From NCBI RefSeq assembly GCF_029490015.1, contig NZ_CP120468.1:1798001-1862000 (forward strand): 64,000 nucleotides of DNA. Reading direction: 5' to 3'. Below are positions 1 to 64,000 of this stretch, piece by piece. Within the stretch, counting starts at the first letter, position 1. Each line of letters opens with the position of its first letter. The notes below the pieces were generated by a model. The model did no database searches and was not told the DNA's origin. It was given only the letters and a program-made list of their open reading frames with translations. Origin of the DNA: Halobaculum limi (GTDB lineage: Archaea > Halobacteriota > Halobacteria > Halobacteriales > Haloferacaceae). Both the position numbers and the translations under genes were made by a program.

Positions 1-1180
1 CGACCAGTACATCGTCGTCCGCGCCTCCGACCCCGTCAGCGAGGACGAACTCGCGGATTTGGGTGCCGACGTCGTCATCAACCCCTCGACGGTCATCGCC
101 GACTCCGCGCTTCGCTCGCTGGAGTCGGGCGAGTTGGAGTACAAGGCCCGCCAACTGGCGGACATCCTCCGCGACACGACGGGGAAACTCGCCATCCTCG
201 CGCACGACAACCCCGACCCCGACTCCATCGCCGCGGCGGTCGCATTGCAGGCTATCGCCGCCGAGTTCGACGTTGAGGCGGACATCCTCTACGACGGCGA
301 AGTCGGGCACCAAGAGAACCGCGCGTTCGTCAACACGCTGGGTATCGACCTGCACGCACGCGACGACGCCCAACCCCTCTCGCAGTACGGCGCACTGGCG
401 CTCGTCGACTACGCCGACACCGGCGGCAACGACATCGATGCCGAGGTCGACGTGTACATCGACCACGACGAACCGGAGACGCCCATCGACGCCGTCTTCA
501 CCGACATCCGCAAGAACGTCTCCGCCACCTCGACCATCCTCACGAAGTACCTCCAGGAGTTCGACCTCTCACCGGGCGAGACGGTTGCGACCGCTCTTTT
601 GTACGGCATCCGTGCGGAGACGGTCGACTTCAAGCGCGACACCACCCCTGCGGACCTGACGGCAGCGGCGTACCTCCACCCGTTCGCCAACCACGACACC
701 CTCGAGGACGTGGAGTCGCCGAGTATGAGCCCCGAGACGTTGGACGTCCTCGCGGAGGCCATCCAGAACCGCGAGGTCCACGGCAGTCACCTCATCTCCA
801 ACGCCGGGTTCGTCCGTGACCGCGAAGCGCTGGCGCAGGCGGCCCAACAACTGCTCAATCTGGAGGGCATCACCACCTCCGCCGTCTTCGGCATCGCCGA
901 CGACACCATCACGCTCGCCGCCCGCTCGAAGGACATCCGCATCAACATCGGGAACGTCCTCCGCGACGGCTTCTCGGACGTCGGCGAGGCGGTCGGCCAC
1001 TCCAAGCAGGGGAGCGCTGAGATTCCGCTGGGCCTGTTCACGGGCATCGAGACGACTGAATCCAACCGCGACACCCTGCTCGCACTCTCGGAGGAGGCCG
1101 TCAGGAAGAAACTGTTCGACGCGATGGGCGTCGAGAGTTCGCCCGGCGCGGGGTCGGGCGAGTCGGGCAACGGGTCGTAG
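1..1180 (+). CDS. DHH family phosphoesterase with N-terminal TrkA-N domain (5' end outside window)
   Basis: The reading frame is open from base 2, so the gene begins upstream of the window. The first residues seen look like the end of a TrkA-N Rossmann domain. A DHH domain follows: motif I reads HDNPDPDS, motif II is DYAD, and the third motif is DHDEPE where DHH is usual. A DHHA1-like C-terminal half ends near a GEAVGHSKQGSAEIPLG segment, in the place of the usual GGH motif. DHH proteins hydrolyse phosphodiesters such as nanoRNA or cyclic dinucleotides; TrkA-N domains bind NAD or nucleotides. The combined architecture is common in haloarchaea, with unknown substrate. The tail is Gly/Ser rich. 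The identity is secure; the reaction is inferred. Confidence 0.9.
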   Translation, partial: DQYIVVRASDPVSEDELADLGADVVINPSTVIADSALRSLESGELEYKARQLADILRDTTGKLAILAHDNPDPDSIAAAVALQAIAAEFDVEADILYDGEVGHQENRAFVNTLGIDLHARDDAQPLSQYGALALVDYADTGGNDIDAEVDVYIDHDEPETPIDAVFTDIRKNVSATSTILTKYLQEFDLSPGETVATALLYGIRAETVDFKRDTTPADLTAAAYLHPFANHDTLEDVESPSMSPETLDVLAEAIQNREVHGSHLISNAGFVRDREALAQAAQQLLNLEGITTSAVFGIADDTITLAARSKDIRINIGNVLRDGFSDVGEAVGHSKQGSAEIPLGLFTGIETTESNRDTLLALSEEAVRKKLFDAMGVESSPGAGSGESGNGS

Positions 1181-1224
1181 ACGGGCGTCAGGCAACGACG
1201 CCGACCATCGCTGACAGCCTGTTC

Positions 1225-1824
1225 TCAGGAGATATCCCGACTCGTGTCGACCGCGACGCGGTCGGTGAGTTTGAGTTTCAGTGGGCCGTCGAGTGCCGCG
1301 CCGCCGCGGGATTTCGTGACGTACAGTCGATTCTCGACCGCCATCGGCGTCGTCCGCACGTCGAGCAACCAGACGCCGTCGACGCGGTGGAGCGTTCTGG
1401 TCCGACCAGCCGTCGCCGTCGGCGGGGTCGGACAGAACAGATAGCCAGCACCGTTGGCGTCGTGGACTGCCCGCTTCGCGGCGTCGAGGACCGCTCGCTG
1501 GTCGGGCGTGTCGAGTTCTTCGATGCCAACCAACGGCGTGACGACGAGCGTACCGCCATCGGGGACACGCGAGAATATCTGATCCGGGCTTGCCGCGAGC
1601 GACTCGGGGTTGACCTCGACGACCGCCGTCCCCTCGGGATACGGTTCCTCGACCTCCGCTTTCGGTCGTGCGAGCGTGACGACGAGCGTCTCTGCGGTGG
1701 TCGCTGCCGCCTCCAGCAACAACTCTGCGCTCGATCCCACCGGTGCGACGAGCGCCGTCACTGACCCGACCGGAACGCCGCCGTCGAGTTCTCGGTCGAG
1801 CGCCTCGATCCCTGTCGAGTGCAC
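1225..1824 (-). CDS. RecA/KaiC-like (RAD55-type) protein with degenerate Walker A
   Basis: 199 aa from a GTG start, beginning HSTGIEALDRELDGGVPVGS, which is the classic N-terminus of KaiC/RadA-type ATPases. The position of the P-loop reads APVGSSAELLL and lacks the GK[ST] needed for nucleotide binding. A hydrophobic strand followed by acidic residues (GTLVVTPLVGIEELD) resembles a Walker B region. It starts one base after the stop of the PRC-barrel gene, so the two are co-transcribed. Haloarchaea carry many such RecA-like pseudoenzymes of unknown role. Likely a non-ATPase scaffold or signalling protein; the function is not known. Confidence 0.7.
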   Translation of the reverse strand: MHSTGIEALDRELDGGVPVGSVTALVAPVGSSAELLLEAAATTAETLVVTLARPKAEVEEPYPEGTAVVEVNPESLAASPDQIFSRVPDGGTLVVTPLVGIEELDTPDQRAVLDAAKRAVHDANGAGYLFCPTPPTATAGRTRTLHRVDGVWLLDVRTTPMAVENRLYVTKSRGGAALDGPLKLKLTDRVAVDTSRDIS

Positions 1825-1825
1825 T

Positions 1826-2122
1826 CTACGCGAGTGCTTCTTCGTCTTCCGTCTCGTCTTTCAGCCGTTCGATCGTATCGTTGACGAGGATGACGTCGCC
1901 GACGGCGCGAACCCAGCGGTAGGGCAACATCACGCCCTTCCCGGGGTCGACCCGGCCGGCGAACAGTTCGTCGCTAAGCTGTGATAGCGCGAGCCCCGTG
2001 ACCGCCTGCGAATCTAGGTCGAGGCGCACGTCCTCGACTTCCCCCACGAAGACCCCGTTGTTCGAGTACACTTCTCTCCCGACGAGAGTCGTAATCTCTT
2101 GCGGGGTCGCGTCAGCGTCCAT
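1826..2122 (-). CDS. PRC-barrel domain protein
   Basis: 98 aa from the ATG at 2122. The body is a single PRC-barrel: a start like EITTLVGREVYSNNGVFVGE, then a V-x-D-V-R-L-D-L-D segment, a VTGLALSQ turn, and a final strand before an acidic tail. PRC-barrels occur in photosynthetic reaction centre H subunits, RimM and many small archaeal proteins, where they mediate protein or RNA contacts. A TTTTAAGA box lies about 27 nt upstream on the minus strand, which fits a leaderless transcript and favours this start over a GTG further upstream. It heads a two-gene unit with the RecA-like gene. Confidence 0.85.
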   Translation of the reverse strand: MDADATPQEITTLVGREVYSNNGVFVGEVEDVRLDLDSQAVTGLALSQLSDELFAGRVDPGKGVMLPYRWVRAVGDVILVNDTIERLKDETEDEEALA

Positions 2123-2197
2123 ACCGACGCGAAGGGTACGCCGGGTCTTAAAATCCTTCCTCGCGGTCTCACGCCCGTCTGACGCCGGGCACACGCG

Positions 2198-4447
2198 CTA
2201 CTCCGATGGGGCAATCGCCTCGACGGGATGCTCGGTCGGCGACCCCAGCAACGCGTCCAACTGCTCACAACAGGAGGTTCCCGACGCCAGCACGCGGTCG
2301 GCGTCGCCGAACTGCTCGACCAGCGGTTCGCCCACGTCCATCGACAGGTCGTAATACTGCGACTTGTAGCCGAAACTCCCAGCCATCCCGCAACACTCCG
2401 TCTCGCTGGTCGTCACCTCGTAGCCGAGACGGTCGAGGACCGCGACGGTGTGCGCCTCTAGGTCGAGCGTCCGCTGCTGGCAGTGGGCGTGATACGATAC
2501 CGCCGCGCCGCTGTCGTCGTCGTCGCCGTGTGTCAGTCCTGCCGGATCGGCCCCGTTCTCCAAGAGGCCGTACACGTACTCCAGCACCTCATAACAGCCG
2601 TCGGTGAGACGCTCGGCATCGGCTTCGGGAACGAGTCGCTCGTACTCGCGGTCGAACGCCGCCAGGTCACTGGGTTCGATCACGACCACGTCGCGCCCGC
2701 GTTCGATCTCCGGGAGCAGGGCATCTCGACACCGCTCGGCCTTCTCGCGAGCGGTCTCGACCATTCCCTGCGACAGCGGTGCGCGCCCGCTCCCGACGGC
2801 GGCCGACGACGGGACGTGCACCCGGACGCCGAGTGCTTCGAGCGTCCGGACCGCCGCTTTCCCGCGGTCGACGGCGACGTGGTTCGTATAAATGTCCGGG
2901 TAGAGAACCGCCTCCCGCCGAGCCATCGTCTCGGGGACGCGCGGGCCGCCCCGGGCGTCGAACCAGTCCACGAGTGTCTCCCGCTGGAATCGTGGTAACT
3001 CCCGCTCGCTGGCGACGCCGAGGAAGCGGTCCATCGCAGCACGCACAGGACCGAGATTCGCCGTCCAGTTCGACAGCGGCGCGGTTGCGCTCCCCAGTCG
3101 CGCCAGCGTCTCGAAGTTGCCGAACAGGCGCTTCGCGGGGTCGAGGCCGGCGGGTTCTGCGTCGGGCGTGAGGCCGTCCACGAGGAAGTCGAGGCGTCCG
3201 GGGTCTGCGCCGCGGTTGATCCGGTCGCGGACGACCGTGTTGATCCACGGAATGTCTATCCCGACCGGACAGGCGGGGACACACCGGGAGCATCCGGTAC
3301 ACAGGTCGTTGAACTCGGCGGCGGTGTCGAGACCCTCGACGCCGGCTTCCCATCCGGTGGCGATACCGCCGGAGTACGTCTCGCCGCCGAAGGCGTGGCC
3401 GCCGACCGACTGGAAGTTGCCACACGAGTTCGAACACGCGCCACACCGGATGCAGTACAACGTCTCGCGGAGGTCGTCGTCCTCGCGCATCGCCAGTCGG
3501 CCGTTGTCGACGAGGACCAAGTGGAACTCGCGGTCCGGGTGAGCGTCGGTCGCGCCGTCGCCGGTGGCGGTGCCAGCGTCGGCGATTGGTGACCCCGGGT
3601 CGTCGAACTCGACGGGCGGCGACGCGACGGGCGGCGTCAACAGCGAGACGTAGGAAGTGATGTCCTGTCCGGTCCCCGAGCGACCGATGAGTTCGATAAA
3701 CGGTGCGAGGTCTTCGACCGTGGGGACCACCTTCTCGACGCCGGCGACGGCGACGTGGGTGTCTGGGACGACCGCCGTCTTGCGCGCGTTGCCCTCGCTG
3801 GTCACGAGTGCCAGCGTCCCCGAGTCGGCGGTGAGGAAGTTCGCGCCCGTGACGCCAACGTCGGCCTCGCGGATGTCTTCGAGGAGTCGGGCGCGAGCAA
3901 AGCGCGTGAGTTCCTCGGCCGTCTCCAGCGGTTCCTCGGGGTCGAACCGTTCGTTGAACAGTTCGGCGATGCCCTCGCGCGACTTGTGGATGGCGGGGCC
4001 GACGATGTGGCTCGGCGTCTCGTCGGCGAGTTGGAGCACCCACTCGCCCAGGTCCGTCTCGGTGACGCGTGCGCCGTCGGCCGCAAGCGCGTCGTTCAAC
4101 TCCAACTCCTCGGTGGTCATCGACTTGCTCTTGACGACGTTGCCGCCGTCGACGACCTCTCGAACGTACGCGTTCGCGTCGGCGGCATCGGCGGCGACGT
4201 AGAGGTGACCGCCGTTGGCCTCGACGGCTTCGCGGAGGTCGTCGATCAGGTCTGGTAGCCGTTCGATAGCGTCCTCTTTGATCGCTCGTGCCTCGGATTT
4301 CAGGTCGTCGTACGCATCCAGATCAGCCGTCGAGTCGTACCGCCCCTGGTTGAATCCGCGCGTGTTCTCTCGCACCGCCTCGCCCTCGGTGTCGAGGAGG
4401 TGGCGTATCTTCGCGGCCGTCGCCGCACGCGAGTCGGGCTTACTCAT
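2198..4447 (-). CDS. LUD domain / 4Fe-4S / CCG-domain fusion protein (LutB-LutA type)
   Basis: 749 aa from the ATG at 4447. The order is: a LUD domain (about residues 50-290, GVTGANFLTADSGTLAL), a ferredoxin-like pair of Fe-S motifs (CIRCGACSNSC from Cys332, CTGCSRCVPACP from Cys383), then a LutA-like region with the Cys-rich motifs HCQQRT and CCGMAGSFG. In Bacillus, LutA, LutB and LutC are separate proteins for L-lactate oxidation; here the LutB and LutA parts are one chain. The start overlaps the end of the upstream lutC-like gene by 8 nt, so translation is coupled. Probably part of a membrane-associated lactate-oxidising complex passing electrons to quinone. The substrate stereochemistry is inferred only. 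Confidence 0.85.
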   Translation of the reverse strand: MSKPDSRAATAAKIRHLLDTEGEAVRENTRGFNQGRYDSTADLDAYDDLKSEARAIKEDAIERLPDLIDDLREAVEANGGHLYVAADAADANAYVREVVDGGNVVKSKSMTTEELELNDALAADGARVTETDLGEWVLQLADETPSHIVGPAIHKSREGIAELFNERFDPEEPLETAEELTRFARARLLEDIREADVGVTGANFLTADSGTLALVTSEGNARKTAVVPDTHVAVAGVEKVVPTVEDLAPFIELIGRSGTGQDITSYVSLLTPPVASPPVEFDDPGSPIADAGTATGDGATDAHPDREFHLVLVDNGRLAMREDDDLRETLYCIRCGACSNSCGNFQSVGGHAFGGETYSGGIATGWEAGVEGLDTAAEFNDLCTGCSRCVPACPVGIDIPWINTVVRDRINRGADPGRLDFLVDGLTPDAEPAGLDPAKRLFGNFETLARLGSATAPLSNWTANLGPVRAAMDRFLGVASERELPRFQRETLVDWFDARGGPRVPETMARREAVLYPDIYTNHVAVDRGKAAVRTLEALGVRVHVPSSAAVGSGRAPLSQGMVETAREKAERCRDALLPEIERGRDVVVIEPSDLAAFDREYERLVPEADAERLTDGCYEVLEYVYGLLENGADPAGLTHGDDDDSGAAVSYHAHCQQRTLDLEAHTVAVLDRLGYEVTTSETECCGMAGSFGYKSQYYDLSMDVGEPLVEQFGDADRVLASGTSCCEQLDALLGSPTEHPVEAIAPSE

Positions 4448-4994
4448 CGGCCGCACCCCCGGTCGCGTCGGCGCCGACCCCTCGTTCGGAGTCGGCGTCA
4501 TCTTCCACGAGGACCACGTCTACCTCGCGCGGGCCGTGGGCACCGATCACCAGGTCGCCCATATCGGCCGTCGCGGAGGGCCCTGTCGCGAGGACGGCGC
4601 TTGCGCCGTCGCGGAGGCGGCCGCCGAGGTGGGCGACCGCCTCGGACATCCCCGGCACGACGTCGCTGGCACGGACAACGACGACGTGGCGTTCGGGGAA
4701 CAGCGAAACTGCTTCGCTCCCGGCGGCGTCCGACTCTAAGGCGACCGTCCCGTAGTCTGCGATCGCGAGCGTCGCCGCGGTGACACCCGTGTTCGCGGCG
4801 TCGAGGTCGGCGGGCGTGGGGTCGACGGCGACGGACTCGGGGAGGGACAGGTCCCACGGCAGTCGGACGCCGACGGCGGGCGGGTCGAGGAGGTCGGCGA
4901 CCGTCTCGGTCACCGCCTCCGGCGCGACGCGATGGACGGTCGCGTGGTGGTGTTCGACGTTGTCGACGAACGCCGCGAGGGTGTCCGCACTCAT
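4440..4994 (-). CDS. lutC: LUD domain protein (LutC-like lactate utilization protein)
   Basis: 184 aa from the ATG at 4994 (SADTLAAFVDNVEHHHATVH). It consists of one LUD domain: the Ala/Asp-rich first half ends in ANTGVTAATLAIADYGTVAL, matching the G-I-T-x-A-x-A-I-A-x-T-G-T core of LutC. The family has no Fe-S motif. LutC is required with LutA and LutB for lactate growth in Bacillus. It is the first gene of a two-gene operon and is transcribed divergently from the FAD/Fe-S oxidase 117 nt away. The close divergent layout suggests joint control of all three genes. Confidence 0.82.
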   Translation of the reverse strand: MSADTLAAFVDNVEHHHATVHRVAPEAVTETVADLLDPPAVGVRLPWDLSLPESVAVDPTPADLDAANTGVTAATLAIADYGTVALESDAAGSEAVSLFPERHVVVVRASDVVPGMSEAVAHLGGRLRDGASAVLATGPSATADMGDLVIGAHGPREVDVVLVEDDADSERGVGADATGGAADE

Positions 4995-5110
4995 ACACGA
5001 GCCTGTGGTCCGCCCTCGCTTGTGTGTTGTGCTACCACATCGAATCAAACCGCTGGATCCGAGCGCTCCCGCGGGCTTATGTGACTCCCACACACACCAT
5101 CACCTAACCG

Positions 5111-8100
5111 ATGTCTTCCGATTCACCCGCGCCGCCCGACGGCGGACCGGACCTGACGGACGCGGACTACGACTACCGCTCGGACGACGTGCGACAACCG
5201 GGGCTCGTCGCGGATCTGGAGGAGCGACTCGACGGCGACGTTCGCTTCGACACCTACTCGCGGCAGCTGTACGCGACGGACGCGTCCGCCTACCAGCAGT
5301 TGCCCATCGGCGTCGTCTTCCCACGCCACACGGACGACGTGGCCGCGACGATGACGTACTGTGCCGACAACGAGATTCCCGTCCTCCCGCGTGGCGGCGG
5401 CACGTCGCTGGCGGGACAGACGGTCAACGAGGCGGTCGTCCTCGATTTCACGCGGTACATGAACGACCTCGTCGACCTCGACCCCGACGCCCGCGAGGCG
5501 ACCGTCGAGCCGGGGTGTATCCTCGCGAACTTGAACCAGGCGGCGGCCCCACACGGCCTGAAGTTCGGGCCCGACCCGGCGTGGCGCGACAAGTCCGCCA
5601 TCGGCGGGGCCATCGGCAACAACTCCACCGGGTCGCACTCGCTGAAGTACGGGAAGACCGACGCCTACGTCGAGTCGTGTGAGGTCGTCCTCGCGGACGG
5701 GAGCGTCGAGACGTTCGGCGAGATTCGCGTCGAGGAGATGCGTGCGGCCGCCGACCCCGACGGTGACCTCCTCGCCCGTATCTACGCGGCACTGGTCGAG
5801 ATACTCGACGAGGAGGCCGACGAGGTGACTGCCCGCTATCCCGAGATGAAGCGCAACGTCTCGGGGTACAACCTCGACGTGTTGGTGCAGGAGGCCCGCG
5901 GCGAGTGGGCCGACGGCGACGACCCCGGCGAGGAGGGCGTCGTCAACCTCGCGCGACTGTTGTGCGGGAGCGAGGGGACGCTCGGCATCGTCACGGAAGC
6001 GACCGTCTCACTCGTCGAGGTGCCCGAGACGAAGGCGGTGGCACTGCTCACCTACGACTCGCTGAACGAGGCGATGGACGACGTGGCACCGATTCTCGAA
6101 CACGACCCCGCCGCCGTCGAGGTGATGGACGACACCCTCCTCGACTTAGCACGCGAAACCACCGAGTTTGGCGACGTGGTCGGCCTCCTCCCCGACGGCA
6201 CCGACTCGGTGTTGCTCGTGGAGTTCTATGCCGAGAGCGACGACGACGGGCGACAGAAAGTGGCAGACCTGTTGGCCGACCGCCGGCCCGGGACGGACAC
6301 CGAATTCGACCCGAGCGACGACCGGGTCGACAGCGGTGAGACGGTGCGTGCGCGGGCGGCGATGGAAGCACACGACGAACAGCGCCGCGCGACGTTCTGG
6401 AAGATGCGGAAATCCGGGCTTCCGATCCTCTTGGGTCGCACCTCCGACGCCAAGCACATCTCGTTCATCGAGGACTGCGCCGTACCCCCCGAACACCTCT
6501 CGGCGTACGTCGAGGACTTCCAAGAGATACTGGAGGAGGTCGGCACGTTCGCGTCCTTCTACGCGCACGCAGGGCCGGGCGTCCTCCACGTTCGTCCGCT
6601 GGTGAACACGAAGTCGCTTGAGGGGATGGAGCAACTGGAGGCCATCGCGGAGGGAGCGACCGACCTCGTCGTGAAGTACGGCGGCAGCGTCTCGGGCGAA
6701 CACGGCGACGGCCGCGCGCGTACCCAGTGGAACCGGAAACTGTACGGTGACGACCTCTGGAACACCTTCCGCGACCTCAAGACGGCGTTCGACCCCGACT
6801 GGCTGTTGAATCCGGGCAACGTCTGCGGCGACCACAGCCTCACCGAACACCTCCGATTCGACCCCGAGTACGCCTTCGACGCGGGATTCGACCCCGAACT
6901 CGACTGGGACAACGAGAACGGCTTCCAGGGGATGACGGAGTTGTGTCACGGCTGCGGTGGCTGTCGCGGCGAACAGGACACGACGGGCGGCGTGATGTGT
7001 CCCACCTACCGCGCGGCCGACGAAGAGATACAGAGCACGCGCGGCCGGGCGAACCTTCTGCGCGGCGCGATGAGCGGTGACCTGCCCGCGGACCCGTTCG
7101 ACGAGGAGTTCGCCAGCGAGGTGATGGACCTGTGTATCGGCTGTAAGGGCTGCAAGCGCAACTGCCCCAGCGGCGTCGATATGGCGAAACTGAAGGCGGA
7201 AGTCGCGCACGAAAGCCACGAACGCGACGGTGCGAGCCTGCGCGACCGCCTGTTCGCCAACGTCAACCTCCTCTCGCGAGTGGGGTCGGCGCTCGCGCCG
7301 CTGTCGAACCTCGCGACCCGCGTTCCGGGGTCGGGCGTCGTCGGCGAGAAACTGCTCGGCATCGCCAGCGAACGCGAGTTGCCCACGTTCCACCGCGAGA
7401 CGCTTCGCGACTGGTTCGACGCCCGCGGTGGGTCCCGTGTCGCGGCGGCCGACGCCGAGCGAGTCGCCGTCCTCGTCCCCGACACGTACACGAACTACAA
7501 CCATCCCGAGGCGGGGAAAGCCGCAGTCGGTGTACTGGAGGCCGCGGGCGTGCGCGTCGAACTCGCGGACGTCGAGGACACCGGGCGACCCGCCTACAGC
7601 CTGGGGTTCCTCGATACGGCCCGCGAGCGAACCGCCGCCGCCGTCGAGGACCTCGCGCCGCGGGTCGAAGCCGGGAAAGACGTGGTCGTGGTCGAACCCA
7701 GCGAGGCCGTGATGCTGCAGTCGGATTTGCTCGACTTCCACGGGGACGAGCGTGCGGCGTCGGTCGCGGCGAACAGTTACGGTGTCCTCGAGTACGTCGA
7801 CACGTTCCGACTCGACGAGGCGATGGACCTCGCGGGGTCGGGGTCGCTGACGTACCACGGCCACTGCCACCAGAAGGCGACCAAGAAGGACCACCACGCG
7901 GTCGGCGTCCTCCGACGTGCGGGCTACGAGGTGGACCCGCTCGACTCCACGTGCTGCGGGATGGCCGGGAGTTTCGGCTACGAGGCCGAACACTACTCGA
8001 TGAGCACGGCTATCGCGGATATCCTCTTCGGTCAGGTCGACGCCAGCGCCGGGACGGAGGTGACCGCACCCGGCGCGTCGTGTCGCTCGCAGTTGGGCCA

Positions 8101-8164
8101 CCGCGACGGCACCGACGAAGAGCCGCCACACCCCGTCGAGAAGGTCGCAGCGGCGCTCCAGTGA
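5111..8164 (+). CDS. FAD-linked oxidase / Fe-S (GlpC-like) fusion, probable D-lactate dehydrogenase
   Basis: 1017 aa. The N-terminal half is an FAD-binding PCMH domain plus FAD-oxidase C-terminal domain (PRGGGTSLAGQT, GGAIGNNSTGSHS, GEHGDGRAR). Fe-S motifs follow (CHGCGGC from Cys612, CIGCKGCKRNCPSG from Cys675). The C-terminus is a GlpC/LutA-like Cys-rich domain (HCHQKAT, CCGMAGSFGYE). Proteins with this layout oxidise D-2-hydroxy acids, mostly D-lactate, and donate electrons to the respiratory chain. The C-terminal 330 or so residues are clearly paralogous to those of the divergent LUD fusion (shared ASERELP and WFDARGG blocks). A CTTATG box about 30 nt upstream suggests a very short leader. 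The exact substrate is inferred. Confidence 0.87.
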   Translation: MSSDSPAPPDGGPDLTDADYDYRSDDVRQPGLVADLEERLDGDVRFDTYSRQLYATDASAYQQLPIGVVFPRHTDDVAATMTYCADNEIPVLPRGGGTSLAGQTVNEAVVLDFTRYMNDLVDLDPDAREATVEPGCILANLNQAAAPHGLKFGPDPAWRDKSAIGGAIGNNSTGSHSLKYGKTDAYVESCEVVLADGSVETFGEIRVEEMRAAADPDGDLLARIYAALVEILDEEADEVTARYPEMKRNVSGYNLDVLVQEARGEWADGDDPGEEGVVNLARLLCGSEGTLGIVTEATVSLVEVPETKAVALLTYDSLNEAMDDVAPILEHDPAAVEVMDDTLLDLARETTEFGDVVGLLPDGTDSVLLVEFYAESDDDGRQKVADLLADRRPGTDTEFDPSDDRVDSGETVRARAAMEAHDEQRRATFWKMRKSGLPILLGRTSDAKHISFIEDCAVPPEHLSAYVEDFQEILEEVGTFASFYAHAGPGVLHVRPLVNTKSLEGMEQLEAIAEGATDLVVKYGGSVSGEHGDGRARTQWNRKLYGDDLWNTFRDLKTAFDPDWLLNPGNVCGDHSLTEHLRFDPEYAFDAGFDPELDWDNENGFQGMTELCHGCGGCRGEQDTTGGVMCPTYRAADEEIQSTRGRANLLRGAMSGDLPADPFDEEFASEVMDLCIGCKGCKRNCPSGVDMAKLKAEVAHESHERDGASLRDRLFANVNLLSRVGSALAPLSNLATRVPGSGVVGEKLLGIASERELPTFHRETLRDWFDARGGSRVAAADAERVAVLVPDTYTNYNHPEAGKAAVGVLEAAGVRVELADVEDTGRPAYSLGFLDTARERTAAAVEDLAPRVEAGKDVVVVEPSEAVMLQSDLLDFHGDERAASVAANSYGVLEYVDTFRLDEAMDLAGSGSLTYHGHCHQKATKKDHHAVGVLRRAGYEVDPLDSTCCGMAGSFGYEAEHYSMSTAIADILFGQVDASAGTEVTAPGASCRSQLGHRDGTDEEPPHPVEKVAAALQ

Positions 8165-8240
8165 GTAACGCGGGACGCGGGGTCGCCGCGGGGTCGCGCC
8201 CCCGCGACAGCGTTAACTCAGCGCAGGCAGACTCGCCAGT

Positions 8241-8444
8241 ATGAATCGTCTGACCGCGCTTCCGCTGTTCGGCTTCTTCACCGTCTTCGGTCTGGTGTAC
8301 GTGTTCGGCGGATTCTCGGGAGTGCCGTTCGCCGACCGTGCCGGCGGGTTCGTCCTCGGGCTACTCACTATCCTCGCGATGGTCGCCGGCTTCGCGTTCG
8401 CGAAGGGGTATCGCGGCGACGGCGACGAGGACGGCTCCGCGTGA
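8241..8444 (+). CDS. Small membrane protein, unknown function
   Basis: 67 aa starting MNRLTALPLFGFFTVFGLVY. Two hydrophobic segments (about residues 6-24 and 34-54) are joined by a short loop containing Asp-Arg. A charged C-terminal tail GYRGDGDEDGSA probably lies in the cytoplasm. No catalytic motif or known family was recognised. It stands alone between the lactate oxidase and the convergent HalOD1 gene. Third positions are G/C rich like its neighbours, which supports it as a real gene. Confidence 0.7.
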   Translation: MNRLTALPLFGFFTVFGLVYVFGGFSGVPFADRAGGFVLGLLTILAMVAGFAFAKGYRGDGDEDGSA

Positions 8445-8486
8445 GTCGCGAGTGCGTCGCACCCTCTCACCGACTCTTCGCGCCGG

Positions 8487-8795
8487 TCAGACGTCGAACG
8501 CCTCGACGAACTCCGTCCCGTCGACGACGACGGTTCCTTGGCCGTCGACGGTGACGGTGTGACCGTCGTACTCGAACGAGAGCGCCCAGTCGACGTCGTC
8601 GTGGTCGGCGAGCGTCTCGAGGACGTCGACGTCGACGACCGACTGCAGTTGGACGCGCAGTTCCGTCGGAGCGACGTCTTTGACCGACGCCACCGAGTCG
8701 ATGATGGCTGTCTGCGGCGTCGTTGCCTCTGACGAGTCCGTCGTATCGGCGGCCGATTCGACCTGTGCCACGTCGAACGATTTGAGTGAGTTCAT
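8487..8795 (-). CDS. HalOD1 output-domain protein
   Basis: 102 aa. After a 30-residue variable N-terminus the sequence matches the haloarchaeal HalOD1 pattern: I-D-S-V-A-S-V-K-D-V-A-P-T-E-L, then a VDVDVLETL helix and a final strand pair with FEYDGHTVTV. HalOD1 domains are predicted output domains of haloarchaeal signalling proteins and also occur as small free-standing proteins such as this. The gene has a long upstream region (about 85 nt leader if the TATA-like box near 8907-8914 is used) with two short inverted repeats, suggesting regulated expression. The molecular target is unknown. Confidence 0.82.
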   Translation of the reverse strand: MNSLKSFDVAQVESAADTTDSSEATTPQTAIIDSVASVKDVAPTELRVQLQSVVDVDVLETLADHDDVDWALSFEYDGHTVTVDGQGTVVVDGTEFVEAFDV

Positions 8796-8873
8796 AGTTG
8801 GCTGTTGGCAGGTGGGGGAGCCGAGTCACGAGTGACGCACTGTCGTCGCAGGCCCGAGTTGTTCCCCCGACTT

Positions 8874-8937
8874 GTACCGAGTACAGTCGGATAGATACAC
8901 GAGTGGAAGATAAACCTATGTCAGACATATGATCTGA
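8874..8937 (-). promoter_or_regulatory. Putative promoter/operator region of the HalOD1 gene
   Basis: On the minus strand a GTTTATCT box (8907-8914) fits an archaeal TATA element. Just upstream of it lies an inverted repeat with 5-bp arms, TCAGA and TCTGA, spaced by 7 bp (8921-8937). Near the expected transcription start is an 11-bp palindrome, GTACCGAGTAC (8874-8884). These positions suit regulator binding, but no known motif was recognised. Confidence 0.35.
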
Positions 8938-8975
8938 CGTCGAATAGTCCTCCGATATCGGTCGGCAATACGCCG

Positions 8976-10124
8976 TCAGAGGTCGTCGAGGACGGACCCG
9001 AACGCGTCGAGCGCCGCCGCACACGCGTCGGGGTCGCGACCGAGTGAGACGCGCACGCCGTTGTCCATCCCGAAGAAGCGACCGGGGACGACGAGGATGC
9101 CGGCGTCCCACGCGGCCTCGCTTACGGTGTCGCCGTCGGCGCGGTCGTGTTCGAGATAGCCGAACGGTGACCCCGGATCAACCGTCCCCGAGAGGTCGTC
9201 GCGGTCGTCGAGGAAGGAGGAGAGGAGGTCGTGGTTCGCGCGGCAGTGGTCGCGCGCGTCGGCGACGAGGTCGTCACGGTGGGCGAAGAAGCGCCGCGCT
9301 AGTGCCGTGCTCGGTCGAGCGAGCGCGGGGACGTGTTCTTCCACTCGGCGGGCCCGGTCGACGAACTCCTCGGGGCCGACGACCCAGCCGACGCGGAGGC
9401 CGCCGAGGCCCTGGAACTTCGTGAGCGACCCGACGACGGCCGTCGACGGCAGGCCGGCGGCGGTCGGCCCGCCGAACGCGCCCGCGCCGTCCTCGCTGGT
9501 GTACGGCGCGTACACCTCGTCGACGAGGAGGTAGCCGCCCGTCTCGTCGACCACGCCCGCGGTGGCTTCGAGCGTCGACCGCGTCGTCAGCCGCCCGGTC
9601 GGGTTGTGGCGGTTCGTCACCGTGACGTGCGCGAGCGGCCCCGTCAGGTCGCTGGCGGCCGCCTCGATGCGGTCGGGGTCGAGTGTGGCGTTCGGCTCCG
9701 GCCGCAGGAAGCGGGCGACCTGCAGGCCGAGGCCGCGGGGCGTCTTCACGAGCGGTTCGTACCCCGGTCGCTCGACCAGCGCACGCGGTCGGGGAACGTC
9801 GTCGTCGCCAATCGCGTGGGGACCGGTGTCGGACGCGCCCGCTCGCTCGCGGGCGGCCCCGCCCGCCGCCGCCGACGCGAGGAAGTCGGCGTGAGTCGCG
9901 CCCGCCGTCAACAGCACTTGTGACTCGTCGACGTCGTACTCGGCGGCGACGGACGCCCGAAGCGAGCGATCAGTCGTCGGTGGCTCTAGCCCGGCGAGTC
10001 GCGGCGGCACTGGGTCGCCCGGGTCGCCGGCTGGCAACGGCCGCAGGTCGCTCGAGCCGAGGTCGTGGTCGGCCGCGGTCGGGCGACCCTCGATCCACTC
10101 GATGTACGCGAGCGGCGGAAACAT
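8976..10124 (-). CDS. PLP-dependent aminotransferase, class I/II fold
   Basis: 382 aa, the normal length for fold-type I aminotransferases. Landmarks seen are an Asn-Pro turn (TNRHNPTGR), the Asp/Tyr cofactor segment LVDEVYAPY, and the Schiff-base lysine in GSLTKFQGLGGLRVGW, followed by the C-terminal Arg segment GVRVSLG. It transfers an amino group between an amino acid and a 2-oxo acid in the cytoplasm. The start MFPPLAYIEWIEGRP is typical of an archaeal capreomycidine-synthase-like or aspartate-type group, but the substrate cannot be deduced. It is upstream of, and co-oriented with, the HalOD1 gene, though about 180 nt separate them. Confidence 0.85.
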   Translation of the reverse strand: MFPPLAYIEWIEGRPTAADHDLGSSDLRPLPAGDPGDPVPPRLAGLEPPTTDRSLRASVAAEYDVDESQVLLTAGATHADFLASAAAGGAARERAGASDTGPHAIGDDDVPRPRALVERPGYEPLVKTPRGLGLQVARFLRPEPNATLDPDRIEAAASDLTGPLAHVTVTNRHNPTGRLTTRSTLEATAGVVDETGGYLLVDEVYAPYTSEDGAGAFGGPTAAGLPSTAVVGSLTKFQGLGGLRVGWVVGPEEFVDRARRVEEHVPALARPSTALARRFFAHRDDLVADARDHCRANHDLLSSFLDDRDDLSGTVDPGSPFGYLEHDRADGDTVSEAAWDAGILVVPGRFFGMDNGVRVSLGRDPDACAAALDAFGSVLDDL

Positions 10125-10190
10125 AGCCGCCGGTTCGCGGCGTGACGCAAAAACGCACCGTGTGCGAGCCGCGACGGTGGTCGCGAGTCG

Positions 10191-10634
10191 TTACTCGGAG
10201 ACGGCATCGTACACGCGCCCGACGGCAGCGACGGCCGCATCGGGGCGTGGGTAGTACGAGAGGTGCGACGCACAGCCGCAGTCGGACGCGCCGAACCCCT
10301 CGACCGGCCCCGACGCGAGGTCACGCGCGACGGCACACTCCGCGTCGCGGCCGCCACCGAGTCGCTCGACGGCGACCAGCGAGACGTCCGAGTGGCCGCC
10401 GAGGTAGTCGACGTGCCAGTGGCGCACGTCGTGGTCGCCCGCGGCGACGCGGCGGTGTCTGTCGACGCGCGAGAAGCCACCCGATCCGAGCGCGCTCCCG
10501 GTGTACGCGTAGCCGCCGGCAGGGAACGTGTAGGTCCCGAGCGCACCGACCTCGACCGTCGCTCGCTCGGGGAGCGAGAAGACGAGCGTGTACGTTCCGC
10601 CGTTCGCGTCGCTGTCGTCGTCAGTCTCACTCAC
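10191..10634 (-). CDS. DUF123 (GIY-YIG-like) domain protein
   Basis: 147 aa from a GTG start at 10634, whose GTGA overlaps the stop of ogt. The sequence contains the DUF123 hallmarks: YTLVFSLPE, a GxYxYxGSA element (GGYAYTGSALGSGGFSRVDRH), an RHWHVDYL segment, the late Cys pair DCGCASHL, and a conserved terminal YYPRP. DUF123 is distantly related to GIY-YIG nucleases and is sometimes fused to endonuclease III or alkyltransferases, so a role in DNA repair is plausible. The longer upstream extension of the frame is Arg rich and non-coding in character, so the GTG was chosen as start. Confidence 0.85.
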   Translation of the reverse strand: MSETDDDSDANGGTYTLVFSLPERATVEVGALGTYTFPAGGYAYTGSALGSGGFSRVDRHRRVAAGDHDVRHWHVDYLGGHSDVSLVAVERLGGGRDAECAVARDLASGPVEGFGASDCGCASHLSYYPRPDAAVAAVGRVYDAVSE

Positions 10635-11101
10635 GATTCGCTGTCCCCGTCTGCGGCGGTGAGCGTCGTCTGCACGGAGTCGGTGCGCTCGTGGTCGAGG
10701 AGGCGGCGCTTGAGGTCCGGGCCACCCACCGCGGAGAACCCGCCGATGCCGTCGGCGGCGACGACGCGGTGACACGGGACGACCAGCGGAACCGGGTTGC
10801 GCCCGCAGGCCGCGCCGACCGCCTGCGGTGCGCTGTTCAGGTCCCGTGCGAGGTCGGCGTACGTTCGCGTCTCGCCATACGGAATCGTCGCCATCGCGCC
10901 CATCACGCGCCCGGTGAAGCCGTCGGGATGTCGAACTGGCAGGTCGAACGACGTTCGGGTTCCCTCACGGTACTCGCGGACCTGTCGTCTGATGTCGTCG
11001 GCGTCGGCGTCGACGAAGGCGGCGTCGAGAGTGAGTCGACCGCCCGGGACGTCGACCGTCAGCGGGTCGTCGTAGGCGGCCGTCTTCGCCGTCGGGTCCA
11101 T
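10631..11101 (-). CDS. ogt: Methylated-DNA--protein-cysteine methyltransferase (Ogt)
   Basis: 156 aa. The active-site motif PCHRVVAADG is intact, preceded by the DNA-binding helix region (IPYGETRTYADLA, AVGAACGRNPVPLVV). The enzyme moves an alkyl group from O6-alkylguanine or O4-alkylthymine to its own cysteine and is used once. The N-terminal part is short and variable, as usual in archaea. Its TGA overlaps the GTG of the DUF123 gene, so the two are translationally coupled. The 102-nt upstream gap is shared with a divergent gene. Confidence 0.93.
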   Translation of the reverse strand: MDPTAKTAAYDDPLTVDVPGGRLTLDAAFVDADADDIRRQVREYREGTRTSFDLPVRHPDGFTGRVMGAMATIPYGETRTYADLARDLNSAPQAVGAACGRNPVPLVVPCHRVVAADGIGGFSAVGGPDLKRRLLDHERTDSVQTTLTAADGDSES

Positions 11102-11203
11102 ACGGCTCCCTTCGGTCGAACCGTAATCAACCCGGCGGCGGTCGTGGCGTGGTCGACCGTCCGCGCCCGACAGCGTTTATCGGTCGGCGGTCCAAGTCGG
11201 TGT

Positions 11204-11662
11204 ATGCACCACCCGGCGGACAGACTCGCCGCGCTCTCGGACGCAGCGTTCGCGACGTTCGCCGAGCGACTCGGTCGCGTCTGGCCTGACTACGACGCCG
11301 TCGCCGCGCCGACGACGCCCGAGGGTGTCGTCGAGGTGTCGCTCGTTCGTGAACGACCGGACCGACCCAACGACGCTGACCGACCCGCAGACGCCGAGCG
11401 AGCGGTCCTCCGCGTCTCCCGCGAGTCGGTCACGCTGGAGGAGGTGAACGAGTTCGCGGTGTTCGCGGCCGAGCGGGGACTGGCGTTCGCGGTGCTCGCG
11501 ACCGTCGACGAGGTGACCCGTGAGGCGGCCGCACGGGCGCGAGCGGCCCCGGTCGAGGTGTACGACGGCGTGGGCCTCGTCTCGATGGCCCGTGACGCGG
11601 GCGTCGAGATACCGACGCCGAGCGACGAGTCGAGTGACGACTCCGACACCGATCACCGATGA
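11204..11662 (+). CDS. Mrr-like restriction-endonuclease-fold protein, probably catalytically degenerate
   Basis: 152 aa from the ATG at 11204. The layout recalls Mrr-type endonuclease domains: an N-terminal helix (FATFAERLGRVW), a central strand pair (GVVEVSLVRE ... VLRVSRES) and a C-terminal half with V-T-L-E-E-V, then A-R-A-A-P-V-E-V-Y-D-G-V-G-L-V. In active Mrr proteins the strand pair carries G-x-D and Q-x-K; here these read GVVEV and LRVSR, so cleavage activity is doubtful. Its stop overlaps the next start by ATGA, making it the first gene of a three-gene operon with an SRPBCC protein and a repair-type helicase. The assignment is by pattern only. Confidence 0.5.
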   Translation: MHHPADRLAALSDAAFATFAERLGRVWPDYDAVAAPTTPEGVVEVSLVRERPDRPNDADRPADAERAVLRVSRESVTLEEVNEFAVFAAERGLAFAVLATVDEVTREAAARARAAPVEVYDGVGLVSMARDAGVEIPTPSDESSDDSDTDHR

Positions 11663-12132
11663 TCGGCAGCGATCCGACCGTCGAAGCGAGCGTCGTCGTC
11701 GACGCGTCGCCAGCGGCGGTGTGGCAGACGTTGACCGCCTTCGACGCGTATCCGGAGTGGAATCCGCTGATCCGTCGGGTGTCTGGCCGACCGACGGAAG
11801 GCCACAAACTCGGCGTGTTGCTCACGCAGAACGGAATCCCGCCAACGCTCATCCGCCCGACGGTGACGCGTCTCGTCCCGGAACGAGAACTCTCGTGGCG
11901 CTCTGCGGCACCGATTCCGGGGTCGTTCGAAGCGACCCATCGGTTCCTCCTCGAACCGCTCACGGACGGCGAGCAGACGCGGTTCACGCAGACGGAGACG
12001 TTCGGCGGCGTCGCTGCCGGCCTCGTTCCGCGCGGCCTCCGCACGCGGATCCGCGAGGGATTCGTCGCGATGAATGAGGCGCTGGCCGCGCGAGTCGAAC
12101 GCGAGCAGGACTCGTCGCATCGCAATCGGTAA
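11659..12132 (+). CDS. SRPBCC (START/Bet v1-like) domain protein
   Basis: 157 aa. The start IGSDPTVEASVVVDASPAAV and the segment WQTLTAFDAYPEWNPLIRRV are typical of polyketide-cyclase/SRPBCC proteins, which fold as a helix-grip around a hydrophobic ligand cavity. A later block, FTQTETFGGVAAGLVPRG, matches the strand before the long C-terminal helix. Ligand and role are unknown. The ATGA overlap with the Mrr-like gene and the 13-nt gap to the helicase gene indicate co-transcription. Confidence 0.85.
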   Translation: MIGSDPTVEASVVVDASPAAVWQTLTAFDAYPEWNPLIRRVSGRPTEGHKLGVLLTQNGIPPTLIRPTVTRLVPERELSWRSAAPIPGSFEATHRFLLEPLTDGEQTRFTQTETFGGVAAGLVPRGLRTRIREGFVAMNEALAARVEREQDSSHRNR

Positions 12133-12145
12133 GCACGGCCGTCCC

Positions 12146-14533
12146 GTGGGATCGACACCCGTGGACGACACCGTCTCGTGGCTCCGCTCGCTCCCCTACT
12201 ACGAGGGACAGATCGCCGACGACCGGACGCTTCCCGGTCGCGACCCGGCGTTCGCCGACGTCGACCTAGAACCCCGCCTGGCGGGTGCACTCGCCGACGA
12301 CGGCATCGAGTCGCTGTACGACCATCAAGCGCGAGCGGTCGAGGCGATTCGCGACGGCGGCGACGTCGTCCTCGCCACGCAGACCGCCAGCGGAAAGTCA
12401 CTCGCGTACACCGTCCCCGCGTTCGAGCGAGCGATGGACCACGGCGGCCGGACGCTGTATCTCGCGCCGCAGAACGCCCTTATCGCCGATCAAGAGGAGA
12501 CGCTCTCCGATCTGGCACACGGCCTCGGCTTCGGCTCACGCGTCTCCGTCGACCAGTACACTGGACGGCTGTCGAAATCGGAGAAGCGAGACGTGCGCGA
12601 CCGTCGGCCGACGGTCCTCCTGTCGAACCCCGATATGCTCCACTACGGACTGCTCCCGTGGGCGTACAAGCACTGGGAGTGGTTCTTCTCGTCGCTGGAG
12701 ACGGTCGTCATCGACGAGGTGCACGGCTATCGCGGCGTGTTCGGGAGCCACGTCTCGCTGGTGATGCGTCGGCTGAACCGCATCTGCGAGCGCTACGGCG
12801 CGGACCCACAGTTCGTCTGCTGTTCGGCCACCATCGGCAACCCGGTCGAACACGCCGCACGCGTCACGGCCCGCCCGGAGTCGGGGTTCACACTCGTCGA
12901 CGAGGACACCTCCGCGCGCGGCCCGCGCCACTGGCTCCTCTGGAATCCGCCGGAGTACACGGGACAGCAGGCAGAGCGACAGTCCGGGCGGCGTCGGTCG
13001 AGCCACACCGAGACGAAGCGCCTGTTCTGTGACTTGATCCAGCAGGGGCTCCAGACACTCGTGTTCACGCGGTCGCGACAGACGGCCGAGCGATACGCCA
13101 GCGACTCGGCCAGCGAACTCCGCACTCGGGGCGAACACGACCTCGCCGGGCGGGTGGAGGCGTATCAGGCGTCGCTGACGAACGAGCGCCGACGCGAGAT
13201 AGAGCGAGGCCTCCACTCGGGCGACGTGGCGGGCGTGTGGTCGACGAACGCGCTCGAACTCGGCGTCGACGTGGGCGGTCTCGACGCCGTCATCCTCGAC
13301 GGGTACCCCGGCACGCGAATGTCGGCGTTCCAGCAGGCCGGCCGCGCCGGGCGGGGGACCGACGACGCTCTCGTCGTGTTGGTCGCTGGCGAGGACCAAC
13401 TCGACCAATACCTCGCGGCCAACCCGGACGACCTGTTCGAGGGCGACCCCGAGCGAGCGATGGTCGACCCCGAGAACGGCGAACTCCTGCCCTCGCACGT
13501 CGCGGCGGCGGCCGACGAGAACTGGCTCAGCGCGGCCGACGAGTCGCACTTCGGCGCGTCGTTCCCCGACGTGGTGGAGTCGCTAGAGGCAGCGGGGCGA
13601 CTAGAGCGGATGGACACCGGCCGCGGCGTCCGGTGGACGTACGACGGGCCGGGGAGCGCCCAGCATTCGATGAGCCTCCGGACCATCGACGACCGCGAGG
13701 TGGACCTGATGGACGCTCGGAGCAACGAGGTCATCGCGTCCCTGTCGTTCGGTGACGCGCTTCGGGACGCTCATCCCGGAGCCATCTACCATCATCAAGG
13801 GGAGACGTACGAGGTGGACGAGTTGGACCTCGACCGCGACGTGGCGCGTCTGCGTCCGACGTGGGCCGACTACTACACGCGCGTCCTGACCGACAAAGAC
13901 GTGACCGTCAACGACGACATTCAGTCGAGACCGCTCGATGCACGACCGGACACTGAGGTCCGATTCGCAGACATCACCGTCACCGAACAGATCACGGGAT
14001 TCGAGCGGAAAGACGGCTCGACCGGCGAGACGATGGGCGGGCAGTTGCTCGACCTGCCGGAGACGGAGTTGCGGACGCGGGCGCTGTACTACACCGTCCC
14101 GGTCGACGTCGAACGCGAGATGCGCGAACTCGGCGGCGACGAGGGGTTCAACGGCGGCATCCACGCGGCCGAACACGGCTCTATCTCGCTGATGCCGCTC
14201 GACCTGCTGTGTGACCGGGCGGACATCGGCGGCGTGTCGACGCCGATGCACCCGCACACGGGGCAGTCGACGGTGTTCATCTACGACGGCTACCCCGGCG
14301 GCGTCGGCCTGACGCGCGAGGCGTATCGGAGCGCCGACGGACTGCTCGCACGGACGGCCCGAATGATCGCGGCGTGTGACTGCGCCGACGGCTGTCCTGC
14401 CTGCGTGCAGTCGCCTCACTGCGGGAACGCGAACGAACCGCTGTCGAAACCAGAGGCGGTGCTCCTGTTGAACGCGCTCGCCGGAACTGACGAATCAGTT
14501 CCCGATCCTTCGTCTGCGGAGACGGACTCGTAG
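12146..14533 (+). CDS. DEAD/DEAH-box helicase with C-terminal DUF1998 (MrfA/Hrq1 family)
   Basis: 795 aa from the GTG at 12146 (a second in-frame GTG lies at 12161). Superfamily 2 motifs are intact: TASGKS (80-85), DEVH (190-193), CSATIGNP, TNALELGVDVGGLD and QQAGRAGRG. The C-terminal DUF1998 module carries the four-cysteine metal site CDCADGCPACVQSPHC (Cys744, 746, 750, 753, with Cys759) followed by GNANEPLSKPEA. This combination defines the Bacillus MrfA (YprA) and eukaryotic Hrq1 family, 3'-to-5' helicases involved in repair of crosslinks and mitomycin damage. It is the last gene of an operon with Mrr-like and SRPBCC proteins. Family assignment is strong; the cellular role is inferred from homologs. 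Confidence 0.9.
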   Translation: MGSTPVDDTVSWLRSLPYYEGQIADDRTLPGRDPAFADVDLEPRLAGALADDGIESLYDHQARAVEAIRDGGDVVLATQTASGKSLAYTVPAFERAMDHGGRTLYLAPQNALIADQEETLSDLAHGLGFGSRVSVDQYTGRLSKSEKRDVRDRRPTVLLSNPDMLHYGLLPWAYKHWEWFFSSLETVVIDEVHGYRGVFGSHVSLVMRRLNRICERYGADPQFVCCSATIGNPVEHAARVTARPESGFTLVDEDTSARGPRHWLLWNPPEYTGQQAERQSGRRRSSHTETKRLFCDLIQQGLQTLVFTRSRQTAERYASDSASELRTRGEHDLAGRVEAYQASLTNERRREIERGLHSGDVAGVWSTNALELGVDVGGLDAVILDGYPGTRMSAFQQAGRAGRGTDDALVVLVAGEDQLDQYLAANPDDLFEGDPERAMVDPENGELLPSHVAAAADENWLSAADESHFGASFPDVVESLEAAGRLERMDTGRGVRWTYDGPGSAQHSMSLRTIDDREVDLMDARSNEVIASLSFGDALRDAHPGAIYHHQGETYEVDELDLDRDVARLRPTWADYYTRVLTDKDVTVNDDIQSRPLDARPDTEVRFADITVTEQITGFERKDGSTGETMGGQLLDLPETELRTRALYYTVPVDVEREMRELGGDEGFNGGIHAAEHGSISLMPLDLLCDRADIGGVSTPMHPHTGQSTVFIYDGYPGGVGLTREAYRSADGLLARTARMIAACDCADGCPACVQSPHCGNANEPLSKPEAVLLLNALAGTDESVPDPSSAETDS

Positions 14534-14620
14534 CACCGGACCGTTCGCGTCGCGTTCTGAGACGAATCGTCGGTATTCGAAAGGTACAACGGCTGTTGTT
14601 GTGATTTTTCACTCTTGACA

Positions 14621-14683
14621 GAGTAAATACGCAACGGTTAAACAGGATGGTGGGAAACATTCGAGTGACTCCACGCTGGAGGA
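14621..14683 (+). promoter_or_regulatory. Promoter and ribosome-binding site of the sugar ABC operon
   Basis: AT-rich segments GAGTAAATAC (14621-14630) and GGTTAAAC (14637-14644) are TATA candidates. A strong Shine-Dalgarno sequence GGAGGA (14678-14683) lies six bases before the ATG at 14690. This leadered, SD-led start contrasts with the leaderless pattern of most genes in the window. Confidence 0.5.
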
Positions 14684-14689
14684 TCTATT

Positions 14690-15976
14690 ATGAAGGACAC
14701 GAGCCCAACTCGGCGTGACGTACTGAAGGGTGCTGGCGGCCTCGGTGCCGCGGGCATGATCGGACTGGCTGGCTGTACCGGCGGAGGCGGCGGCGGTGGC
14801 GGCGACGCCCCCGTCGAGGTGCTCCACGGCTGGACCGGTGGCGACGGACAACGCGCAGCAGAGGCGTTAGAGGAGGCGTTCAACGAGGCCCACTCCGACG
14901 TGGAACTCGACATGAACCCCATCGGCGGCGGTGGTAACCAGAACCTGGACGCCGTCGTCGCGAACCGCCTACAGAACGACAACCCGCCGAGTTCGTTCGC
15001 GAACTGGCCGGGCCCCAACCTCGCCCGCTACGAGGGCGTCCTCGGTGACATCTCCGACCTCTGGGAGGAGACAGGCTTCACCGACAGCCACATCGACGAG
15101 GCAGTCGAACTGCACCAGTACAACGGCGCGTTCCGCGCCGTCCCGCTGGGTTCCCACCGCCTGAACTGCCTGTTCTACAACACCGCCGTCGTCGAGGAGG
15201 CGGGCGTCGACCCCTCCTCGCTGACGAGCGCACAGGACCTGCTCGACGCCTTGGAGACGGTCGCCAGCGAGACGGACAAGATTCCGATGACCCACGGTGG
15301 CAGCGGGACCTGGACGAAGACGCAGTTGTTCGGCGTGATGCTGCTGTCGACGGCCGGCTACGACGGCTATATGAACTTCGTGAACGGCGATCCCGCTCGC
15401 GAGGATGTGCAGGGTGCGTTCGAAGCGCTCGCCACGGTGTTCGAGAACTACATCAACGAGGACTCCGCGTCCATCGGCCTGACCGAGTCCAACCAGAACA
15501 TCATCAACGGCAACGCGGCGTTCATCCACCAGGGCAACTGGGCCGCCGGTGCCTACCGGAACGCCGAGGACTTCAACTACAACGAGGACTGGGGCTTCAA
15601 GACGTTCCCCGGCACGGAGGGGATGTACACGCTCCACTTCGACTCGTTCCTCTACCCGTCCAACAACCCGTCCCCTGAGAACACCCGCACGTGGCTTGAG
15701 TTCGTCGGCGGCGAAGACGCTCAGGTCGCGTTCAACCAGTTCAAAGGCTCCATCCCGACCCGGACGGACGTCGATATGTCCGAGTTCGGGCCGTACCTGC
15801 AGGAGACGGCGATGGACTTCGAAGAGGCCGACCAGCGGCCCCCGAACATCCAGCACGGCCTGGGCATCTCCGCGGAGACGCGTTCGACGCTGAACGACGT
15901 CATCTCCAGCGAGTTCTCTGGCCCGTACAACGTCGAGGCAGCCACCGACGGCTTCGTCGACGCGGTCTCCAACTGA
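14690..15976 (+). CDS. Sugar ABC transporter substrate-binding lipoprotein (CUT1 family)
   Basis: 428 aa. The N-terminus has a twin-arginine motif (TRRDVLK), a hydrophobic stretch and a lipobox LAGC, then a Gly-rich linker, so the protein is exported folded and lipid-anchored outside the membrane. The mature part is a family 1 solute-binding protein. Segments such as VLHGWTGGDG, NPIGGGGNQNLDAVV and DNPPSSF resemble the glucose-type binding proteins (GtsA/TsgA-like), so glucose or another hexose is the likely ligand; this is inference. It begins a four-gene transporter operon with two permeases and an ATPase. Confidence 0.9.
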   Translation: MKDTSPTRRDVLKGAGGLGAAGMIGLAGCTGGGGGGGGDAPVEVLHGWTGGDGQRAAEALEEAFNEAHSDVELDMNPIGGGGNQNLDAVVANRLQNDNPPSSFANWPGPNLARYEGVLGDISDLWEETGFTDSHIDEAVELHQYNGAFRAVPLGSHRLNCLFYNTAVVEEAGVDPSSLTSAQDLLDALETVASETDKIPMTHGGSGTWTKTQLFGVMLLSTAGYDGYMNFVNGDPAREDVQGAFEALATVFENYINEDSASIGLTESNQNIINGNAAFIHQGNWAAGAYRNAEDFNYNEDWGFKTFPGTEGMYTLHFDSFLYPSNNPSPENTRTWLEFVGGEDAQVAFNQFKGSIPTRTDVDMSEFGPYLQETAMDFEEADQRPPNIQHGLGISAETRSTLNDVISSEFSGPYNVEAATDGFVDAVSN

Positions 15977-15986
15977 ACGCGTCGTT

Positions 15987-17036
15987 ATGCGCGATTTTCT
16001 TTCGAACCAACGGACCCGGATCCGCCGCGTCGTCGGACGCGGGGGCCCGGCGAGTGACGACGCCGAAGACGACCCGGCGGGCACGGACGACGACGGGCTG
16101 GTCGTGACCGACGGCGGGACGGCCACCCGCTCGGAGGGGCTGCTCGACCGTCTCGACGACCGCTTCGGCGAGGACTTCGCGGAGTCGGCCCCGTTCTGGC
16201 TCCCGCCGTTCCTGCTGATGGCGCTGTTCGTCTACGGCGCTATCGCGTGGAACTTCGTTATCTCGCTGACGGATTACCAGGGGTTCATCGGTCCCGACTA
16301 CTCCGACCTCGACTTCGAGATGTACGCCCGTGCCATCGGCGACTCGGGCGTCATCGACGCGACAGTCAACACCTTCCTGTTGGTCGTCGCGTTCACGGCA
16401 GTTGCGCTCATCGTCGGGATGATGCTCGCCATCCTCATCGACCGCAACATCCGCTTCGAGAACACGTTCCGCACCATCTACCTGCTCCCGATGAGCCTCT
16501 CGTTCGTGGTGACGGCGCAGTTCTGGCTGTGGATGTACAACTTCAACAACGGCGTCGTCAACATCCTCCTCGGGACGTTCGGGATCGGACCGATCGACTG
16601 GATCGGTAACTCACAGATCGTCTTGTGGGCGGTGGTGTTCGCGCTCGTGTGGCAGTTCTCGGGGTACACGATGGTCGTGTACCTCGCGGGGCTTCGCGCC
16701 ATTCCGACCGAACACTACGAGGCCGCCCGCGTCGACGGCGCGTCGACGCTGAAGATGTACTGGCGGGTGATCATCCCGCAGTTGAAGGGGTCGACCATCA
16801 GCGCCGCCATCGTCCTGATGGTGTTCGCGCTGAAGGCGTTCGACTTCCTCTACTCGCTGGTCAGCGGCTACCGGCCGCCGAACGGTGCAGACATCCTCGC
16901 GACCAAGATGGTCCGCGAGGCGTACAGCGTGAACAATTGGGCGTACGCGTCGGCCATCGCGATCATCCTGTTCTTGATGGCCATCTCGATCATCGGCCCG
17001 TACCTATACTACCAGTACTCGCAGGGTGAACTATGA
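15987..17036 (+). CDS. Sugar ABC transporter permease (MalF-like)
   Basis: 349 aa. About 65 charged N-terminal residues precede six predicted membrane helices. The EAA loop that contacts the ATPase is present: YEAARVDGASTLKMYWRVI, followed by IPQLK. It is the first of the two membrane subunits. It starts 10 nt after the binding-protein gene and its stop overlaps the second permease start by ATGA. The acidic N-terminal extension is longer than in bacterial MalF-type permeases but typical for haloarchaea. Confidence 0.92.
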   Translation: MRDFLSNQRTRIRRVVGRGGPASDDAEDDPAGTDDDGLVVTDGGTATRSEGLLDRLDDRFGEDFAESAPFWLPPFLLMALFVYGAIAWNFVISLTDYQGFIGPDYSDLDFEMYARAIGDSGVIDATVNTFLLVVAFTAVALIVGMMLAILIDRNIRFENTFRTIYLLPMSLSFVVTAQFWLWMYNFNNGVVNILLGTFGIGPIDWIGNSQIVLWAVVFALVWQFSGYTMVVYLAGLRAIPTEHYEAARVDGASTLKMYWRVIIPQLKGSTISAAIVLMVFALKAFDFLYSLVSGYRPPNGADILATKMVREAYSVNNWAYASAIAIILFLMAISIIGPYLYYQYSQGEL

Positions 17037-17968
17037 GCGACGCAACCGACACCGACCAGCAAGGAGCACTCGCCGGGGTCCGCGAGGACCTGGCCGCCAT
17101 CGACCCGTACCGCGTCGGTCTGTACGCAACGGTGCTGGGGCTGACGGCGTTCTACCTCGCACCCATCGAATCCGGCCTCGTCACCGCGTTCAAGACGAAC
17201 CCGGAGGGAATCAGTTCGACGCTGCCGTTCGCGCCGCCGCCGGGGCGGTACTTCACGCTGGAGAAGTGGCAGACCGCGTTCCAGGCGCTGAGTCGCGGGA
17301 TGATCAACAGCGCGCTGTACGCCGTCCCCGCGACTATCATCTCCGCGATGCTGGGGAGTTTCGCGGCGTTCGGCCTGACGCAGGCCGACTGGCGTGCGCG
17401 GTACAAAGCGCCGGTGCTCGCGCTGTTCGTCGCGGGCATCTTCATCCCGTACCAGGCGGTGCTGGTGCCGCTCTCGCAGTTCTGGGGCTCCGTGCCGCTG
17501 CGGGAACTCCTCGCGCCAGTCTGGGCACTCGGCATCTCCAGTGCGTACACCGGGATCATCGAACTGGTGATCACACACGTCGCGTACGGTATCCCCATCT
17601 GTATGGTGCTGTTCCGCTCGTACTACAGCAACATTAGCGGGGAGATGGTCGAGGCCGCACGCCTCGACGGGGCGTCGTTCCGCCGGGTGTACCGCCGGAT
17701 CATCTTCCCCATCTCGACGCCGATGTTCGCGGTCGTTCTCATCTACCAGTTCACACAGATCTGGAACGACCTGCTGTTCGCGCTCATCCTCGTGTCCACC
17801 GAGTCGAGCCCGGCCGCGCCGGTCGTGCTCATCCTCGCTGGTCTCGGAGAGTCGATGGAGGGACAGGACTTCGCACTGCGGATGGCCGGGGCATTCATCG
17901 CCGCGTTGCCGACGCTCATCGTGTACGTCCTGTTCGGCGAGGAGTTCGCCGAGGGGGTGGCGACGTGA
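17033..17968 (+). CDS. Sugar ABC transporter permease (MalG-like)
   Basis: 311 aa, with six hydrophobic segments and the conserved EAA loop VEAARLDGASFRRVYRRII before FPIS. It pairs with the upstream permease to form the CUT1 channel. The ATGA overlap with the preceding gene shows translational coupling. A 121-nt gap separates it from the ATPase gene. The phrase QFTQIWNDLLFALIL near the C-terminus matches the family. Confidence 0.92.
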   Translation: MSDATDTDQQGALAGVREDLAAIDPYRVGLYATVLGLTAFYLAPIESGLVTAFKTNPEGISSTLPFAPPPGRYFTLEKWQTAFQALSRGMINSALYAVPATIISAMLGSFAAFGLTQADWRARYKAPVLALFVAGIFIPYQAVLVPLSQFWGSVPLRELLAPVWALGISSAYTGIIELVITHVAYGIPICMVLFRSYYSNISGEMVEAARLDGASFRRVYRRIIFPISTPMFAVVLIYQFTQIWNDLLFALILVSTESSPAAPVVLILAGLGESMEGQDFALRMAGAFIAALPTLIVYVLFGEEFAEGVAT

Positions 17969-18089
17969 GGTGCGAGGCCGACCAGCGGGAGGCCGCGACC
18001 CGAACGGGGACCACGCTCGCGCCGTCCGACGCATCGCCAGTTGACCGACCGACCCAGCCCCGCGGGGGACAGACGGGGGGACAGTAGCT

Positions 18090-19238
18090 ATGGCACGACT
18101 CGAACTCGACGACGTACGGAAGGTGTTCACCGACGACGACGGCAGCGATATCGTCGCCGTCGACGACGTAACGATCGATATCGAGGACGGAGAGTTTCTC
18201 GTCCTCGTCGGTCCGTCAGGCTGTGGGAAATCGACGACGCTGCGGATGATCGCCGGACTGGAGACGATCTCCGGCGGCGACATTCGCCTCGCCGGCCGCT
18301 CCATCGCGGGGAAGAAGCCGCAAGACCGGGACATCGCGATGGTGTTTCAGTCGTACGCGCTGTACCCGCATATGACGACGCGACAGAATATGTCGTTCGG
18401 GCTGGAGGAGTCGACCGACCTCCCGGACGACGAGATCGAATCCCGCGTCGAGAACGCCGCGGCACTGCTCAACATTCCCGAACTGCTCGACCGCAAGCCG
18501 AGCGAGTTGTCCGGTGGCCAACAGCAGCGTGTCGCACTGGGTCGCGCAATCGTCCGCGAACCAGAGGTGTTCCTGATGGACGAACCGTTGTCGAATCTCG
18601 ACGCCAAACTCCGCTCGCAGATGCGGACGGAACTCCAGCGCATCCAAGAGGATCTGGGAACCACGACCGTCTACGTCACGCACGACCAGACGGAGGCGAT
18701 GACGATGGGCGACCGCATCGCCGTCCTCGACGGCGGGGAACTCCAGCAGGTAGGGACGCCGTTGGAGTGTTACCACCGCCCAGCCAATCGCTTCGTCGGT
18801 GGATTCATCGGCGAACCGGCGATGAACTTCTTCGAGACGACCGTCGAGGGCGACCGACTCGTCGCCGACGCCTTCGAGTACGTCCTCTCGCCGGAGGTTC
18901 GTGAGGATTTGGGCGACGCGACCGAGGTGACACTCGGCATCCGACCGGAGGATATCGAAGTGAACGTCGGCGTCAAGGCGAGTGCGGCCGACGAGTTCGA
19001 CACCGTCGTCGACGTGGTCGAACCGATGGGCAACGAGAACGCGGTGTACCTCGGCTTCGGCGAGGACCCCTCTGACCCGTTCGTCGCGACCGTCGGTGGG
19101 ATGCGTCGTATCGAGGGCGGCCAGCGTGTCGTCGCTCGCTTCCCCGAAGACGCCATCCACCTGTTCGACGCCCAGACGGGCGATGCGCTTCACAACCGTT
19201 CACTGGAGGAAGCCGAGGACGTCGAACCGCGCATCTGA
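18090..19238 (+). CDS. Sugar ABC transporter ATP-binding protein (UgpC/MalK family)
   Basis: 382 aa. Walker A is GPSGCGKST, the Q-loop is VFQSYALYPH, the signature is LSGGQQQRVALGRAI, Walker B is VFLMDEPLSNLD and the switch His lies in VTHDQTEAM. Beyond residue 240 is a regulatory TOBE/OB-like domain (LGIRPEDIEVN), which in MalK-type proteins can bind regulators. It energises sugar uptake by the two permeases upstream. The gap before it might hold an extra start site, but the gene order indicates one operon. A T-run follows the stop. Confidence 0.93.
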   Translation: MARLELDDVRKVFTDDDGSDIVAVDDVTIDIEDGEFLVLVGPSGCGKSTTLRMIAGLETISGGDIRLAGRSIAGKKPQDRDIAMVFQSYALYPHMTTRQNMSFGLEESTDLPDDEIESRVENAAALLNIPELLDRKPSELSGGQQQRVALGRAIVREPEVFLMDEPLSNLDAKLRSQMRTELQRIQEDLGTTTVYVTHDQTEAMTMGDRIAVLDGGELQQVGTPLECYHRPANRFVGGFIGEPAMNFFETTVEGDRLVADAFEYVLSPEVREDLGDATEVTLGIRPEDIEVNVGVKASAADEFDTVVDVVEPMGNENAVYLGFGEDPSDPFVATVGGMRRIEGGQRVVARFPEDAIHLFDAQTGDALHNRSLEEAEDVEPRI

Positions 19239-19270
19239 GCGGTACGCCCGAACCGCGTTCGACCGATCGA

Positions 19271-19276
19271 TTTTTT
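19271..19276 (+). terminator. Oligo-T terminator after the sugar ABC operon
   Basis: Six consecutive T residues lie about 33 nt after the ATPase stop. Archaeal transcription ends at such T-tracts without a needed hairpin. It also separates the operon from the small convergent gene at 19302-19388. Confidence 0.5.
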
Positions 19277-19301
19277 GTCGCCACTCGTCGCCGACCGACA
19301 G

Positions 19302-19388
19302 TTAGACGAGACTTAGGACGATGCCGAATGCGATGAGCGCGAACGTCACGAGTACCACGAGGAGGAAGAACTGATCTGATCCGTCCAT
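19302..19388 (-). CDS. 28-residue single-span membrane peptide
   Basis: A short ORF starts with ATG at 19388 and stops with TAA. It encodes MDGSDQ followed by one hydrophobic helix (FFLLVVLVTFALIAFGIVLS, then LV). The layout, with an acidic short N-terminus and a single membrane span, is what real small membrane proteins look like. On the minus strand a CGTTTTGT box 25-32 nt upstream would give a leaderless transcript. The gene is too short for normal gene callers. Function unknown; conservation in related genomes would settle whether it is real. Confidence 0.5.
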   Translation of the reverse strand: MDGSDQFFLLVVLVTFALIAFGIVLSLV

Positions 19389-19474
19389 ACACACGGATAC
19401 GGCCCCCCTCGCACAAAACGTTCGGTCATCTCGCTACCCGAAACACCAGACACACGGACCGAGTGGCCGCCCGA

Positions 19475-20095
19475 TCACAGGTGGATGTCCGCCTCCGTCA
19501 GGCCGCGCGCATACAGGTACGTCGAGACCACCTGCAGGACGACGCCGATGCACAGCGCCGTGACGGCGACGGTGCCGACGTTGAGGCCGTACCCGCTCGG
19601 GGCGTAGGGGTTGCCGCCGCCGGTAGCGATCCACGCTTGGAGCGTCTTACCGCCACCGAACCCCACGAGGACGAACAGGTACGTCGCGACGGTGGCGATG
19701 GTCCCGGTCGCGAGGCCGAGCATTGAGCACAGATCCTCGAAGTTGAGGACCGACTGAGCGGTGTGCTCGTCGAAGTCGTCGCCGCGCCACAGACGGAACG
19801 CGCCGACAGCAGAGAGACCGGCGCCGGCAGTGCCGATGACCGTGACGGCGACGAGTGCGAGCACCGCCACCTTCGGTGCGGCACCGACTACCGACCTGCT
19901 GAAGTACGCCTGTTTGATCTCCGGCGGAAGCAGCGCCAGAATAGGGAGGATGGCGGCAAGTACGTGCAGAAGGTAGCCCTGTACAGTCAACTTTCTCGAC
20001 AGCGGCTGTTTGAACCACCCAAAGCGTCCTGCTCGGAGTCGTTCGTACACCGAGTCCGACAGGATCGCTCTCGTGATCGGATCATCCGAATCCAT
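19475..20095 (-). CDS. Polytopic membrane protein, unknown function
   Basis: 206 aa. A soluble N-terminus of about 40 residues (DSDDPITRAILSDSVYERL) precedes four predicted membrane helices (LLHVLAAILPILALL; VAVLALVAVTVIGTAGAGL; LATGTIATVATYLFVLV; VAVTALCIGVVLQVV). No transport or enzymatic motif was recognised. A loop rich in Gly, Asn and Pro sits between helices 3 and 4. An AACGTTATGC box lies about 25 nt before the ATG, consistent with a leaderless promoter. It stands alone. Confidence 0.65.
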   Translation of the reverse strand: MDSDDPITRAILSDSVYERLRAGRFGWFKQPLSRKLTVQGYLLHVLAAILPILALLPPEIKQAYFSRSVVGAAPKVAVLALVAVTVIGTAGAGLSAVGAFRLWRGDDFDEHTAQSVLNFEDLCSMLGLATGTIATVATYLFVLVGFGGGKTLQAWIATGGGNPYAPSGYGLNVGTVAVTALCIGVVLQVVSTYLYARGLTEADIHL

Positions 20096-20313
20096 TGGCG
20101 GAGGCTCTACGGTTGGTAGGCATAACGTTACCGACAGTGGTGATAGCCATCAGACAACCGTCTGTAGACTACTTCGGGGGCATCCTTCGTCATCGAAGGA
20201 GCGTATCTGAGATCCGAACGACCTACCCCATCTGAACCAGTCGGGAGTGACCTTCCGGTGACAGGGTGGTTATGTCTCTCGGTCGCGACGTCCCGAACGG
20301 TGACTGCCTCTCG

Positions 20314-21042
20314 ATGAGCGATCCAACTCCACTGCCCGGCGGCCGAGTCAGACACGGGACCGGCGTGAACTCGACCCGGGCGTTTCCCACCGAGGCGTAC
20401 CCCGAGAACCTCGACCCGTTCGTACTGTTCGAGCGCTTCTACATCGACCCCGACGCGGGCTTTCCGATGCACCCGCACCGCGGGTTCGAAATCGTCTCGT
20501 ACATGCTCGAGGGCGGGATGGAACACGAGGACTCACTGGGCGTCTCACACACCGCCCGCGCCGGCGACGCGATGCGGATCACGACCGGCAGTGGGATCCG
20601 CCACTCGGAGTTTCCCGCCGACGACGCTGGCTGTTCGGGCCTCCAACTGTGGGTCAACCTCCCTCGCGACAAGAAAGCGGTCGACGCGGACTACACCGAC
20701 GCGGCCGCCGGCGACCTCCCCACCGAACAGGTCGACGGTGCGACTGTGACGACCGTCGTCGGTGACGGTTCTCCCCTCGACCTGCACACACCGATGGAGT
20801 ACCTCGACGCCCGTGTCGACGACGAGTGGACGTTGACCGTCCCCGACGACTGGGTCGGCTTCCTGTTCGGTATCGACGGCAACGGGACGGTGAACGGGAA
20901 CGCGTTCGCGTCGGGTGACGTACTGCCAGTCACGACGGCGCAGTCGGTGTCGGTCGCGACTGAGGGTAGCCTTCGCGTCGCCGCGGTGTCCGGGCGGCCG
21001 CACGGAGAGCCAATTCGCCAGCGCGGGCCGTACGTCTTGTAG
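20314..21042 (+). CDS. Pirin family protein
   Basis: 242 aa from the ATG at 20314 (SDPTPLPGGRVRHGTGVNST); an earlier in-frame ATG would add 16 residues with little family support. It is a bicupin: the metal-binding block FPMHPHRGFE (His53, His55) is followed by GGMEHEDSLG and by the later RITTGSGIRHSE. The C-terminal pirin domain ends GEPIRQRGPYVL, close to the GEPI-x-x-x-GPFVMN of the family. Pirins bind iron and in some bacteria act as quercetinase or as redox-linked regulators; the role here is unknown. Confidence 0.88.
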   Translation: MSDPTPLPGGRVRHGTGVNSTRAFPTEAYPENLDPFVLFERFYIDPDAGFPMHPHRGFEIVSYMLEGGMEHEDSLGVSHTARAGDAMRITTGSGIRHSEFPADDAGCSGLQLWVNLPRDKKAVDADYTDAAAGDLPTEQVDGATVTTVVGDGSPLDLHTPMEYLDARVDDEWTLTVPDDWVGFLFGIDGNGTVNGNAFASGDVLPVTTAQSVSVATEGSLRVAAVSGRPHGEPIRQRGPYVL

Positions 21043-21065
21043 CCGACTCGCAGTTTGCTCCCTGC

Positions 21066-22442
21066 TCAGTCGGTCACCTCGTCGGTCACGTCCTCGCCGT
21101 CGAGGATTATTTCGTAGCCGTCGTCGACGCCGCTGATTTCGACCGAGACGATGTCGCCGGTGATGGTGAACGCGTCACCCGAGTTGCCCCCGGTCGACCC
21201 CCGGATGGTCACCGTCCCGTCACCGTTGACGGTGACCGAGTCCCCGGAGTCGGCGGCGACGTCGTCGGTCGCAGTCTTCTCAGCACTTCCATCCACGACG
21301 ATTTCGTAGTCGAACTGGTTCTCTTCGGTCGAGAGTATCTCCAGAACCGACTCGTCGCTGTCGTCGGCATCATCACCGTCGTCTGCGTCGTCGCCGTCGT
21401 CGGTCACGATGTCGCCTGGCAGTTCGTCGCCGTCGACGAGAATCTCGTAGCCGTCGCTGACGCCCGAAATCTCGACGGAGACGACCTCGCCGGTGATGGT
21501 GAACGCGTCGCCGGAGTTGCCACCGGTCGACCCACTGATCGTCACTGTTCCATCCCCGTTACTGGTGATCGAATCACCGGAGTCGGCGGCGACGTCGTCG
21601 GTGGCGGTTTTCGATGCGCTCCCGTCGACGACGATTTCGTAGTCGAACTGGTTCTCTTCGGTCGAGAGGATCTCTAAGACCGACTCTTCGGGTTCTCCGT
21701 CGTCTGCGTCATCAGTATCGTCGCCGTCATCTGCGTCGTCGCTGTCGTCGCTATCGTCGCCGTCATCTGCGTCGTCGCTGTCGTCGCTATCGTCGCCATC
21801 ATCTGCGTCGTCACTGTCGTCGGTCACGATGTCGCTCGGGACTTCTTCCCCGTCGAGGAGGAGTTCGTACCCGTCACTCACTCCCGAAATCTCGACCGAG
21901 ACGATGTCGCCGGTGATCGTAAACGCATCTCCGGAGTTGCCTCCCGTCGACCCGCGAAGCGTCACCGTGCCGTCGCCGTTGTCGACGACTTCATCGCCGG
22001 AGTCGGCGGCGACGTCCGCAGTCGCGGTCTTCTCAGCACTTCCATCCACGACGATTTCGTAGTCGAACTGGTTCTCCTCGGTCGAGAGTATCTCTAGGAC
22101 CGACTCTTCGGATTCTCCGTCGTCGCTACCGTCACCGTCGTCTGCGTCGTCGCTATCGTCCGTCACGAGGTCGCTCGGGACGTCCTCACCATCGAGGAGG
22201 AGTTCGTACCCGTCGCTGACGCCCGAGATTTCGACGGAGACGACCTCGCCGGTGATGGTAAACGCGTCGCCGGAGTTTCCTCCCGTCGATCCACGGATCG
22301 TCACGGTTCCGTCACCGTTGTCGACGATTTCGTCGCCAGAGTCGGCAGACACGTCGTTAGTCGCGGTTTTTTCGGCGGTTCCATCCACGACGATTTCGTA
22401 GTCGAACTGATTCTCCTCGGTCGAGAGGATTTCCAGCAGCGA
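21066..22442 (-). repeat. Four tandem protein-coding repeats in the surface protein gene
   Basis: Repeat starts lie at 22442, 22103, 21683 and 21350 on the minus strand, each about 285-290 bp of near-identical coding sequence. The spacers encode runs of DSDDADDGDD type; the linker before the third repeat is the longest. High nucleotide similarity between units makes the array prone to unequal recombination and assembly collapse. Confidence 0.85.
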
Positions 22443-23903
22443 CGGTTCGGTGTCGCCATCGTCACCGTCGTCGCCGTCGCCGTCGACAACGACCGGAACG
22501 AACACGCCACTCGTTCGAATCGTCGCGGCGAATCGGTCGCCGTTCACACTGCCGACGGCGACCCGCGACCAGTCGGTGCCGTCGTACCGCCACAGGTCGA
22601 CCTCGTCGTCGGTGTAGTTCGCGCTGTCGAGGCGGAACGACACCCGCATCGGTGCGGGCAGTCGCTCGACGGCGAACCCCTCGCTGGCGGCCGCCGCGCC
22701 CGGAAGCCCTCCGGGCACGTCGGCGCGTGCGACGGTGTCGAGTTCGAACGGGTCGTCCTCGTCGTACGAGAACTGGGCGCTTCCCGCGACGAACGAGGTG
22801 GTCACCACGTCGCCGACGGTCACACGTGAGAGTCCTAACTCGTCTTGCGCCGCGCGGAGTTGTGCCCCGTCGTTGCCGCGCAAGACGACGTTCGCGAGGC
22901 GGTCGCCGCCGGCGTAGTCTGCGACGACGCCTGGACCGCCGTTGGATTCGACGACGGTGTCGGCGATGGTGTTGTTGTAGCTGTCCGAGAAGCTGATGCC
23001 CGGTCCCTCGTTGTCTGCGATCTGACTGTTCTCGATGCGATTGGACTCCACGTCGTCGCTGAGGCGAACGGCCGCGCAGGTGTCACACTCGGCGCCGTTG
23101 CCGGTCGCGGTGACTCCGGTGAAGGTGCTCCGTCCGACGTTCTGCGCGAGATACAGCCCCGTGCGGTCGTTGTCGCGGACGGTCACATCACGGACGTCGA
23201 CGTCGTACGTCTCCCAGAAGTAGACGCCGAAGCGGTTCCCGTTCGCCGTCACGTCACGTATCTGTGTGTCGTCGACCTCGCTGAAGGAGATGCCCGAGAC
23301 GACGTTGTCGGTGGCGGTGACGCCGACGACGCGGGCGCTCGTTCCGCTCCCGGCGATGGTTCCGACCTCCAGACCCCAGTACCACTCGGAGACCTCGACG
23401 TTTCGAACCGTGACGTTCTCCACTGGCACGTCTGCGGAGTCGTCACGTGACGCGTTGTACACGAGAATCCCGGTCGAACGGTCGACGCTATCGCCGGATA
23501 TCGTGTGCCCGTTCCCGTCGAATACAACGTTCGACGACCGGATGTGGAGACAGACGCCGGAGATGTCCGCCTCGATGTCGTCGACCAGTTCGTACACGCC
23601 GGGGTCGTCGATGACCCCACACGAACTGATCTGCGAGATGGACTGGCTGGTGGCTCCGTTGGAGGGGTCACCCGTCGCTCCGTGATCGGAGGTGTTGCCG
23701 CCGCCGGAGGTGAGACGAGCAGGGCTGTCGGCTCCCGCGGCGAGTGCGAGTGAACCTACCTCGCCGCCAGTCAGCGCGTCGTCACCGGCCAGTGCGGCAG
23801 GCGTTCCACCCGCGACAACGCCGACGCCGCCGGTTCCGGTGACGACGGCGACAGTCACCAACAGCACGACGAGGCGCGACCCGACGGTTCGCGGTCCGGT
23901 CAT
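21066..23903 (-). CDS. Secreted surface protein: NosD-like beta-helix plus four tandem C-terminal repeats
   Basis: 945 aa. A Sec-type signal (RLVVLLVTVAVVTGTGGVGV) leads into a right-handed beta-helix region (about residues 95-350) with NosD-like repeats such as NRIENSQIADNEGPGISF. A beta-sandwich-like segment follows (about 390-475). From residue 488 come four highly similar domains of about 95 aa, starting near 488, 601, 741 and 852, each beginning LEILSTEENQFDYEIVVDG and containing STGGNSGDAFTITG. They are joined by Asp/Ser linkers of unequal length. The protein ends with the last repeat; no PGF-CTERM or membrane anchor is visible. Probably extracellular and involved in surface binding; the ligand is unknown. 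Confidence 0.82.
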   Translation of the reverse strand: MTGPRTVGSRLVVLLVTVAVVTGTGGVGVVAGGTPAALAGDDALTGGEVGSLALAAGADSPARLTSGGGNTSDHGATGDPSNGATSQSISQISSCGVIDDPGVYELVDDIEADISGVCLHIRSSNVVFDGNGHTISGDSVDRSTGILVYNASRDDSADVPVENVTVRNVEVSEWYWGLEVGTIAGSGTSARVVGVTATDNVVSGISFSEVDDTQIRDVTANGNRFGVYFWETYDVDVRDVTVRDNDRTGLYLAQNVGRSTFTGVTATGNGAECDTCAAVRLSDDVESNRIENSQIADNEGPGISFSDSYNNTIADTVVESNGGPGVVADYAGGDRLANVVLRGNDGAQLRAAQDELGLSRVTVGDVVTTSFVAGSAQFSYDEDDPFELDTVARADVPGGLPGAAAASEGFAVERLPAPMRVSFRLDSANYTDDEVDLWRYDGTDWSRVAVGSVNGDRFAATIRTSGVFVPVVVDGDGDDGDDGDTEPSLLEILSTEENQFDYEIVVDGTAEKTATNDVSADSGDEIVDNGDGTVTIRGSTGGNSGDAFTITGEVVSVEISGVSDGYELLLDGEDVPSDLVTDDSDDADDGDGSDDGESEESVLEILSTEENQFDYEIVVDGSAEKTATADVAADSGDEVVDNGDGTVTLRGSTGGNSGDAFTITGDIVSVEISGVSDGYELLLDGEEVPSDIVTDDSDDADDGDDSDDSDDADDGDDSDDSDDADDGDDTDDADDGEPEESVLEILSTEENQFDYEIVVDGSASKTATDDVAADSGDSITSNGDGTVTISGSTGGNSGDAFTITGEVVSVEISGVSDGYEILVDGDELPGDIVTDDGDDADDGDDADDSDESVLEILSTEENQFDYEIVVDGSAEKTATDDVAADSGDSVTVNGDGTVTIRGSTGGNSGDAFTITGDIVSVEISGVDDGYEIILDGEDVTDEVTD

Positions 23904-23989
23904 CGTCGGTCGCCCTCGCCGTGTGGGTCACTCCGTCGGTCGTCGTGCGCGATTCCCCCCGGAACGCTGCGGATGAACGAGTGCGTCAT
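23900..23989 (-). CDS. Putative 29-codon upstream ORF overlapping the surface protein start
   Basis: An ATG at 23989 opens a frame of 29 codons (starting MTHSFIRSVPGG) whose TGA overlaps the ATG of the surface protein (ATGA). A GTATAATTTT box at 24046-24055 on the minus strand would place transcription start some 30 nt before this ATG, so it would be the first ORF on the message. The peptide is Arg/Asp rich with no known motif. It may be a coupling or leader peptide, or chance. Confidence 0.3.
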   Translation of the reverse strand: MTHSFIRSVPGGIAHDDRRSDPHGEGDRR

Positions 23990-24263
23990 AGCTGGGCTGC
24001 CGTCCGGCGTCTGAACGACTACAGTCTCGTCGCCACCGTGTGAACAAAATTATACATTCGCTACGCGCCCGAACGCAACCACCCACGCTGGTTTCACTCG
24101 GCTTACTGCGTGTGTGCGACCACGACGGCGACCACGGCAGACCGCCCGACTCGCGGCCGATGTCGGCCATCCTATGTGATAAGGAATCGTTGTGGTCAGT
24201 ATCGGGTGAATACGGTGACGAGGCGGGGGCAGTGCTACGCTGAAACCGATACAGGGGGTGGGT
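23990..24263. other. Intergenic region with surface-protein promoter
   Basis: No convincing gene is present here. The region holds a strong AT-rich box reading GTATAATTTT on the minus strand at 24046-24055, the likely promoter of the surface protein, and the 3' side of msrA. Possible reading frames are Arg rich and show no family resemblance. Confidence 0.5.
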
Positions 24264-24815
24264 TCAGGCTCGCTGTTCCTGACGGACGAGGTCCGCGAAC
24301 TTCTCGCGTACCTTCCGAATCTTGGGTTCGGCGTTGAACGAGCAGTAGCGGTCGTCGGGGTTCTTTTCGTAGTAATCCTGGTGGTACTGCTCGGCCTCGT
24401 AGAAGGCGTCGAGCGGTTCGAGTTCGGTGACGATGTCGTCGTCGTACGCGCCCTCCGCTTCGAGTTCGACGACGAACCGCTCGACGATGTCACGCTGGTC
24501 GTCCGTCTCGTAGAGGACGATCGAGCGATACTGCGACCCAACGTCCGGTCCCTGTCGGTTCAGCGTCGTCGGGTCGTGGACGGTGAAGAACACGCCCAGC
24601 AGGTCGGCGTACGTGATGGTCTCGGGGTCGTACTCGACGCGCACGACCTCGGCGTGGCCGGTCTCTTCGCGGCACACCGCCTCGTAGGTGGGGTTCTCGA
24701 CGTGGCCGCCGGCGTAGCCGGAGGTAACCTCGTGGACGCCGTCGAGTTCCTTCAGCGCCGCCTCGATACACCAGAAACAGCCGCCGCCGAACGTCGCAGT
24801 CTCGGTCTCAACCAT
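24264..24815 (-). CDS. msrA: Peptide-methionine (S)-S-oxide reductase MsrA
   Basis: 183 aa. The catalytic motif GCFWC occupies residues 12-16 with Cys13 as nucleophile. Family blocks GYAGGHVENPTYEAVC, HDPTTLNRQGPDVGSQYRS and EQYHQDYYEKNP are all present. The enzyme reduces S-sulfoxides of methionine in damaged proteins, using thioredoxin-type donors through C-terminal cysteines; here a late Cys occurs in RYCSFNAEP. It is cytoplasmic, with no signal. It is divergent from the RecA-like gene downstream. Confidence 0.96.
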   Translation of the reverse strand: MVETETATFGGGCFWCIEAALKELDGVHEVTSGYAGGHVENPTYEAVCREETGHAEVVRVEYDPETITYADLLGVFFTVHDPTTLNRQGPDVGSQYRSIVLYETDDQRDIVERFVVELEAEGAYDDDIVTELEPLDAFYEAEQYHQDYYEKNPDDRYCSFNAEPKIRKVREKFADLVRQEQRA

Positions 24816-24960
24816 ATCCGATCACAGGCGCTGGCGGCGGTTAAGACTCCCGTCGCCGGCATCGACGACACTGGTGGGTGCCGGTCTGTCTCGGCTCTGA
24901 CGACCGAATCGACCGACCCAACGGACAAACGCTTTGTGTCCTCCCTCCCGTCGTACTGGC

Positions 24961-25620
24961 GTGACCGGTGGAGTAGGTGACAGTCGCTCGACGCTGACGC
25001 CGCTACGGCCGGGAGAGCTATCACCGGGGACGAACGTCCTGGTCGCCGGACCAGGCCTCACTGGGAAACGCGACGTCCTGCTGGAGTTGCTCGGGGCCGC
25101 GCCCGACCCGGAAACCGTGTTGGTGACGACGAAACACCAACCAGACGTCCTCCGAGAGCAGTTTCACACACGCCACGGCAAGGAGTGGGGGCTGACGTTC
25201 GTCGACTGTATCTCTCGGCAGCGGTCGATGGCCGCCACTCGCGACACCGACGAGGTGACGCACGTGAGCGGGCCGGGTGACCTCACCGGCATCGGTATCG
25301 CCGCGAGCGGCCACCTCTACGAGTGGTATCGCGCGGACGAGCGAATTCGTGGGTCGCTCGGCATCCACTCGCTGTCGACGCTGTTGATGTACGCCGACCT
25401 CCGACGGGTGTACCAGTTTATGCACGTCGTCTCCGGTCGGGTCAACGGTGCCGACTGCATCGGCGTGTACACACTCGATACTGTCGCGTCGAACCCGGAA
25501 CCGGCCGAACGGTTCACACAACTGTGTGATGCAGTCGTCGAGACGAGACAAGGCGAGAACGGACCGGAACTGCGCGTTCGCGGCGGCGACTTCGGGCCTC
25601 GGTCGTGGACCGAGTGGTGA
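24961..25620 (+). CDS. RecA-like (HTR-like / DUF7504-type) protein
   Basis: 219 aa from a GTG at 24961 (TGGVGDSRSTLTPLRPGEL). After SPGTNVLVAGPGLTGKRDVL, a P-loop variant that keeps GK but has Arg where Ser/Thr is usual, come strands like PETVLVTTKHQPDVL and a C-terminal VNGADCIGVYTLD. This matches the large haloarchaeal group of RecA/KaiC-fold HTR-like proteins associated with signal transduction. It is probably cytoplasmic. Nucleotide binding is uncertain because of the altered P-loop. It ends 15 nt from the convergent gene. Confidence 0.65.
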   Translation: MTGGVGDSRSTLTPLRPGELSPGTNVLVAGPGLTGKRDVLLELLGAAPDPETVLVTTKHQPDVLREQFHTRHGKEWGLTFVDCISRQRSMAATRDTDEVTHVSGPGDLTGIGIAASGHLYEWYRADERIRGSLGIHSLSTLLMYADLRRVYQFMHVVSGRVNGADCIGVYTLDTVASNPEPAERFTQLCDAVVETRQGENGPELRVRGGDFGPRSWTEW

Positions 25621-25635
25621 GAGCGCCGACCGCGG

Positions 25636-26112
25636 TCAGTCGTCCGAGAGGAACTCTCCGACCAGATCCACCAGCGGCGACTCCTGTCGGTCGAACACGA
25701 ACATCATCCCCGACCACTCGCCGGAGGGGAACACCGCGACCAGCACCTCGTCGTACCAGCGAATCGTCGCATCGAGGCTCCCGAAGTCGTAGAGGCTGGC
25801 CTCCTGTGCCGGTTCACCGAGTCCCTTGAGTGTCAGTTCTTCCATCCGCTGGCGGAGGTCGGCGGGTGGGAACTGCTCGCGGACGTCCCCACGAACGAAC
25901 AGCGGTTCGATAGACTGCCCCTCGTATCGGACGGCGAGTCGGAGGGCATCGGTGTCCTCGCGGACGGAACCGATCAGCCCCTGTATCTCCGTGTCGAGTC
26001 CGCTGAGTTCGTCGGCCGCGTCGTCGAGTTCCTCGTCGAGGTCGGTCGGTGGGTCCTCGAGTTCTTTCGTCAGGTCGTCGTCGAGCGGTTCGACGGGCGC
26101 GTCGTCGCTCAC
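25636..26112 (-). CDS. Conserved-type haloarchaeal hypothetical protein
   Basis: 158 aa from the GTG at 26112, chosen because the protein becomes strongly acidic from there (SDDAPVEPLDDDLTKELED) while the upstream frame is Arg/Pro rich. A possible short coiled coil (about residues 15-45) with many Asp/Leu/Glu precedes an alpha/beta domain containing ALRLAVRYEGQSIEPLFVRGD and a hydrophobic C-terminal stretch SGMMFVFDRQESPLVDLV. No family was recognised. It is upstream of, and convergent with, the RecA-like gene. Confidence 0.65.
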   Translation of the reverse strand: MSDDAPVEPLDDDLTKELEDPPTDLDEELDDAADELSGLDTEIQGLIGSVREDTDALRLAVRYEGQSIEPLFVRGDVREQFPPADLRQRMEELTLKGLGEPAQEASLYDFGSLDATIRWYDEVLVAVFPSGEWSGMMFVFDRQESPLVDLVGEFLSDD

Positions 26113-26197
26113 GGAGGGAGGTGGTCCGTGCGACGCTTGAAGATACCGGTGGCAGCGGTCGCCGACGAGGCGCGGCGCGTCGAGCGTTAGTGGGTGG

Positions 26198-26560
26198 TCA
26201 CTCTTCGCGTGCGGAGACGCCCTCGAAGTAGCGGTTGTAGTGGGTAGCACAGCCGGGATTGAACGCGGCCGAACACGCCGGACACGCGAAGTCGGCGGCG
26301 AGATACGCGTCGACGGAGAGGCGTTCGCCACAGACGCCACACAGTACGGCAGGGTCAGCGAAGCGGGGACGCGGCCACGGCTCTGAATCGTGGGCAGTGA
26401 CGGCGTCGTGGCACTGTGAACACGGGTAGTAGGACTCACAGCACCCGAACCGAAGCGCGATGACGTCTCGCGGGCCATCAAAGTGCCGACATCGGGTTTC
26501 AGGCCCGACGTCGACGCCGTGGACGGGCGTTCCGTGGACGGATCTGCGCTCGGGGGACGA
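26198..26560 (-). pseudogene. CHY zinc-finger protein lacking a recognisable start codon
   Basis: A minus-strand frame open from 26560 (just after an in-frame TAG) to the TGA at 26198 encodes a clear CHY-type zinc-finger protein of about 105 residues. It begins VHGVDVGPETRCRHF and continues with CCESYYPCSQCHD, CGVCGE and CPACSAAFNPGCATHYNRYF. All metal ligands are intact. No ATG, GTG or TTG occurs in frame between the stop and the first ligand cysteine. A GTTTTTGC box at about 26570-26577 would place a leaderless start near 26545, where the codons read CGC AGA TCC. Either the start was lost recently, an unusual start is used, or the assembly has an error there. Confidence 0.7.
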
Positions 26561-26784
26561 CTACGGTCTGCAAAAACGGTTCCGACCCGGAACTCGAACG
26601 GTTAGTACCGTACTTACCCGACTCCTCTTGGTGTCCCGATGGCTTCGGGATTCGGCCGTGACGTGGCTGTAACTGTCTATCGCGGCGTACTCGCACGTCT
26701 CGTCTGTCCCACGGCTGTTGCAATCTGACGTCAGTCTGTAGGCAAACGACTAACGAGCGGATAACTATACGCCCGGCGGCCATC
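26561..26784. other. Stretch without recognisable gene upstream of the CHY frame
   Basis: All six frames are short or Arg rich. A hairpin-like CCCGA/TCGGG pair sits near 26634-26648. Base composition is lower in GC than the neighbouring genes, as in promoter-rich or decaying DNA. The minus-strand GTTTTTGC box and a GGTAAGTACGGTACTAACC segment could be promoter elements of the CHY gene. Confidence 0.4.
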
Positions 26785-27114
26785 CTACAGGTTGCTCGTC
26801 GACAGGGTCTCGTCGCCCCCCTGGAAACGAGCGGACATCGAGTGCCGCAACCTGGCCGCTCCCCGGCGGTCGACGGCGGACTCGAATCGGCCCTCGGTAG
26901 GGCCCCACAGGCTGTCGCCATCGCACCGCACTGTCCGAGCCGCGTTCTCCACGGCGCGGCCGACTCCGGTTATCGGCTCGCGGGTGAACTCCAACCCATC
27001 ACCCGCTTTTTGAGCCTGACACACGAGCGACTCGGGAGCCCTCCGACATCTGTCTTTGTCGACGTGATCGATCAGGTGACTGTTCGGAATGTAGTACGTC
27101 CTACTGGCACGCAC
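26785..27114 (-). CDS. Doubtful hypothetical ORF
   Basis: 109 aa from a GTG at 27114, immediately after the epimerase stop on the same strand. It begins RASRTYYIPNSHLIDHVDKD and has four Cys and a mixed charge, less acidic than typical neighbours. Third-position G/C is moderate. The frame is open but no family was recognised, and overlapping plus-strand frames are equally long. It may be a decayed gene or chance. Confidence 0.25.
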   Translation of the reverse strand: MRASRTYYIPNSHLIDHVDKDRCRRAPESLVCQAQKAGDGLEFTREPITGVGRAVENAARTVRCDGDSLWGPTEGRFESAVDRRGAARLRHSMSARFQGGDETLSTSNL

Positions 27115-27120
27115 CGCTGT

Positions 27121-28128
27121 TCACCTTTCGTGTGAGTCGGCCACGAACGCCGACCGCGCGGACCGCCACGCCCCGATGATCGTGTCGTCGTTCTCGCTGT
27201 CCCACGGATCGATACGCCCCGCGGATTCCAAATGGTCGATCGTCCGTTCGACACCTTCTCTGAACGAGATTGTGTACTCGAACTCGAGGTCGCGGCGAGC
27301 CTTCGCGTTGTCGAACACCGTGGAGAACTGGAAGTGGTTCTTCAGCCCCTCAGTTCGTTCGGGAGCGGCCTCGAGTAGCGCGTCGGTCGGAATGTGAACG
27401 AGGTCAGGTTCGGGCGCGCCGAGTGCGTCGGCGACGACGTGGTGATACTGGTTCCAGGTGATGACCTCTTCGCTGGTGACGTGATACGTCTCGCCGCGGG
27501 CGGCGGGCGTCTCGACGGCCGCGACGAACGCACTCGCGACGTCGTCGCGGTGACACGGCCCCCACAGCGACTGCCCGTCACCGTGGACGACGACCGGCTT
27601 CCCCTTCCGGAGACGGTCGAGGTAGTAGGTGCCGCCGCCGAAGGTGTGCAACACCGACCCGCCCTCGCCGTACGTACTCCACGGCCGGATCGTCGTCACG
27701 TCGAAGGCATCGCCGTGGGCGGCCGCGAACACTTCCTCACAAGCGGCCTTGTTCGCGCCGTACTCGCTCACCGGCGGCGTCGTGGGTGCGTCCTCCGTGA
27801 CGGGGTTGGTCGGAAGCGGGCGATGGTACACGTCGACCGTCGAGCAGAAGACGTACTGCTCGATGCCGTCGAACACGTCGACGGCGGCCGACGCCTGCTC
27901 GGGGTCGAAACACACCATATCGATCACGCAATCGGGGTCGACGCGGTCGCGGGCGTCCCGGAGCACGGTCGCGTTGTCACGGTCGCCGTGGACGAACTCG
28001 ACTGCCTCCGGAAGCGTCGCCTCGGTCTGCCCGCGCGTGAAGCACGTCACGCTGTGGCCTGCATCGACCAACTGACGGGTGATGCCGGTGCTGATGAGGC
28101 CTGTGCCGCCGATGACGAGGACGTTCAT
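27121..28128 (-). CDS. NAD-dependent epimerase/dehydratase (extended SDR)
   Basis: 335 aa. The Rossmann fingerprint GGTGLIS is at residues 7-13, and the catalytic Tyr/Lys pair appears in SEYGANKAACEE. A substrate-domain segment reads GQSLWGPCHRDDVASAF. Members act on nucleotide sugars or related hydroxy compounds; this form, starting MNVLVIGGTGLISTGI, resembles the isoflavone-reductase/chloroplast-stem-loop-binding-like subgroup, so the substrate is open. It is cytoplasmic and monocistronic. Upstream it faces a 360-nt spacer before hsp20. Confidence 0.85.
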   Translation of the reverse strand: MNVLVIGGTGLISTGITRQLVDAGHSVTCFTRGQTEATLPEAVEFVHGDRDNATVLRDARDRVDPDCVIDMVCFDPEQASAAVDVFDGIEQYVFCSTVDVYHRPLPTNPVTEDAPTTPPVSEYGANKAACEEVFAAAHGDAFDVTTIRPWSTYGEGGSVLHTFGGGTYYLDRLRKGKPVVVHGDGQSLWGPCHRDDVASAFVAAVETPAARGETYHVTSEEVITWNQYHHVVADALGAPEPDLVHIPTDALLEAAPERTEGLKNHFQFSTVFDNAKARRDLEFEYTISFREGVERTIDHLESAGRIDPWDSENDDTIIGAWRSARSAFVADSHER

Positions 28129-28488
28129 ACGGGCCGGTCACGGGGAGGTGGTCTAAAGCCAGGGGTGAGGGTGGGCCACGGCGGACGGGGGTACGACGGG
28201 GCACACACCGCACCGACCACGTCAGCGTCTACGACTCGGTACGTACCGCGGGTCCATTTCAGCGGGTTGGGGACTTGTTTCTGGAACTTTGCCCGTTGAG
28301 TGAGTGGACAACTATGGTTGAGGCTGCCGTCGAGTCGCAACTGATCGTCTCTCCACAGCCCCTAGTGCGAGTGGCAGCGACGAGAGAAGCAGTGTCCCCG
28401 GCTCTGTAGACGGGGTATTCTCACCTCACAACAACGGCCACGATGATATTTGATTGACATTGTCGTACCTTCGATCTGGAGAGCCGAT
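28129..28488. other. Intergenic region with small hairpin between epimerase and hsp20
   Basis: No gene is supported. A hairpin with 5-bp arms (CCCCG at 28396-28400, CGGGG at 28411-28415) is followed by TATTCTCAC. The end of the region (28441-28488) contains a TGATATTTGATTGAC AT-rich stretch and a GGAG near 28479, which serve hsp20. Confidence 0.45.
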
Positions 28489-28941
28489 ATGAGCACGTCC
28501 AGAAACCCGTTCGAGGAGTTAGAGGAACTGCTCGAACGAATGAGCCGACAGTTCGAAGAATCGCCGTACGTGTGGGAACCAGAGGGGCGGATCGGAAAGT
28601 TGACCGCGAAGTTCGAGGCGATGCCGGTCGACGTGGCAGACCACGACGCGGAGTTCGTGGTGACCGTCGACCTGCCGGGGTTCGACAGAGACGACATCGA
28701 CGTCCGTGTGACGGATCGGACGCTGCACATCGACGCCGACCACGAGGAGGCAGTCGACCAAGCGGAAGAACAGTACATCCGCCACGAGCGTCGCCGCGAG
28801 TCGATGCAGCGGTCGATTCGGCTCCCGGGCGACGTGGACAAAGAGCAGGTGAACGCCCGGATGAAGAACGGCGTCCTCACCGTCACCCTCCCGAAGGTCG
28901 AAGCCGAGGAGGCTCGGTCGATCGACATCGACGTGGAGTAA
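28489..28941 (+). CDS. Hsp20/alpha-crystallin small heat-shock protein
   Basis: 150 aa from the ATG at 28489, preceded by a GGAG Shine-Dalgarno-like sequence. The alpha-crystallin domain runs from about residue 47 to the end: EFVVTVDLPGFDRDDIDVRV, a loop, then the typical GVLTVTLPK near the C-terminus. The N-terminal arm FEELEELLERMSRQFEESP is amphipathic and would drive oligomerisation. It binds unfolding proteins without ATP. The C-terminal I-x-I/V anchor is represented by IDIDVE. AT-rich sequence upstream suggests a heat-inducible promoter. Confidence 0.93.
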   Translation: MSTSRNPFEELEELLERMSRQFEESPYVWEPEGRIGKLTAKFEAMPVDVADHDAEFVVTVDLPGFDRDDIDVRVTDRTLHIDADHEEAVDQAEEQYIRHERRRESMQRSIRLPGDVDKEQVNARMKNGVLTVTLPKVEAEEARSIDIDVE

Positions 28942-29049
28942 CGATCCGCCTCGGAGTTCGAACCGCTGTTCGTCTCTCGGCGGCGGATCACAGTCGACCG
29001 TGTCGTGGATGGCCGCCGATGATGCTGCCGTGTTCCGCACGAGGAGCGT

Positions 29050-29691
29050 TCAGGAGAGTTCCTGTTCGAACCAGTCGGCAGCGAGTTCTGCGACCACTTC
29101 GAGTTCCCCCGTTCCCTCGAAGAGATGACCCGCGTCGTCGACGACTTCGAGCGCGTTGGGGCACGTGAGCGCGCCCTGTGCAGCACGGTTGAGTTCCAAC
29201 ACGGCCGTGTCGGCACCGCCGACGACCAACAACGTCGCGGCAGTCACCTCGGGGAGTCGCTCTGTTGCGAGGTCGACGCGACCACCGCGGGACACGACGG
29301 CGTCGACGTCGTCCCCGCGGGTCGCTGCCGCTCGAAGGGCGGCGGCGGCACCCGTGCTCGACCCGAAGTACCCTATGTGCAAGTCGCGCGTCTCCTCGCG
29401 TCCGCGAAGCCACTCGGTTACCGCGAGGAGACGCTCGGTGAGGAGGTCGATGTCGAATCGGGTCTCGTACTCACGATCTTCTGTCTCGGTGAGCAGATCG
29501 AACAGAAACGTCCCCAGTCCGTGGCTACGGAGCACCTGCGCGACGAAGTTGTTCCGTGGACTGTGTCTGCTGCTGCCGCTCCCGTGTGCGAACACGACGA
29601 GGCCAATCGCACCCGCAGGGAGTGTTAGCTCACCCTCGAGTTCGACGCCGTCGACGGGGACTGCCACCGTGTCTACCGTCTGGTCGCTCAT
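29050..29691 (-). CDS. Dienelactone-hydrolase-like alpha/beta hydrolase
   Basis: 213 aa from the ATG at 29691 (SDQTVDTVAVPVDG). The oxyanion segment FAHGSGSSRHSPRN, the nucleophile elbow GYFGSSTGAAAAL, the acid VVGGADTAV and the catalytic His in DDAGHLFEG are all in order. Such proteins hydrolyse esters or lactones; KefA/phosphoribosyltransferase-fused relatives exist but no fusion is present here. The substrate is unknown. No signal peptide, so it is cytoplasmic. Confidence 0.85.
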   Translation of the reverse strand: MSDQTVDTVAVPVDGVELEGELTLPAGAIGLVVFAHGSGSSRHSPRNNFVAQVLRSHGLGTFLFDLLTETEDREYETRFDIDLLTERLLAVTEWLRGREETRDLHIGYFGSSTGAAAALRAAATRGDDVDAVVSRGGRVDLATERLPEVTAATLLVVGGADTAVLELNRAAQGALTCPNALEVVDDAGHLFEGTGELEVVAELAADWFEQELS

Positions 29692-29838
29692 AGGTAGACC
29701 CAGGAGCGCGTGAACTGTTACTGTGCTTACGAGAAGGTCACCGATAGCGACCACGATCCGAGCGGATCCGCGACCTCGTTCGGCGGTGACACTACTCGTG
29801 TGAGAACCTGACGAGAATATTCCGTGCCACTAGAGAAA

Positions 29839-29912
29839 AGCCGGGGGCGGGATTTGAACCCGCGAAGTCTCGATTACAAGTCGAGTGCATGCACCGCCCA
29901 TGCTCCCCCGGC
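29839..29912 (-). tRNA. tRNA-Thr (anticodon UGU)
   Basis: The minus strand folds into a cloverleaf of 74 nt. The acceptor is GCCGGGG paired with CCCCGGC and a T discriminator base. The anticodon stem is CTCGA/TCGAG around the loop CTTGTAA (anticodon TGT, reading ACA). The T-arm is GCGGG-TTCAAAT-CCCGC. The D-arm is unusual: GCATG pairs with CATGC, so position 8 is G, position 14 is G and position 21 is C rather than the common U8, A14 and A21. CCA is not encoded. No intron is seen. Confidence 0.88.
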
Positions 29913-29945
29913 GCGGTCGAGTGTACTTCGGCCTCCGTTTAATCG

Positions 29946-30491
29946 CTATCGCTTCGGGTCGTCGGTCAGCAACTTCTCCAACTCCACGCGGTGTTGGTCG
30001 TAGCCGTGGCGTTCGTAAAAGCGACGGGCGCCGACGTTGCCCGCCATCGCTTCGAGACAAACCACGTCGACGCCTGACTCCGCGAACGCGGCCTCCGCGT
30101 GTGTCAGCAACCGTGCTCCGATACCCTCGTCGCGGTACCCCGGTCGGACGTAGAGGTTGTATATCGTGCCCGTGGTCACGTTCTGTTCGTACCGACCGGA
30201 GTCTTGCCCGAACGAGACGAACCCAACGATGTCGCCGTCTTCGGGCGACACCTCGTCGGTGCAGTCGATAGCGACGAACAGGCCGCGAGAGACGACCGCA
30301 CGCGCGATGGAGTCGACGGCCGCTTGGCGATTCTCCTCAGGTAGCAGGTGTGAGCCGTACGCTCGCTGGTCGCGGGCGAGGTCGACCCACAGGCCCGCGA
30401 CGGTCTCGGCGTCCTCGATCCGACCGGGTTCGACGACGACACGGTCGGAAGCGTGTTCCTGCCCGTCCGTGTTCCCCTGATCGGTTGTCAT
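29946..30491 (-). CDS. GNAT family N-acetyltransferase
   Basis: 181 aa from the ATG at 30491. Motif A, which binds acetyl-CoA, reads YVRPGYRDEGIGARLL, and the segment LEAMAGNVGARRFYERHGY is a textbook motif B. The N-terminal half, with VDLARDQRAYGSHLL, is variable. It acetylates an amino group of a protein or small molecule; the substrate is unknown. It lies upstream of tRNA-Thr on the same strand and is divergent from the liv operon. Confidence 0.92.
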   Translation of the reverse strand: MTTDQGNTDGQEHASDRVVVEPGRIEDAETVAGLWVDLARDQRAYGSHLLPEENRQAAVDSIARAVVSRGLFVAIDCTDEVSPEDGDIVGFVSFGQDSGRYEQNVTTGTIYNLYVRPGYRDEGIGARLLTHAEAAFAESGVDVVCLEAMAGNVGARRFYERHGYDQHRVELEKLLTDDPKR

Positions 30492-30596
30492 CTGACAGTA
30501 GTTGGTAGCCCGCTTGCTTGGCCCTTGCGCCTGTGTCAGAGGCGGGGTCGATCCATTCCTGTCGGAAAGCCGACGCCGTACGGCGCTTGAGAGAAC

Positions 30597-30632
30597 GGTT
30601 AAGTGCCTCGCGAATCGTCTCAAATCGTGAGA
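30597..30632 (+). promoter_or_regulatory. Promoter/operator of the liv operon
   Basis: GGTTAAGT at 30597-30604 fits a TATA element 39-46 nt before the ATG. An inverted repeat TCTCA-AATCG-TGAGA (30618-30632) sits at the expected transcription start, where a repressor could block polymerase. No named regulator motif was recognised. Confidence 0.4.
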
Positions 30633-30642
30633 GAGTACAACA

Positions 30643-31749
30643 ATGGGCATTAGCGAAACGTACGCACGTAGCAGGGACCTCGCCCTCAAGCGGCCATTCG
30701 TCCTCGTCGTGGTCGCCATCCTCGGGATCCTCGGGTTCGATATTGTCCGGCAACTGGCGTCGCCGGGCGGACTGTCTACGTCGCAATTGGCAACGTTCCT
30801 CTGGGACGGCCTCGTCGTCGGCCTTTCTATCGGGCTGGCCGGCGTTGGGCTGTCGATGACGTACAGTATTCTGAACTTCGCGAACTTCAGCCACGGCGAC
30901 TACGTCACCTCCGGCGCGTTCGCCGGGTGGGCGGTCACGTGGCTGTTCGCTGGCGTCGGCCAGTTCGACCTGTCGACCCTGTTGTTCATCGGGTCGGTGT
31001 CGACGACGGATCTGGGCGTCTCTATCGTGTCGACGCCGCTTGCGATCCTCGCGGGCCTCATCGTCGCGGCGGTCTCGGCGGTGCTGCTCTCGCTGTTCAT
31101 CGACCGGGTCGTATACAAACCGATGCGCGACGAGGAGGGCATCTCCCTGCTCATCGCCTCCATCGGGGTCGCACTCGCGCTTCGGTACACGATCTACATC
31201 GTGTTCGGACAGCGCACCCGGGGGCTGACGAACGCACAGTCGGTGCCGGAGTTCTCGATTGCGCTGGGTAGCGGATCGCTCGACATCGGCGGACACGAAC
31301 TCACGCTCGTCGTCATCGCTGCGGCGCTCATGTTGGGCGTCCACCTCCTGTTGCAGACGACGAAACTCGGGAAGGCGATGCGTGCGATGGCCGACAACGA
31401 GGACCTCGCACGCGTCACGGGCATCCCGACCGAGCGCGTCGTCCGCTTCACCTGGATCATCGGCGGTGGCCTCGCGGGTGCTGGCGGGTTCCTCATTGCA
31501 CTCGAGCGCGGTGCGATGAACTTCCAGTTCGGCTGGATCCTCCTGCTTCTCATCTTCGCGGCCGTCATCCTCGGCGGTATCGGATCCATCTACGGCGCGA
31601 TGTTCGGCGGCATCACGATGGGCTTGGCACAGAGCCTCTCGCTGGTGTGGATTCCCAGCGAATTCTCCACCGTCGCCGCCTTCGCCGTTATGATCTTCGT
31701 CCTCCTGTTCAAGCCTGAAGGACTGTTCTCCGGGGTGACGACTGCATGA
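30643..31749 (+). CDS. livH: Branched-chain amino-acid-type ABC transporter permease (LivH)
   Basis: 368 aa, with about eight hydrophobic helices. The LivH signature VGLSMTYSILNFANFSHGD near residues 70-90 and the cytoplasmic coupling loop AMADNEDLARVTGIPTERV are present. It forms one half of the membrane channel. The first gene of livHMGF, it overlaps livM by ATGA. Members of this family also carry urea or other solutes, so the name does not fix the substrate. No periplasmic-type binding protein gene is adjacent. Confidence 0.9.
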   Translation: MGISETYARSRDLALKRPFVLVVVAILGILGFDIVRQLASPGGLSTSQLATFLWDGLVVGLSIGLAGVGLSMTYSILNFANFSHGDYVTSGAFAGWAVTWLFAGVGQFDLSTLLFIGSVSTTDLGVSIVSTPLAILAGLIVAAVSAVLLSLFIDRVVYKPMRDEEGISLLIASIGVALALRYTIYIVFGQRTRGLTNAQSVPEFSIALGSGSLDIGGHELTLVVIAAALMLGVHLLLQTTKLGKAMRAMADNEDLARVTGIPTERVVRFTWIIGGGLAGAGGFLIALERGAMNFQFGWILLLLIFAAVILGGIGSIYGAMFGGITMGLAQSLSLVWIPSEFSTVAAFAVMIFVLLFKPEGLFSGVTTA

Positions 31750-33482
31750 GTGGCGATACCGCCGAGCCGACCGCGGGATCGACCGAACCGGACACGAGCG
31801 ACGCGGACGGGCGAGAGATTCCCGGCTGGACGCCGTATCGGCAGTGGTTCCGCCAGCAGTGGGCAGAAGGCGGCGCTGTCGCGTGGGGGACCGCGCTGGG
31901 ACACCTCCTCGTGGGCGCGCTGGTGTTCGCGCTGGTGGTCGGGTTCGACCTCGGCTCGCTGCCCATCGGCGGGAGTCTCGTGTGGTTCGTCTACCTCGCG
32001 GTGACGGTCGCCGTCCTGTACGCCGCAACCGCACCGCCGGCGGAGCCGTACGTGGCGTGGCTCGAAGACCGCTGGATGGATTCTGACGCCGACAAACTCC
32101 TCATCATTCTCGGACACGTCGTCGTCATCTTCTTCCTGTTCGCGGTCGCACTCGGCCTCCCGTTCAACGGCCTCGCGGGCGCTATCGGCTCGGTGTTGTT
32201 CTTCACCGCCGTCTACGCGATGATGGTGCTGGCGCTGAATCTCCACTGGGGGTACGCCGGCATCTTCAACATCGGTATCGCGGGCTTCATGGCCGTCGGC
32301 GTGTACGTGATGGCGATCCTCTCGACGCCCGTCGACGCTGGGCCGACCGGCGTCCCCGGACTCGGCCTACCGCTCCCCATCGGCATCGTCGGCGGGGTGC
32401 TCGCTGCGTCCGTCGTCGGCCTCGTCGCCGCGCTTCCCGCGCTCCGACTGCGTGCCGACTACTTCGCTATCGTCACGGTCGCGCTCTCGGAGATCATTCG
32501 CCTGACGCTCAACTCTCGCGCGTTACAGGAGTTCACGGTTGCGGGCATCACGACCGGGACCGGGGGTGCGACCGGTAAGACGATGCCGGGCAACCCAGTG
32601 CGGTTGCTGTTCTACGAGAGTTTCGACCCCGGCGCGGCGCCGGCGTTGCTCGGGTCGGTGCTGTTCCCGCTGTTCGAGGGACTCCGGGTGACGCTCATCC
32701 CACCGAACTCGTTCCTGCTCGGCGTCGTTCCGCTCCCCGAGTTCACGCTCGACTTGGTCGTCGAACCGCCCGTGATCGTCAACTGGGCGTACGTCGCCGT
32801 CCTGTTCGCGTTCGTCGGCCTGTTCTACGTCCTGCTGGTTCGAACCGGGAACTCCCCGTTTGGTCGCGTGCTGAAAGCGATCCGCGAAGACGAAATCGTC
32901 GCGCAGTCGCTCGGCAAGGACACGCGGAAGTTCAAGATCGTCGCGTTCATGTTCGGCTGTGGGCTGATGGGGCTGGGCGGCATCCTCTGGCAGGGGAGTC
33001 AGGGGTTCACCAACCCCGGCGCGTTCCGGCCGATCATCACGTTCTACATCTGGGTCGCGCTGATCATCGGCGGCGCTGGCTCCAACACCGGGAGCGTTCT
33101 CGGCGGTGCGCTGTTCGCCGGCCTCATCTGGGAAGGGCCGGTGTACGTGCGCCGTGTCCTCACCAACTTCGTCGACTTCGGCGACACGCCGTCAACGTTC
33201 CCCGCGGCCATCGGACCGTTCGTCGAGGGAGAGGTGCTCCCGTTCCTCGCGTATATGATGGGCAACATCTCTGCGCTCCGATTCATCCTCGTGGGTGTCA
33301 TCCTCGTCGTGTTGATGCAGACCCGTCCGGAGGGCCTACTCGGCCACCGGAAAGAGGAGGCCGCAGCGATTCCGCTGACGCGTCCCGCAGGAAGCGGCGG
33401 CGGCGGAAAGGGTGCCACCGACCCGGTCGCGGACGGCGGCAGCGGCCACACGACCGACTCGGCGGACGGAGGTGACCAATGA
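31746..33482 (+). CDS. livM: Branched-chain amino-acid-type ABC transporter permease (LivM) with N-terminal membrane extension
   Basis: 578 aa, far longer than bacterial LivM (about 320-420). The LivM core starts near residue 150 (VLALNLHWGYAGIFNIG) and includes the coupling loop IREDEIVAQSLGKDTRKFK. Before it are about 130 extra residues with an acidic start and three hydrophobic helices (HLLVGALVFALVVGF; LVWFVYLAVTVAVLYAA; LLIILGHVVVIFFLFAV). A long periplasmic insertion occurs around residues 260-350. ATGA overlaps on both sides show tight coupling with livH and livG. Confidence 0.88.
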   Translation: MSGDTAEPTAGSTEPDTSDADGREIPGWTPYRQWFRQQWAEGGAVAWGTALGHLLVGALVFALVVGFDLGSLPIGGSLVWFVYLAVTVAVLYAATAPPAEPYVAWLEDRWMDSDADKLLIILGHVVVIFFLFAVALGLPFNGLAGAIGSVLFFTAVYAMMVLALNLHWGYAGIFNIGIAGFMAVGVYVMAILSTPVDAGPTGVPGLGLPLPIGIVGGVLAASVVGLVAALPALRLRADYFAIVTVALSEIIRLTLNSRALQEFTVAGITTGTGGATGKTMPGNPVRLLFYESFDPGAAPALLGSVLFPLFEGLRVTLIPPNSFLLGVVPLPEFTLDLVVEPPVIVNWAYVAVLFAFVGLFYVLLVRTGNSPFGRVLKAIREDEIVAQSLGKDTRKFKIVAFMFGCGLMGLGGILWQGSQGFTNPGAFRPIITFYIWVALIIGGAGSNTGSVLGGALFAGLIWEGPVYVRRVLTNFVDFGDTPSTFPAAIGPFVEGEVLPFLAYMMGNISALRFILVGVILVVLMQTRPEGLLGHRKEEAAAIPLTRPAGSGGGGKGATDPVADGGSGHTTDSADGGDQ

Positions 33483-34339
33483 GTACCGACACCGACACCA
33501 CGGCAGAGACGGACGGAGCGACAGACCAAGGCGGTGCCGCGGCGGCCCCGCAGGGCGCGCGCGACCACGAGGACCACCCACTGGTCGTCGAGAACCTGCG
33601 CAAGACGTTCGGTGGCATCACCGCCGTCGACGACGCGAGTTTCTCCGTCGCGGAGGGGTCGCTCACGGGCCTCATCGGCCCCAACGGCGCCGGGAAGTCG
33701 ACGACGTTCAACTGCATCACGGGCGTCCACACGCCTACATCTGGCCGGGTGACGTTCCGCGGGAACGACATCACAGGAATGGAGCCTCACGAGATTGCCC
33801 AGCAGGGCCTCGTGCGGACGTTCCAGATCGCACGCGAACTCCCAGATATGACCGTGCTGGAGAATATGATGCTCGCACCGGCGGCACAGCGTGGCGAGCG
33901 ACTGAGTTACTCGCTGCTACCGGGCCTGCGCGACCGCGTCATCGAACAGGAGGAGGAACTACTCGAACGCGCGTGGCAGCAGTTGGAGTTCTTCGAGATA
34001 GACCACCTCGCGGAGGAGTACGCGGGGACGCTCTCGGGCGGCCAGCGCAAACTGCTGGAGATGGCGCGCGCGCTGATGACCGACCCCGAGATGGTGTTGC
34101 TGGACGAACCGCTTGCAGGCGTGAACCCCACACTCGAGGAGAAACTCCTCGACCGCGTCCACGAACTCCGGGAGATGGGGAACACGTTCCTGTTCGTCGA
34201 ACACGATATGGACGTCATCATGAACAACTGCGAACACGTCATCGTCATGCATCAGGGGTCGGTGCTCGCGGAGGGCACGCCCGAACAGGTCACCGCCGAC
34301 GAACGCGTCGTCGAGGCGTACCTCGGAGGTGACGTATGA
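33479..34339 (+). CDS. livG: ABC transporter ATP-binding protein (LivG)
   Basis: 286 aa. An acidic 35-residue leader is followed by the ATPase: Walker A GPNGAGKST, signature LSGGQRKLLEMARAL, Walker B MVLLDEPLAGVNP, and switch FVEHDMDVIMNNCEHV. The long insertion between Q-loop and signature (LVRTFQIARELPDMTVLEN) is diagnostic of LivG. It powers the LivH/LivM channel with LivF. Both ends overlap their neighbours. Confidence 0.93.
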   Translation: MSTDTDTTAETDGATDQGGAAAAPQGARDHEDHPLVVENLRKTFGGITAVDDASFSVAEGSLTGLIGPNGAGKSTTFNCITGVHTPTSGRVTFRGNDITGMEPHEIAQQGLVRTFQIARELPDMTVLENMMLAPAAQRGERLSYSLLPGLRDRVIEQEEELLERAWQQLEFFEIDHLAEEYAGTLSGGQRKLLEMARALMTDPEMVLLDEPLAGVNPTLEEKLLDRVHELREMGNTFLFVEHDMDVIMNNCEHVIVMHQGSVLAEGTPEQVTADERVVEAYLGGDV

Positions 34340-35157
34340 GCGCCGACGACGCTGTCGCTGAAGTCGACGCGGACGCCGAGAGCGACGCTGCGACTGCCGT
34401 GGACGACGCGACCACCGGGGCGACCCGCGCGAGCGACGCGGCGTTCCCGGAGGACAGCCTCCTCCGCGTCCGCGACTTAGACGCTGGCTACGGCGACCTC
34501 CAGATCCTCACTGACGTCGATATGGACGTGGGCGACGGCGAGTACGTCACCATCGTCGGTCCGAACGGCGCTGGCAAGTCGACCGTGATGAAGTCCGTCT
34601 TCGGGTTGACGACGTACATGGGTGGCACCGTCGAGTTCGCGGGCGAACAGATCCACGGCCTCCCGCCCGAAGAGATCATCCACCAAGGGATCGGTTACGT
34701 CCCACAGAACGACAACATCTTCGAGAGCCTCACGGTCCGCGAGAACCTCGAGATGGGCGCGTACATCCTCGACGAGGTCCCCGAAGATCAGATCGAGTGG
34801 GTGTACGACCGATTCCCGATCCTAGAGGAGCGTTCGACACAGCGTGCGGGGACGATGTCCGGCGGGCAACGGCAGATGCTCGCGATGGGCCGAGCGCTGA
34901 TGCTCGACCCCGACCTGCTTCTCCTCGACGAACCCAGTGCCGGCCTCGCACCGGACCTCGTCCAGGAGATGTTCGACCGTATTGACCGCATCAACGACGA
35001 CGGCACGGCCATCATGATGGTCGAGCAGAATGCGAAACAGGCACTCCGGCGGTGTGACCGCGGCTACGTCCTCGTGAACGGCGAGAACGCGTACGTCGAC
35101 ACCGGCGAGGCACTCCTCAACGACGAACAGGTCCGCAAGGACTTCCTCGGCGGGTAA
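34336..35157 (+). CDS. livF: ABC transporter ATP-binding protein (LivF)
   Basis: 273 aa. Walker A is GPNGAGKST, signature MSGGQRQMLAMGRAL, Walker B LLLLDEPSAGLAP, and the terminal TGEALLNDEQVRKDFLGG is typical of LivF. The N-terminal 45 residues are a haloarchaeal acidic extension with Asp/Ala repeats. It is the last gene of the operon. A GC-rich region and a T-rich stretch (TGTTTACCTCTCTCTTTCC) follow its stop and may end transcription. Confidence 0.93.
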   Translation: MSADDAVAEVDADAESDAATAVDDATTGATRASDAAFPEDSLLRVRDLDAGYGDLQILTDVDMDVGDGEYVTIVGPNGAGKSTVMKSVFGLTTYMGGTVEFAGEQIHGLPPEEIIHQGIGYVPQNDNIFESLTVRENLEMGAYILDEVPEDQIEWVYDRFPILEERSTQRAGTMSGGQRQMLAMGRALMLDPDLLLLDEPSAGLAPDLVQEMFDRIDRINDDGTAIMMVEQNAKQALRRCDRGYVLVNGENAYVDTGEALLNDEQVRKDFLGG

Positions 35158-35310
35158 CCCGCCGGACGCACCGCAGGGCCGGTGAGCCAGCGACCTGCGG
35201 TACCGCTGTTTACCTCTCTCTTTCCGACCGATCCCCGTAGCCGCCGTTCCCTCGTGACTCGCCTGTGGATAGCATCGGCTTCGAAGCCGTGACAGGTGCC
35301 TGAGCAGCAG

Positions 35311-35315
35311 AAAAA
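35311..35315 (-). terminator. Oligo-T tract after the small HTH gene
   Basis: On the minus strand five T residues follow the stop of the HTH gene by six bases. This matches the usual archaeal termination signal. It is short, so confidence is limited. Confidence 0.35.
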
Positions 35316-35320
35316 GTCCG

Positions 35321-35578
35321 TTACGCCAGCGCGTAGCGACCGTCGGTCTTCTCGACGTGACCGGCCTCGCGAAGCGTCTTGAGGATGGAGTACAGCGAGA
35401 TGCGCTTCATCGACAGACCGTCACAGAGGTCGTCCTCGTCGACCGCACCGTGTGTCGCGAGATACAGATAGACGAGTTTCGCGCGGGGGGACGACACTTC
35501 GTTCGGAACGTGCGTCATCGGCGTCGCCTCGGCCTCGGGGTCGGTCGTTTCGCGGTGGTCGGCGTGCGTGGTTGCCAT
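35321..35578 (-). CDS. Small winged-helix transcriptional regulator
   Basis: 85 aa from the ATG at 35578; the longer upstream frame lacks haloarchaeal composition. After an acidic N-terminus comes a compact winged-helix domain: SSPRAKLVYLYLATHG, then VDEDDLCDGLSMKRISLYSI as recognition region, and LREAGHVEKTDGRYALA as the wing. The form is that of MarR/TrmB-type or phage-like short haloarchaeal regulators. A minus-strand AGTTTTACGG box about 28 nt upstream indicates a leaderless transcript. Target genes are unknown. Confidence 0.8.
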   Translation of the reverse strand: MATTHADHRETTDPEAEATPMTHVPNEVSSPRAKLVYLYLATHGAVDEDDLCDGLSMKRISLYSILKTLREAGHVEKTDGRYALA

Positions 35579-35826
35579 CTTACTTCCACCCTGTTGTTCG
35601 ACACCCGTAAAACTGTGGTACGACATTCGTCGAAGCGGCACGAGCAGGCGTGAGGAGGCCGATTTCTGGCTGCACGAGGAATTCATTCGATCTCGAATCA
35701 ATAGTTATTCGGCGGCTAGCCGTGAGAAATTCGACTCCTGACGGGATTATCGCGGTGAAAAATCGGACCGGTACGAACGATCGGGTGGACCGCTGGCGGA
35801 CGCGACGGAGTGTGCGAATGTGGGTG
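35579..35826. other. Intergenic region between the HTH gene and sdhA
   Basis: No gene seen. The region contains the HTH promoter (35606-35615 on the minus strand) and a palindrome ATTCGA-TC-TCGAAT at 35685-35698 next to AT-rich sequence (AATCAATAGTTATTCGG). The latter may be an operator or a remnant, since both flanking genes are on the minus strand and sdhA ends here. Confidence 0.4.
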
Positions 35827-37671
35827 TCAGTACGAGCGAATCTTCGGTTCGTACTCTTTGTCCTCGCCCTCGAGGATGACCGGCTTGTACCACAGTTCCG
35901 GCGTGCCGTCGTTCCACGACAGCATCGTGTGCTTGAGCCACTCCTCGTCGTTCCGTTCCTGCGCCTCCGCGCGCCAGTGTGCGCCGCGGAACTCCTCGCG
36001 TGCGAGTGCCCCGAGCGTGATTGCCTCGGCGGTGTCGAGGATGTTGCGCGTCTCGATGGTCTGGATGAGGTCGGTGTTGAACGTCCGCGAGGGGTCTTTC
36101 ACGAACACGTCGCGGTAGCGCTCACGTGCCTCCGCGATGTCTTCGAGCGCCTGCTTGAGACCCTCCTCTTCGCGGAACACGTTGACGTTCCTCGTCATCG
36201 ACTTCTGGACCTTCGAGCGAATCTCGGCGTGCTGGACGCCGTCCTCGCGGTCCATCAACTTCTGGATGCGAGCGCGCTCGTTCTTCACCGCGTACTCGAC
36301 GACGTCGTGGCCGTTCGCGGACCCGGCGTCCGCGGCGACGCCACCGTCGGCGACCGCGTCGCCCGCGGGTTCGACCTCGCCGGGTTCGACCGGGGAGTCG
36401 ACCTCGCCCAGTTCGTACTCGCCACGCTGGCCGGTCTCGATTTTCGCCGCCTCCATCTCCTTGCCTGCAGCGTGTTGACCGGCACGCTTGCCGAAGACGA
36501 TGAGTTCCGGCAGCGCGTTACCGCCGAGACGGTTCGAACCGTGAACCGACGCACAGGCGCACTCGCCAGCGGCGTACAGGCCGCCGACGCACGTCTCGCC
36601 GTTCTCGTCGGTTTCGATGCCGCCCATCGCGTAGTGCTGGCCGGGCTTGACCGGCATCGGCTCTTTCAGGCCGTCGACGCCCTCGAAGTCCTTCGCGAGG
36701 TGGAGGATGTTCTCCAGGCGGTCGATGATGCGGTCTTCGCCGAGGTGACGCATGTCGAGGTGGACGTACTCGTCGTCGATGCCACGCCCCTCGTTCACCT
36801 CGCTGAGTTCCGCCCGCGAGACGACGTCGCGCGAGGCGAGTTCGCCCGCGTTGCTCGCGTAGCCGTACTCGAACATGAAGCGCTCACCCTCCGAGTTGTA
36901 GAGGATGCCGCCCTCGCCGCGGACACCCTCGGAGATGAGGACGCCCGTACTCGGCAGGCTGGTCGGGTGGAACTGGATGAACTCCATGTCCTCGATGGGG
37001 ACGCCCGCGCGGTAGGCCATCGCGACGCCGTCACCGGTGTTGGAGACGGCGTTGGTGGTGTGGTCGAACACCTGGCCGAGACCGCCCGTCGCGAGGATGA
37101 CACCCTCTTTGGCACGGAAGCCCGACAGTTCGCCGCTCTGGATGTCGTAGGCGACGACGCCGTGGCAGGTGCGGTCTTCGGGGCGCTCCTCGTCGGTGAC
37201 GGCCAGATCCGAGACGTACCACTCGTCGTAGACGGTGATGCCGCGTTTCACCAACTGTTCGTACATCGTGTGCAGCAGTTGGTGGCCCGTCTCTGCGCCC
37301 GCGTACGTCGTGCGCGGGAACGAGAGACCGCCGAACGGCCGCTGGGAGACGCGCCCGTCGTCTTCGCGGGAGAACGCCATTCCCCAGTGTTCGAGTTGGA
37401 TAACTTCCTTCGGCGACTCCTTACAGAGCGCCTCGATTGCGGGGGCGTCGCCGAGGTAGTCAGACCCCTTCATCGTGTCGTAGGCGTGGTCTTGCCACGA
37501 GTCTGCCTCCCGAAGCGCGGCGTTGATGCCGCCCTCCGCCGCCCCGGTGTGGCTTCGCACCGGGTGGAGCTTCGAGACGATTGCCACGTCCGCACCTTCC
37601 TCCTGGGCGGCGATAGCAGCGCGGAGTCCCGCGCCGCCTGCGCCGACCACGATGACGTCGTGTTCGTACAT
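35827..37671 (-). CDS. sdhA: Succinate dehydrogenase flavoprotein subunit
   Basis: 614 aa from the ATG at 37671 (YEHDVIVVGAGGAGLRAAIA). The FAD-binding GAGGAG motif, the covalent-FAD His in RSHTGAAEGGINAAL, and the substrate loop with GVRGEGGILYNSEG are present. A variable Ala/Glu/Pro-rich insertion occurs near residues 425-460 (SPVEPGEVEPAGDAVADGG). It oxidises succinate to fumarate in the TCA cycle and respiratory complex II. It is the last gene of sdhCDBA, but 130 nt separate it from sdhB, with an AC-rich leader (37672-37700). Confidence 0.96.
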   Translation of the reverse strand: MYEHDVIVVGAGGAGLRAAIAAQEEGADVAIVSKLHPVRSHTGAAEGGINAALREADSWQDHAYDTMKGSDYLGDAPAIEALCKESPKEVIQLEHWGMAFSREDDGRVSQRPFGGLSFPRTTYAGAETGHQLLHTMYEQLVKRGITVYDEWYVSDLAVTDEERPEDRTCHGVVAYDIQSGELSGFRAKEGVILATGGLGQVFDHTTNAVSNTGDGVAMAYRAGVPIEDMEFIQFHPTSLPSTGVLISEGVRGEGGILYNSEGERFMFEYGYASNAGELASRDVVSRAELSEVNEGRGIDDEYVHLDMRHLGEDRIIDRLENILHLAKDFEGVDGLKEPMPVKPGQHYAMGGIETDENGETCVGGLYAAGECACASVHGSNRLGGNALPELIVFGKRAGQHAAGKEMEAAKIETGQRGEYELGEVDSPVEPGEVEPAGDAVADGGVAADAGSANGHDVVEYAVKNERARIQKLMDREDGVQHAEIRSKVQKSMTRNVNVFREEEGLKQALEDIAEARERYRDVFVKDPSRTFNTDLIQTIETRNILDTAEAITLGALAREEFRGAHWRAEAQERNDEEWLKHTMLSWNDGTPELWYKPVILEGEDKEYEPKIRSY

Positions 37672-37801
37672 TGTGTGTCGTGTGTTGTGTCGTGTTCGCG
37701 TCGTGTATCCGTTCGTCCGCTCGGTCGCCAGCACCCCGCGATTCGTCGGTACAATTGCTTGGGGTTCCGGCTACTTCAATCGCGTGCTGAGGCGGGTGAG
37801 C

Positions 37802-38704
37802 CTACCAGAACTTCAGGTTGCTCTTGACCGCCTCGCGCTTGAGTTCTTGGATGTGCTCGGTCAGCGGGATGTCCTTCGGGCACACCTCGGTACACGAGAA
37901 CTGGGTCTGACATCTCCAGACGCCATTCTCCTGTTCGAGGATGTTCAGCCGGTGTTGCTTGCGGTCCTCACCCTCGCGTTCGTCCATCGCGAAGCGGTAC
38001 GCCTTGTTGATCGCGGCGGGGCCGAGGTACTCGTTGTTGCCCGCGGCGATGTTGCACGAGGACATACACGCGCCACACCAGATACACCGCGTCGACATCT
38101 TCACCTTCTCGCGGTTCGCCCGCGTCTGGCGCTGCTCTTCGAGTTCGCCGTCGGGGAGTTCGTCGGCGTCGAAGTACGGTTCGACTGCCTCCATCTGGTC
38201 GTAGAAATGGTCCATGTCGACGACCAGGTCTTTCTCGACGTCGGCGTGCGGGAGCGGTTCCACGCGCACCGGTTCGTCGAGGTCGGACAACTGCGTCTTA
38301 CAGCCGAGTCGCTGTGAGCCGTTGACGAACAGCGCGTCCGACCCGCAGATGGCCTGCCGGCAGGAGTGCCGGAAGGTGAGCGAGGAGTCGAAGGTGTCCC
38401 GCGCGTAGATGAGCGCGTCGAGGACGGTCATCCCCTTCTTGAACGGGACGTGGAAGTCGTCGAAGCGTGGCTCCTGTTTCCCGGCTACTTCGGGGTCGTA
38501 GCGGAACACCTTGAGGTGGTAGGTGTCCTCTTCGCGGTCGGCGCGTTCTTCGGCCTCCTTGCGGGCGCGCTCCTCGCGGTCGGCGCGCCCTTCGGCCTTC
38601 TTTCGCATCCGGTCTTCTTGTGCGTGCGAGAGCGACTCTCGCTGTTCGACGCCGTCGTCTTCGGTCTCCGTCTCGGTCTCCGGTTCTGGAACTTGCGTGC
38701 TCAT
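37802..38704 (-). CDS. sdhB: Succinate dehydrogenase iron-sulfur subunit
   Basis: 300 aa. Fe-S motifs are complete: the 2Fe-2S set CRQAICGSD...C with Asp at the third ligand position (as in E. coli SdhB), the 4Fe-4S CIWCGACMSSC and the 3Fe-4S CQTQFSCTEVCP. The enzyme core starts near residue 62. Before it lies an extra highly charged, probably coiled-coil region with an internal RADREE repeat and RARKEAEE linker. It passes electrons from SdhA to the membrane. The start is 3 nt from the sdhD stop. Confidence 0.95.
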   Translation of the reverse strand: MSTQVPEPETETETEDDGVEQRESLSHAQEDRMRKKAEGRADREERARKEAEERADREEDTYHLKVFRYDPEVAGKQEPRFDDFHVPFKKGMTVLDALIYARDTFDSSLTFRHSCRQAICGSDALFVNGSQRLGCKTQLSDLDEPVRVEPLPHADVEKDLVVDMDHFYDQMEAVEPYFDADELPDGELEEQRQTRANREKVKMSTRCIWCGACMSSCNIAAGNNEYLGPAAINKAYRFAMDEREGEDRKQHRLNILEQENGVWRCQTQFSCTEVCPKDIPLTEHIQELKREAVKSNLKFW

Positions 38705-38707
38705 GGA

Positions 38708-39079
38708 TCAGAAGGTGGGGAAGCCCGCCCAGGCGTTTGCGGTGCGGATCCCCTGGACGACGAGCACGAGGCTCGCCGCGATCAGCGTGTACTTGACGAC
38801 CTGTTTCTTCGTGCCTGAGAGGCCCTGGTTCTCGAGGGCGTTGTAGACGCCGTTGACGCCGTGGAACGTCGCGGTGACGAGGAACAGCACCATCAGCGAG
38901 TAGTAGGTGAGGTCCGTCATCCGTGCGCTCGACGCGAGGAACGACACCTCGTCGGCGTGGTTGACGAAGTGGAGGAGGAAGAAGTGGAACGCCAACACGA
39001 CGACGAGGAACCCGGCGGTGATGCGCTGCCACAGCCAGCGTCGACCGCCTTTCTGGAAGGATGAGTAGCGCTCTGCCAT
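38708..39079 (-). CDS. sdhD: Succinate dehydrogenase membrane anchor subunit SdhD
   Basis: 123 aa from the ATG at 39079 (AERYSSFQKGGRRWLWQRIT). Three membrane helices are predicted, with His residues in LVVVLAFHFFLLHFVNH and in ATFHGVNGVYNALE. These could serve as haem or quinone-site residues. It anchors SdhAB to the membrane with SdhC, whose gene ends 2 nt upstream of this start. The family is short and diverged in haloarchaea, but operon position is decisive. Confidence 0.92.
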   Translation of the reverse strand: MAERYSSFQKGGRRWLWQRITAGFLVVVLAFHFFLLHFVNHADEVSFLASSARMTDLTYYSLMVLFLVTATFHGVNGVYNALENQGLSGTKKQVVKYTLIAASLVLVVQGIRTANAWAGFPTF

Positions 39080-39081
39080 CG

Positions 39082-39504
39082 TTAGAACACCCCCGAGAGG
39101 AACGTCGGCACCGACGCGACGACGATAGCGCCCGTCAAGATCAGCGACGCGTAGAAACTCTTGTCTTGGCTGTCGAGTCCGATTCCCAGGTCGACCAACA
39201 GCAGGCGGCAGCCGTTGAGGATGTGGAACACGGCGACCGCGAGCAGTCCGACTTCGAGAATACGGACGACGAGCAGACTCTCCAGCGTGGTGATCACGGT
39301 GGTGTAGACGTCGTTCTCGGCCGCGATGGCCTGCGTCTGCCCCGCCGCAGAGATGGCTGTACTTAATACGGCGATGTGGGTGAACAGGTAGCCCACGAGC
39401 ACCCAGCCCGTGAACTTGTGGAACACCCAGGCCCACATCCCAGCGGAGAACTCCCGCCACCGGCCGAAGTCCTCCACGAGGCCCCGGTCATACGACTGGC
39501 TCAT
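39082..39504 (-). CDS. sdhC: Succinate dehydrogenase cytochrome b556 subunit SdhC
   Basis: 140 aa. The start [21 protein letters not shown] leads into [20 protein letters not shown], the conserved SdhC block with the His that binds haem b, followed by two more helices ([20 protein letters not shown] and [19 protein letters not shown]). It is the first gene of sdhCDBA. A minus-strand AACTACTATACC box about 25-35 nt upstream serves as promoter and implies a short leader. It is divergent from the HTH/zinc-ribbon regulator. Confidence 0.93.
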
Positions 39505-39700
39505 ACGTCAGTCTCTCCGGCCTACGGTGGTATAGTAGTTACGTGACGGGGTCGCATACGACCCCGCCAGTCGACGATGTCGCCGGCAGATTCACTCGCT
39601 TCCGAGTCTATTACGATCGTCGAGGTGACCGCCGTCGACTGTGCCGGTTGCCGTGGCTCGTGTCCTGTAGGATTATGTCCGTAGGCGAGGATGTCGGGCT

Positions 39701-40606
39701 ATGAGTCGACAGCGCATCGGTCCCGCGGAGGAAGCGTTCTCGTTTCTCGGCGACGGACTACGGCTTGCGATTCTACAGGCACTCGCGGAGCGTGAAACCG
39801 ACGCTGGTCCCCGCGAACGGACGATAGCGTACAGCGACCTCCGACGGGCGGTCGGCGAGCGTGACAGCGGGAAGTTCAATTTCCACCTCAGGAAGCTGAC
39901 CGGCCGGTTCGTCACCCGCACCGACGACGGCTATCGTCTCCGGGAGCCAGGGCGGGAGGCGGTTCGACTGTTGGAACGTGGCGTCGTCGACGCCGAGGCG
40001 AACTTCGAGTCGACCGACGTCGACGAGTCGTGCCCGCTGTGCGGGGCAGGCATCAGGGTCGTCTACGACGACCACCACATACTCACGACGTGTGACACCT
40101 GTGCAGGACTATTCGGGATGGACGGCTGTCCGTCGGGAACGATCACCGGCGCCGTGCTCCCACCTGCGACCGTCGACGGTCGCGACCCAGAGTCGCTGTT
40201 CTACCGCGCCCACCGCGTCTTGGAGCGACGGCTGCACGATATGGTCGACGGCGTCTGCCTGGAGTGCGGTGGCGACGTCGTCGCCAACCTTCGGTACTGT
40301 GACGATCACGAGTCGTCGGCCGAGCGGACCTGCACAGCGTGCAACACTAGCTACCCTGCCCTCGCCGAACTGGTGTGTGAGACCTGTGGTCGCGGACGCG
40401 TGACGCACCCGCTGTTCGGCAATCCCGACGTCGGCGACGACGTGTGCCCACCGCCAGTCCGCGACGGTGACCTGACGGCGTGGGACCGGTTCTACGCGGC
40501 GCTCTCGTGGTCAGTCAACCCCAGCGAACGCGGCGAACTCGCCTTCCAGCACCCTGACCACGGTCGGCGACTCGTCGTCGACAGCGAATTGAACCTCGTC
40601 GGCTAA
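39701..40606 (+). CDS. ArsR-like HTH protein with Cys-rich domain (DUF7351-type)
   Basis: 301 aa. The N-terminal 90 residues form a winged helix (GPAEEAFSFLGDGLRLAILQ, then SDLRRAVGERDSGKFNFHLR and a wing). The rest holds paired cysteines CPLC, CDTC, CLEC, CTAC and CETC, which suggest zinc-ribbons. The architecture matches a haloarchaeal regulator group in which an ArsR-type HTH is joined to a zinc-binding sensor. It is divergent from sdhC and might act on it, but no direct evidence exists. A GATTATG box lies about 25-32 nt upstream. Confidence 0.82.
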   Translation: MSRQRIGPAEEAFSFLGDGLRLAILQALAERETDAGPRERTIAYSDLRRAVGERDSGKFNFHLRKLTGRFVTRTDDGYRLREPGREAVRLLERGVVDAEANFESTDVDESCPLCGAGIRVVYDDHHILTTCDTCAGLFGMDGCPSGTITGAVLPPATVDGRDPESLFYRAHRVLERRLHDMVDGVCLECGGDVVANLRYCDDHESSAERTCTACNTSYPALAELVCETCGRGRVTHPLFGNPDVGDDVCPPPVRDGDLTAWDRFYAALSWSVNPSERGELAFQHPDHGRRLVVDSELNLVG

Positions 40607-40803
40607 TCTTGCGTCGCCGCCGCAACCGTTCGCGGCTTCCTCCGGTTCGCATCTGCTCACCGTCTGTCTCTGGTCCGGGACGAGCGTCCTCAGTCTCGAC
40701 CGACAGCCTCGGGACGGCAGTGACCGACGAGGGATTGTCTGAGCCGTCGACTGGCACGGCCCACGCTATCGAAGGGTCGTGACCGTCGCAGCCGTCCTCG
40801 CTC
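40607..40803. other. Gap between the HTH regulator and the AI-2E gene
   Basis: About 200 nt of intergenic sequence between convergent genes. No gene, RNA or strong hairpin was recognised. Confidence 0.5.
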
Positions 40804-42150
40804 CTACGACGACGACTCCTCACCAGCGTCGGTGAGGCGTTCCTCGACGGTGTCGATGTCCGCGTTCGACGCGCCGAACGCTGGGTCCGTCGGTGGGTCC
40901 GGGTCGTCTGTCGACTCCGTCCCTGCGTCGTCCGCCTGCACCGCCACAGCGTCGACCGTCGGGCCGACTGCAGGCGAGTCCACCACGTTGGCCTCAGGGT
41001 CGAGGAGCCACGGGAAGAGGATCCGTCCGAACTCGAATAGCAGGACGAACAACAGTGGCGCGAGGAAGATGCCGTACCACCCGAACAGGAGCGGTCCGAG
41101 GGTGTACGCGAGCATCACGCTCCCGACGTGGAGTGTCCGGCCGCTGACGTACGGGCGGAGCAACTGGTCGGGGATGTAGTCGACGACGACGAACGAGACG
41201 GCGAGGAACAGGATCGGGAACCAGACCGCCTGCGGGTCGAACCACGCCGCACGCACGAGGAGGTAGCCACCGACCGGCCACGTGACGATCTTGATGCCGA
41301 TGACCGGAACGAGGCTGGCCGCGCCGACGAGGAGGCCGAGGAACGCCGCCTGTGGAATCACGGTCGTCGTCGGGGCGACGAGGTTGAGCAGCGTGTAGAC
41401 GACCGCCGCGAGCACTCCCGTCAGCAGGGCGTTGAGGATGTTTCCGAAGTAGACGTTGTGGAGGTCGGTGTCGACGGTCCGAAAGTACGTGTCGAGCACG
41501 CTGTCGTCGGCGACGAAGGAGGTCCGGGCCCAGCGAGCGATGCGGTAGTCGTCTTTGAGCAGGTAGAACACGACGATGAGCACGATGAACGCGTGGATGC
41601 CGACGTTGAACGCCACGCCGAGCCACGCGGCCAGCGACCCGAGGATGTCGCCGACGATCGGGCCGAGTTCGAGATCCGAGAGCGTCGTCGGGTCGGCGAT
41701 GGCAGCCTCGACGGTAGCCCCGACGTCCGCGACGACGCCGGCGATGTCGAGATACGGTTGTGTGACCGCTGCCACGTCGGCGAACGCATCGGAGTTGAGT
41801 TGGTCGTTCAGGGCGTTCACGAGGATGGCGACCGCCCAGCCGACGATAGCGAGCAACGGCAGAGCGGCGACGACGAGCGTGACGCCGACCGCGAGCGTCC
41901 GTGAGGCGATCCGTGTGTGGATCCGGCGGAACACGGGGCGTGTGACGTAGTAGACGAACATCGCCACTGCGAGCGTTCCGACGTACCGCCACCCGACGTA
42001 CACGAGAGCGGAGATGGCCACGAGAGCGGCCACCCACAGCGCGATTCGCATTCGGTCGATACGGATCGAACCGAGGCTCTCGGCCGCTTGGGTCAGGCGT
42101 CGCTCTCGCGATCCAGTCTCTGCCGACGCCTCAGATGTGTCTTCAGCCAT
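40804..42150 (-). CDS. AI-2E (PerM/TqsA) family transporter
   Basis: 448 aa with about eight hydrophobic helices. The N-terminal pair WVAALVAISALVYVGWRY and VAMFVYYVTRPVFRRIH is typical, as are the central VFYLLKDDYRIARW and the late LLRPYVSGRTLHVGSVMLAY. Family members export autoinducer-2, or in some archaea act as Na+/H+ antiporters. The acidic cytoplasmic tail (about residues 395-448) is haloarchaeal. It is monocistronic, upstream of a convergent region. The substrate is not known. Confidence 0.9.
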   Translation of the reverse strand: MAEDTSEASAETGSRERRLTQAAESLGSIRIDRMRIALWVAALVAISALVYVGWRYVGTLAVAMFVYYVTRPVFRRIHTRIASRTLAVGVTLVVAALPLLAIVGWAVAILVNALNDQLNSDAFADVAAVTQPYLDIAGVVADVGATVEAAIADPTTLSDLELGPIVGDILGSLAAWLGVAFNVGIHAFIVLIVVFYLLKDDYRIARWARTSFVADDSVLDTYFRTVDTDLHNVYFGNILNALLTGVLAAVVYTLLNLVAPTTTVIPQAAFLGLLVGAASLVPVIGIKIVTWPVGGYLLVRAAWFDPQAVWFPILFLAVSFVVVDYIPDQLLRPYVSGRTLHVGSVMLAYTLGPLLFGWYGIFLAPLLFVLLFEFGRILFPWLLDPEANVVDSPAVGPTVDAVAVQADDAGTESTDDPDPPTDPAFGASNADIDTVEERLTDAGEESSS

Positions 42151-42260
42151 TGATGAATCGAGCGAACTCGTGTTCTTGATCGTCGGGCGAGATCATAGCC
42201 GTATCGACGGTATCGGGCCGTTCAGGGTGCCCGTTGACTTCGTTCGGGCAAGCAGCGGCG

Positions 42261-43934
42261 CTACGCACGGCGTCTCGCCCACGTGGTCGGCACGTCGCTG
42301 CCGCCTTCCTCTGACAGTCGCCCTTCGAAGGCGGCGACGGTGGGGTTCTGGACGATTCGTCCGGCGAGTACCGTCTCCCCGAGGTCGAACTTGTTCGCCT
42401 CTGCGAGCAGACTCGCAGGCACCTGTGAGAACGCCGCCGACAGGTGATCTAGGTCTGCCTGCGAGTTCATCCGCATCAACACGAGGTTGCTGCACTGCGA
42501 GAGGACGTTGTCGTGTATCTTCCCGGGTCGCTGCGTCGAGAGGAGGAGATACAGGCCGAACTTGCGACCCTCCGCTGCGATGCGGTCGACCGTCGCGGCC
42601 GACGTGGCGACCAAGTCGTCGGTCGGGTCGGCGGGGCAGACGTTGTGAGCCTCGTCGACGACGACGAGCGTCGGCCGTCGTCGCGTGCGGTCGTGCCAGA
42701 GGTGGGTCAACACAGCGTTCGCGACGACCGACTTCTCCGACGGCGACCCGAGCGTCCCGATATCGACGACGAGACAGCGCCAGTCGTCGCCGTCGAGGGT
42801 GTCGGTGAGCGACGGGTCACCCGGCGAGCACCACACGTCCCAGTCAGCGAGGTCGAGGTTCTGGATGCGCAACCCCAACTGGCGTGCCTCGGCCGTGTAG
42901 TCGTGCGCGATGGCCTCTCGAACGTCCTCCCACGAGTACTCCCGGTCGCCAAGTCGTTCGACGACCTGCCGGAACGCGTTGAACTCCGCACGGTCGTCCA
43001 ACGGGTCCAGTTGCAGCACCGTCGCCTGTTCGCTCTGGCTGAGGTCTCCAAACCGGACGCGCAACGGCTCCTCGTCGGCGGCGGCGACCGACGCAGGACG
43101 GAACACCCGAAGGCCGGTCGTCGCCTCGCGGTATCGCTCCGCGAGTCGGTCGTACGCCGCAGCAGAGAGCGGTTCAGACCGGAAGCGATTGACCTCCTCG
43201 CGTGGGCGCAGACGGTTCAGGCGGACGAAGTCGGAGTTCGGGTCGATGATGACGACGCGGAGGTCGGTTTCCAAGAGCAACTGCTCTAACACGATTCCGA
43301 GCGAGAACGTCTTGCCCGACCCGGACTGGCCACAGAGGAACGTGTGGCGGTTGAACCCGCCCGCGTCGAGGTGGACCGGCGCGGACCCGTCGACGTACAG
43401 CGCTCGGGCGACGGGCAGGCTTGCGGTACGCTCGGACCCGCCGAGGTAGCGGTTCACCACGTCCGGTTGTGCGAGGTCAACCGTCGCGTTTCGGAACGTG
43501 TCGGTGTTCGTCGTCCCGCGAATGGCGTCGTCGGTCACCCGACCCAAGAGTACGCCGCTCCCCTCCAGTGTCAACACGCGAAGTTGGTTGGTGACGGCGG
43601 CGAGGCTCATCCCCTCCGGGACGAACGCTCGTTGCTCGTCGCCCAGTTCGAAGCCGAGTTCCGGCCCCTTGCGTTTGACGACGGCTTTCGTGGTGACCTG
43701 CCCGAGGTACTCGCGGTTGTCCGTCGTCTGGAGGCGGACGTACGACCCAATGGGTGCGGGAAGCGACAAGGGAGCCTCGTAGTCGAACGTCCGCCCGTCC
43801 GTCGAGTAGGCGACCTGCGCGACGTTTTTCGTGGCCTGTTCTTCGATGTAGTCGTAGAGGGCGCGGAAGTCCCCACGTAGCGTCTCGAACGCTTGTTCGC
43901 TCGAGCGTGTCTCGTCTGTATCGTTATCTGTCAT
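42261..43934 (-). CDS. HerA-like ATPase (DUF87 family)
   Basis: 557 aa from the ATG at 43934. A HAS-barrel-like N-terminus (about residues 40-130) is followed by an ATPase core: Walker A CGQSGSGKTFS, Walker B TLVVVDEAHNVCP and a sensor-like LLLSTQRPGKIHDNVLSQ. HerA hexamers translocate DNA and work with the NurA nuclease in end resection. No NurA gene is next to it, so this could be one of several HerA-like paralogs acting with another nuclease. It is cytoplasmic. Confidence 0.88.
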   Translation of the reverse strand: MTDNDTDETRSSEQAFETLRGDFRALYDYIEEQATKNVAQVAYSTDGRTFDYEAPLSLPAPIGSYVRLQTTDNREYLGQVTTKAVVKRKGPELGFELGDEQRAFVPEGMSLAAVTNQLRVLTLEGSGVLLGRVTDDAIRGTTNTDTFRNATVDLAQPDVVNRYLGGSERTASLPVARALYVDGSAPVHLDAGGFNRHTFLCGQSGSGKTFSLGIVLEQLLLETDLRVVIIDPNSDFVRLNRLRPREEVNRFRSEPLSAAAYDRLAERYREATTGLRVFRPASVAAADEEPLRVRFGDLSQSEQATVLQLDPLDDRAEFNAFRQVVERLGDREYSWEDVREAIAHDYTAEARQLGLRIQNLDLADWDVWCSPGDPSLTDTLDGDDWRCLVVDIGTLGSPSEKSVVANAVLTHLWHDRTRRRPTLVVVDEAHNVCPADPTDDLVATSAATVDRIAAEGRKFGLYLLLSTQRPGKIHDNVLSQCSNLVLMRMNSQADLDHLSAAFSQVPASLLAEANKFDLGETVLAGRIVQNPTVAAFEGRLSEEGGSDVPTTWARRRA

Positions 43935-44054
43935 TGTGGTGGATCTGTGCTGGCTCCGCGACAGACTGTGTCTGGAGAACTGTTCGCTTCGCGACAACCG
44001 AGGGTGTCGAGTGACGACTCCCGAAATAATACGACCGGTCGGTTCGCGACGGAA

Positions 44055-44552
44055 CTACCCGGAGACTTCCTCGGCGGCGAACGCCTCACGGAGGCGGTCC
44101 TCGTCTTCGGGCGAGAGGTTGGTCTCGACGATGTCGAACTCGTACTCCGACAGTTCCTCTTTGATCCGGTCCATCTGAGCGTCGCGGGCGAGGAGGAACA
44201 GCGCCGAGGAGCCAGGTCCGACCGTCTCTGCCACCTCGTCGATGAACTTGTCGTCGATGCCAATGTCGGTGAACTTGCCGCCCAGCGCCCCCGACACCGC
44301 GCCGATGGCCATCCCGAGCCACGGCATCCAGAAGATGACGCCGATGAGCAGGCCCCAGAATGCGCCGCCGAGGGCACCCGCACCGACGAGGCTGTGGGCC
44401 TGTTTCACTTTCACCTGCCCGCTCTCCTTGCGGACGGCGACGGCGGCGTCCTCTATGGTGATCAGTTCGCGTCGCTGGAGGTCGTACAACTCTTCGCGCA
44501 TCTGTTCGGCTTGGTCCATCGCGTCGAACGCGAGGACAACTAGTGAACTCAT
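44055..44552 (-). CDS. DUF1269 family membrane-associated protein
   Basis: 165 aa. The start SSLVVLAFDAMDQAEQMREE and the central glycine-zipper helix LVGAGALGGAFWGLLIGVIF are typical of DUF1269. A second half reads DIGIDDKFIDEVAETVGPGSSALFLLARDAQMD, with a C-terminal acidic part. Members are membrane-associated stress-related proteins of unknown activity. The promoter (44587-44597, GGATATAATACG on the minus strand) is very strong and flanked by an inverted repeat. Confidence 0.88.
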   Translation of the reverse strand: MSSLVVLAFDAMDQAEQMREELYDLQRRELITIEDAAVAVRKESGQVKVKQAHSLVGAGALGGAFWGLLIGVIFWMPWLGMAIGAVSGALGGKFTDIGIDDKFIDEVAETVGPGSSALFLLARDAQMDRIKEELSEYEFDIVETNLSPEDEDRLREAFAAEEVSG

Positions 44553-44568
44553 ATGTTGGCCATCTTAA

Positions 44569-44618
44569 CAGTCTGTACAGAGCGTATTATATCCTTATTC
44601 TGATATGATTGCAGACTG
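44569..44618 (-). promoter_or_regulatory. Promoter of the DUF1269 gene with flanking inverted repeat
   Basis: CAGTCTG (44569-44575) and CAGACTG (44612-44618) form a perfect 7-bp inverted repeat on either side of a strong TATA-like sequence. An 8-bp palindrome CTGTACAG (44573-44580) lies just downstream of the TATA box on the minus strand. Both positions suit a regulator that controls polymerase access. Sequence-only evidence. Confidence 0.45.
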
Positions 44619-44825
44619 ACTATCGAATGGGATACGATAGCTACACGCGGGGGCTGATCTCCACCCGGATCACTCTCGAACGCGGTAGCAGTGCCGTCTC
44701 GGCCGGTAGATCCGACGACCGCTTCACCGAGGTCTTCATCGAGATGCTGTCGCCTCAGCGTACCCGATTGTCACTCTTGTCAACTCGGCGGATTGTTTAT
44801 GTCGTCGACTATCGTTATCGTTCGT

Positions 44826-46181
44826 ATGCGTCTGGTTCAAGTGTTGATCCCCGAAGGAAAGCGAGCCAGCGTCGTCGAGACGCTGGACGAGTTGGGGATC
44901 GACTACGCCCTGTTCGACGAGGTCGGACGAGGTGACTTCGAGGCGATGGTGCAGTACCCGGTACCGCCGAGCGGGGTCGAACCAGTGATGGAAGCGCTCG
45001 TCGACGCGGGAATTCGCGAAGACAGTTACACTATCGTCTTGCCGACGGAGACAGTCGTCTCCCAGCGACTCTCCGCGTTGGTCGAGCGGTTCCCCGGACT
45101 CCGCATCTCTCGTGAGGAACTGTACGCGCGGGCACAAGACCTCGCCCCAGCGAACTCGACGTTCTTCGCGTTCCTCATCCTCAGTACGATCATCGCAGCC
45201 ACCGGACTCCTCCTCGACTCGGCGGCGACCATCATCGGTGCGATGGTCGTCGCACCCCTGATGGGCCCGGCTATCTCCGCGAGCGTGGGAACCATCCTCG
45301 ACCACCCACAGATGAGGAAGCGCGGTGTCAGACTCCAGGTGACAGGCCTCCTCGCCGCCGTCGTGACCGCCGCAGTCCTCGGGTGGCTGTTACAACAGAC
45401 GATCCTCATCCCGCCAGGCCTCGACATCCGGACGGTCCCACAGGTGGCCGAGCGAACGAGCCCGAACTTCCTGTCGTTGTTCCTGGCCCTCGGGTCGGGT
45501 ATCGCCGGTGCGCTCAGTATTATGCGCGGGTCGGGGTCGACGCTGGTCGGCGTCGCCATCGCCGTCGCCCTCGTCCCGCCCGCTGCCACCTCCGGCCTCG
45601 GCATCGCGTTCGGCCTGCCCGGCGTCGCCATCGCGGGGTTCGTCCTCGTCGTCGTAAACCTCCTTGCGATCAACCTCTCGGCACTGTTGCTGTTCTACCT
45701 CGCGGGGTTCAAACCGCTCGACTCAGGGCAGTTCGAGGGAGTCAGATCGTCGGTGTTCTCACGGATCGCAACTATCGCTATCGGCATCGCAGTTCTCTCG
45801 CTGGTGCTCGGTGCGGTCACGTTCACCACCTTTCAAGCCCAGTCGTTCGAACAGCGAACCCAAGCGGAGATGCAGAAGATATTCGACGAGGCAAACATCG
45901 AGGGCGTCGAACTCGCCAGCGTCACCGTCGACTACGAACCAGTCGACATTCTTCTCGGGAATGAGCCGCAGGTCGACGTCCTCGTCGCCGTCCCGCGCGA
46001 CCTCGACGTACCACCGGACATCGCACAGCGGTTCGACGACCGACTGACGCAGGAACTCGGGCGTGACGTGGTCGTTCGCGTGGGTTTCATCGAGGCACAG
46101 GTGTCGGAACGGGAGGATCCGCGACCGCCGCTTGGGTGGCCGTCCATCTCTGCGTCTGCTGCGCCTCGCCCTGCGATCTGA
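44826..46181 (+). CDS. DUF389 / TIGR00341 family membrane protein
   Basis: 451 aa from the ATG at 44826 (RLVQVLIPEGKRASVVETL). A soluble N-terminal ferredoxin-like domain of about 120 residues precedes five to six membrane helices (TIIAATGLLLDSAATIIGAM, APLMGPAISASVGTIL and later ones). The C-terminus is a soluble domain with VDILLGNEPQVDVLVAVPRD. The DUF389 family is widespread but functionally unknown, and proposed to be a transporter. It is next to the DUF1269 gene, divergent by 273 nt. Confidence 0.88.
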   Translation: MRLVQVLIPEGKRASVVETLDELGIDYALFDEVGRGDFEAMVQYPVPPSGVEPVMEALVDAGIREDSYTIVLPTETVVSQRLSALVERFPGLRISREELYARAQDLAPANSTFFAFLILSTIIAATGLLLDSAATIIGAMVVAPLMGPAISASVGTILDHPQMRKRGVRLQVTGLLAAVVTAAVLGWLLQQTILIPPGLDIRTVPQVAERTSPNFLSLFLALGSGIAGALSIMRGSGSTLVGVAIAVALVPPAATSGLGIAFGLPGVAIAGFVLVVVNLLAINLSALLLFYLAGFKPLDSGQFEGVRSSVFSRIATIAIGIAVLSLVLGAVTFTTFQAQSFEQRTQAEMQKIFDEANIEGVELASVTVDYEPVDILLGNEPQVDVLVAVPRDLDVPPDIAQRFDDRLTQELGRDVVVRVGFIEAQVSEREDPRPPLGWPSISASAAPRPAI

Positions 46182-46327
46182 GCTGGCGTTTCAGTAGTGA
46201 CAGTCAGACGGTTATCCGAGCGCCGAACCGACACAGGAGGTGACCGTGAGCGTCGGGCGGCGTCAGCGGTCGCTGGGAACTGCTCGAGTGTGAGAGAACA
46301 CGAAAACGGCTACAGGTCGAGGTGCGA

Positions 46328-46936
46328 TCAGGCGGCGGCCGCGCTCGGCGTCTCGGCCTGCGCCGTGCGAGCGCCGTTGCCCACGACGATCATCGACACG
46401 CCGGTCGAGAGGAGGTTGACCCCGAACAGCAGGCCCAGCGCCCACACCGCGGTCGACGGGAACCCGGCGAACAGCATCCCCGCGAGGACCAGCGAGAGTA
46501 GGCCCGCTCCGGCCGACCAGAGCCACCCGCGCTCGTTTCGGAGCGACCACGCGAAGTACAGGAGGACAAGCCCTTCAACGAAGAAGTAGCCGATCACGAG
46601 CAGCGTCAGCGTCGCGAGCGAGACGATCGGATTGACGAGCATCACGATCCCTGCGACGAGGTACACGAGCGCGAGGATCACCTCACCGAGTGCGCCCTTC
46701 CATCCCGACGCCGAGAACGCGTGGGCGATGTGGACGAACCCTGCGACCGTCAGGGCGGCCCCGAAGAACACCGCAATCGTCAGCGACGAGACCAACGGGA
46801 ACAAGATTGCGCCGATCCCGAGGACTCCCAGGATGCCGCCGACGATCATCAGGTTCCGGCCCTCGTTCTTGAGCAGGTACTGGAGCGATGCGTCGGACTC
46901 AGCCAGTTCGGCCTCTACCGGAGTTTCAGCGGACAT
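46328..46936 (-). CDS. HdeD (DUF308) family membrane protein
   Basis: 202 aa from the ATG at 46936. Six hydrophobic helices are arranged as three pairs, with the family pattern LMIVGGILGVLGIGAILFP, then ALVYLVAGIVMLVNP and ALGLLFGVNLLSTGVSMI. HdeD is linked to acid resistance in E. coli; archaeal members have no known role. The C-terminus is Ala/Thr rich. A GTTATG box about 30 nt upstream suggests a leaderless start. Confidence 0.9.
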   Translation of the reverse strand: MSAETPVEAELAESDASLQYLLKNEGRNLMIVGGILGVLGIGAILFPLVSSLTIAVFFGAALTVAGFVHIAHAFSASGWKGALGEVILALVYLVAGIVMLVNPIVSLATLTLLVIGYFFVEGLVLLYFAWSLRNERGWLWSAGAGLLSLVLAGMLFAGFPSTAVWALGLLFGVNLLSTGVSMIVVGNGARTAQAETPSAAAA

Positions 46937-47112
46937 ATTCAACACACTAGTTCGTCGAGAACGCTCATAACGCAGACACTTCACAGTCGATACAGTTCAA
47001 GCCGGGTACGGCCGGACGCGCGCGACGGTCACCCGTGGCGGTCGACGCTCCAAGTCGTCGATCCGTACCGCAGTCTTCGTCGACACGGAATATGGTCGTA
47101 TCGTCGGTCGAG
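46937..47112. other. Gap between hdeD-like gene and aspartoacylase-like gene
   Basis: Contains the HdeD promoter and the downstream part of the aspartoacylase-like gene. No RNA or gene was recognised. Confidence 0.45.
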
Positions 47113-48135
47113 TCAGTTGATCGACCCGGTCGGACTCTGTTGGAGTTCCACCACACGCCGCGTCCGTTGGTCGAGTTCGACGAGGTGACACAGCGGGTTT
47201 CCCGGGTAGACGACCGGGTTCTCCAACACGCCCACGAGGAGGCCGGTGAACGGCGCTTCGACGGTCACGTTGTCGTCTTTGAACGGGTTCGTGATCGTAC
47301 AGACGGTGTCGCCCTCGTGGACGAGTGATCCGTACTCGAAGTGCATATCCACCATCCCGCCGGCGTCGGCGCGGAGCCACGTCTTCTCCCGTTCGTCGGT
47401 GATGACGGTCCGCCACCCGGGCCAGCGGACCCGCTCGGCTTCGAGCATCCCGTACTCTGCGAACACCGACCGGACGCCAGTGAGTGCCTCGTCGATGAGG
47501 TCGCGTTGGAAGCGGTGCGCCTCGCCCATCTCTAGGGTGATGACAGCGATGTCGTCGACGACCGCCTCCGTGCGGAGCATCCCCGACGCGCCCTCGCTGT
47601 CGATGATGACGTTCGTCCCGTACGCACGCGCGAGGCGTTCGACCGCGGGGTCGCTCATATCTGCCCGCGCGTGGATCATATTCGTCCGTCCCCGCGTCGA
47701 CGTGTGGAAGTCGAGGCCGAAGTCACACGGTTGGATGAAGTTGCGGTAGATGCGCGCGGCCATCCGCTTGGCGCTCGTCGAGTCGGCCGCGCCGGGGAAC
47801 GACCGATTCAGGTCGCGGTCGTACACGGGGAGGTAGCGTTGCTGGGCGAGAAATCCCGGAACGTTCAACACGGGTAGACAGATGAGCGTGCCCGACAACT
47901 CCGAGAGGTCCCACTCGTGTGCCACCTCACGCACCACCTCGATGCCGTTGAGTTCGTCGCCGTGGGCGGCCGCAGAGAGAAACGCGGTCGGTCCAGATCG
48001 TTCGCCGTTGATGATCGTCACCGGAATACGGACGGGGTCGCCGAGATACGTCTCCGACACCACGAACCGTATGTTCTGTTGCTCGCCGGGGCCGACCCTG
48101 CCGCCGTTGTAGGTAAATGACCCGTCGTCGCTCAT
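47113..48135 (-). CDS. Succinylglutamate desuccinylase/aspartoacylase (AstE/AspA) family Zn carboxypeptidase
   Basis: 340 aa from the ATG at 48135. The zinc-binding HxxE site is in AAHGDELNGIEVV, and the later His in FGLDFHTSTRG completes the M14-like set; RNF... type Arg (DLNRSFPG) matches the substrate-binding NRxFPG. A C-terminal beta-barrel includes VHEGDTVCTITNPF. The family cleaves an amide next to an amino acid, such as N-succinylglutamate or N-acetylaspartate. It is divergent by 148 nt from the RimK-RimB fusion, with leaderless-type TATA boxes for both. Here it could remove an amino acid that the ligase adds; this is inference. Confidence 0.88.
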   Translation of the reverse strand: MSDDGSFTYNGGRVGPGEQQNIRFVVSETYLGDPVRIPVTIINGERSGPTAFLSAAAHGDELNGIEVVREVAHEWDLSELSGTLICLPVLNVPGFLAQQRYLPVYDRDLNRSFPGAADSTSAKRMAARIYRNFIQPCDFGLDFHTSTRGRTNMIHARADMSDPAVERLARAYGTNVIIDSEGASGMLRTEAVVDDIAVITLEMGEAHRFQRDLIDEALTGVRSVFAEYGMLEAERVRWPGWRTVITDEREKTWLRADAGGMVDMHFEYGSLVHEGDTVCTITNPFKDDNVTVEAPFTGLLVGVLENPVVYPGNPLCHLVELDQRTRRVVELQQSPTGSIN

Positions 48136-48283
48136 AGTCGCCGGTCGGCACGCGAACGGATAAACCACTCCACCGGGACGACGGGTGAAACGTAGGGCGT
48201 CGATCGAGCGTGACACCCGCTGTCGGTTCGCAACGACCGAACGGACCGGGACACATTTCTGTCCTCCGTCGAGTGTCGGTGGT
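48136..48283. promoter_or_regulatory. Divergent leaderless promoters for the AstE-like and RimK-RimB genes
   Basis: On the minus strand GGTTTATCCG (about 48157-48166) is 22-31 nt before the AstE-like ATG. On the plus strand CACATTTCT (48252-48260) is 24-32 nt before the RimK-like ATG. Both spacings fit leaderless transcripts and the shared 148-nt region would let one regulator act on both. Confidence 0.45.
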
Positions 48284-49642
48284 ATGAACGACGATTCGGT
48301 TCGTGTCGGGGTCCTCTCGCTCCACACGAGCAAGGAGTCGAAAGCAATCTGTAACGCCGTCGAGGCGCTGGGTCACGAACCGGAGTGGCTGCGGCGCGAG
48401 AACGCTGCCATCAGCATCGAAGACGACGAGGTCACCGTCGAACCGGACGTCGACGTCGTCGCCAACCGGATGCTCCTCTCGAACATCGAACAGCCCGCGG
48501 AGGGCCTCGGTCTCGCGCACACGTTCGGCCGTGCTCGACCCATCCTCAACGATCCCTCGGCCGTCCTGACGGCGATGCACAAGTTCGCCTCGGCGGTCGC
48601 GCTCGCGGAGGCGGACCTCCCGGTGCCGGACGCGCTGCTCGCGCTGTCGAACGATCGGCTCAACGATGGCCGCGAGCGCTTCGGCGACGAGGGTGTGTAC
48701 AAGACCGCTATCGGAACTCACGGCGGCGGGACCTGGAAGATCGACCTCACCGAACCGGTAAACCCGATGGTCGGGAACCGACAGGCGTTCCTGCAGGAAC
48801 TCATCGACCGCGACGACGCCCGCCACCACGATACGCGCGTGTACGTCGTCGGCGACCAGGTCGTCGGCGCGATGAACCGCTACGCCCCCGATGGCGACTG
48901 GCGCACCAACGTCGCCCTCGGCGGGGACGTGGAGGACGCCACCGAGTCGCTGGACCCCGAGGCACGCGAAATTGCGCTTCGCGCCTCCCAGACTATCGGC
49001 CTCGACTACGCCGGCGTCGACCTCGTCGAGGGGTACGACGGCTGGTACGTCCTCGAGGTCAACCCCACCGCCGGGTTCAAGGGACTGTTCAAGGCCAGCG
49101 GTCGCTCGCCTGCGCCCCACATTGCCCGTCTCGCCATCGAGAAGGCCGGCGGCACGGTCGACGACGACCTCGTGCGAGAACTGTCGTCGGTACTCGACGA
49201 CTCGACGCCGGCGTGTATGCCCGCTCAACACCGCTTCAACGACGGACAGATCCCGATCATCGGCTACATCGAGGAGGTCCACGTCGCCGGGACGCAGGGG
49301 TCGACGCAGGCGTTCGCCAAATCCGACACGGGCGCGACCCGCTCTTCGATCGACACCAAACTCGCCGCCCAAATCGGCGCAGGTCCGATCAAGAGCATGA
49401 CCCGCGTGAAGTCCGGGTCGGTCAAGTCGGGGAAGGCCCGTCCGGTCGTCGACCTCGTGGTCGGCATCGGCGGCGAACAGCACACGGTCACCGCCAGCGT
49501 CGAGGACCGCTCGCACATGGAGTACCCGGTGTTGCTCGGACGCGACATCCTCCAGCACTACCGCGTCGACGTCCAGCGTCGCGCGGACGATGGGGCCAAT
49601 CCCGACCTCGACGAAGAAGAAGAGGAAGGCGCTGAGGAGTGA
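48284..49642 (+). CDS. RimK-type ATP-grasp ligase fused to RimB-like (PF05618) aspartic protease
   Basis: 452 aa from the ATG at 48284. Residues 1-290 are a RimK-type ATP-grasp: ALSNDRLNDGRERFGDEG, KTAIGTHGGGTWKIDL, DQVVGAMNRYAPDGDWRTNV, then GLDYAGVDLVEGYDGWYVLE and NPTAGFKGL. Residues about 315-452 match the RimB/ATP-dependent-zinc-protease domain with a retropepsin-like DTGA active site (Asp348) and the terminal SVEDRSHMEYPVLLGRDIL. RimK adds glutamate to a protein C-terminus, and RimB removes or trims such tails in bacteria, where the proteins are separate. Combining both activities in one chain, next to an AstE-like peptidase, suggests a reversible C-terminal modification. Confidence 0.85.
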   Translation: MNDDSVRVGVLSLHTSKESKAICNAVEALGHEPEWLRRENAAISIEDDEVTVEPDVDVVANRMLLSNIEQPAEGLGLAHTFGRARPILNDPSAVLTAMHKFASAVALAEADLPVPDALLALSNDRLNDGRERFGDEGVYKTAIGTHGGGTWKIDLTEPVNPMVGNRQAFLQELIDRDDARHHDTRVYVVGDQVVGAMNRYAPDGDWRTNVALGGDVEDATESLDPEAREIALRASQTIGLDYAGVDLVEGYDGWYVLEVNPTAGFKGLFKASGRSPAPHIARLAIEKAGGTVDDDLVRELSSVLDDSTPACMPAQHRFNDGQIPIIGYIEEVHVAGTQGSTQAFAKSDTGATRSSIDTKLAAQIGAGPIKSMTRVKSGSVKSGKARPVVDLVVGIGGEQHTVTASVEDRSHMEYPVLLGRDILQHYRVDVQRRADDGANPDLDEEEEEGAEE

Positions 49643-49734
49643 ACACGCGCTGACGACGGTCGGACGTGTCACTCGCTGATAACTGACGCGGCGATGCCGG
49701 GTCGCTTTTCACGCTCGCGCCCACGATTCCAGCT

Positions 49735-49929
49735 ATGGGTTTCGGGAGCTACGACGAATCCGAGCAGGAGCGTCAACAGAACGACGGCGGCGAAGCCGGT
49801 GACGGGTCGACCGTGGACGCCCACGAGAACGACCACGACGGCAAGGCGAGTTTCGAGGCGGGTGCCTCGACGGACGACCTCGTCTCCCAACTGCAGGATA
49901 TGAAAGACGACGAAGACGAAGACGAGTAA
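49735..49929 (+). CDS. DUF5786 family small acidic protein
   Basis: 64 aa, starting GFGSYDESEQERQQNDGGEA. The composition is extremely acidic and Gln/Gly rich, with no hydrophobic core except SFEAGASTDDLVSQLQDM. It ends KDDEDEDE. The start motif matches the haloarchaeal DUF5786 family, of unknown function. A CGCTTTTCAC box about 24-33 nt upstream indicates a leaderless transcript. Position directly after the RimK-RimB gene and an Asp/Glu-rich C-terminus make it a candidate modification target or adaptor, which is only a hypothesis. Confidence 0.85.
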   Translation: MGFGSYDESEQERQQNDGGEAGDGSTVDAHENDHDGKASFEAGASTDDLVSQLQDMKDDEDEDE

Positions 49930-50015
49930 GCCGCTCCCCGATTTTCTGGTTCTTCTCACGCCCCTGAGCCGCTGTTCCGGTGTGCCTCCGATAGTATCAG
50001 CTTTGAAACTTAGCG

Positions 50016-50084
50016 GTGAAAGTATATATTCGATGTCTCCGCGACTTGTGGTACGCCCGGTTCGTCCACGCGAACGGGTGGGAG
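50016..50084 (+). promoter_or_regulatory. Promoter and leader of the archaellin gene
   Basis: A strong TATA box GTATATATT (50022-50030) is preceded by GTGAAA, a BRE-like sequence. The start codon is 65 nt downstream, so the message has a leader of about 40 nt with a GTGGGAG element (50078-50084) upstream of the ATG. Confidence 0.6.
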
Positions 50085-50094
50085 CAACACACAG

Positions 50095-50703
50095 ATGTTC
50101 GAGTTCATTACGGACGAGGAAGAGCGCGGTCAGGTCGGTATCGGCACGCTCATCGTGTTCATCGCGATGGTGCTTGTGGCAGCAATCGCCGCCGGCGTGC
50201 TGATCAACACCGCTGGCTTCCTCCAGAGCAAGTCGCAGGAAACGGGTCAACAGAGCAGTAAGCAGGTTAGCAACCGCCTCCAGGAGGTTGCCACGGTCGG
50301 CAACGTTACGAGCAGCGATGAGGTCAACATCGTGAACGTGACGGTCACGCAGGCACCCGGTGCCGGTGAGATCGACGTACAGAACGCGACGGTAACGTGG
50401 ATCGGTCCGACGGGGACGTACCAGTTACAGTCGACCACGTCGAACTACAGTACCGCTGGTCCAGACCTGAGTGACGGTACGTACTCGTACGCGTCGGTCA
50501 AGAACGTCGCCGGTAACGAGAACGTGCTCAACGACCCCGACGACCGCTTGAACCTCGTCTTCGATGTCGACGCGTTCGCACCGAACAACCTCGGCGAGGG
50601 CGACGAGGTCACGATCAAGATCAACACGATGTCCGGCGCGACCACGAGCATCCGCTTCACGGTCCCCGAATCGCTCGGGCAGAAGGAAGCCGTCGAACTG
50701 TAA
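50095..50703 (+). CDS. arlA: Archaellin (archaeal flagellin)
   Basis: 202 aa. The N-terminus has a short charged leader ending in [16 protein letters not shown], the classic prepilin-peptidase (ArlK/PibD) site followed by a long hydrophobic helix that forms the filament core. The rest is a beta-rich, Asn/Thr-rich surface domain. Four N-glycosylation sequons (NVT twice, NAT, NYS) fit archaellin glycosylation in Haloferax. It polymerises into the archaellum filament. No other archaellum or chemotaxis gene lies in the window, so it is an isolated copy. Confidence 0.93.
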
Positions 50704-50774
50704 GTCGGCTCCCTCTTCTCACCTCTCGACACAGCACAACCACACAGTGGCGACGCCGAGCGCCTCGTGACTGC

Positions 50775-51446
50775 TTACGCGTCGTCTCCGGCAGTTTCGA
50801 TGACCTCGTCGACGGTCGCCGCGATATCTTCTTTCGCTCGCCACAGGTACAGCGAGGCGTAACTCCGGTACGGCGCCCATCGCTCGGCCGCTTCGGTCAT
50901 CTCACCACGCGACATCTCGCGGCCGAACAACTCCTCCATCCCCTTTCTGATCCCGAGGTCGCCCACGGGGAACACGTCGGGGCGGCCAAGCGTGAACAGC
51001 AACTGCATATTCGCGGTCCACTCGCCGACGCCGGTGATGGCGGTGAGTTTCGTGCGGACCTCGTCGTCGGTCATCTCCGCGAACGATTCCCGGTCCCAGC
51101 CGTGGTCTGCGAACGCATCGGCGACATTTCGGACGTAGCGGGTCTTCTGCCGCGACAGGCCGGCGTCTTTCAGCGTCGACTCCTCGGCCGCGAGGACGCC
51201 CTCGGGGGTCACCTCGACGGCGTCGAACAGGCGCTCGCGCGTCGCCTCCGCCGAGGCCATCGACACCTGCTGGCGCAGGATCGACACGACGAGTCGCTCG
51301 AACGGGTCGTCCGCAGGCTGGATGGTCAACGGGCCGTGTCGCTCGACGACCGGACCGAGCAGGTCGTCCGCACGAAGTGCATCGAGTGCCGCACGGTCGG
51401 TGGGTGCGAGGTCGTCGAAGGCGTCTGTGTCGGCGTCGACGGGCAT
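50775..51446 (-). CDS. DNA-3-methyladenine glycosylase (AlkA-like HhH-GPD)
   Basis: 223 aa from the ATG at 51446. The helix-hairpin-helix GVGEWTANMQ is followed by the catalytic Asp in FPVGDLGIRKG, the HhH-GPD pattern, and SILRQQVSMASAEAT is the family's first helix block. It removes alkylated bases such as 3-methyladenine to start base excision repair. There is no C-terminal Fe-S cluster, which separates it from endonuclease III. It is divergent from the fused beta-oxidation gene. Confidence 0.9.
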   Translation of the reverse strand: MPVDADTDAFDDLAPTDRAALDALRADDLLGPVVERHGPLTIQPADDPFERLVVSILRQQVSMASAEATRERLFDAVEVTPEGVLAAEESTLKDAGLSRQKTRYVRNVADAFADHGWDRESFAEMTDDEVRTKLTAITGVGEWTANMQLLFTLGRPDVFPVGDLGIRKGMEELFGREMSRGEMTEAAERWAPYRSYASLYLWRAKEDIAATVDEVIETAGDDA

Positions 51447-51587
51447 ACCCAACCGTGTGAACGGGGGTGAGAAACGGCTTTCGGGCCTCAGCCCGTCGAC
51501 CCGCCACAGCAACTCAGGAAAACGGGCGACGTGTTGGCGTCGCGACGGAGGGAAACGTTGAACGGGTGGCACTCCGACGCGTCGAAC

Positions 51588-53564
51588 ATGGACGTTGATG
51601 ACGTAGAAACGGTCGCGGTACTCGGCGCTGGAAACATGGGGCACGGCATCGCGGAGGTGGCCGCGCTGGCCGGCTTCGAGGTGCAGTTGCGTGACATCAA
51701 CGAGGAGTTCGTCCAGAACGGCTACGACCAGATCGAGTGGTCGCTGGGCAAACTCGCCGAGAAAGACCAGATCTCGGAGGCGGACGCCGACGCCGCCCTC
51801 GAACGTGTTTCGGCGGTCGTCCCCGTCGAGGACGCCGTCGCCGACGCCGACCTCATCATCGAGGCGGTGCCCGAAAAGATGGACATCAAGAAGGACGTCT
51901 ACGCCGACGTGGAGGCGCACGCACCTGACCACGCGGTGTTCGCGTCAAACACCTCCAGCCTCTCGATCACGGAGCTGTCGGAGGTGACCGACCGCGAGGA
52001 GCGCTTCTGTGGTATGCACTTCTTCAACCCGCCGGTGCGGATGCAGTTGGTGGAGGTCATCTCGGGCGCACACACCGACGACGCAACGCTCGACCTCGTC
52101 GAGGACGTCGCCGAGCGGATGGGCAAGACGCCGGTTCGCGTCCGGAAGGACTCGCCAGGGTTCATCGTCAACCGCGTGCTCGTCCCCCTGATGAACGAGG
52201 CGGCGTGGCTCGTCCACGAGGGCGAAGCGACCGTCGAGGAGGTCGACTCCACCACGAAGTACGACCTAGGGCTCCCGATGGGGAGTTTCGAGTTGGCCGA
52301 CCAGGTCGGCATCGACGTGGGCGTGCACGTCCTCGAGTACATGCACGAAGTGCTCGGTGACGCCTACGAACCGTGTCCCCTGCTCACCGAGAAGGTCGAG
52401 AACGAGAACCTCGGCAAGAAGACGGGCAAGGGGTTCTACGACTACGAGAGCGGCGCGGGCGCGGACGTGCCCTCCGACGCAACCTCGGAGTCGGTCAAAA
52501 ACGCGCTGCTCGCCGTGATGGCGAACGAAGTCGCCGGCCTCATCGGCAACGACGTCGCCGACGCGGCCGACATCGACCAAGCGGTGAAACTCGGCGCTGG
52601 CTTCCCTGACGGCCCCGCGAAGATGGCCGACGGCGTCGGTCTCGACGTCCTCCTCGACACGCTCGACGAGCGTCACGAGGAGACGGGCGCGGAGCGCTAC
52701 GAGGCGGTCGACTACCTCCGCGACCTCGTCGAGGAGGGCAGCGGCTTCCGCGACAGCGGCGACGACGAAGACGACAGCGTCGAGTTCGAGACCATCCGGA
52801 TCGAACGCGACGGTCGCGTTGGGCACGTCGTCCTCGACCGTCCGCACCGGATGAACACCATCTCCGGCGAGATGCTGGACGAACTCGCGGTTGCCATCGA
52901 CGAACTCGAAGCCGACGACGAGATTCGTGCGGTCCTCGTCACCGGCGAGGGCGAGCGTGCCTTCTCCGCTGGAGCAGACGTCCAGAGTATGGCTGCCGGC
53001 GGCGGCGACCCGCTCCACTCGGTCGAACTCTCGCGCAACGGCCAGTCGACGTTCGGGAGGTTCGAGGAATCCGATATGCCGGTCGTCGCCGGTATCGACG
53101 GCTACTGTCTCGGCGGCGGGATGGAGTTCGCCACCTGCGCCGATATGCGAGTCGCCTCCGAGCGCTCGGAACTCGGACAACCCGAACACAACCTCGGCCT
53201 CCTGCCGGGGTGGGGCGGCACGCAGCGCCTGCGCCACATCGTCGGCGAGGGGCGTGCGAAAGAGATCATCTTCACCGCCGACCGCTACTCCGCCGAGGAG
53301 ATGGCCGACTACGGCTTCATCAACGAGGTCGTCGCCAACGAGGACCTGAAGGAACACGCGATGGACCTCGCGAAGGATCTGGCCGCCGGCCCGCCGGTCG
53401 CCCAGCGTTACACGAAGCGCGCGATGCTCGCCGGGCGCGACGACACCGACGCAGGACTCGAGATCGAGGCGCAGGCGTTCGGTCAACTGATGAACACTGA
53501 CGACCTGATGGAGGGCGTGATGGCGTTCATGTCCGACGAGGAACCGGAGTTCGAAGGGAAGTAA
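51588..53564 (+). CDS. 3-hydroxyacyl-CoA dehydrogenase / enoyl-CoA hydratase fusion
   Basis: 658 aa from the ATG at 51588. Residues 1-385 are a 3-hydroxyacyl-CoA dehydrogenase: the NAD site GAGNMGHGIAE, the catalytic His in GMHFFNPP, and a second helical domain. Residues about 400-658 are an enoyl-CoA hydratase with the oxyanion and catalytic blocks GERAFSAGADVQSM, GYCLGGGMEFATCADM and PEHNLGLLPGWGG. It performs the two middle steps of beta-oxidation. The order is reversed relative to bacterial FadB (hydratase first), as in several archaeal fusions. Cytoplasmic. Confidence 0.95.
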   Translation: MDVDDVETVAVLGAGNMGHGIAEVAALAGFEVQLRDINEEFVQNGYDQIEWSLGKLAEKDQISEADADAALERVSAVVPVEDAVADADLIIEAVPEKMDIKKDVYADVEAHAPDHAVFASNTSSLSITELSEVTDREERFCGMHFFNPPVRMQLVEVISGAHTDDATLDLVEDVAERMGKTPVRVRKDSPGFIVNRVLVPLMNEAAWLVHEGEATVEEVDSTTKYDLGLPMGSFELADQVGIDVGVHVLEYMHEVLGDAYEPCPLLTEKVENENLGKKTGKGFYDYESGAGADVPSDATSESVKNALLAVMANEVAGLIGNDVADAADIDQAVKLGAGFPDGPAKMADGVGLDVLLDTLDERHEETGAERYEAVDYLRDLVEEGSGFRDSGDDEDDSVEFETIRIERDGRVGHVVLDRPHRMNTISGEMLDELAVAIDELEADDEIRAVLVTGEGERAFSAGADVQSMAAGGGDPLHSVELSRNGQSTFGRFEESDMPVVAGIDGYCLGGGMEFATCADMRVASERSELGQPEHNLGLLPGWGGTQRLRHIVGEGRAKEIIFTADRYSAEEMADYGFINEVVANEDLKEHAMDLAKDLAAGPPVAQRYTKRAMLAGRDDTDAGLEIEAQAFGQLMNTDDLMEGVMAFMSDEEPEFEGK

Positions 53565-53565
53565 G

Positions 53566-53598
53566 CGAGGTCGAGCGAGCGGAGCGAGCGAGACCTCG
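53566..53598. repeat. Palindromic element after the HCD/ECH fusion gene
   Basis: CGAGGTC (53566-53572) and GACCTCG (53592-53598) form a stem around a GAGCGAGCGGAGCGAGCG-type core that is itself repetitive. It starts two bases after the stop codon. It may act as a terminator hairpin or be the small GAGCGAGCG repeat common between haloarchaeal genes. Confidence 0.5.
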
Positions 53599-53672
53599 TA
53601 CTATCGGCGGCGAGGTCCGAAGGGCCGAGCCGCCCAGTAAGCCGGTGGAATCGAGTGGGCGCCAGCTGCCGA

Positions 53673-54164
53673 CTACATCCGCAGGCCGTACTTCTCACAC
53701 AGTTCCGGGACGCTCTCGGGATTCATCTCCAAGTCGTACCGCGCCGAGACCTCCATCAGGATCGGCACGGTCTCTTCGTTCAACTCGCGGCCGTCCATCT
53801 GCTCTGCGAGTTCGCCGAAGAAGTCGTCGAAGTCGCTCGATCCGATGATCTCGAGGAAGCGCAACTCCTCGTCGCCGGCGTTCCAGAACGTGTGCCAGAC
53901 GTCGCGGCCCTTCACGACGAACTCGCCGGCGGGACACGTCGACACCTCGTCGTCCGCGAGGACGGTCATCTCGCCGGTGAGGACGTACGACACCTCGTCT
54001 TCGTTGTGGTGGCGGTGTAGTGGGGCCGCGAGCGCCTTCGGCGGCAGTGTGTGTTCGACGACGGAGATGCCAGCCTCGTTCTCGGCGGAACTGATGCGAC
54101 GGGTCGCACCGAGGAGGCCGAGGTCGACGTCGTACCGCTCGGGTGGCGTGCCGATGGAACTCAT
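53673..54164 (-). CDS. Cupin domain protein
   Basis: 163 aa from the ATG at 54164 (SSIGTPPERYDVDLGLLGAT). The first cupin motif is LHRHHNEDEVSYVLTGEM (His, His, Glu metal ligands) and the second contains GRDVWHTFWNAGDEELRFLE. A C-terminal helical extension (RELNEETVPILMEVSARYDL) is about 50 residues long. Small cupins can be isomerases, dioxygenases or binding proteins; this one resembles the quercetin-dioxygenase-like group. It lies downstream of a methyltransferase on the same strand. The substrate is unknown. Confidence 0.88.
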   Translation of the reverse strand: MSSIGTPPERYDVDLGLLGATRRISSAENEAGISVVEHTLPPKALAAPLHRHHNEDEVSYVLTGEMTVLADDEVSTCPAGEFVVKGRDVWHTFWNAGDEELRFLEIIGSSDFDDFFGELAEQMDGRELNEETVPILMEVSARYDLEMNPESVPELCEKYGLRM

Positions 54165-54236
54165 CGGCAGGGGTACGCGCCGTCGTGTCGAAGCAGTATC
54201 CACAACATAGTCGCCTGTTTCCGACCGACAGCGACC

Positions 54237-54854
54237 TCAGCCGAGTTTGAACGCCCGGATCGTGTCCCGTTTCGTCGGCTCTTTCACCACCTGCACGCCG
54301 CCCAGATCGGAGAAGATAGCCTTCCAGTTGCGGTGATACAGCGGGAACTCGTCGTTGACGTAACTCACCTCCGCCCCCTCGCGGCCGCGCTTCGCGCTGT
54401 TACCCTCGTTCTCGACGGTGACGAGCAGATCCGAGCAGACGCGGACCACCTCCTCGAACACCCACGTGTCGTCGGGGTGGACGTGCTGGAGTGTCTCGAC
54501 AGTGTAGACGGCGTCGAAGGCGTCGTCGTCGAACTGGGGAAGGATGTCTTCGATAGCGCCGACGTAGAACTCGCCGGTCGCCGAGAGGTCGGGGAAGTAC
54601 TCGTCCATCACGTCGAACGACTCGTCGTTGATGTCGATGCCCGCGAGACGGTCGAAGCCGCCACGCCGCAGGTGTTCGAGATGTCGGCCCGACCCACAGC
54701 CGAGTTCGAGGACGCGCCCCTCGTTCCCGACGTAGAAATCGATGGCGGAGCGAATCGTCTCGCTCGTGTCGTCCGGACCTTTCTCGGCGTAGTAGCGGGG
54801 GGAGAACTCCCCCTCGCGGTCGGCCCAGTCGTCGCGGACCTCGTCGGGGTTCAT
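54237..54854 (-). CDS. Class I SAM-dependent methyltransferase
   Basis: 205 aa. The SAM-binding motif I is VLELGCGSGRHLEHL, motif II includes DRLAGIDINDES and motif III DAVYTVETLQHVHPDD. The target-specific region is the C-terminal half with NDEFPLYHRNWKAIF. It transfers a methyl group to an unknown acceptor. It sits 72 nt upstream of the cupin gene and 81 nt after the SDR stop, so co-transcription is possible but not certain. Confidence 0.88.
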   Translation of the reverse strand: MNPDEVRDDWADREGEFSPRYYAEKGPDDTSETIRSAIDFYVGNEGRVLELGCGSGRHLEHLRRGGFDRLAGIDINDESFDVMDEYFPDLSATGEFYVGAIEDILPQFDDDAFDAVYTVETLQHVHPDDTWVFEEVVRVCSDLLVTVENEGNSAKRGREGAEVSYVNDEFPLYHRNWKAIFSDLGGVQVVKEPTKRDTIRAFKLG

Positions 54855-54935
54855 ATCACGCCCGACGCACCGCGGCGGTAAACGTCCGCCGGACTCGTGC
54901 GGGCGACCGTCGGTGTCGGTAGCGCCTCCCGCCGC

Positions 54936-55760
54936 CTACTCCTCGCGGCGTTCGCGGTAGTCCGGGAGGAAGTCGTCCTGCAGGACGGCGCCGCGGCCGC
55001 CGTCGACGGTGAGACTTGCGCCGGTGATGAACCCGGCTTCGTCGCTCGCGAGGAACGCGACCGCGCTTGCGACGTCTTCGGGGACGCCGATGCGTCCGGT
55101 CGGGTGGATGCCCGCGAGTTCCTCGCGCCGCTCCTGATCCATATCGCCGGTGGTGCGGTCGATAGCGACCCAGCCGGGGTTCACCGTGTTCACGCGAACC
55201 TCCGGCCCGAAGTCGACGGCCATCGCGCGGGTCATCCCGTTGATTCCGGCCTTCACCGCGTTGTACGGGAAGATGCTCGGCGTCGTCGCGAACGCGTGGT
55301 TGCTGGACATATTGACGATGGCGCCTTCCTCCATCTCCTCGCGGGCGTGTTTCGCACACAGCCAGTACGAGCGGAAATCCGTCTCCAAGACGAAGTTCCA
55401 GTCGTCCATCTCGGCCTCGTCTGCGGCGGTGTACGTCTCGACGCCCGCGTTGTTCACGAGGACGTCGAGACGGCCGAACTCGTCGGCGGTCGCCTCGAAC
55501 AACGCGGCGATGTCGTCGGGGTCGCGCATATCCGCGCGGACGAAGACGGCCTCGCCGCCGAAGTCTTCGATGGCGGCGACCGTCTCCGCGCCGGCGTCCT
55601 CGCTGCGCCCGGTGACGACGACGCGAGCGCCCTCGGCCGCGAGGCGTTTCGCGACGCCCGCACCGATTCCACGCGTCGATCCGGTGACGACGGCCACCTT
55701 CCCCGTGTAGCGTTCGCGCGGTTCGAGTTCGTCGATGGCGCTGGTGTCGAGACTCGTCAT
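54936..55760 (-). CDS. SDR family oxidoreductase
   Basis: 274 aa. The cofactor motif is VTGSTRGIGAGVA, the NNAG motif reads VLVNNAGVET, catalytic Ser occurs in NMSSNHAF and Tyr/Lys in YNAVKAG. A short C-terminal tail QDDFLPDYRERREE follows VDGGRGAVL. It oxidises or reduces a hydroxyl or carbonyl group with NAD(P). It starts 46 nt after the dgoD-like gene on the same strand, so it may act on the same sugar or sugar-acid pathway, possibly as sugar dehydrogenase; inference only. Confidence 0.9.
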   Translation of the reverse strand: MTSLDTSAIDELEPRERYTGKVAVVTGSTRGIGAGVAKRLAAEGARVVVTGRSEDAGAETVAAIEDFGGEAVFVRADMRDPDDIAALFEATADEFGRLDVLVNNAGVETYTAADEAEMDDWNFVLETDFRSYWLCAKHAREEMEEGAIVNMSSNHAFATTPSIFPYNAVKAGINGMTRAMAVDFGPEVRVNTVNPGWVAIDRTTGDMDQERREELAGIHPTGRIGVPEDVASAVAFLASDEAGFITGASLTVDGGRGAVLQDDFLPDYRERREE

Positions 55761-55806
55761 TCGGGTCGTACGTCACCACCCGCCGACTTGACCGTTGGTT
55801 TCGTCC

Positions 55807-56958
55807 TCACCACTCGGTGACGCTCCCGTCGGGCCGCCGCCAGACGGGATTGTGCCAGTCGTCGTGACCGTCGCGTTCTGCCAACACCGACTCGTCCACC
55901 TCGATGCCGAGTCCCGGGCCGTCAGGAACTGGGACGAAGCCGTCCTCGTACTCGAACACGGAGGGGTCGGCGAGGTAGTCGAGGACGTCGCTCGTCTCGT
56001 TGTAGTGGATGTCGAGGCTCTGCTCTTGGATGAGGGCGTTCGGCGCGACGGCATCGAGTTGGAGACACGCGGCCAGCGCGACCGGCCCGAGCGGACAGTG
56101 GGGTGCGACCGACACGTCGTACGCGCCCGCCATCGATGCGATGCGATGGCACTCGGTGATGCCGCCCGCGTGGCTCAGGTCCGGTTGGATGATGTCGACC
56201 GCGTTCGCTTCCAGAATCTCCTTGAAGTCGGTGCGGTGGAACATCCGTTCGCCAGTCGCGATGGGCGTGGACGTACTCGCGGCGATGGCTGCGAGCGCGT
56301 CGTTGTGTTCGGGGAGCACCGGTTCCTCGATGAAGAACGGGTCGTACGGCTCCAGTGCCGCCGCGAGTTGCTTGGCTGCGGTCTTCGTCGCGCGACCGTG
56401 GAAGTCGACGCCGATGTCGACGTCGGGGCCGACCGCCTCCCGCACCGTCCGCAGGCGCTCGGCGGCCTGTTCGATCGTTGCCGGCGACTCAACCCGCTCC
56501 AGTTCCGGCGTCGCGTTCATCTTCAGCGCGGTGAACCCTGCGTCCACCTTCTCCTCGGCTGCCTCCGCGACGCCGGCGGGCCGGTCACCGCCGACCCACT
56601 GGTAGACGCGAACCCGGTCGCGCACCGGGCCGCCGAGCAGTTCGTGGACGGGTGCTCCGAGGTGTTTGCCCTTCAGATCCCACAACGCCTGGTCGATGCC
56701 GGCGATAGCCGACATCAGGACGGGCCCGCCGCGGTAGAAGCCGCCTCGGTAGAGGCGCTCCCAGTGGTCGGCGACGGGCGCTGGGTCCTCGCCGACGAGG
56801 TACTCCTCGACGAGTTCCTCGACGGCGCCGCGGACTGTGCTGGCGCGCCCCTCCACGACGGGTTCGCCCCAACCGACAGAGCCGTCGGCACACTCGAGTT
56901 TGAGGAAGAGCCACCGTGGCGGCACCGCGTACAACTCGTAGTCGACGATTTCGGTCAT
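55807..56958 (-). CDS. dgoD: D-galactonate dehydratase family protein (mandelate racemase/enolase superfamily)
   Basis: 383 aa, the normal length. It follows E. coli DgoD closely in order: LPPRW-like start (VPPRWLFLKLECADGSVGWG), VVEGRA, YRGGFYRGGPVLMSAIAG, QWVGGDRP, VGVDFHGR, FFIEEPVL, GERMFHRTDF, LSHAGGITECH and APHCPLGPVALAAC. The catalytic Asp/Glu metal ligands of the enolase fold are in DFHGR, FIEEPV and GERMF. It removes water from D-galactonate to 2-keto-3-deoxygalactonate, as in the De Ley-Doudoroff path. Related sugar acids are possible. It heads a short unit with an SDR gene. Confidence 0.88.
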   Translation of the reverse strand: MTEIVDYELYAVPPRWLFLKLECADGSVGWGEPVVEGRASTVRGAVEELVEEYLVGEDPAPVADHWERLYRGGFYRGGPVLMSAIAGIDQALWDLKGKHLGAPVHELLGGPVRDRVRVYQWVGGDRPAGVAEAAEEKVDAGFTALKMNATPELERVESPATIEQAAERLRTVREAVGPDVDIGVDFHGRATKTAAKQLAAALEPYDPFFIEEPVLPEHNDALAAIAASTSTPIATGERMFHRTDFKEILEANAVDIIQPDLSHAGGITECHRIASMAGAYDVSVAPHCPLGPVALAACLQLDAVAPNALIQEQSLDIHYNETSDVLDYLADPSVFEYEDGFVPVPDGPGLGIEVDESVLAERDGHDDWHNPVWRRPDGSVTEW

Positions 56959-57008
56959 ACTCGGTGGTTTCCGCCAGCCTGCAAAAGTCCACAGGTGTCG
57001 CCACCAGA

Positions 57009-57452
57009 TTACCGGAGTTCGACTGTCAGAATCTCGCCGGCGTCGCCTTCCGTGCGCCGATACGTCGGCGCGTCGCCGGAGCGGTCGACGGTGAACACCT
57101 CGACGGAGACGACCAGTCGCCCAACCTCGGGGAGTGTCGCGCGGACGACGGGGCCGGTCGCAGTCACGACGAGGTACGGCGGCGCGGCGACGGGTGCGGC
57201 CGGAAGGCGAACGCCGAGTGCGTCGGCTCCCGTCGCGAGCATCGTCGGTACGTGGTCGAGGACACCGTGTTGCCGCAGTGCCTCGTGCAGCGGCGGAACC
57301 ACGGCGTCGCGGTCGGTAGTCGCGTCACCGTCCCACCGCGACGCGACCGCGTCGGCACAGGCGCTCACCGCGTCGAACAGCGTCTCGTGTTCCGCGAGGA
57401 GTCGCTCGTGGACCAGCGATTCCGGGTCGTCGGCGGCTGCTCCCGGTGGCAC
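57009..57452 (-). CDS. Haloarchaeal hypothetical protein
   Basis: 147 aa if the GTG at 57452 is used; the frame also extends 33 codons further upstream to a GTG only 9 nt from the divergent bolA start, which is less likely. It is rich in Ala/Val/Asp, with an N-terminal helical half (LLAEHETLFDAVSACADAVA) and a C-terminal beta-rich half (APPYLVVTATGPVVRATLPE). No family with known function was recognised. It is upstream of, and co-oriented with, dgoD by 50 nt, and divergent from the BolA gene. Confidence 0.6.
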   Translation of the reverse strand: MPPGAAADDPESLVHERLLAEHETLFDAVSACADAVASRWDGDATTDRDAVVPPLHEALRQHGVLDHVPTMLATGADALGVRLPAAPVAAPPYLVVTATGPVVRATLPEVGRLVVSVEVFTVDRSGDAPTYRRTEGDAGEILTVELR

Positions 57453-57559
57453 GAGAGAGCGTTTCCCGTCGGCCGTGGTAAGCGCGTCGGCACTCCGTGG
57501 GGCCAGACTCGACTGCCCGCATCGACCGCTTTTTGCCCGCCGCTCGCACACAGAGAGGT

Positions 57560-57829
57560 ATGAGTATGACTGCCGCCGACGTCGAGGCCGCCATCGAGGC
57601 GGGCATCGAGGACTGCGAGGCGACCGTCACGACGCCGCGTGCGCCCGACCCGGACCACGAGGACGCCCACTTCGCCGCCGTCGTCGTCTCGCCAGCGTTC
57701 GATGGGAAGTCGCTCGTCCAGCAACACCAGATGGTGTACGACGCGGTGGGCGAGGCAATGACGCGCGACGTGCACGCCTTAGAGATCAAGACGTACACGC
57801 CCGAGGAGTACGAGGAACACGGCCAGTAA
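57560..57829 (+). CDS. BolA family protein
   Basis: 89 aa from the ATG at 57560. BolA features include the N-terminal helix SMTAADVEAAIEAGIEDC, the central HFAAVVVSPAFDGKSLVQQHQMV and a late TYTPEEYEEHG. A His/Lys combination near FDGKSLVQQHQ is the typical nucleic-acid or glutaredoxin-facing surface. BolA proteins take part in Fe-S handling or stress responses with monothiol glutaredoxins. A CTTTTTGC box about 27 nt before the ATG indicates a leaderless start. Confidence 0.9.
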   Translation: MSMTAADVEAAIEAGIEDCEATVTTPRAPDPDHEDAHFAAVVVSPAFDGKSLVQQHQMVYDAVGEAMTRDVHALEIKTYTPEEYEEHGQ

Positions 57830-57862
57830 CGTCGCCCGCGCCCGCAAGCAGACGGACCGATT

Positions 57863-58684
57863 CTACGCCGACTCCGTCCCGACGAGTCGCACGTCGTCGC
57901 CGACGCGGAGCGTGCCGCCCACACTCGACTCGGGGACGACCGTGTTCACCATCAGTCGGAAGTAGTGGTCGAAGCGCCCGCCGCCGCTCCACGGCGGCAT
58001 CGTCTCGCGGCGTCTCTCGACGAACCGCGTCCGGAAGCCATCCGTCTCCGCGCCGGTGTCGGGGTCGCGCGAGGGGACGACACACCGCTGGCAGGGGTTG
58101 ACGCCGAGGAGGTCCGTGTCGTCGACACGGAAGCGGACGCGTTCACCCAGTTCCCCGACGAGGCGGTCCTCAGCGAACGGTTCCCTGGTCGCGAGTTCGA
58201 CGTTCGCGCGGAGGCGGCGTCGCATCGAGTCGACCGAAACCCCGTCGTACCACGACGCGACCACGCGCAGCGTTCCTAACGAGATGACCGTCGGCCCCGT
58301 GAGTTCGGTGTCGTCCGGGTATCCACCAGCGCGTTCGCCGACCATCGACACGTCGTAGTCGAGGAACTCGGTGAGCCACGTCTCGATTCCTGTGCGGTCG
58401 TCGTCAAGGTGGAACGTCGCCGCTGCTGGCGCGTCGTCGTCGCGGGGCGCGTCGAGGCCGACCATGCGCGCATCGAGGTCGATGTCGGCGCGGACGCGGT
58501 GGATGCGTCGCTCGTTCTTCCCGTTGACGTAGTCGCCGTCGGCGTCAAGGAGGGCGAACTCGCGGTCGGGCGCGAGACCGCCGCCGTCGGCGAGCGTCGC
58601 GGCGTCGACGTCGACGCCGTCGAGCGACTTGATTGGGTATACGCGGACACGGTCCAGCGTCGTCGCGAGTGAGTCGTCGGTCAT
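57863..58684 (-). CDS. MOSC domain protein (YcbX/mARC-like)
   Basis: 273 aa. It has the N-terminal MOSC barrel (RVYPIKSLDGVDVDAATLADGG and EFALLDADGDYVNGKNE) followed by the C-terminal MOSC domain with the signature VNPCQRCVVPSRDPDTG. The Cys in that motif binds molybdenum cofactor in mARC/YcbX proteins, which reduce N-hydroxylated compounds. No ferredoxin domain is fused. It is convergent with BolA, ending 33 nt away, and lies near the proteasome gene on the same strand. Confidence 0.9.
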   Translation of the reverse strand: MTDDSLATTLDRVRVYPIKSLDGVDVDAATLADGGGLAPDREFALLDADGDYVNGKNERRIHRVRADIDLDARMVGLDAPRDDDAPAAATFHLDDDRTGIETWLTEFLDYDVSMVGERAGGYPDDTELTGPTVISLGTLRVVASWYDGVSVDSMRRRLRANVELATREPFAEDRLVGELGERVRFRVDDTDLLGVNPCQRCVVPSRDPDTGAETDGFRTRFVERRRETMPPWSGGGRFDHYFRLMVNTVVPESSVGGTLRVGDDVRLVGTESA

Positions 58685-58768
58685 ACCGCTTTGCAGGGTC
58701 GGATCGGCGTAAAACCGCCCGTCAGCAGACGGACGAAGGCGGCGTGGCGACGACGGGAGCCGTATCCG

Positions 58769-59518
58769 TTACTCGGCGTCCTCGTCCGCGTCCTCGTCCG
58801 CATCGGGCAGGTCGAGGCCGTCGACGAGGTCTGCGATCTCGTCGGCGGTGAACGACGTGTACCCCTCCTCGGAGACCGTCGCGACCGAGAGGTCGTCGGC
58901 GGTGAGTTCGTCGTTCGCGTGGAACAGCGCACGAAGCGCGAGGCCGATGCCGTCGTCAAGGGTGAGTTCCTTGCTCCACTCCTCTTCGAGCAGTTCCTGA
59001 ATCTGCTGCCGGGAGCCGCCGATGGCGGTCGCCTTCCACTCGTGGGGCGTCCCCGACGGGTCCGCACCGAACAGGCGCGGTTGGCCGTTCTCGATGCCGC
59101 CGATGAGGAGGGCGGCGCCGTACGGGCGGGTGCCACCACGCTGGGTGTTCTCCTGGATGTGGTCGGTGATGTACTTCGTGAGGGTCTCGACGCCGACAGG
59201 CTCCTGATACCGCAGGCGGTTGCCCTGCGCCATCCGGCGAGCGTAGTCGATCAGTTGGCGGGCGTCGGCGACGTGGCCGGCGCTGGCGGTGCCGACGTGG
59301 TCGTCGAGTTTGTGGAGTTTCTCGATGGACTCCGACTCCATCAGCGTCGAGGATGCCTGCGCCTGCGCCGCGAGGACGACGCCGTCGCTCGTGCGGACGC
59401 CGACGGAGGGTGCGCCGCGCGAGACGGCCTCGCGTGCGTACTCCACCTGGTAGATGCGCCCGTCCGGCGAGAACAGCGACGTTCCGCGGTCGTACGCCTG
59501 CTGGTCGTTACCCCTCAT
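58769..59518 (-). CDS. psmA: Proteasome subunit alpha
   Basis: 249 aa. The alpha-subunit N-terminus is recognisable as AYDRGTSLFSPDGRIYQVE, followed by YAREAVSRGAPSVGVRT and GGTRPYGAALLIGGI. The N-terminal helix means it is an alpha, not a catalytic beta, subunit, and it forms the gated outer ring of the 20S core with regulators such as PAN. The C-terminal acidic tail ends DADEDADEDAE. A minus-strand CTTTTTCC box (59579-59586) gives a leader of about 35-40 nt; a palindrome lies directly upstream of it. Confidence 0.96.
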   Translation of the reverse strand: MRGNDQQAYDRGTSLFSPDGRIYQVEYAREAVSRGAPSVGVRTSDGVVLAAQAQASSTLMESESIEKLHKLDDHVGTASAGHVADARQLIDYARRMAQGNRLRYQEPVGVETLTKYITDHIQENTQRGGTRPYGAALLIGGIENGQPRLFGADPSGTPHEWKATAIGGSRQQIQELLEEEWSKELTLDDGIGLALRALFHANDELTADDLSVATVSEEGYTSFTADEIADLVDGLDLPDADEDADEDAE

Positions 59519-59593
59519 CGAGTCTCACCGACGTGTGTCGTCGCGAGTGCGTTCATCGCTCACGGGTATGGGGTCACGCCGGAAAAAGCCTCC

Positions 59594-59609
59594 CTAAACG
59601 GAGGTTTAG
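59594..59609 (-). promoter_or_regulatory. Palindrome upstream of the psmA TATA box
   Basis: CTAAAC-GGAG-GTTTAG is a perfect inverted repeat with 6-bp arms and a 4-bp spacer. On the minus strand it sits 8 nt upstream of the TATA-like box (59579-59586), the position where archaeal activators or repressors bind. It is downstream of the DUF1508 gene stop (59656). Confidence 0.45.
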
Positions 59610-59655
59610 CTGACGGCTCCGATCGGGTGACGAGACCGGGTCGGGGGCGACGGCC

Positions 59656-59847
59656 TCAGCGGTCGACCTTCACCACGTTCGCGTCCGGTGCGTTCCGCTT
59701 GACGCTCGTGATTCCCTCCTCGGCTTTCTGCTTGCTCGCGTACCCCTCGCCGGAGTCGGCGATGATGTTCCCGTTGTCGTGTTCGAGTCGCCAGCGCCAC
59801 TGCCCTGCCGTATCCTGATACACCTCGAACGTCGCTTTACTCGCCAT
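59656..59847 (-). CDS. HVO_2922 / YegP-type DUF1508 protein
   Basis: 63 aa, matching the DUF1508 unit: FEVYQDTAGQWRWRLEHDNG, then IIADSGEGYASKQKAEEGI and a terminal VKRNAPDANVVKVDR. The fold is a small beta-sheet with one helix, present as a duplicated unit in bacterial YegP but single in haloarchaea. The function is unknown; it may bind ligands or RNA. It is a single gene between the tautomerase and psmA. Confidence 0.92.
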   Translation of the reverse strand: MASKATFEVYQDTAGQWRWRLEHDNGNIIADSGEGYASKQKAEEGITSVKRNAPDANVVKVDR

Positions 59848-59930
59848 ACTCGTGTGTACTCGTTGAACGGACTATTACCTGCTGGTGAGCGGCGGTGCTG
59901 TGTCGACGCCGCAGGTCGATCCAGTCACTC

Positions 59931-60326
59931 CTACTCCGACTGCTCCGGCGCGGTGGCTTCGTCCGGGTCCCACGAGTCGAGTGGGTCGCCCCCGAGGACG
60001 AAGTCTGGACCCTCGTGTTCGGTGAACACGACGTACACCGTCTGTTCGGGAATCCCGAATCGCTCGCCGAGTTCGCTCGTCAGCCGTCGGGCGAGGTTGT
60101 GGCGTTGGTCGGTCGTCCGTCCCACGCGGATGTCTGCGTTCACGAACGCCACCGGGTCGTCGTCGTCGGCCTGGCCGAGGTGCGGGTCCGTCTCCGTCAC
60201 GACGACGCCGACGTGGTCGGTTCCGGTGTCCATCACGTCGCCGTACGTCTCGGCGACCCACGCGGCGAACGCGGCACGGTCGTCGTCTCCAACGGGAACG
60301 GAGAGGTCGAATCTGAGGTGTGGCAT
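59931..60326 (-). CDS. Tautomerase superfamily protein
   Basis: 131 aa, beginning MPHLRFDLSVPVGDDDRAAF. Tautomerase enzymes use Pro1 after removal of the initiator Met, which is Pro here. Later segments are VGVVVTETDPHLGQ, VNADIRVGRTTDQRHNLARR and VYVVFTEHEGPDFVLGG, as in the larger 4-oxalocrotonate/MIF-like group, and an acidic tail follows. It isomerises keto-enol or related compounds. It is flanked on the same strand by the nuclease lipoprotein and the DUF1508 gene. Confidence 0.82.
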   Translation of the reverse strand: MPHLRFDLSVPVGDDDRAAFAAWVAETYGDVMDTGTDHVGVVVTETDPHLGQADDDDPVAFVNADIRVGRTTDQRHNLARRLTSELGERFGIPEQTVYVVFTEHEGPDFVLGGDPLDSWDPDEATAPEQSE

Positions 60327-60395
60327 ACCCCGTATCGATCCGCTCGCAGAATAAATGCGGCCGCGGTGGCGGTTCTCGGCCGAGGTGACCGGTTT

Positions 60396-61403
60396 TCAGT
60401 TGCTCCGTTCGGCGACGACCGCACCGCTGGCGTCTCGCAACGTCACCGTCTCCTCGCCGTTGTTGAGGGTCGGGCGACTCCGGCCCCAGTAGAGGTCGGT
60501 GTCGGTGTCGGTTCCGCTGCCGACGTGGACGGTGATGGTCGCGTCGGCCGCGAGCGTCGTCCCCTCGGGGAACACGTACTCGAAGCCAGCGGCGTCGGTG
60601 AGCGTCCACCCCGAGAGGTCGACCGCGTCGTCGCCGCGGTTCGCGATCACGACGTACTCGTCGTTGAGGTTCTCGGCGTCGTCGCCCTCGGCGTCGGCGT
60701 GGATCTGTGAGACGACGACGTCGCCACCACTGGGCGTCGGCGTCGCGGACGGTGCCGGTTCGGTCTCACCCTCGCCAGCGGGGGCAGGTGTGCCGTCGCG
60801 ACACGACCAGAGGCCGCGATTGTCGGCCATCGCGCGTTCTTCGGCGGCGTAGAAGGCGTCACCACGCTCGAACGAGGAGTCGTACACGCGGGCGAGGCCG
60901 CGGTCGACGAGCGCGTAGTTGAACGATCCGCCGTCGTGGTGGATGTACACGAGGAGGCGGTCGAAGTAGCCACGCCGTGGTTCGTTCGCGTCGAACGCGA
61001 TGACGACTTCCTCGCCAGTGAGGCGGTTCTTCGCATACGCGCTCGCTCGCTCGGCGTACTCGTCGAGACACGCGCGACCCGCCTCCGTGTCGGGGACGCC
61101 CTCGAACTCGCCGGGGCTGTTCTCGCCGAATATCTCGGGCGTGTCGACGCCGAGTAATCGGGCGGTGTCGGTCGTCCCGTTCTCGTACTCGATGCGGACG
61201 GTGTCGCCGTCGACGACTTCCACGACGGTCACGCGGAGGCCGTCTTCCGGGGCTGCTTCGGTCGCACCGCTTCCACCGGACCCGGGCGGTGCAGTCTGTG
61301 TCCCGCCGTCTGCGACGGAGCCTGCACCGCCGGGACTCGCCGCACACCCCGCGAGGACGAGCAGAAGCGCACACGCGAGCGCAGCGAGCGGACGTGCTGT
61401 CAT
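60396..61403 (-). CDS. Thermonuclease (SNase) lipoprotein with lamin-tail domain
   Basis: 335 aa. The N-terminus is a lipoprotein signal with lipobox LAGC. From about residue 50 to 195 is a staphylococcal-nuclease domain (VVDGDTVRIEYENG, ARLLGVDTPEIFGENSPGEF, EEVVIAFDANEPRRGYFDRL). A Pro/Thr linker leads to a C-terminal lamin-tail domain (EYVVIANRGDDAVDLSGWTL). The SNase domain degrades DNA or RNA outside the membrane and may help nutrient use or DNA turnover; the lamin-tail domain is often an anchor or binding module of secreted nucleases. Confidence 0.9.
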   Translation of the reverse strand: MTARPLAALACALLLVLAGCAASPGGAGSVADGGTQTAPPGSGGSGATEAAPEDGLRVTVVEVVDGDTVRIEYENGTTDTARLLGVDTPEIFGENSPGEFEGVPDTEAGRACLDEYAERASAYAKNRLTGEEVVIAFDANEPRRGYFDRLLVYIHHDGGSFNYALVDRGLARVYDSSFERGDAFYAAEERAMADNRGLWSCRDGTPAPAGEGETEPAPSATPTPSGGDVVVSQIHADAEGDDAENLNDEYVVIANRGDDAVDLSGWTLTDAAGFEYVFPEGTTLAADATITVHVGSGTDTDTDLYWGRSRPTLNNGEETVTLRDASGAVVAERSN

Positions 61404-61451
61404 ACCGGAGGGACGACTGGAACGCCGATAGCCGTTGGGGACGGCGTTGGA

Positions 61452-61994
61452 TTAGGACCGACGCTCGTACACGACGAAGTCGAACGCCTCGTGAGAGTCA
61501 CGCTCGACCTCGACCCACTCATCGCGCTCGAACTCAGGAAAATGTGTGTCACCCTCGTGAGCGTCGTGGAGTTCGGTCAACACCAGTCGGTCTGCGCGCG
61601 GGAGGAACTGTTCGTACACGTGCCCGCCGCCGGCGACGTACATCGTCTGGACGCCCATCTGTTCGGCCGCTTCGCTCGCGGCGTCGACGGCGGCGTCGAC
61701 GGAGTCGACGACGACCACGTCCTCCGGCACGTCCGGGTCCGACCGCGAGAGGACGACGTTCGTCCGGTCGGGAAGCGGCCCGCCGATGTCGGCGGCGATA
61801 GAGTCGTAGGTACGCCGGCCCATCACGACCGGGTGACCCGTCGTCGTCTGTTTGAAGTGGCGCAGGTCCGCGGGGAGGTGCCACGGCATTCCGCCGTCGG
61901 CACCGATGACGCCGTTGGCGGCGACGGCCGCGATGAGCGCGACGGTGACCCGGTCGTCGGAGGTCGCGTCCGCCGGTTCGTCGGCGCCCGCCAT
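61452..61994 (-). CDS. folA: Dihydrofolate reductase
   Basis: 180 aa from the ATG at 61994; a GTG three bases upstream is less likely. The substrate-binding Trp is in GGMPWHLPADLRHFK, the cofactor loop GRRTYDSI, and YVAGGGHVYEQFLP is the adenosine-binding segment with the terminal TELHDAHEGDTHFPEF. It makes tetrahydrofolate from dihydrofolate with NADPH. An N-terminal 15-residue acidic extension is present. Its start overlaps the thyA stop in TGATG, so the two are coupled, which fits their joint need in thymidylate synthesis. Confidence 0.95.
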   Translation of the reverse strand: MAGADEPADATSDDRVTVALIAAVAANGVIGADGGMPWHLPADLRHFKQTTTGHPVVMGRRTYDSIAADIGGPLPDRTNVVLSRSDPDVPEDVVVVDSVDAAVDAASEAAEQMGVQTMYVAGGGHVYEQFLPRADRLVLTELHDAHEGDTHFPEFERDEWVEVERDSHEAFDFVVYERRS

Positions 61995-62995
61995 CACTCC
62001 GCGACCGCGAACTCGATGCCCGGCGCGGGGTCGTAGTTCAGCAGTTCGATGTCGTCGAACGCGAGTTCGTCTAAGGGCTTGTCGGCGACCCGCAACTCGG
62101 GTTTCTCACGGGGTGTCCGCGCGAGTTGCCGGAGGAGGCCGGGGACGTGGTCTTTCTTCTCGTCACCGTCGGCTTCCGCGGGCGCGGCCGACTCCACCCA
62201 GTTGGCGGCCGCGCGGTAGTCGGCGGGGGAGTCCGCGTCGGCGACGCGCCGTGCGAACTGCTCGCGGTTCGCGCCGTACCAGTCACCGCGCTCGCCGGTG
62301 CCGCAGTAGACGTGTGCGTCGACGACGCTGTGGGCGAACGTCCCCGGTTCGAAGCCGGTTCGCTGCGCGACGGCGGTGAGGAGGATGGAGTAGGCGGCGA
62401 TGTTGAACGGAATCCCGAGCGCCAGATCGCCCGAGCGCTGGGTGAGATGGAGGTTGAGGCGGTCGCCCTGTACGTTGAAGACGAACGTGTAGTGACACGG
62501 CGGGAGCGTCGAGACGGTCGCGTTCGCGGGGTGCCACGCGTTCACGACGATGCGGCGCGACTGGGGGTTCTCGCGGAGGGTGTCGAGGACGTACGCGAGT
62601 TGGTCGAACGTTCGCTCGTCGTCGTTCACCCAGCGTTGGGTGTCGTCGGGCCACGTCTCCCCCTCCAGTCCTTCCTCTGGGATCGGGTAGCGTCGCCAGA
62701 AGCGGCCGTAGGCGGTGTCGAGGCGCCCCTCGTCGTCGGCCCACGCGTCCCAGATACCCGTCTTCTCGCGGAGGTCGCGGATGTGCTCCTCGCCCGAGAG
62801 ATACCACAGGAGTTCGTGGATGAGCGACCGCCATCGAAATCCCGAGAGGTCTTTCGTCGTCAAAAGTGGGAACCCGTCCGCGAGGTCGGCCTCGTAGTGT
62901 GCTGAGAACGTCGAGAGCGTGTCCACGCCCGTTCGGTTCGGCTTGTAGGTGCCGTCCCGAAGCGCGTCCTCGACGGTCGAGAGGTACTGCTGCAT
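61994..62995 (-). CDS. thyA: Thymidylate synthase (ThyA)
   Basis: 333 aa. The catalytic Cys motif is PPCHYTFVFNV, with TQRSGDLALGIPFNIAAY for phosphate binding and VVDAHVYCG for the His/Tyr pair. It is about 65 residues longer than E. coli ThyA. The extra part is inserted between the HVY segment and PREKPELRV and is acidic with many Ala (about residues 235-290), and resembles a surface loop. It methylates dUMP with methylene-tetrahydrofolate. It is the first gene of thyA-folA. Confidence 0.95.
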   Translation of the reverse strand: MQQYLSTVEDALRDGTYKPNRTGVDTLSTFSAHYEADLADGFPLLTTKDLSGFRWRSLIHELLWYLSGEEHIRDLREKTGIWDAWADDEGRLDTAYGRFWRRYPIPEEGLEGETWPDDTQRWVNDDERTFDQLAYVLDTLRENPQSRRIVVNAWHPANATVSTLPPCHYTFVFNVQGDRLNLHLTQRSGDLALGIPFNIAAYSILLTAVAQRTGFEPGTFAHSVVDAHVYCGTGERGDWYGANREQFARRVADADSPADYRAAANWVESAAPAEADGDEKKDHVPGLLRQLARTPREKPELRVADKPLDELAFDDIELLNYDPAPGIEFAVAE

Positions 62996-63093
62996 ACGCG
63001 AGAGGGACGGCCCGCAGTTGATAGAGGTACCGACCTGAGCAGACGAGCGTCGAAACGCGAACCCCCAAGACCCGCCGCCGTCTACTTCAGTCT

Positions 63094-63717
63094 ATGATCC
63101 ACAACCTCGCCGCCGGCGTCCAGGCGTTCACCAGCAACGCGTTCCTCGTCTCGGGACCGCCACGGGCGGACTCCCCGGCCGCGAACGACGACGGCGAGAC
63201 CGGGCGGCGCGTCCTCGTCGACACTGGCTCGAACTTCGATATTCTCCCGCTGATCCGCGAACGCGTCGACGACCTCGACGCCGTCGTCCTCACCCACACG
63301 CACCACGACCACGTCGGCAACGTCGAGGCGGTGTGTGACGCCTTCGGCGTCGAGACGTGGGGATTCGACACGGAGCAGCCGTCGGTCGACAACGAGATTC
63401 CCGACGAGGGAACCGTCGAGATGGGCCTCGGCACGTACGAGGCGCTCCACACGCCCGGCCACAAGGACGACCACCTCTGCCTGTACGACGGCGACGCAGG
63501 CGTGCTGTTCGCGGGCGATCTGATCTTCCAGAACGGCGGCTTCGGGCGGACGGACTTAGAGGAGGGCGACCGCCAAGCGCTCATCCGGAGCATCGACCGG
63601 GTTCGTGAGCGTGTCGGCGACGACTTCCGCGAGATGCACGTCGGCCACGGCCCGAGCGTCCTCGACGCGCCGTTCGACCACGTCGAACTCGCGGGGCGGG
63701 CGGCACGGATGCGGTAG
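63094..63717 (+). CDS. MBL-fold metallo-hydrolase
   Basis: 207 aa. The zinc-binding motif HTHHDHVGNVE, the later His in HTPGHKDDHLCLYD, and the Asp in LFAGDLIFQ form the complete metallo-beta-lactamase set, with the last His in VGHGPSVLD. Glyoxalase II-like and lactonase enzymes share it; the substrate is unknown. No signal, so it is cytoplasmic. It is divergent from thyA with a 98-nt gap. Confidence 0.9.
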   Translation: MIHNLAAGVQAFTSNAFLVSGPPRADSPAANDDGETGRRVLVDTGSNFDILPLIRERVDDLDAVVLTHTHHDHVGNVEAVCDAFGVETWGFDTEQPSVDNEIPDEGTVEMGLGTYEALHTPGHKDDHLCLYDGDAGVLFAGDLIFQNGGFGRTDLEEGDRQALIRSIDRVRERVGDDFREMHVGHGPSVLDAPFDHVELAGRAARMR

Positions 63718-63729
63718 CGTCGCCGCCGA

Positions 63730-64000
63730 CTACTCTTTCCGAGCCTGTGCCACCAGCGACTTGTAGGCGTCGGTGTACGTCTCCGCCACGGCGTCGGGTG
63801 CAGATCGCTGCCCGCCCGTCAGCGGGCAAAGCGCGTGCGTCGACACCGGGTCGAGCATCTCGGTCACACGCGAGACGCTCACTTCGAGCGTTCCATCTCC
63901 GCGGTCGCCGACCGCGGCGTCGCGTGCGATGGCCCACCGATCGCCGTCGTACACGCGGCAACGACCCGGGTCGACGGCTGCCACCGCGTCGAATCGAACG
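63730..64000 (-). CDS. Hypothetical protein, 5' end beyond the window
   Basis: The minus-strand frame stops at 63730 and remains open to the edge of the window, so the gene begins outside it. A GTG at 63984 is an internal possible start, but the codons upstream (encoding RFDAVAAVD) look native. The visible part is GRCRVYDGDRWAIARDAAVG, then a strand-rich segment and ALCPLTGGQRSAPDAVAETYTDAYKSL. No family was recognised. It is convergent with the MBL gene. Confidence 0.5.
   Translation of the reverse strand, partial: VRFDAVAAVDPGRCRVYDGDRWAIARDAAVGDRGDGTLEVSVSRVTEMLDPVSTHALCPLTGGQRSAPDAVAETYTDAYKSLVAQARKE

Follow-up and report, generated by a model that had tools for sequence, protein, structure and literature searches.

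A RimK-RimB fusion paired with an AstE-like hydrolase in haloarchaea: a candidate glutamate ligase/peptidase module

Post-translational polyglutamylation of the RimK type has been studied on bacterial bS6, and in the RimA-RimB-RimK system of Pseudomonas the retropepsin RimB both opposes and stimulates the ligase RimK (PMC4741518, PMC7343187, PMC11957791). Known RimK acceptors themselves end in glutamate (GDSEE in E. coli RpsF, DNADE in P. fluorescens RpsF), and RimB cuts poly-Glu but not poly-Asp (PMC11957791). Both activities can reside in one protein, the RimBK hybrid, for which protease activity has been shown with DP2392 of Desulfotalea psychrophila while glutamylation of RpsF was not found (Little et al. 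2025, PMC11957791). In a haloarchaeon, the RimK-family ligase ArgX links glutamate to the C-terminal glutamate of the small protein ArgW, as detected by LC-MS/MS (PMC10433800), and the RloA/B/C proteins of P. aeruginosa combine the same retropepsin family with an ATP-grasp partner and cleave poly-Glu in vitro (PMC12239564).

Here, we describe a locus that shares parts with all of these systems, located in a window of 64,000 nucleotides from Halobaculum limi (Table 1). A first-pass annotation had read it as a candidate reversible C-terminal tagging system composed of an AstE-like peptidase, a RimK-RimB fusion, and the small acidic protein DUF5786 as possible substrate. All three genes were confirmed at their stated positions, each with a Pfam match. 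The first two are divergent with the gap that had been claimed, and a RimK ligase and a RimB-like protease with its DTGA motif at Asp348 share a single protein. The listed reading frame of the AstE-like gene opens at a TTG further upstream, whereas the start that is conserved is the ATG at 48135. In about 80 haloarchaeal loci, the start codons of both the AstE-like gene and the fusion are preceded by a maximum in A+T content at -30 to -24, which supports the prediction that they are expressed from leaderless-type promoters.

Table 1. Features of the AstE/RimK-RimB locus, in window coordinates.
Feature	Position	Strand	Remarks
AstE/AspA-family zinc hydrolase (predicted carboxypeptidase/deacylase)	48135..47113	-	340 aa; PF24827 148.5 bits, cut-off 25
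Divergent promoter region, 148 bp	48136..48283	.	A+T peak upstream of both starts
TATA-like element TTTATC	48159..48164	-	-29..-24 of AstE start; leaderless type
RimK-RimB fusion	48284..49642	+	452 aa; PF08443 and PF05618 matches
RimK-family ATP-grasp ligase domain, about residues 1-289	48284..49150	+	TIGR00768 over cut-off
RimB-like retropepsin domain, about residues 322-433	49247..49582	+	PF05618 42 bits
Catalytic-type Asp348 codon (DTGA motif)	49325..49327	+	
Variable acidic tail of fusion; encoded Glu-Glu 49634-49639	49574..49639	+	proposed self-acceptor or primer
DUF5786 protein, 64 aa	49735..49929	+	PF19099 77 bits; ends KDDEDEDE; judged bystander

The ligase half of the fusion matches PF08443 at residues 98-275 (96 bits) and belongs to the RimK family of alpha-L-glutamate ligases (TIGR00768, 153.6 bits against a curated cut-off of 143.4). 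RimK entries of the PDB match this domain at E 3e-20, and the ligase residues K100, K140, R185, R199, R207, N209, D246, E258, and N260 are conserved. It falls far short of the equivalog for 30S ribosomal protein S6--L-glutamate ligase (NF007764, 74.9 bits against a cut-off of 331), and in a tree it forms a long branch outside true RimK that does not place the origin of the domain. Of 7 positions reported to contact poly-Glu, two differ in all of the haloarchaeal fusions (R8 to L, F, or P; S14 to E), H215 is likewise changed throughout and R216 mostly so, and the glutamate specificity of the ligase is therefore only putative. An assignment to LysX/ArgX was rejected (TIGR02144, 109.8 bits against 275.6): the fusion lacks the GSWGR motif for recognising the carrier protein, carrying IGTHGGGTWK in its place, whereas the ArgX candidate of the same organism (L191) keeps it. 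The scores against cofactor ligases are also far under the cut-offs (MptN 121 against 350, CofF 50 against 300, LysX 110 against 275.6).

Membership of the protease half in the RimB/DUF785 retropepsins follows from a PF05618 match at residues 371-433 (42.3 bits, cut-off 27). D348 and G350 are at least 97% conserved among 84 haloarchaeal fusions, and all 4 residues of the DTGA motif are invariant between these and bacterial RimB. A structure model of the RimB domain of the fusion matches RloA2 (9g59), Lpg0085 (DUF785, 2pma), and RloA, followed by Ddi1 and HIV protease. Haloferax volcanii, used as a control genome, was likewise positive for PF05618.

The AstE-like protein belongs to the AstE/AspA catalytic family (PF24827), whose classic substrates are N-acyl amino acids. 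Its residues H58, E61, H144, E202, and N110-R111, which we take from family knowledge to be zinc ligands (H58/E61/H144), catalytic (E202), and carboxylate-binding (N110-R111), show at least 97% conservation across 79 haloarchaeal sequences. The AlphaFold model (pLDDT 90) is closest in Foldseek to the ectoine enzyme DoeB (6twm, E 1.7e-29) and has CphZ among its structural neighbours. Despite this fold match, identity with DoeB itself was rejected (TIGR02994, 102 bits against 402.7), as was identity with AstE of the arginine pathway (TIGR03242, 17 bits against a cut-off of 305.65).

Genome comparison couples this hydrolase tightly to the fusion. Of 194 haloarchaeal genomes, about 176 carry the fusion and 18 lack it. 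All 15 genomes without AstE also lack the fusion, while 3 further genomes have kept AstE next to short decayed pieces of a fusion that is otherwise missing (Fisher p 9e-20 for the co-loss, before any phylogenetic correction). Five of the joint losses fall within genera that otherwise keep both genes. Where both positions are listed, the two genes lie within 6 kb of each other in 121 of 127 pairs; 88 pairs are divergent with a gap of 94-265 bp, and AstE and fusion are also found together on two haloarchaeal plasmids. Conservation of the pair across the class makes its arrangement more than chance, and on these genomic grounds a genuine functional unit of AstE and the RimK-RimB fusion is well supported.

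The third gene does not belong to this unit. DUF5786 is encoded in all 194 genomes, including every one that lost the fusion, and thus shows no co-loss; it adjoins the fusion in only 7 of 109 genomes, those of the closest relatives (the window's genus and three other genomes), and is unlinked in the remaining 102. The proposed three-gene neighbourhood therefore holds for the AstE/fusion pair but not for DUF5786, and of the writer, eraser, and substrate suggested to lie together, ligase, retropepsin, and AstE are coupled while the substrate drops out. Its acidic tail and its position in the window might still speak for DUF5786 as the ligase's substrate, but its tail mixes Asp with Glu, of 38 such tails 23 end in E and 10 in D, with D, A, S, or Q last in 15, and Asp-containing tails are poor or no substrates for bacterial RimB (PMC11957791). 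We judge DUF5786 to be a bystander and consider its role as substrate very improbable.

The coupling of the three activities reaches well beyond haloarchaea. Among 80 AstE relatives on named bacterial contigs, 64 have RimK alongside and 55 of them RimB too, in several gene orders. The trio occurs on plasmids of Phaeobacter, Salinivibrio, and Acaryochloris and in a non-haloarchaeal archaeal family of the same phylum. Marine and halophilic taxa are among those that carry the trio, but the search query was itself drawn from such taxa. Genetic linkage and co-inheritance thus define a three-part RimB-RimK-AstE module. Unfused operons of Vibrionaceae, Pseudoalteromonas, Idiomarina, Phaeobacter, Acaryochloris, and the archaeal family encode the same three activities but as separate, mostly co-directional genes, and their RimK is of the true S6-ligase type (NF007764 scores of 465 in Salinivibrio and 480 in the non-haloarchaeal archaeon) and mostly ends in Gly, typically GKG. 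Their RimB proteins stay below the RimB equivalog NF052261 (132-145 bits, cut-off 200), for which no match of the haloarchaeal fusion was listed at E 0.01 either. Haloarchaeal and unfused-operon AstE share 35% identity over 322 aa with all of the above AstE residues invariant, and a tree places the haloarchaeal proteins as sister to the unfused-operon clade with moderate support (89/69). Given such unfused operons in marine bacteria, a cyanobacterium, and the archaeal family, the haloarchaeal layout is a fused and rearranged variant of a wider unit.

Compared with RimA-RimB-RimK of Pseudomonas, the haloarchaeal system shares a RimK-family ligase and a retropepsin with the DTGA motif and the same Pfam assignment (PMC4741518, PMC7343187, PMC11957791), but joins them in a single polypeptide, has a ligase under the S6-ligase cut-off and no bS6, and has AstE in place of the RimA phosphodiesterase. 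It resembles the bacterial RimBK hybrids in its two fused domains, yet RimB is N-terminal and RimK C-terminal there while the order is reversed here; in a Thioclava RimBK example, AstE is not a neighbour and the protein does not end in Glu-Glu. An apparent fusion in the haloarchaeal order in Vibrio chromosome-II "plasmids" was dismissed, since the sole tblastn match across both domains turned out to be adjacent separate genes. The ArgW/ArgX (LysW/LysX) system uses a small protein of its own, with an EDWGE motif, as acceptor (PMC10433800), and RloA/B/C differ in that the proteases are secreted and the partner is a transglutaminase-like membrane protein (PMC12239564). The view that no system of this layout had been described thus needs qualification: the fusion with AstE is distinct, but the RimB-RimK pair has been studied, a RimBK hybrid is published, and the bacterial trio is widespread. 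AstE goes unmentioned as an associate in the RimK and RimB papers that we searched. Iyer et al. (2009), in their work on ATP-grasp amidoligases, reportedly predicted links of RimK-like ligases to diverse peptidases and may mention AstE, and we make no claim of priority for the trio.

What the haloarchaeal enzymes act on must differ from bS6, given that the ligase is no S6-ligase equivalog and that bS6 (PF01250) was found in 0 of 59 haloarchaeal genomes, with 10 bacterial control genomes positive. Our literature search found no paper on RimK in haloarchaea. A candidate acceptor is the fusion itself: of 123 intact fusions, 121 have Glu as their last residue and 100 close with Glu-Glu, whereas none ends in Asp and two end in L or A; E is also terminal in all 22 representatives below 72% identity. 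The tail varies in length from 6 to 23 residues and in the rest of its sequence, yet its final residue is retained. In a background of 158 unrelated proteins from four annotated haloarchaeal plasmid stretches rather than whole proteomes, E is last in 20 and EE in 1. Since the bacterial target is absent and the tail ends in Glu like the acceptors of related enzymes, the fusion may tag itself. We infer that the ligase would use ATP to couple L-glutamate, or less likely another amino acid, to a C-terminal glutamate acceptor, that the retropepsin would cut the extension as an endopeptidase, and that AstE would free single terminal residues or finish the fragments, which amounts to putative reversible C-terminal tagging. 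More tentatively, the principal acceptor could be the fusion's own Glu-Glu tail, replacing the missing ribosomal protein, and the enzyme would then tag or prime itself, in cis or between subunits.

As a whole, this glutamate ligase/endopeptidase/exo-hydrolase module with the fusion's tail as likeliest acceptor has, in our judgement, about an even chance of being right. The divergence of the ligase domain from true RimK (75 bits on the S6-ligase equivalog) and its altered contact positions stand against it, as do the general acidity of haloarchaeal proteins and the two fusions ending in L or A. A self-primed extension on the Glu-Glu tail that is trimmed by the built-in retropepsin and passed as fragments to AstE, loosely reminiscent of glycogenin, is taken by itself possible rather than probable, and it would be limited to the fusion because unfused RimK elsewhere has no Glu-Glu end. 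This step alone is rivalled by the idea that the tail is a mere surface feature of halophiles and that another haloarchaeal protein is the acceptor, as in bacteria, where the acceptor is a separate protein. Haloarchaeal proteins are indeed rich in both acidic residues (E 8.8%, D 7.6%), but a terminal E:D ratio of 121:0 in the fusions, against 23:10 in DUF5786 and 9:5 in acidic-tailed background proteins, and the retention of the last residue across tail lengths make this somewhat unlikely.

The product might also be a polymer or a small molecule. If the ligase made free or self-primed poly-alpha-glutamate that the retropepsin chops and AstE returns to glutamate, the system could buffer nitrogen or osmotic state in a way analogous to cyanophycin with its ligase CphA, peptidase CphB, and CphZ; cyanophycin breakdown follows the same logic (PMC12661447). 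RimK synthesises poly-alpha-Glu with no acceptor protein, and RimB stimulates this in P. fluorescens (PMC11957791), and RloA proteins, relatives of RimB, are required for hypo-osmotic tolerance (PMC12239564). The presence of CphZ among the structural neighbours of the AstE model, the marine and halophilic distribution of the trio (bearing in mind the origin of the query), and the universal stress protein genes that adjoin paralogous fusions fit as well. A near-universally encoded Glu end is easier to understand with a protein acceptor, though a primer role would suit both readings, and we consider metabolism of such a polymer rather unlikely. Alternatively the ligase could, like MptN, CofF, or the mammalian NAAG synthases, couple an amino acid with a small carboxylate or with a cofactor; AstE would then hydrolyse the amide, and the retropepsin would be regulatory. 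The RimK superfamily includes MptN, CofF, and LysX, N-acyl amino acids are the classic substrates of the AstE/AspA family, and DoeB, the closest solved fold, is an N-acetyl-diaminobutanoate deacetylase. Against this, the presence of an endopeptidase, whether fused or linked, is difficult to account for without a peptide substrate, and the fusion scores far below all cofactor-ligase cut-offs, so that we give the small-molecule reading a similarly low probability.

AstE consistently accompanies RimK and RimB in lineages that range from cyanobacteria to archaea, which suggests that a component of the well-studied bacterial system may have been overlooked. In haloarchaea, a near-universal gene pair with RimK-type chemistry but no bS6 points to an undiscovered archaeal target or product. 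If the fusion is indeed its own substrate, writing and erasing would form a closed cycle within a single polypeptide, in archaea that lack the bacterial ribosomal target.

The three genes proposed by the first-pass annotation were all recovered as listed in the table, with a 148-bp gap confirmed between the AstE-like gene and the divergent gene for a RimK-family ligase joined to a RimB-like domain (hereafter the fusion). Across around 80 haloarchaeal loci, A+T content is maximal at -30 to -24 from the start codons of AstE and fusion alike, so that each gene is probably served by a leaderless-type promoter of its own, as had been suggested. Downstream of DUF5786 lies a type IV pilin/flagellin-like gene (PF01917; 50095-50703).

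Genes of the candidate module in the Halobaculum limi window
Gene	Coordinates	Strand	Product length
AstE-like gene	48135..47113	minus	340 aa
RimK-RimB fusion	48284..49642		452 aa
DUF5786	49735..49929		64 aa

Ligase, protease and hydrolase form a coupled module, and this part of the originally proposed tagging system stood while DUF5786 as its target did not. When a gene counts as present at a best E-value below 1e-100, around 176 of 194 haloarchaeal genomes carry the fusion and 179 carry its AstE partner; the 15 genomes in which AstE is missing have no fusion either (Fisher's exact p = 9e-20 for co-occurrence, phylogeny not corrected for). Five joint losses (G014, G018, G052, G113, and G156), counted from genus labels, fall within genera whose other members keep both genes, so several losses were independent. 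Three genomes (G183, G109, and G167) keep AstE without the fusion, and in all three a decayed short piece of the fusion still adjoins it. Intact AstE next to such remnants (a C-terminal piece at locus L047, N-terminal pieces at L048 and L049) suggests that the fusion was lost first and AstE later. The neighborhood search proposed earlier found the pair linked in 121 of the 127 genomes with both positions among the matches listed, a subset of the whole set: 88 have the divergent arrangement with a gap of 94-265 bp, 33 more have the genes at most 6 kb apart, and in 6 they are unlinked. On plasmids from Halolamina and Halorarius, too, the two occur together. One haloarchaeal family (f4) has a GNAT-type gene, sometimes with a flippase gene, inserted between them. 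The product of this GNAT-type gene (L045:3357-4124, L158, L161, L159, L046, L171) resembles GNAT acetyltransferases and has a conserved C-terminus that contains Cys, ...CGNxRKATRWDASYL.

The ATP-grasp domain of the fusion belongs to the RimK family (TIGR00768, 153.6 bits, above cut-off), and its C-terminal part matches PF05618. A model of this C-terminal domain, built with bacterial RimB rows (mean pLDDT 76.7), has its best solved matches in RloA2, Lpg0085 (DUF785), and RloA, followed by Ddi1 and HIV protease, which identifies it as a retropepsin; at least 97% of the 84 haloarchaeal fusions compared keep Asp348 and Gly350. The ligase domain is long-branched, falls outside true RimK, and scores below the S6-ligase equivalog (75 bits versus a cut-off of 331). 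It keeps the catalytic residues and the poly-Glu contacts S7, R64, S68, R189, and N262, and is changed at R8, S14, H215, and mostly R216 (RimK numbering). The bacterial RimK target bS6 was found in none of the 59 haloarchaeal genomes searched, with bacterial controls positive.

On named bacterial contigs, RimK neighbors an AstE relative in 64 of 80 loci, 55 of which also contain RimB; this trio is ordered RimB-RimK-AstE in 45 cases, RimK-AstE-RimB in 8, and otherwise in two further ways. Annotated plasmid sequences from Phaeobacter, Salinivibrio, and Acaryochloris likewise show RimB-RimK-AstE operons, as does family f12, which belongs to the haloarchaeal phylum but not to the haloarchaea. Unlike the haloarchaeal ligase, the trio RimK proteins score as S6-ligase equivalogs. 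Haloarchaeal AstE shares 35% identity with trio AstE over 322 aa. In the tree the two are sister clades that exclude DoeB, E. coli AstE, and distant paralogs; support is moderate (89/69), and the outgroup branches are long. The presence of the trio in bacteria and f12, together with these sister clades, shows the haloarchaeal pair to be a fused, rearranged form of a wider RimB-RimK-AstE module. In the published bacterial RimBK hybrid the domain order is reversed (Little et al. 2025, PMC11957791). Some non-haloarchaeal archaea (L060 etc.) encode a second, stand-alone PF05618 type of about 180-200 aa that starts from profile position 25; at the single such locus inspected, no trio was found beside it.

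The model of the AstE partner is confident (pLDDT 90), with DoeB as its nearest solved structure and CphZ and true AstE further down, and the predicted zinc- and substrate-binding residues are conserved. Assignment as DoeB or as arginine-pathway AstE was rejected under NCBI cut-offs. Two more AstE paralogs of the same genome (L186 and L187), with 58% and 50% identity to the AstE of the window, fall inside the haloarchaeal AstE clade.

DUF5786, the small acidic protein originally proposed as the tagging target, is a bystander: It is present in all 194 haloarchaeal genomes, including all that lost the fusion, and adjoins the fusion in 7 of 109 genomes with both listed, all 7 being close relatives of the window. 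Its conserved section is the N-terminus, MGFGSYDESEQ, and its last residue is mixed (of 38 sequences, 23 end in Glu, 10 in Asp, and 5 in another residue). To cleave well, bacterial RimB requires five or six Glu in a row, and it leaves Asp tails uncut (PMC11957791). The haloarchaeal genomes searched carry 1-4 DUF5786 copies, with an invariant N-terminus and a variable acidic tail.

The tail of the fusion past the retropepsin core comprises 6-23 residues with little fixed sequence. Among 124 fusions (one truncated, 123 counted), the last residue is Glu in 121 and never Asp, and 100 end in Glu-Glu; the Glu end is found in 22/22 representatives below 72% identity, plasmid paralogs included. Annotated haloarchaeal plasmid proteins as background end in Glu in 20 and in Glu-Glu in 1 of 158 cases, and the 31 with acidic tails end in Glu 9 times and in Asp 5 times. 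No Glu-Glu-type end was seen in AstE partners or in bacterial trio RimK, RimB, or AstE. Known acceptors of RimK-family ligases have Glu ends (RpsF of E. coli, GDSEE, and of P. fluorescens, DNADE; PMC11957791), and in a haloarchaeon LC-MS/MS showed that ArgX attaches Glu to the Glu at the end of ArgW (PMC10433800). On these grounds, we infer that the C-terminal end of the fusion itself may act as acceptor or primer. Diverged extra fusions without AstE on haloarchaeal plasmids (L034-L037, L039) end in Glu where intact; those in L035, L036, and L037 lie near universal stress protein genes, and those in L036 and L037 also near TVP38/TMEM64.

Beyond the domain identities, coupling, distribution, bS6 absence, and tail conservation demonstrated here, reversible C-terminal tagging by the ligase-protease-hydrolase module is plausible. 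The added residue would be glutamate, the retropepsin would serve as eraser and AstE as trimming enzyme, and the fusion would be its own acceptor, the least certain step. Among rivals built on these enzymes, the strongest has them make and recycle poly-alpha-glutamate, a product of bacterial RimK that is stimulated by RimB (PMC11957791), and cyanophycin turnover, in which an AstE-family enzyme completes breakdown (PMC12661447), offers a parallel. A tail acting as primer would unite this idea with self-acceptance. The enzymes could also be a small-molecule ligase/hydrolase pair, a reading that gives no account of the endopeptidase. The near-invariant Glu end of the fusion is one unexpected feature of the haloarchaeal form, and it opens the way to a specific test.
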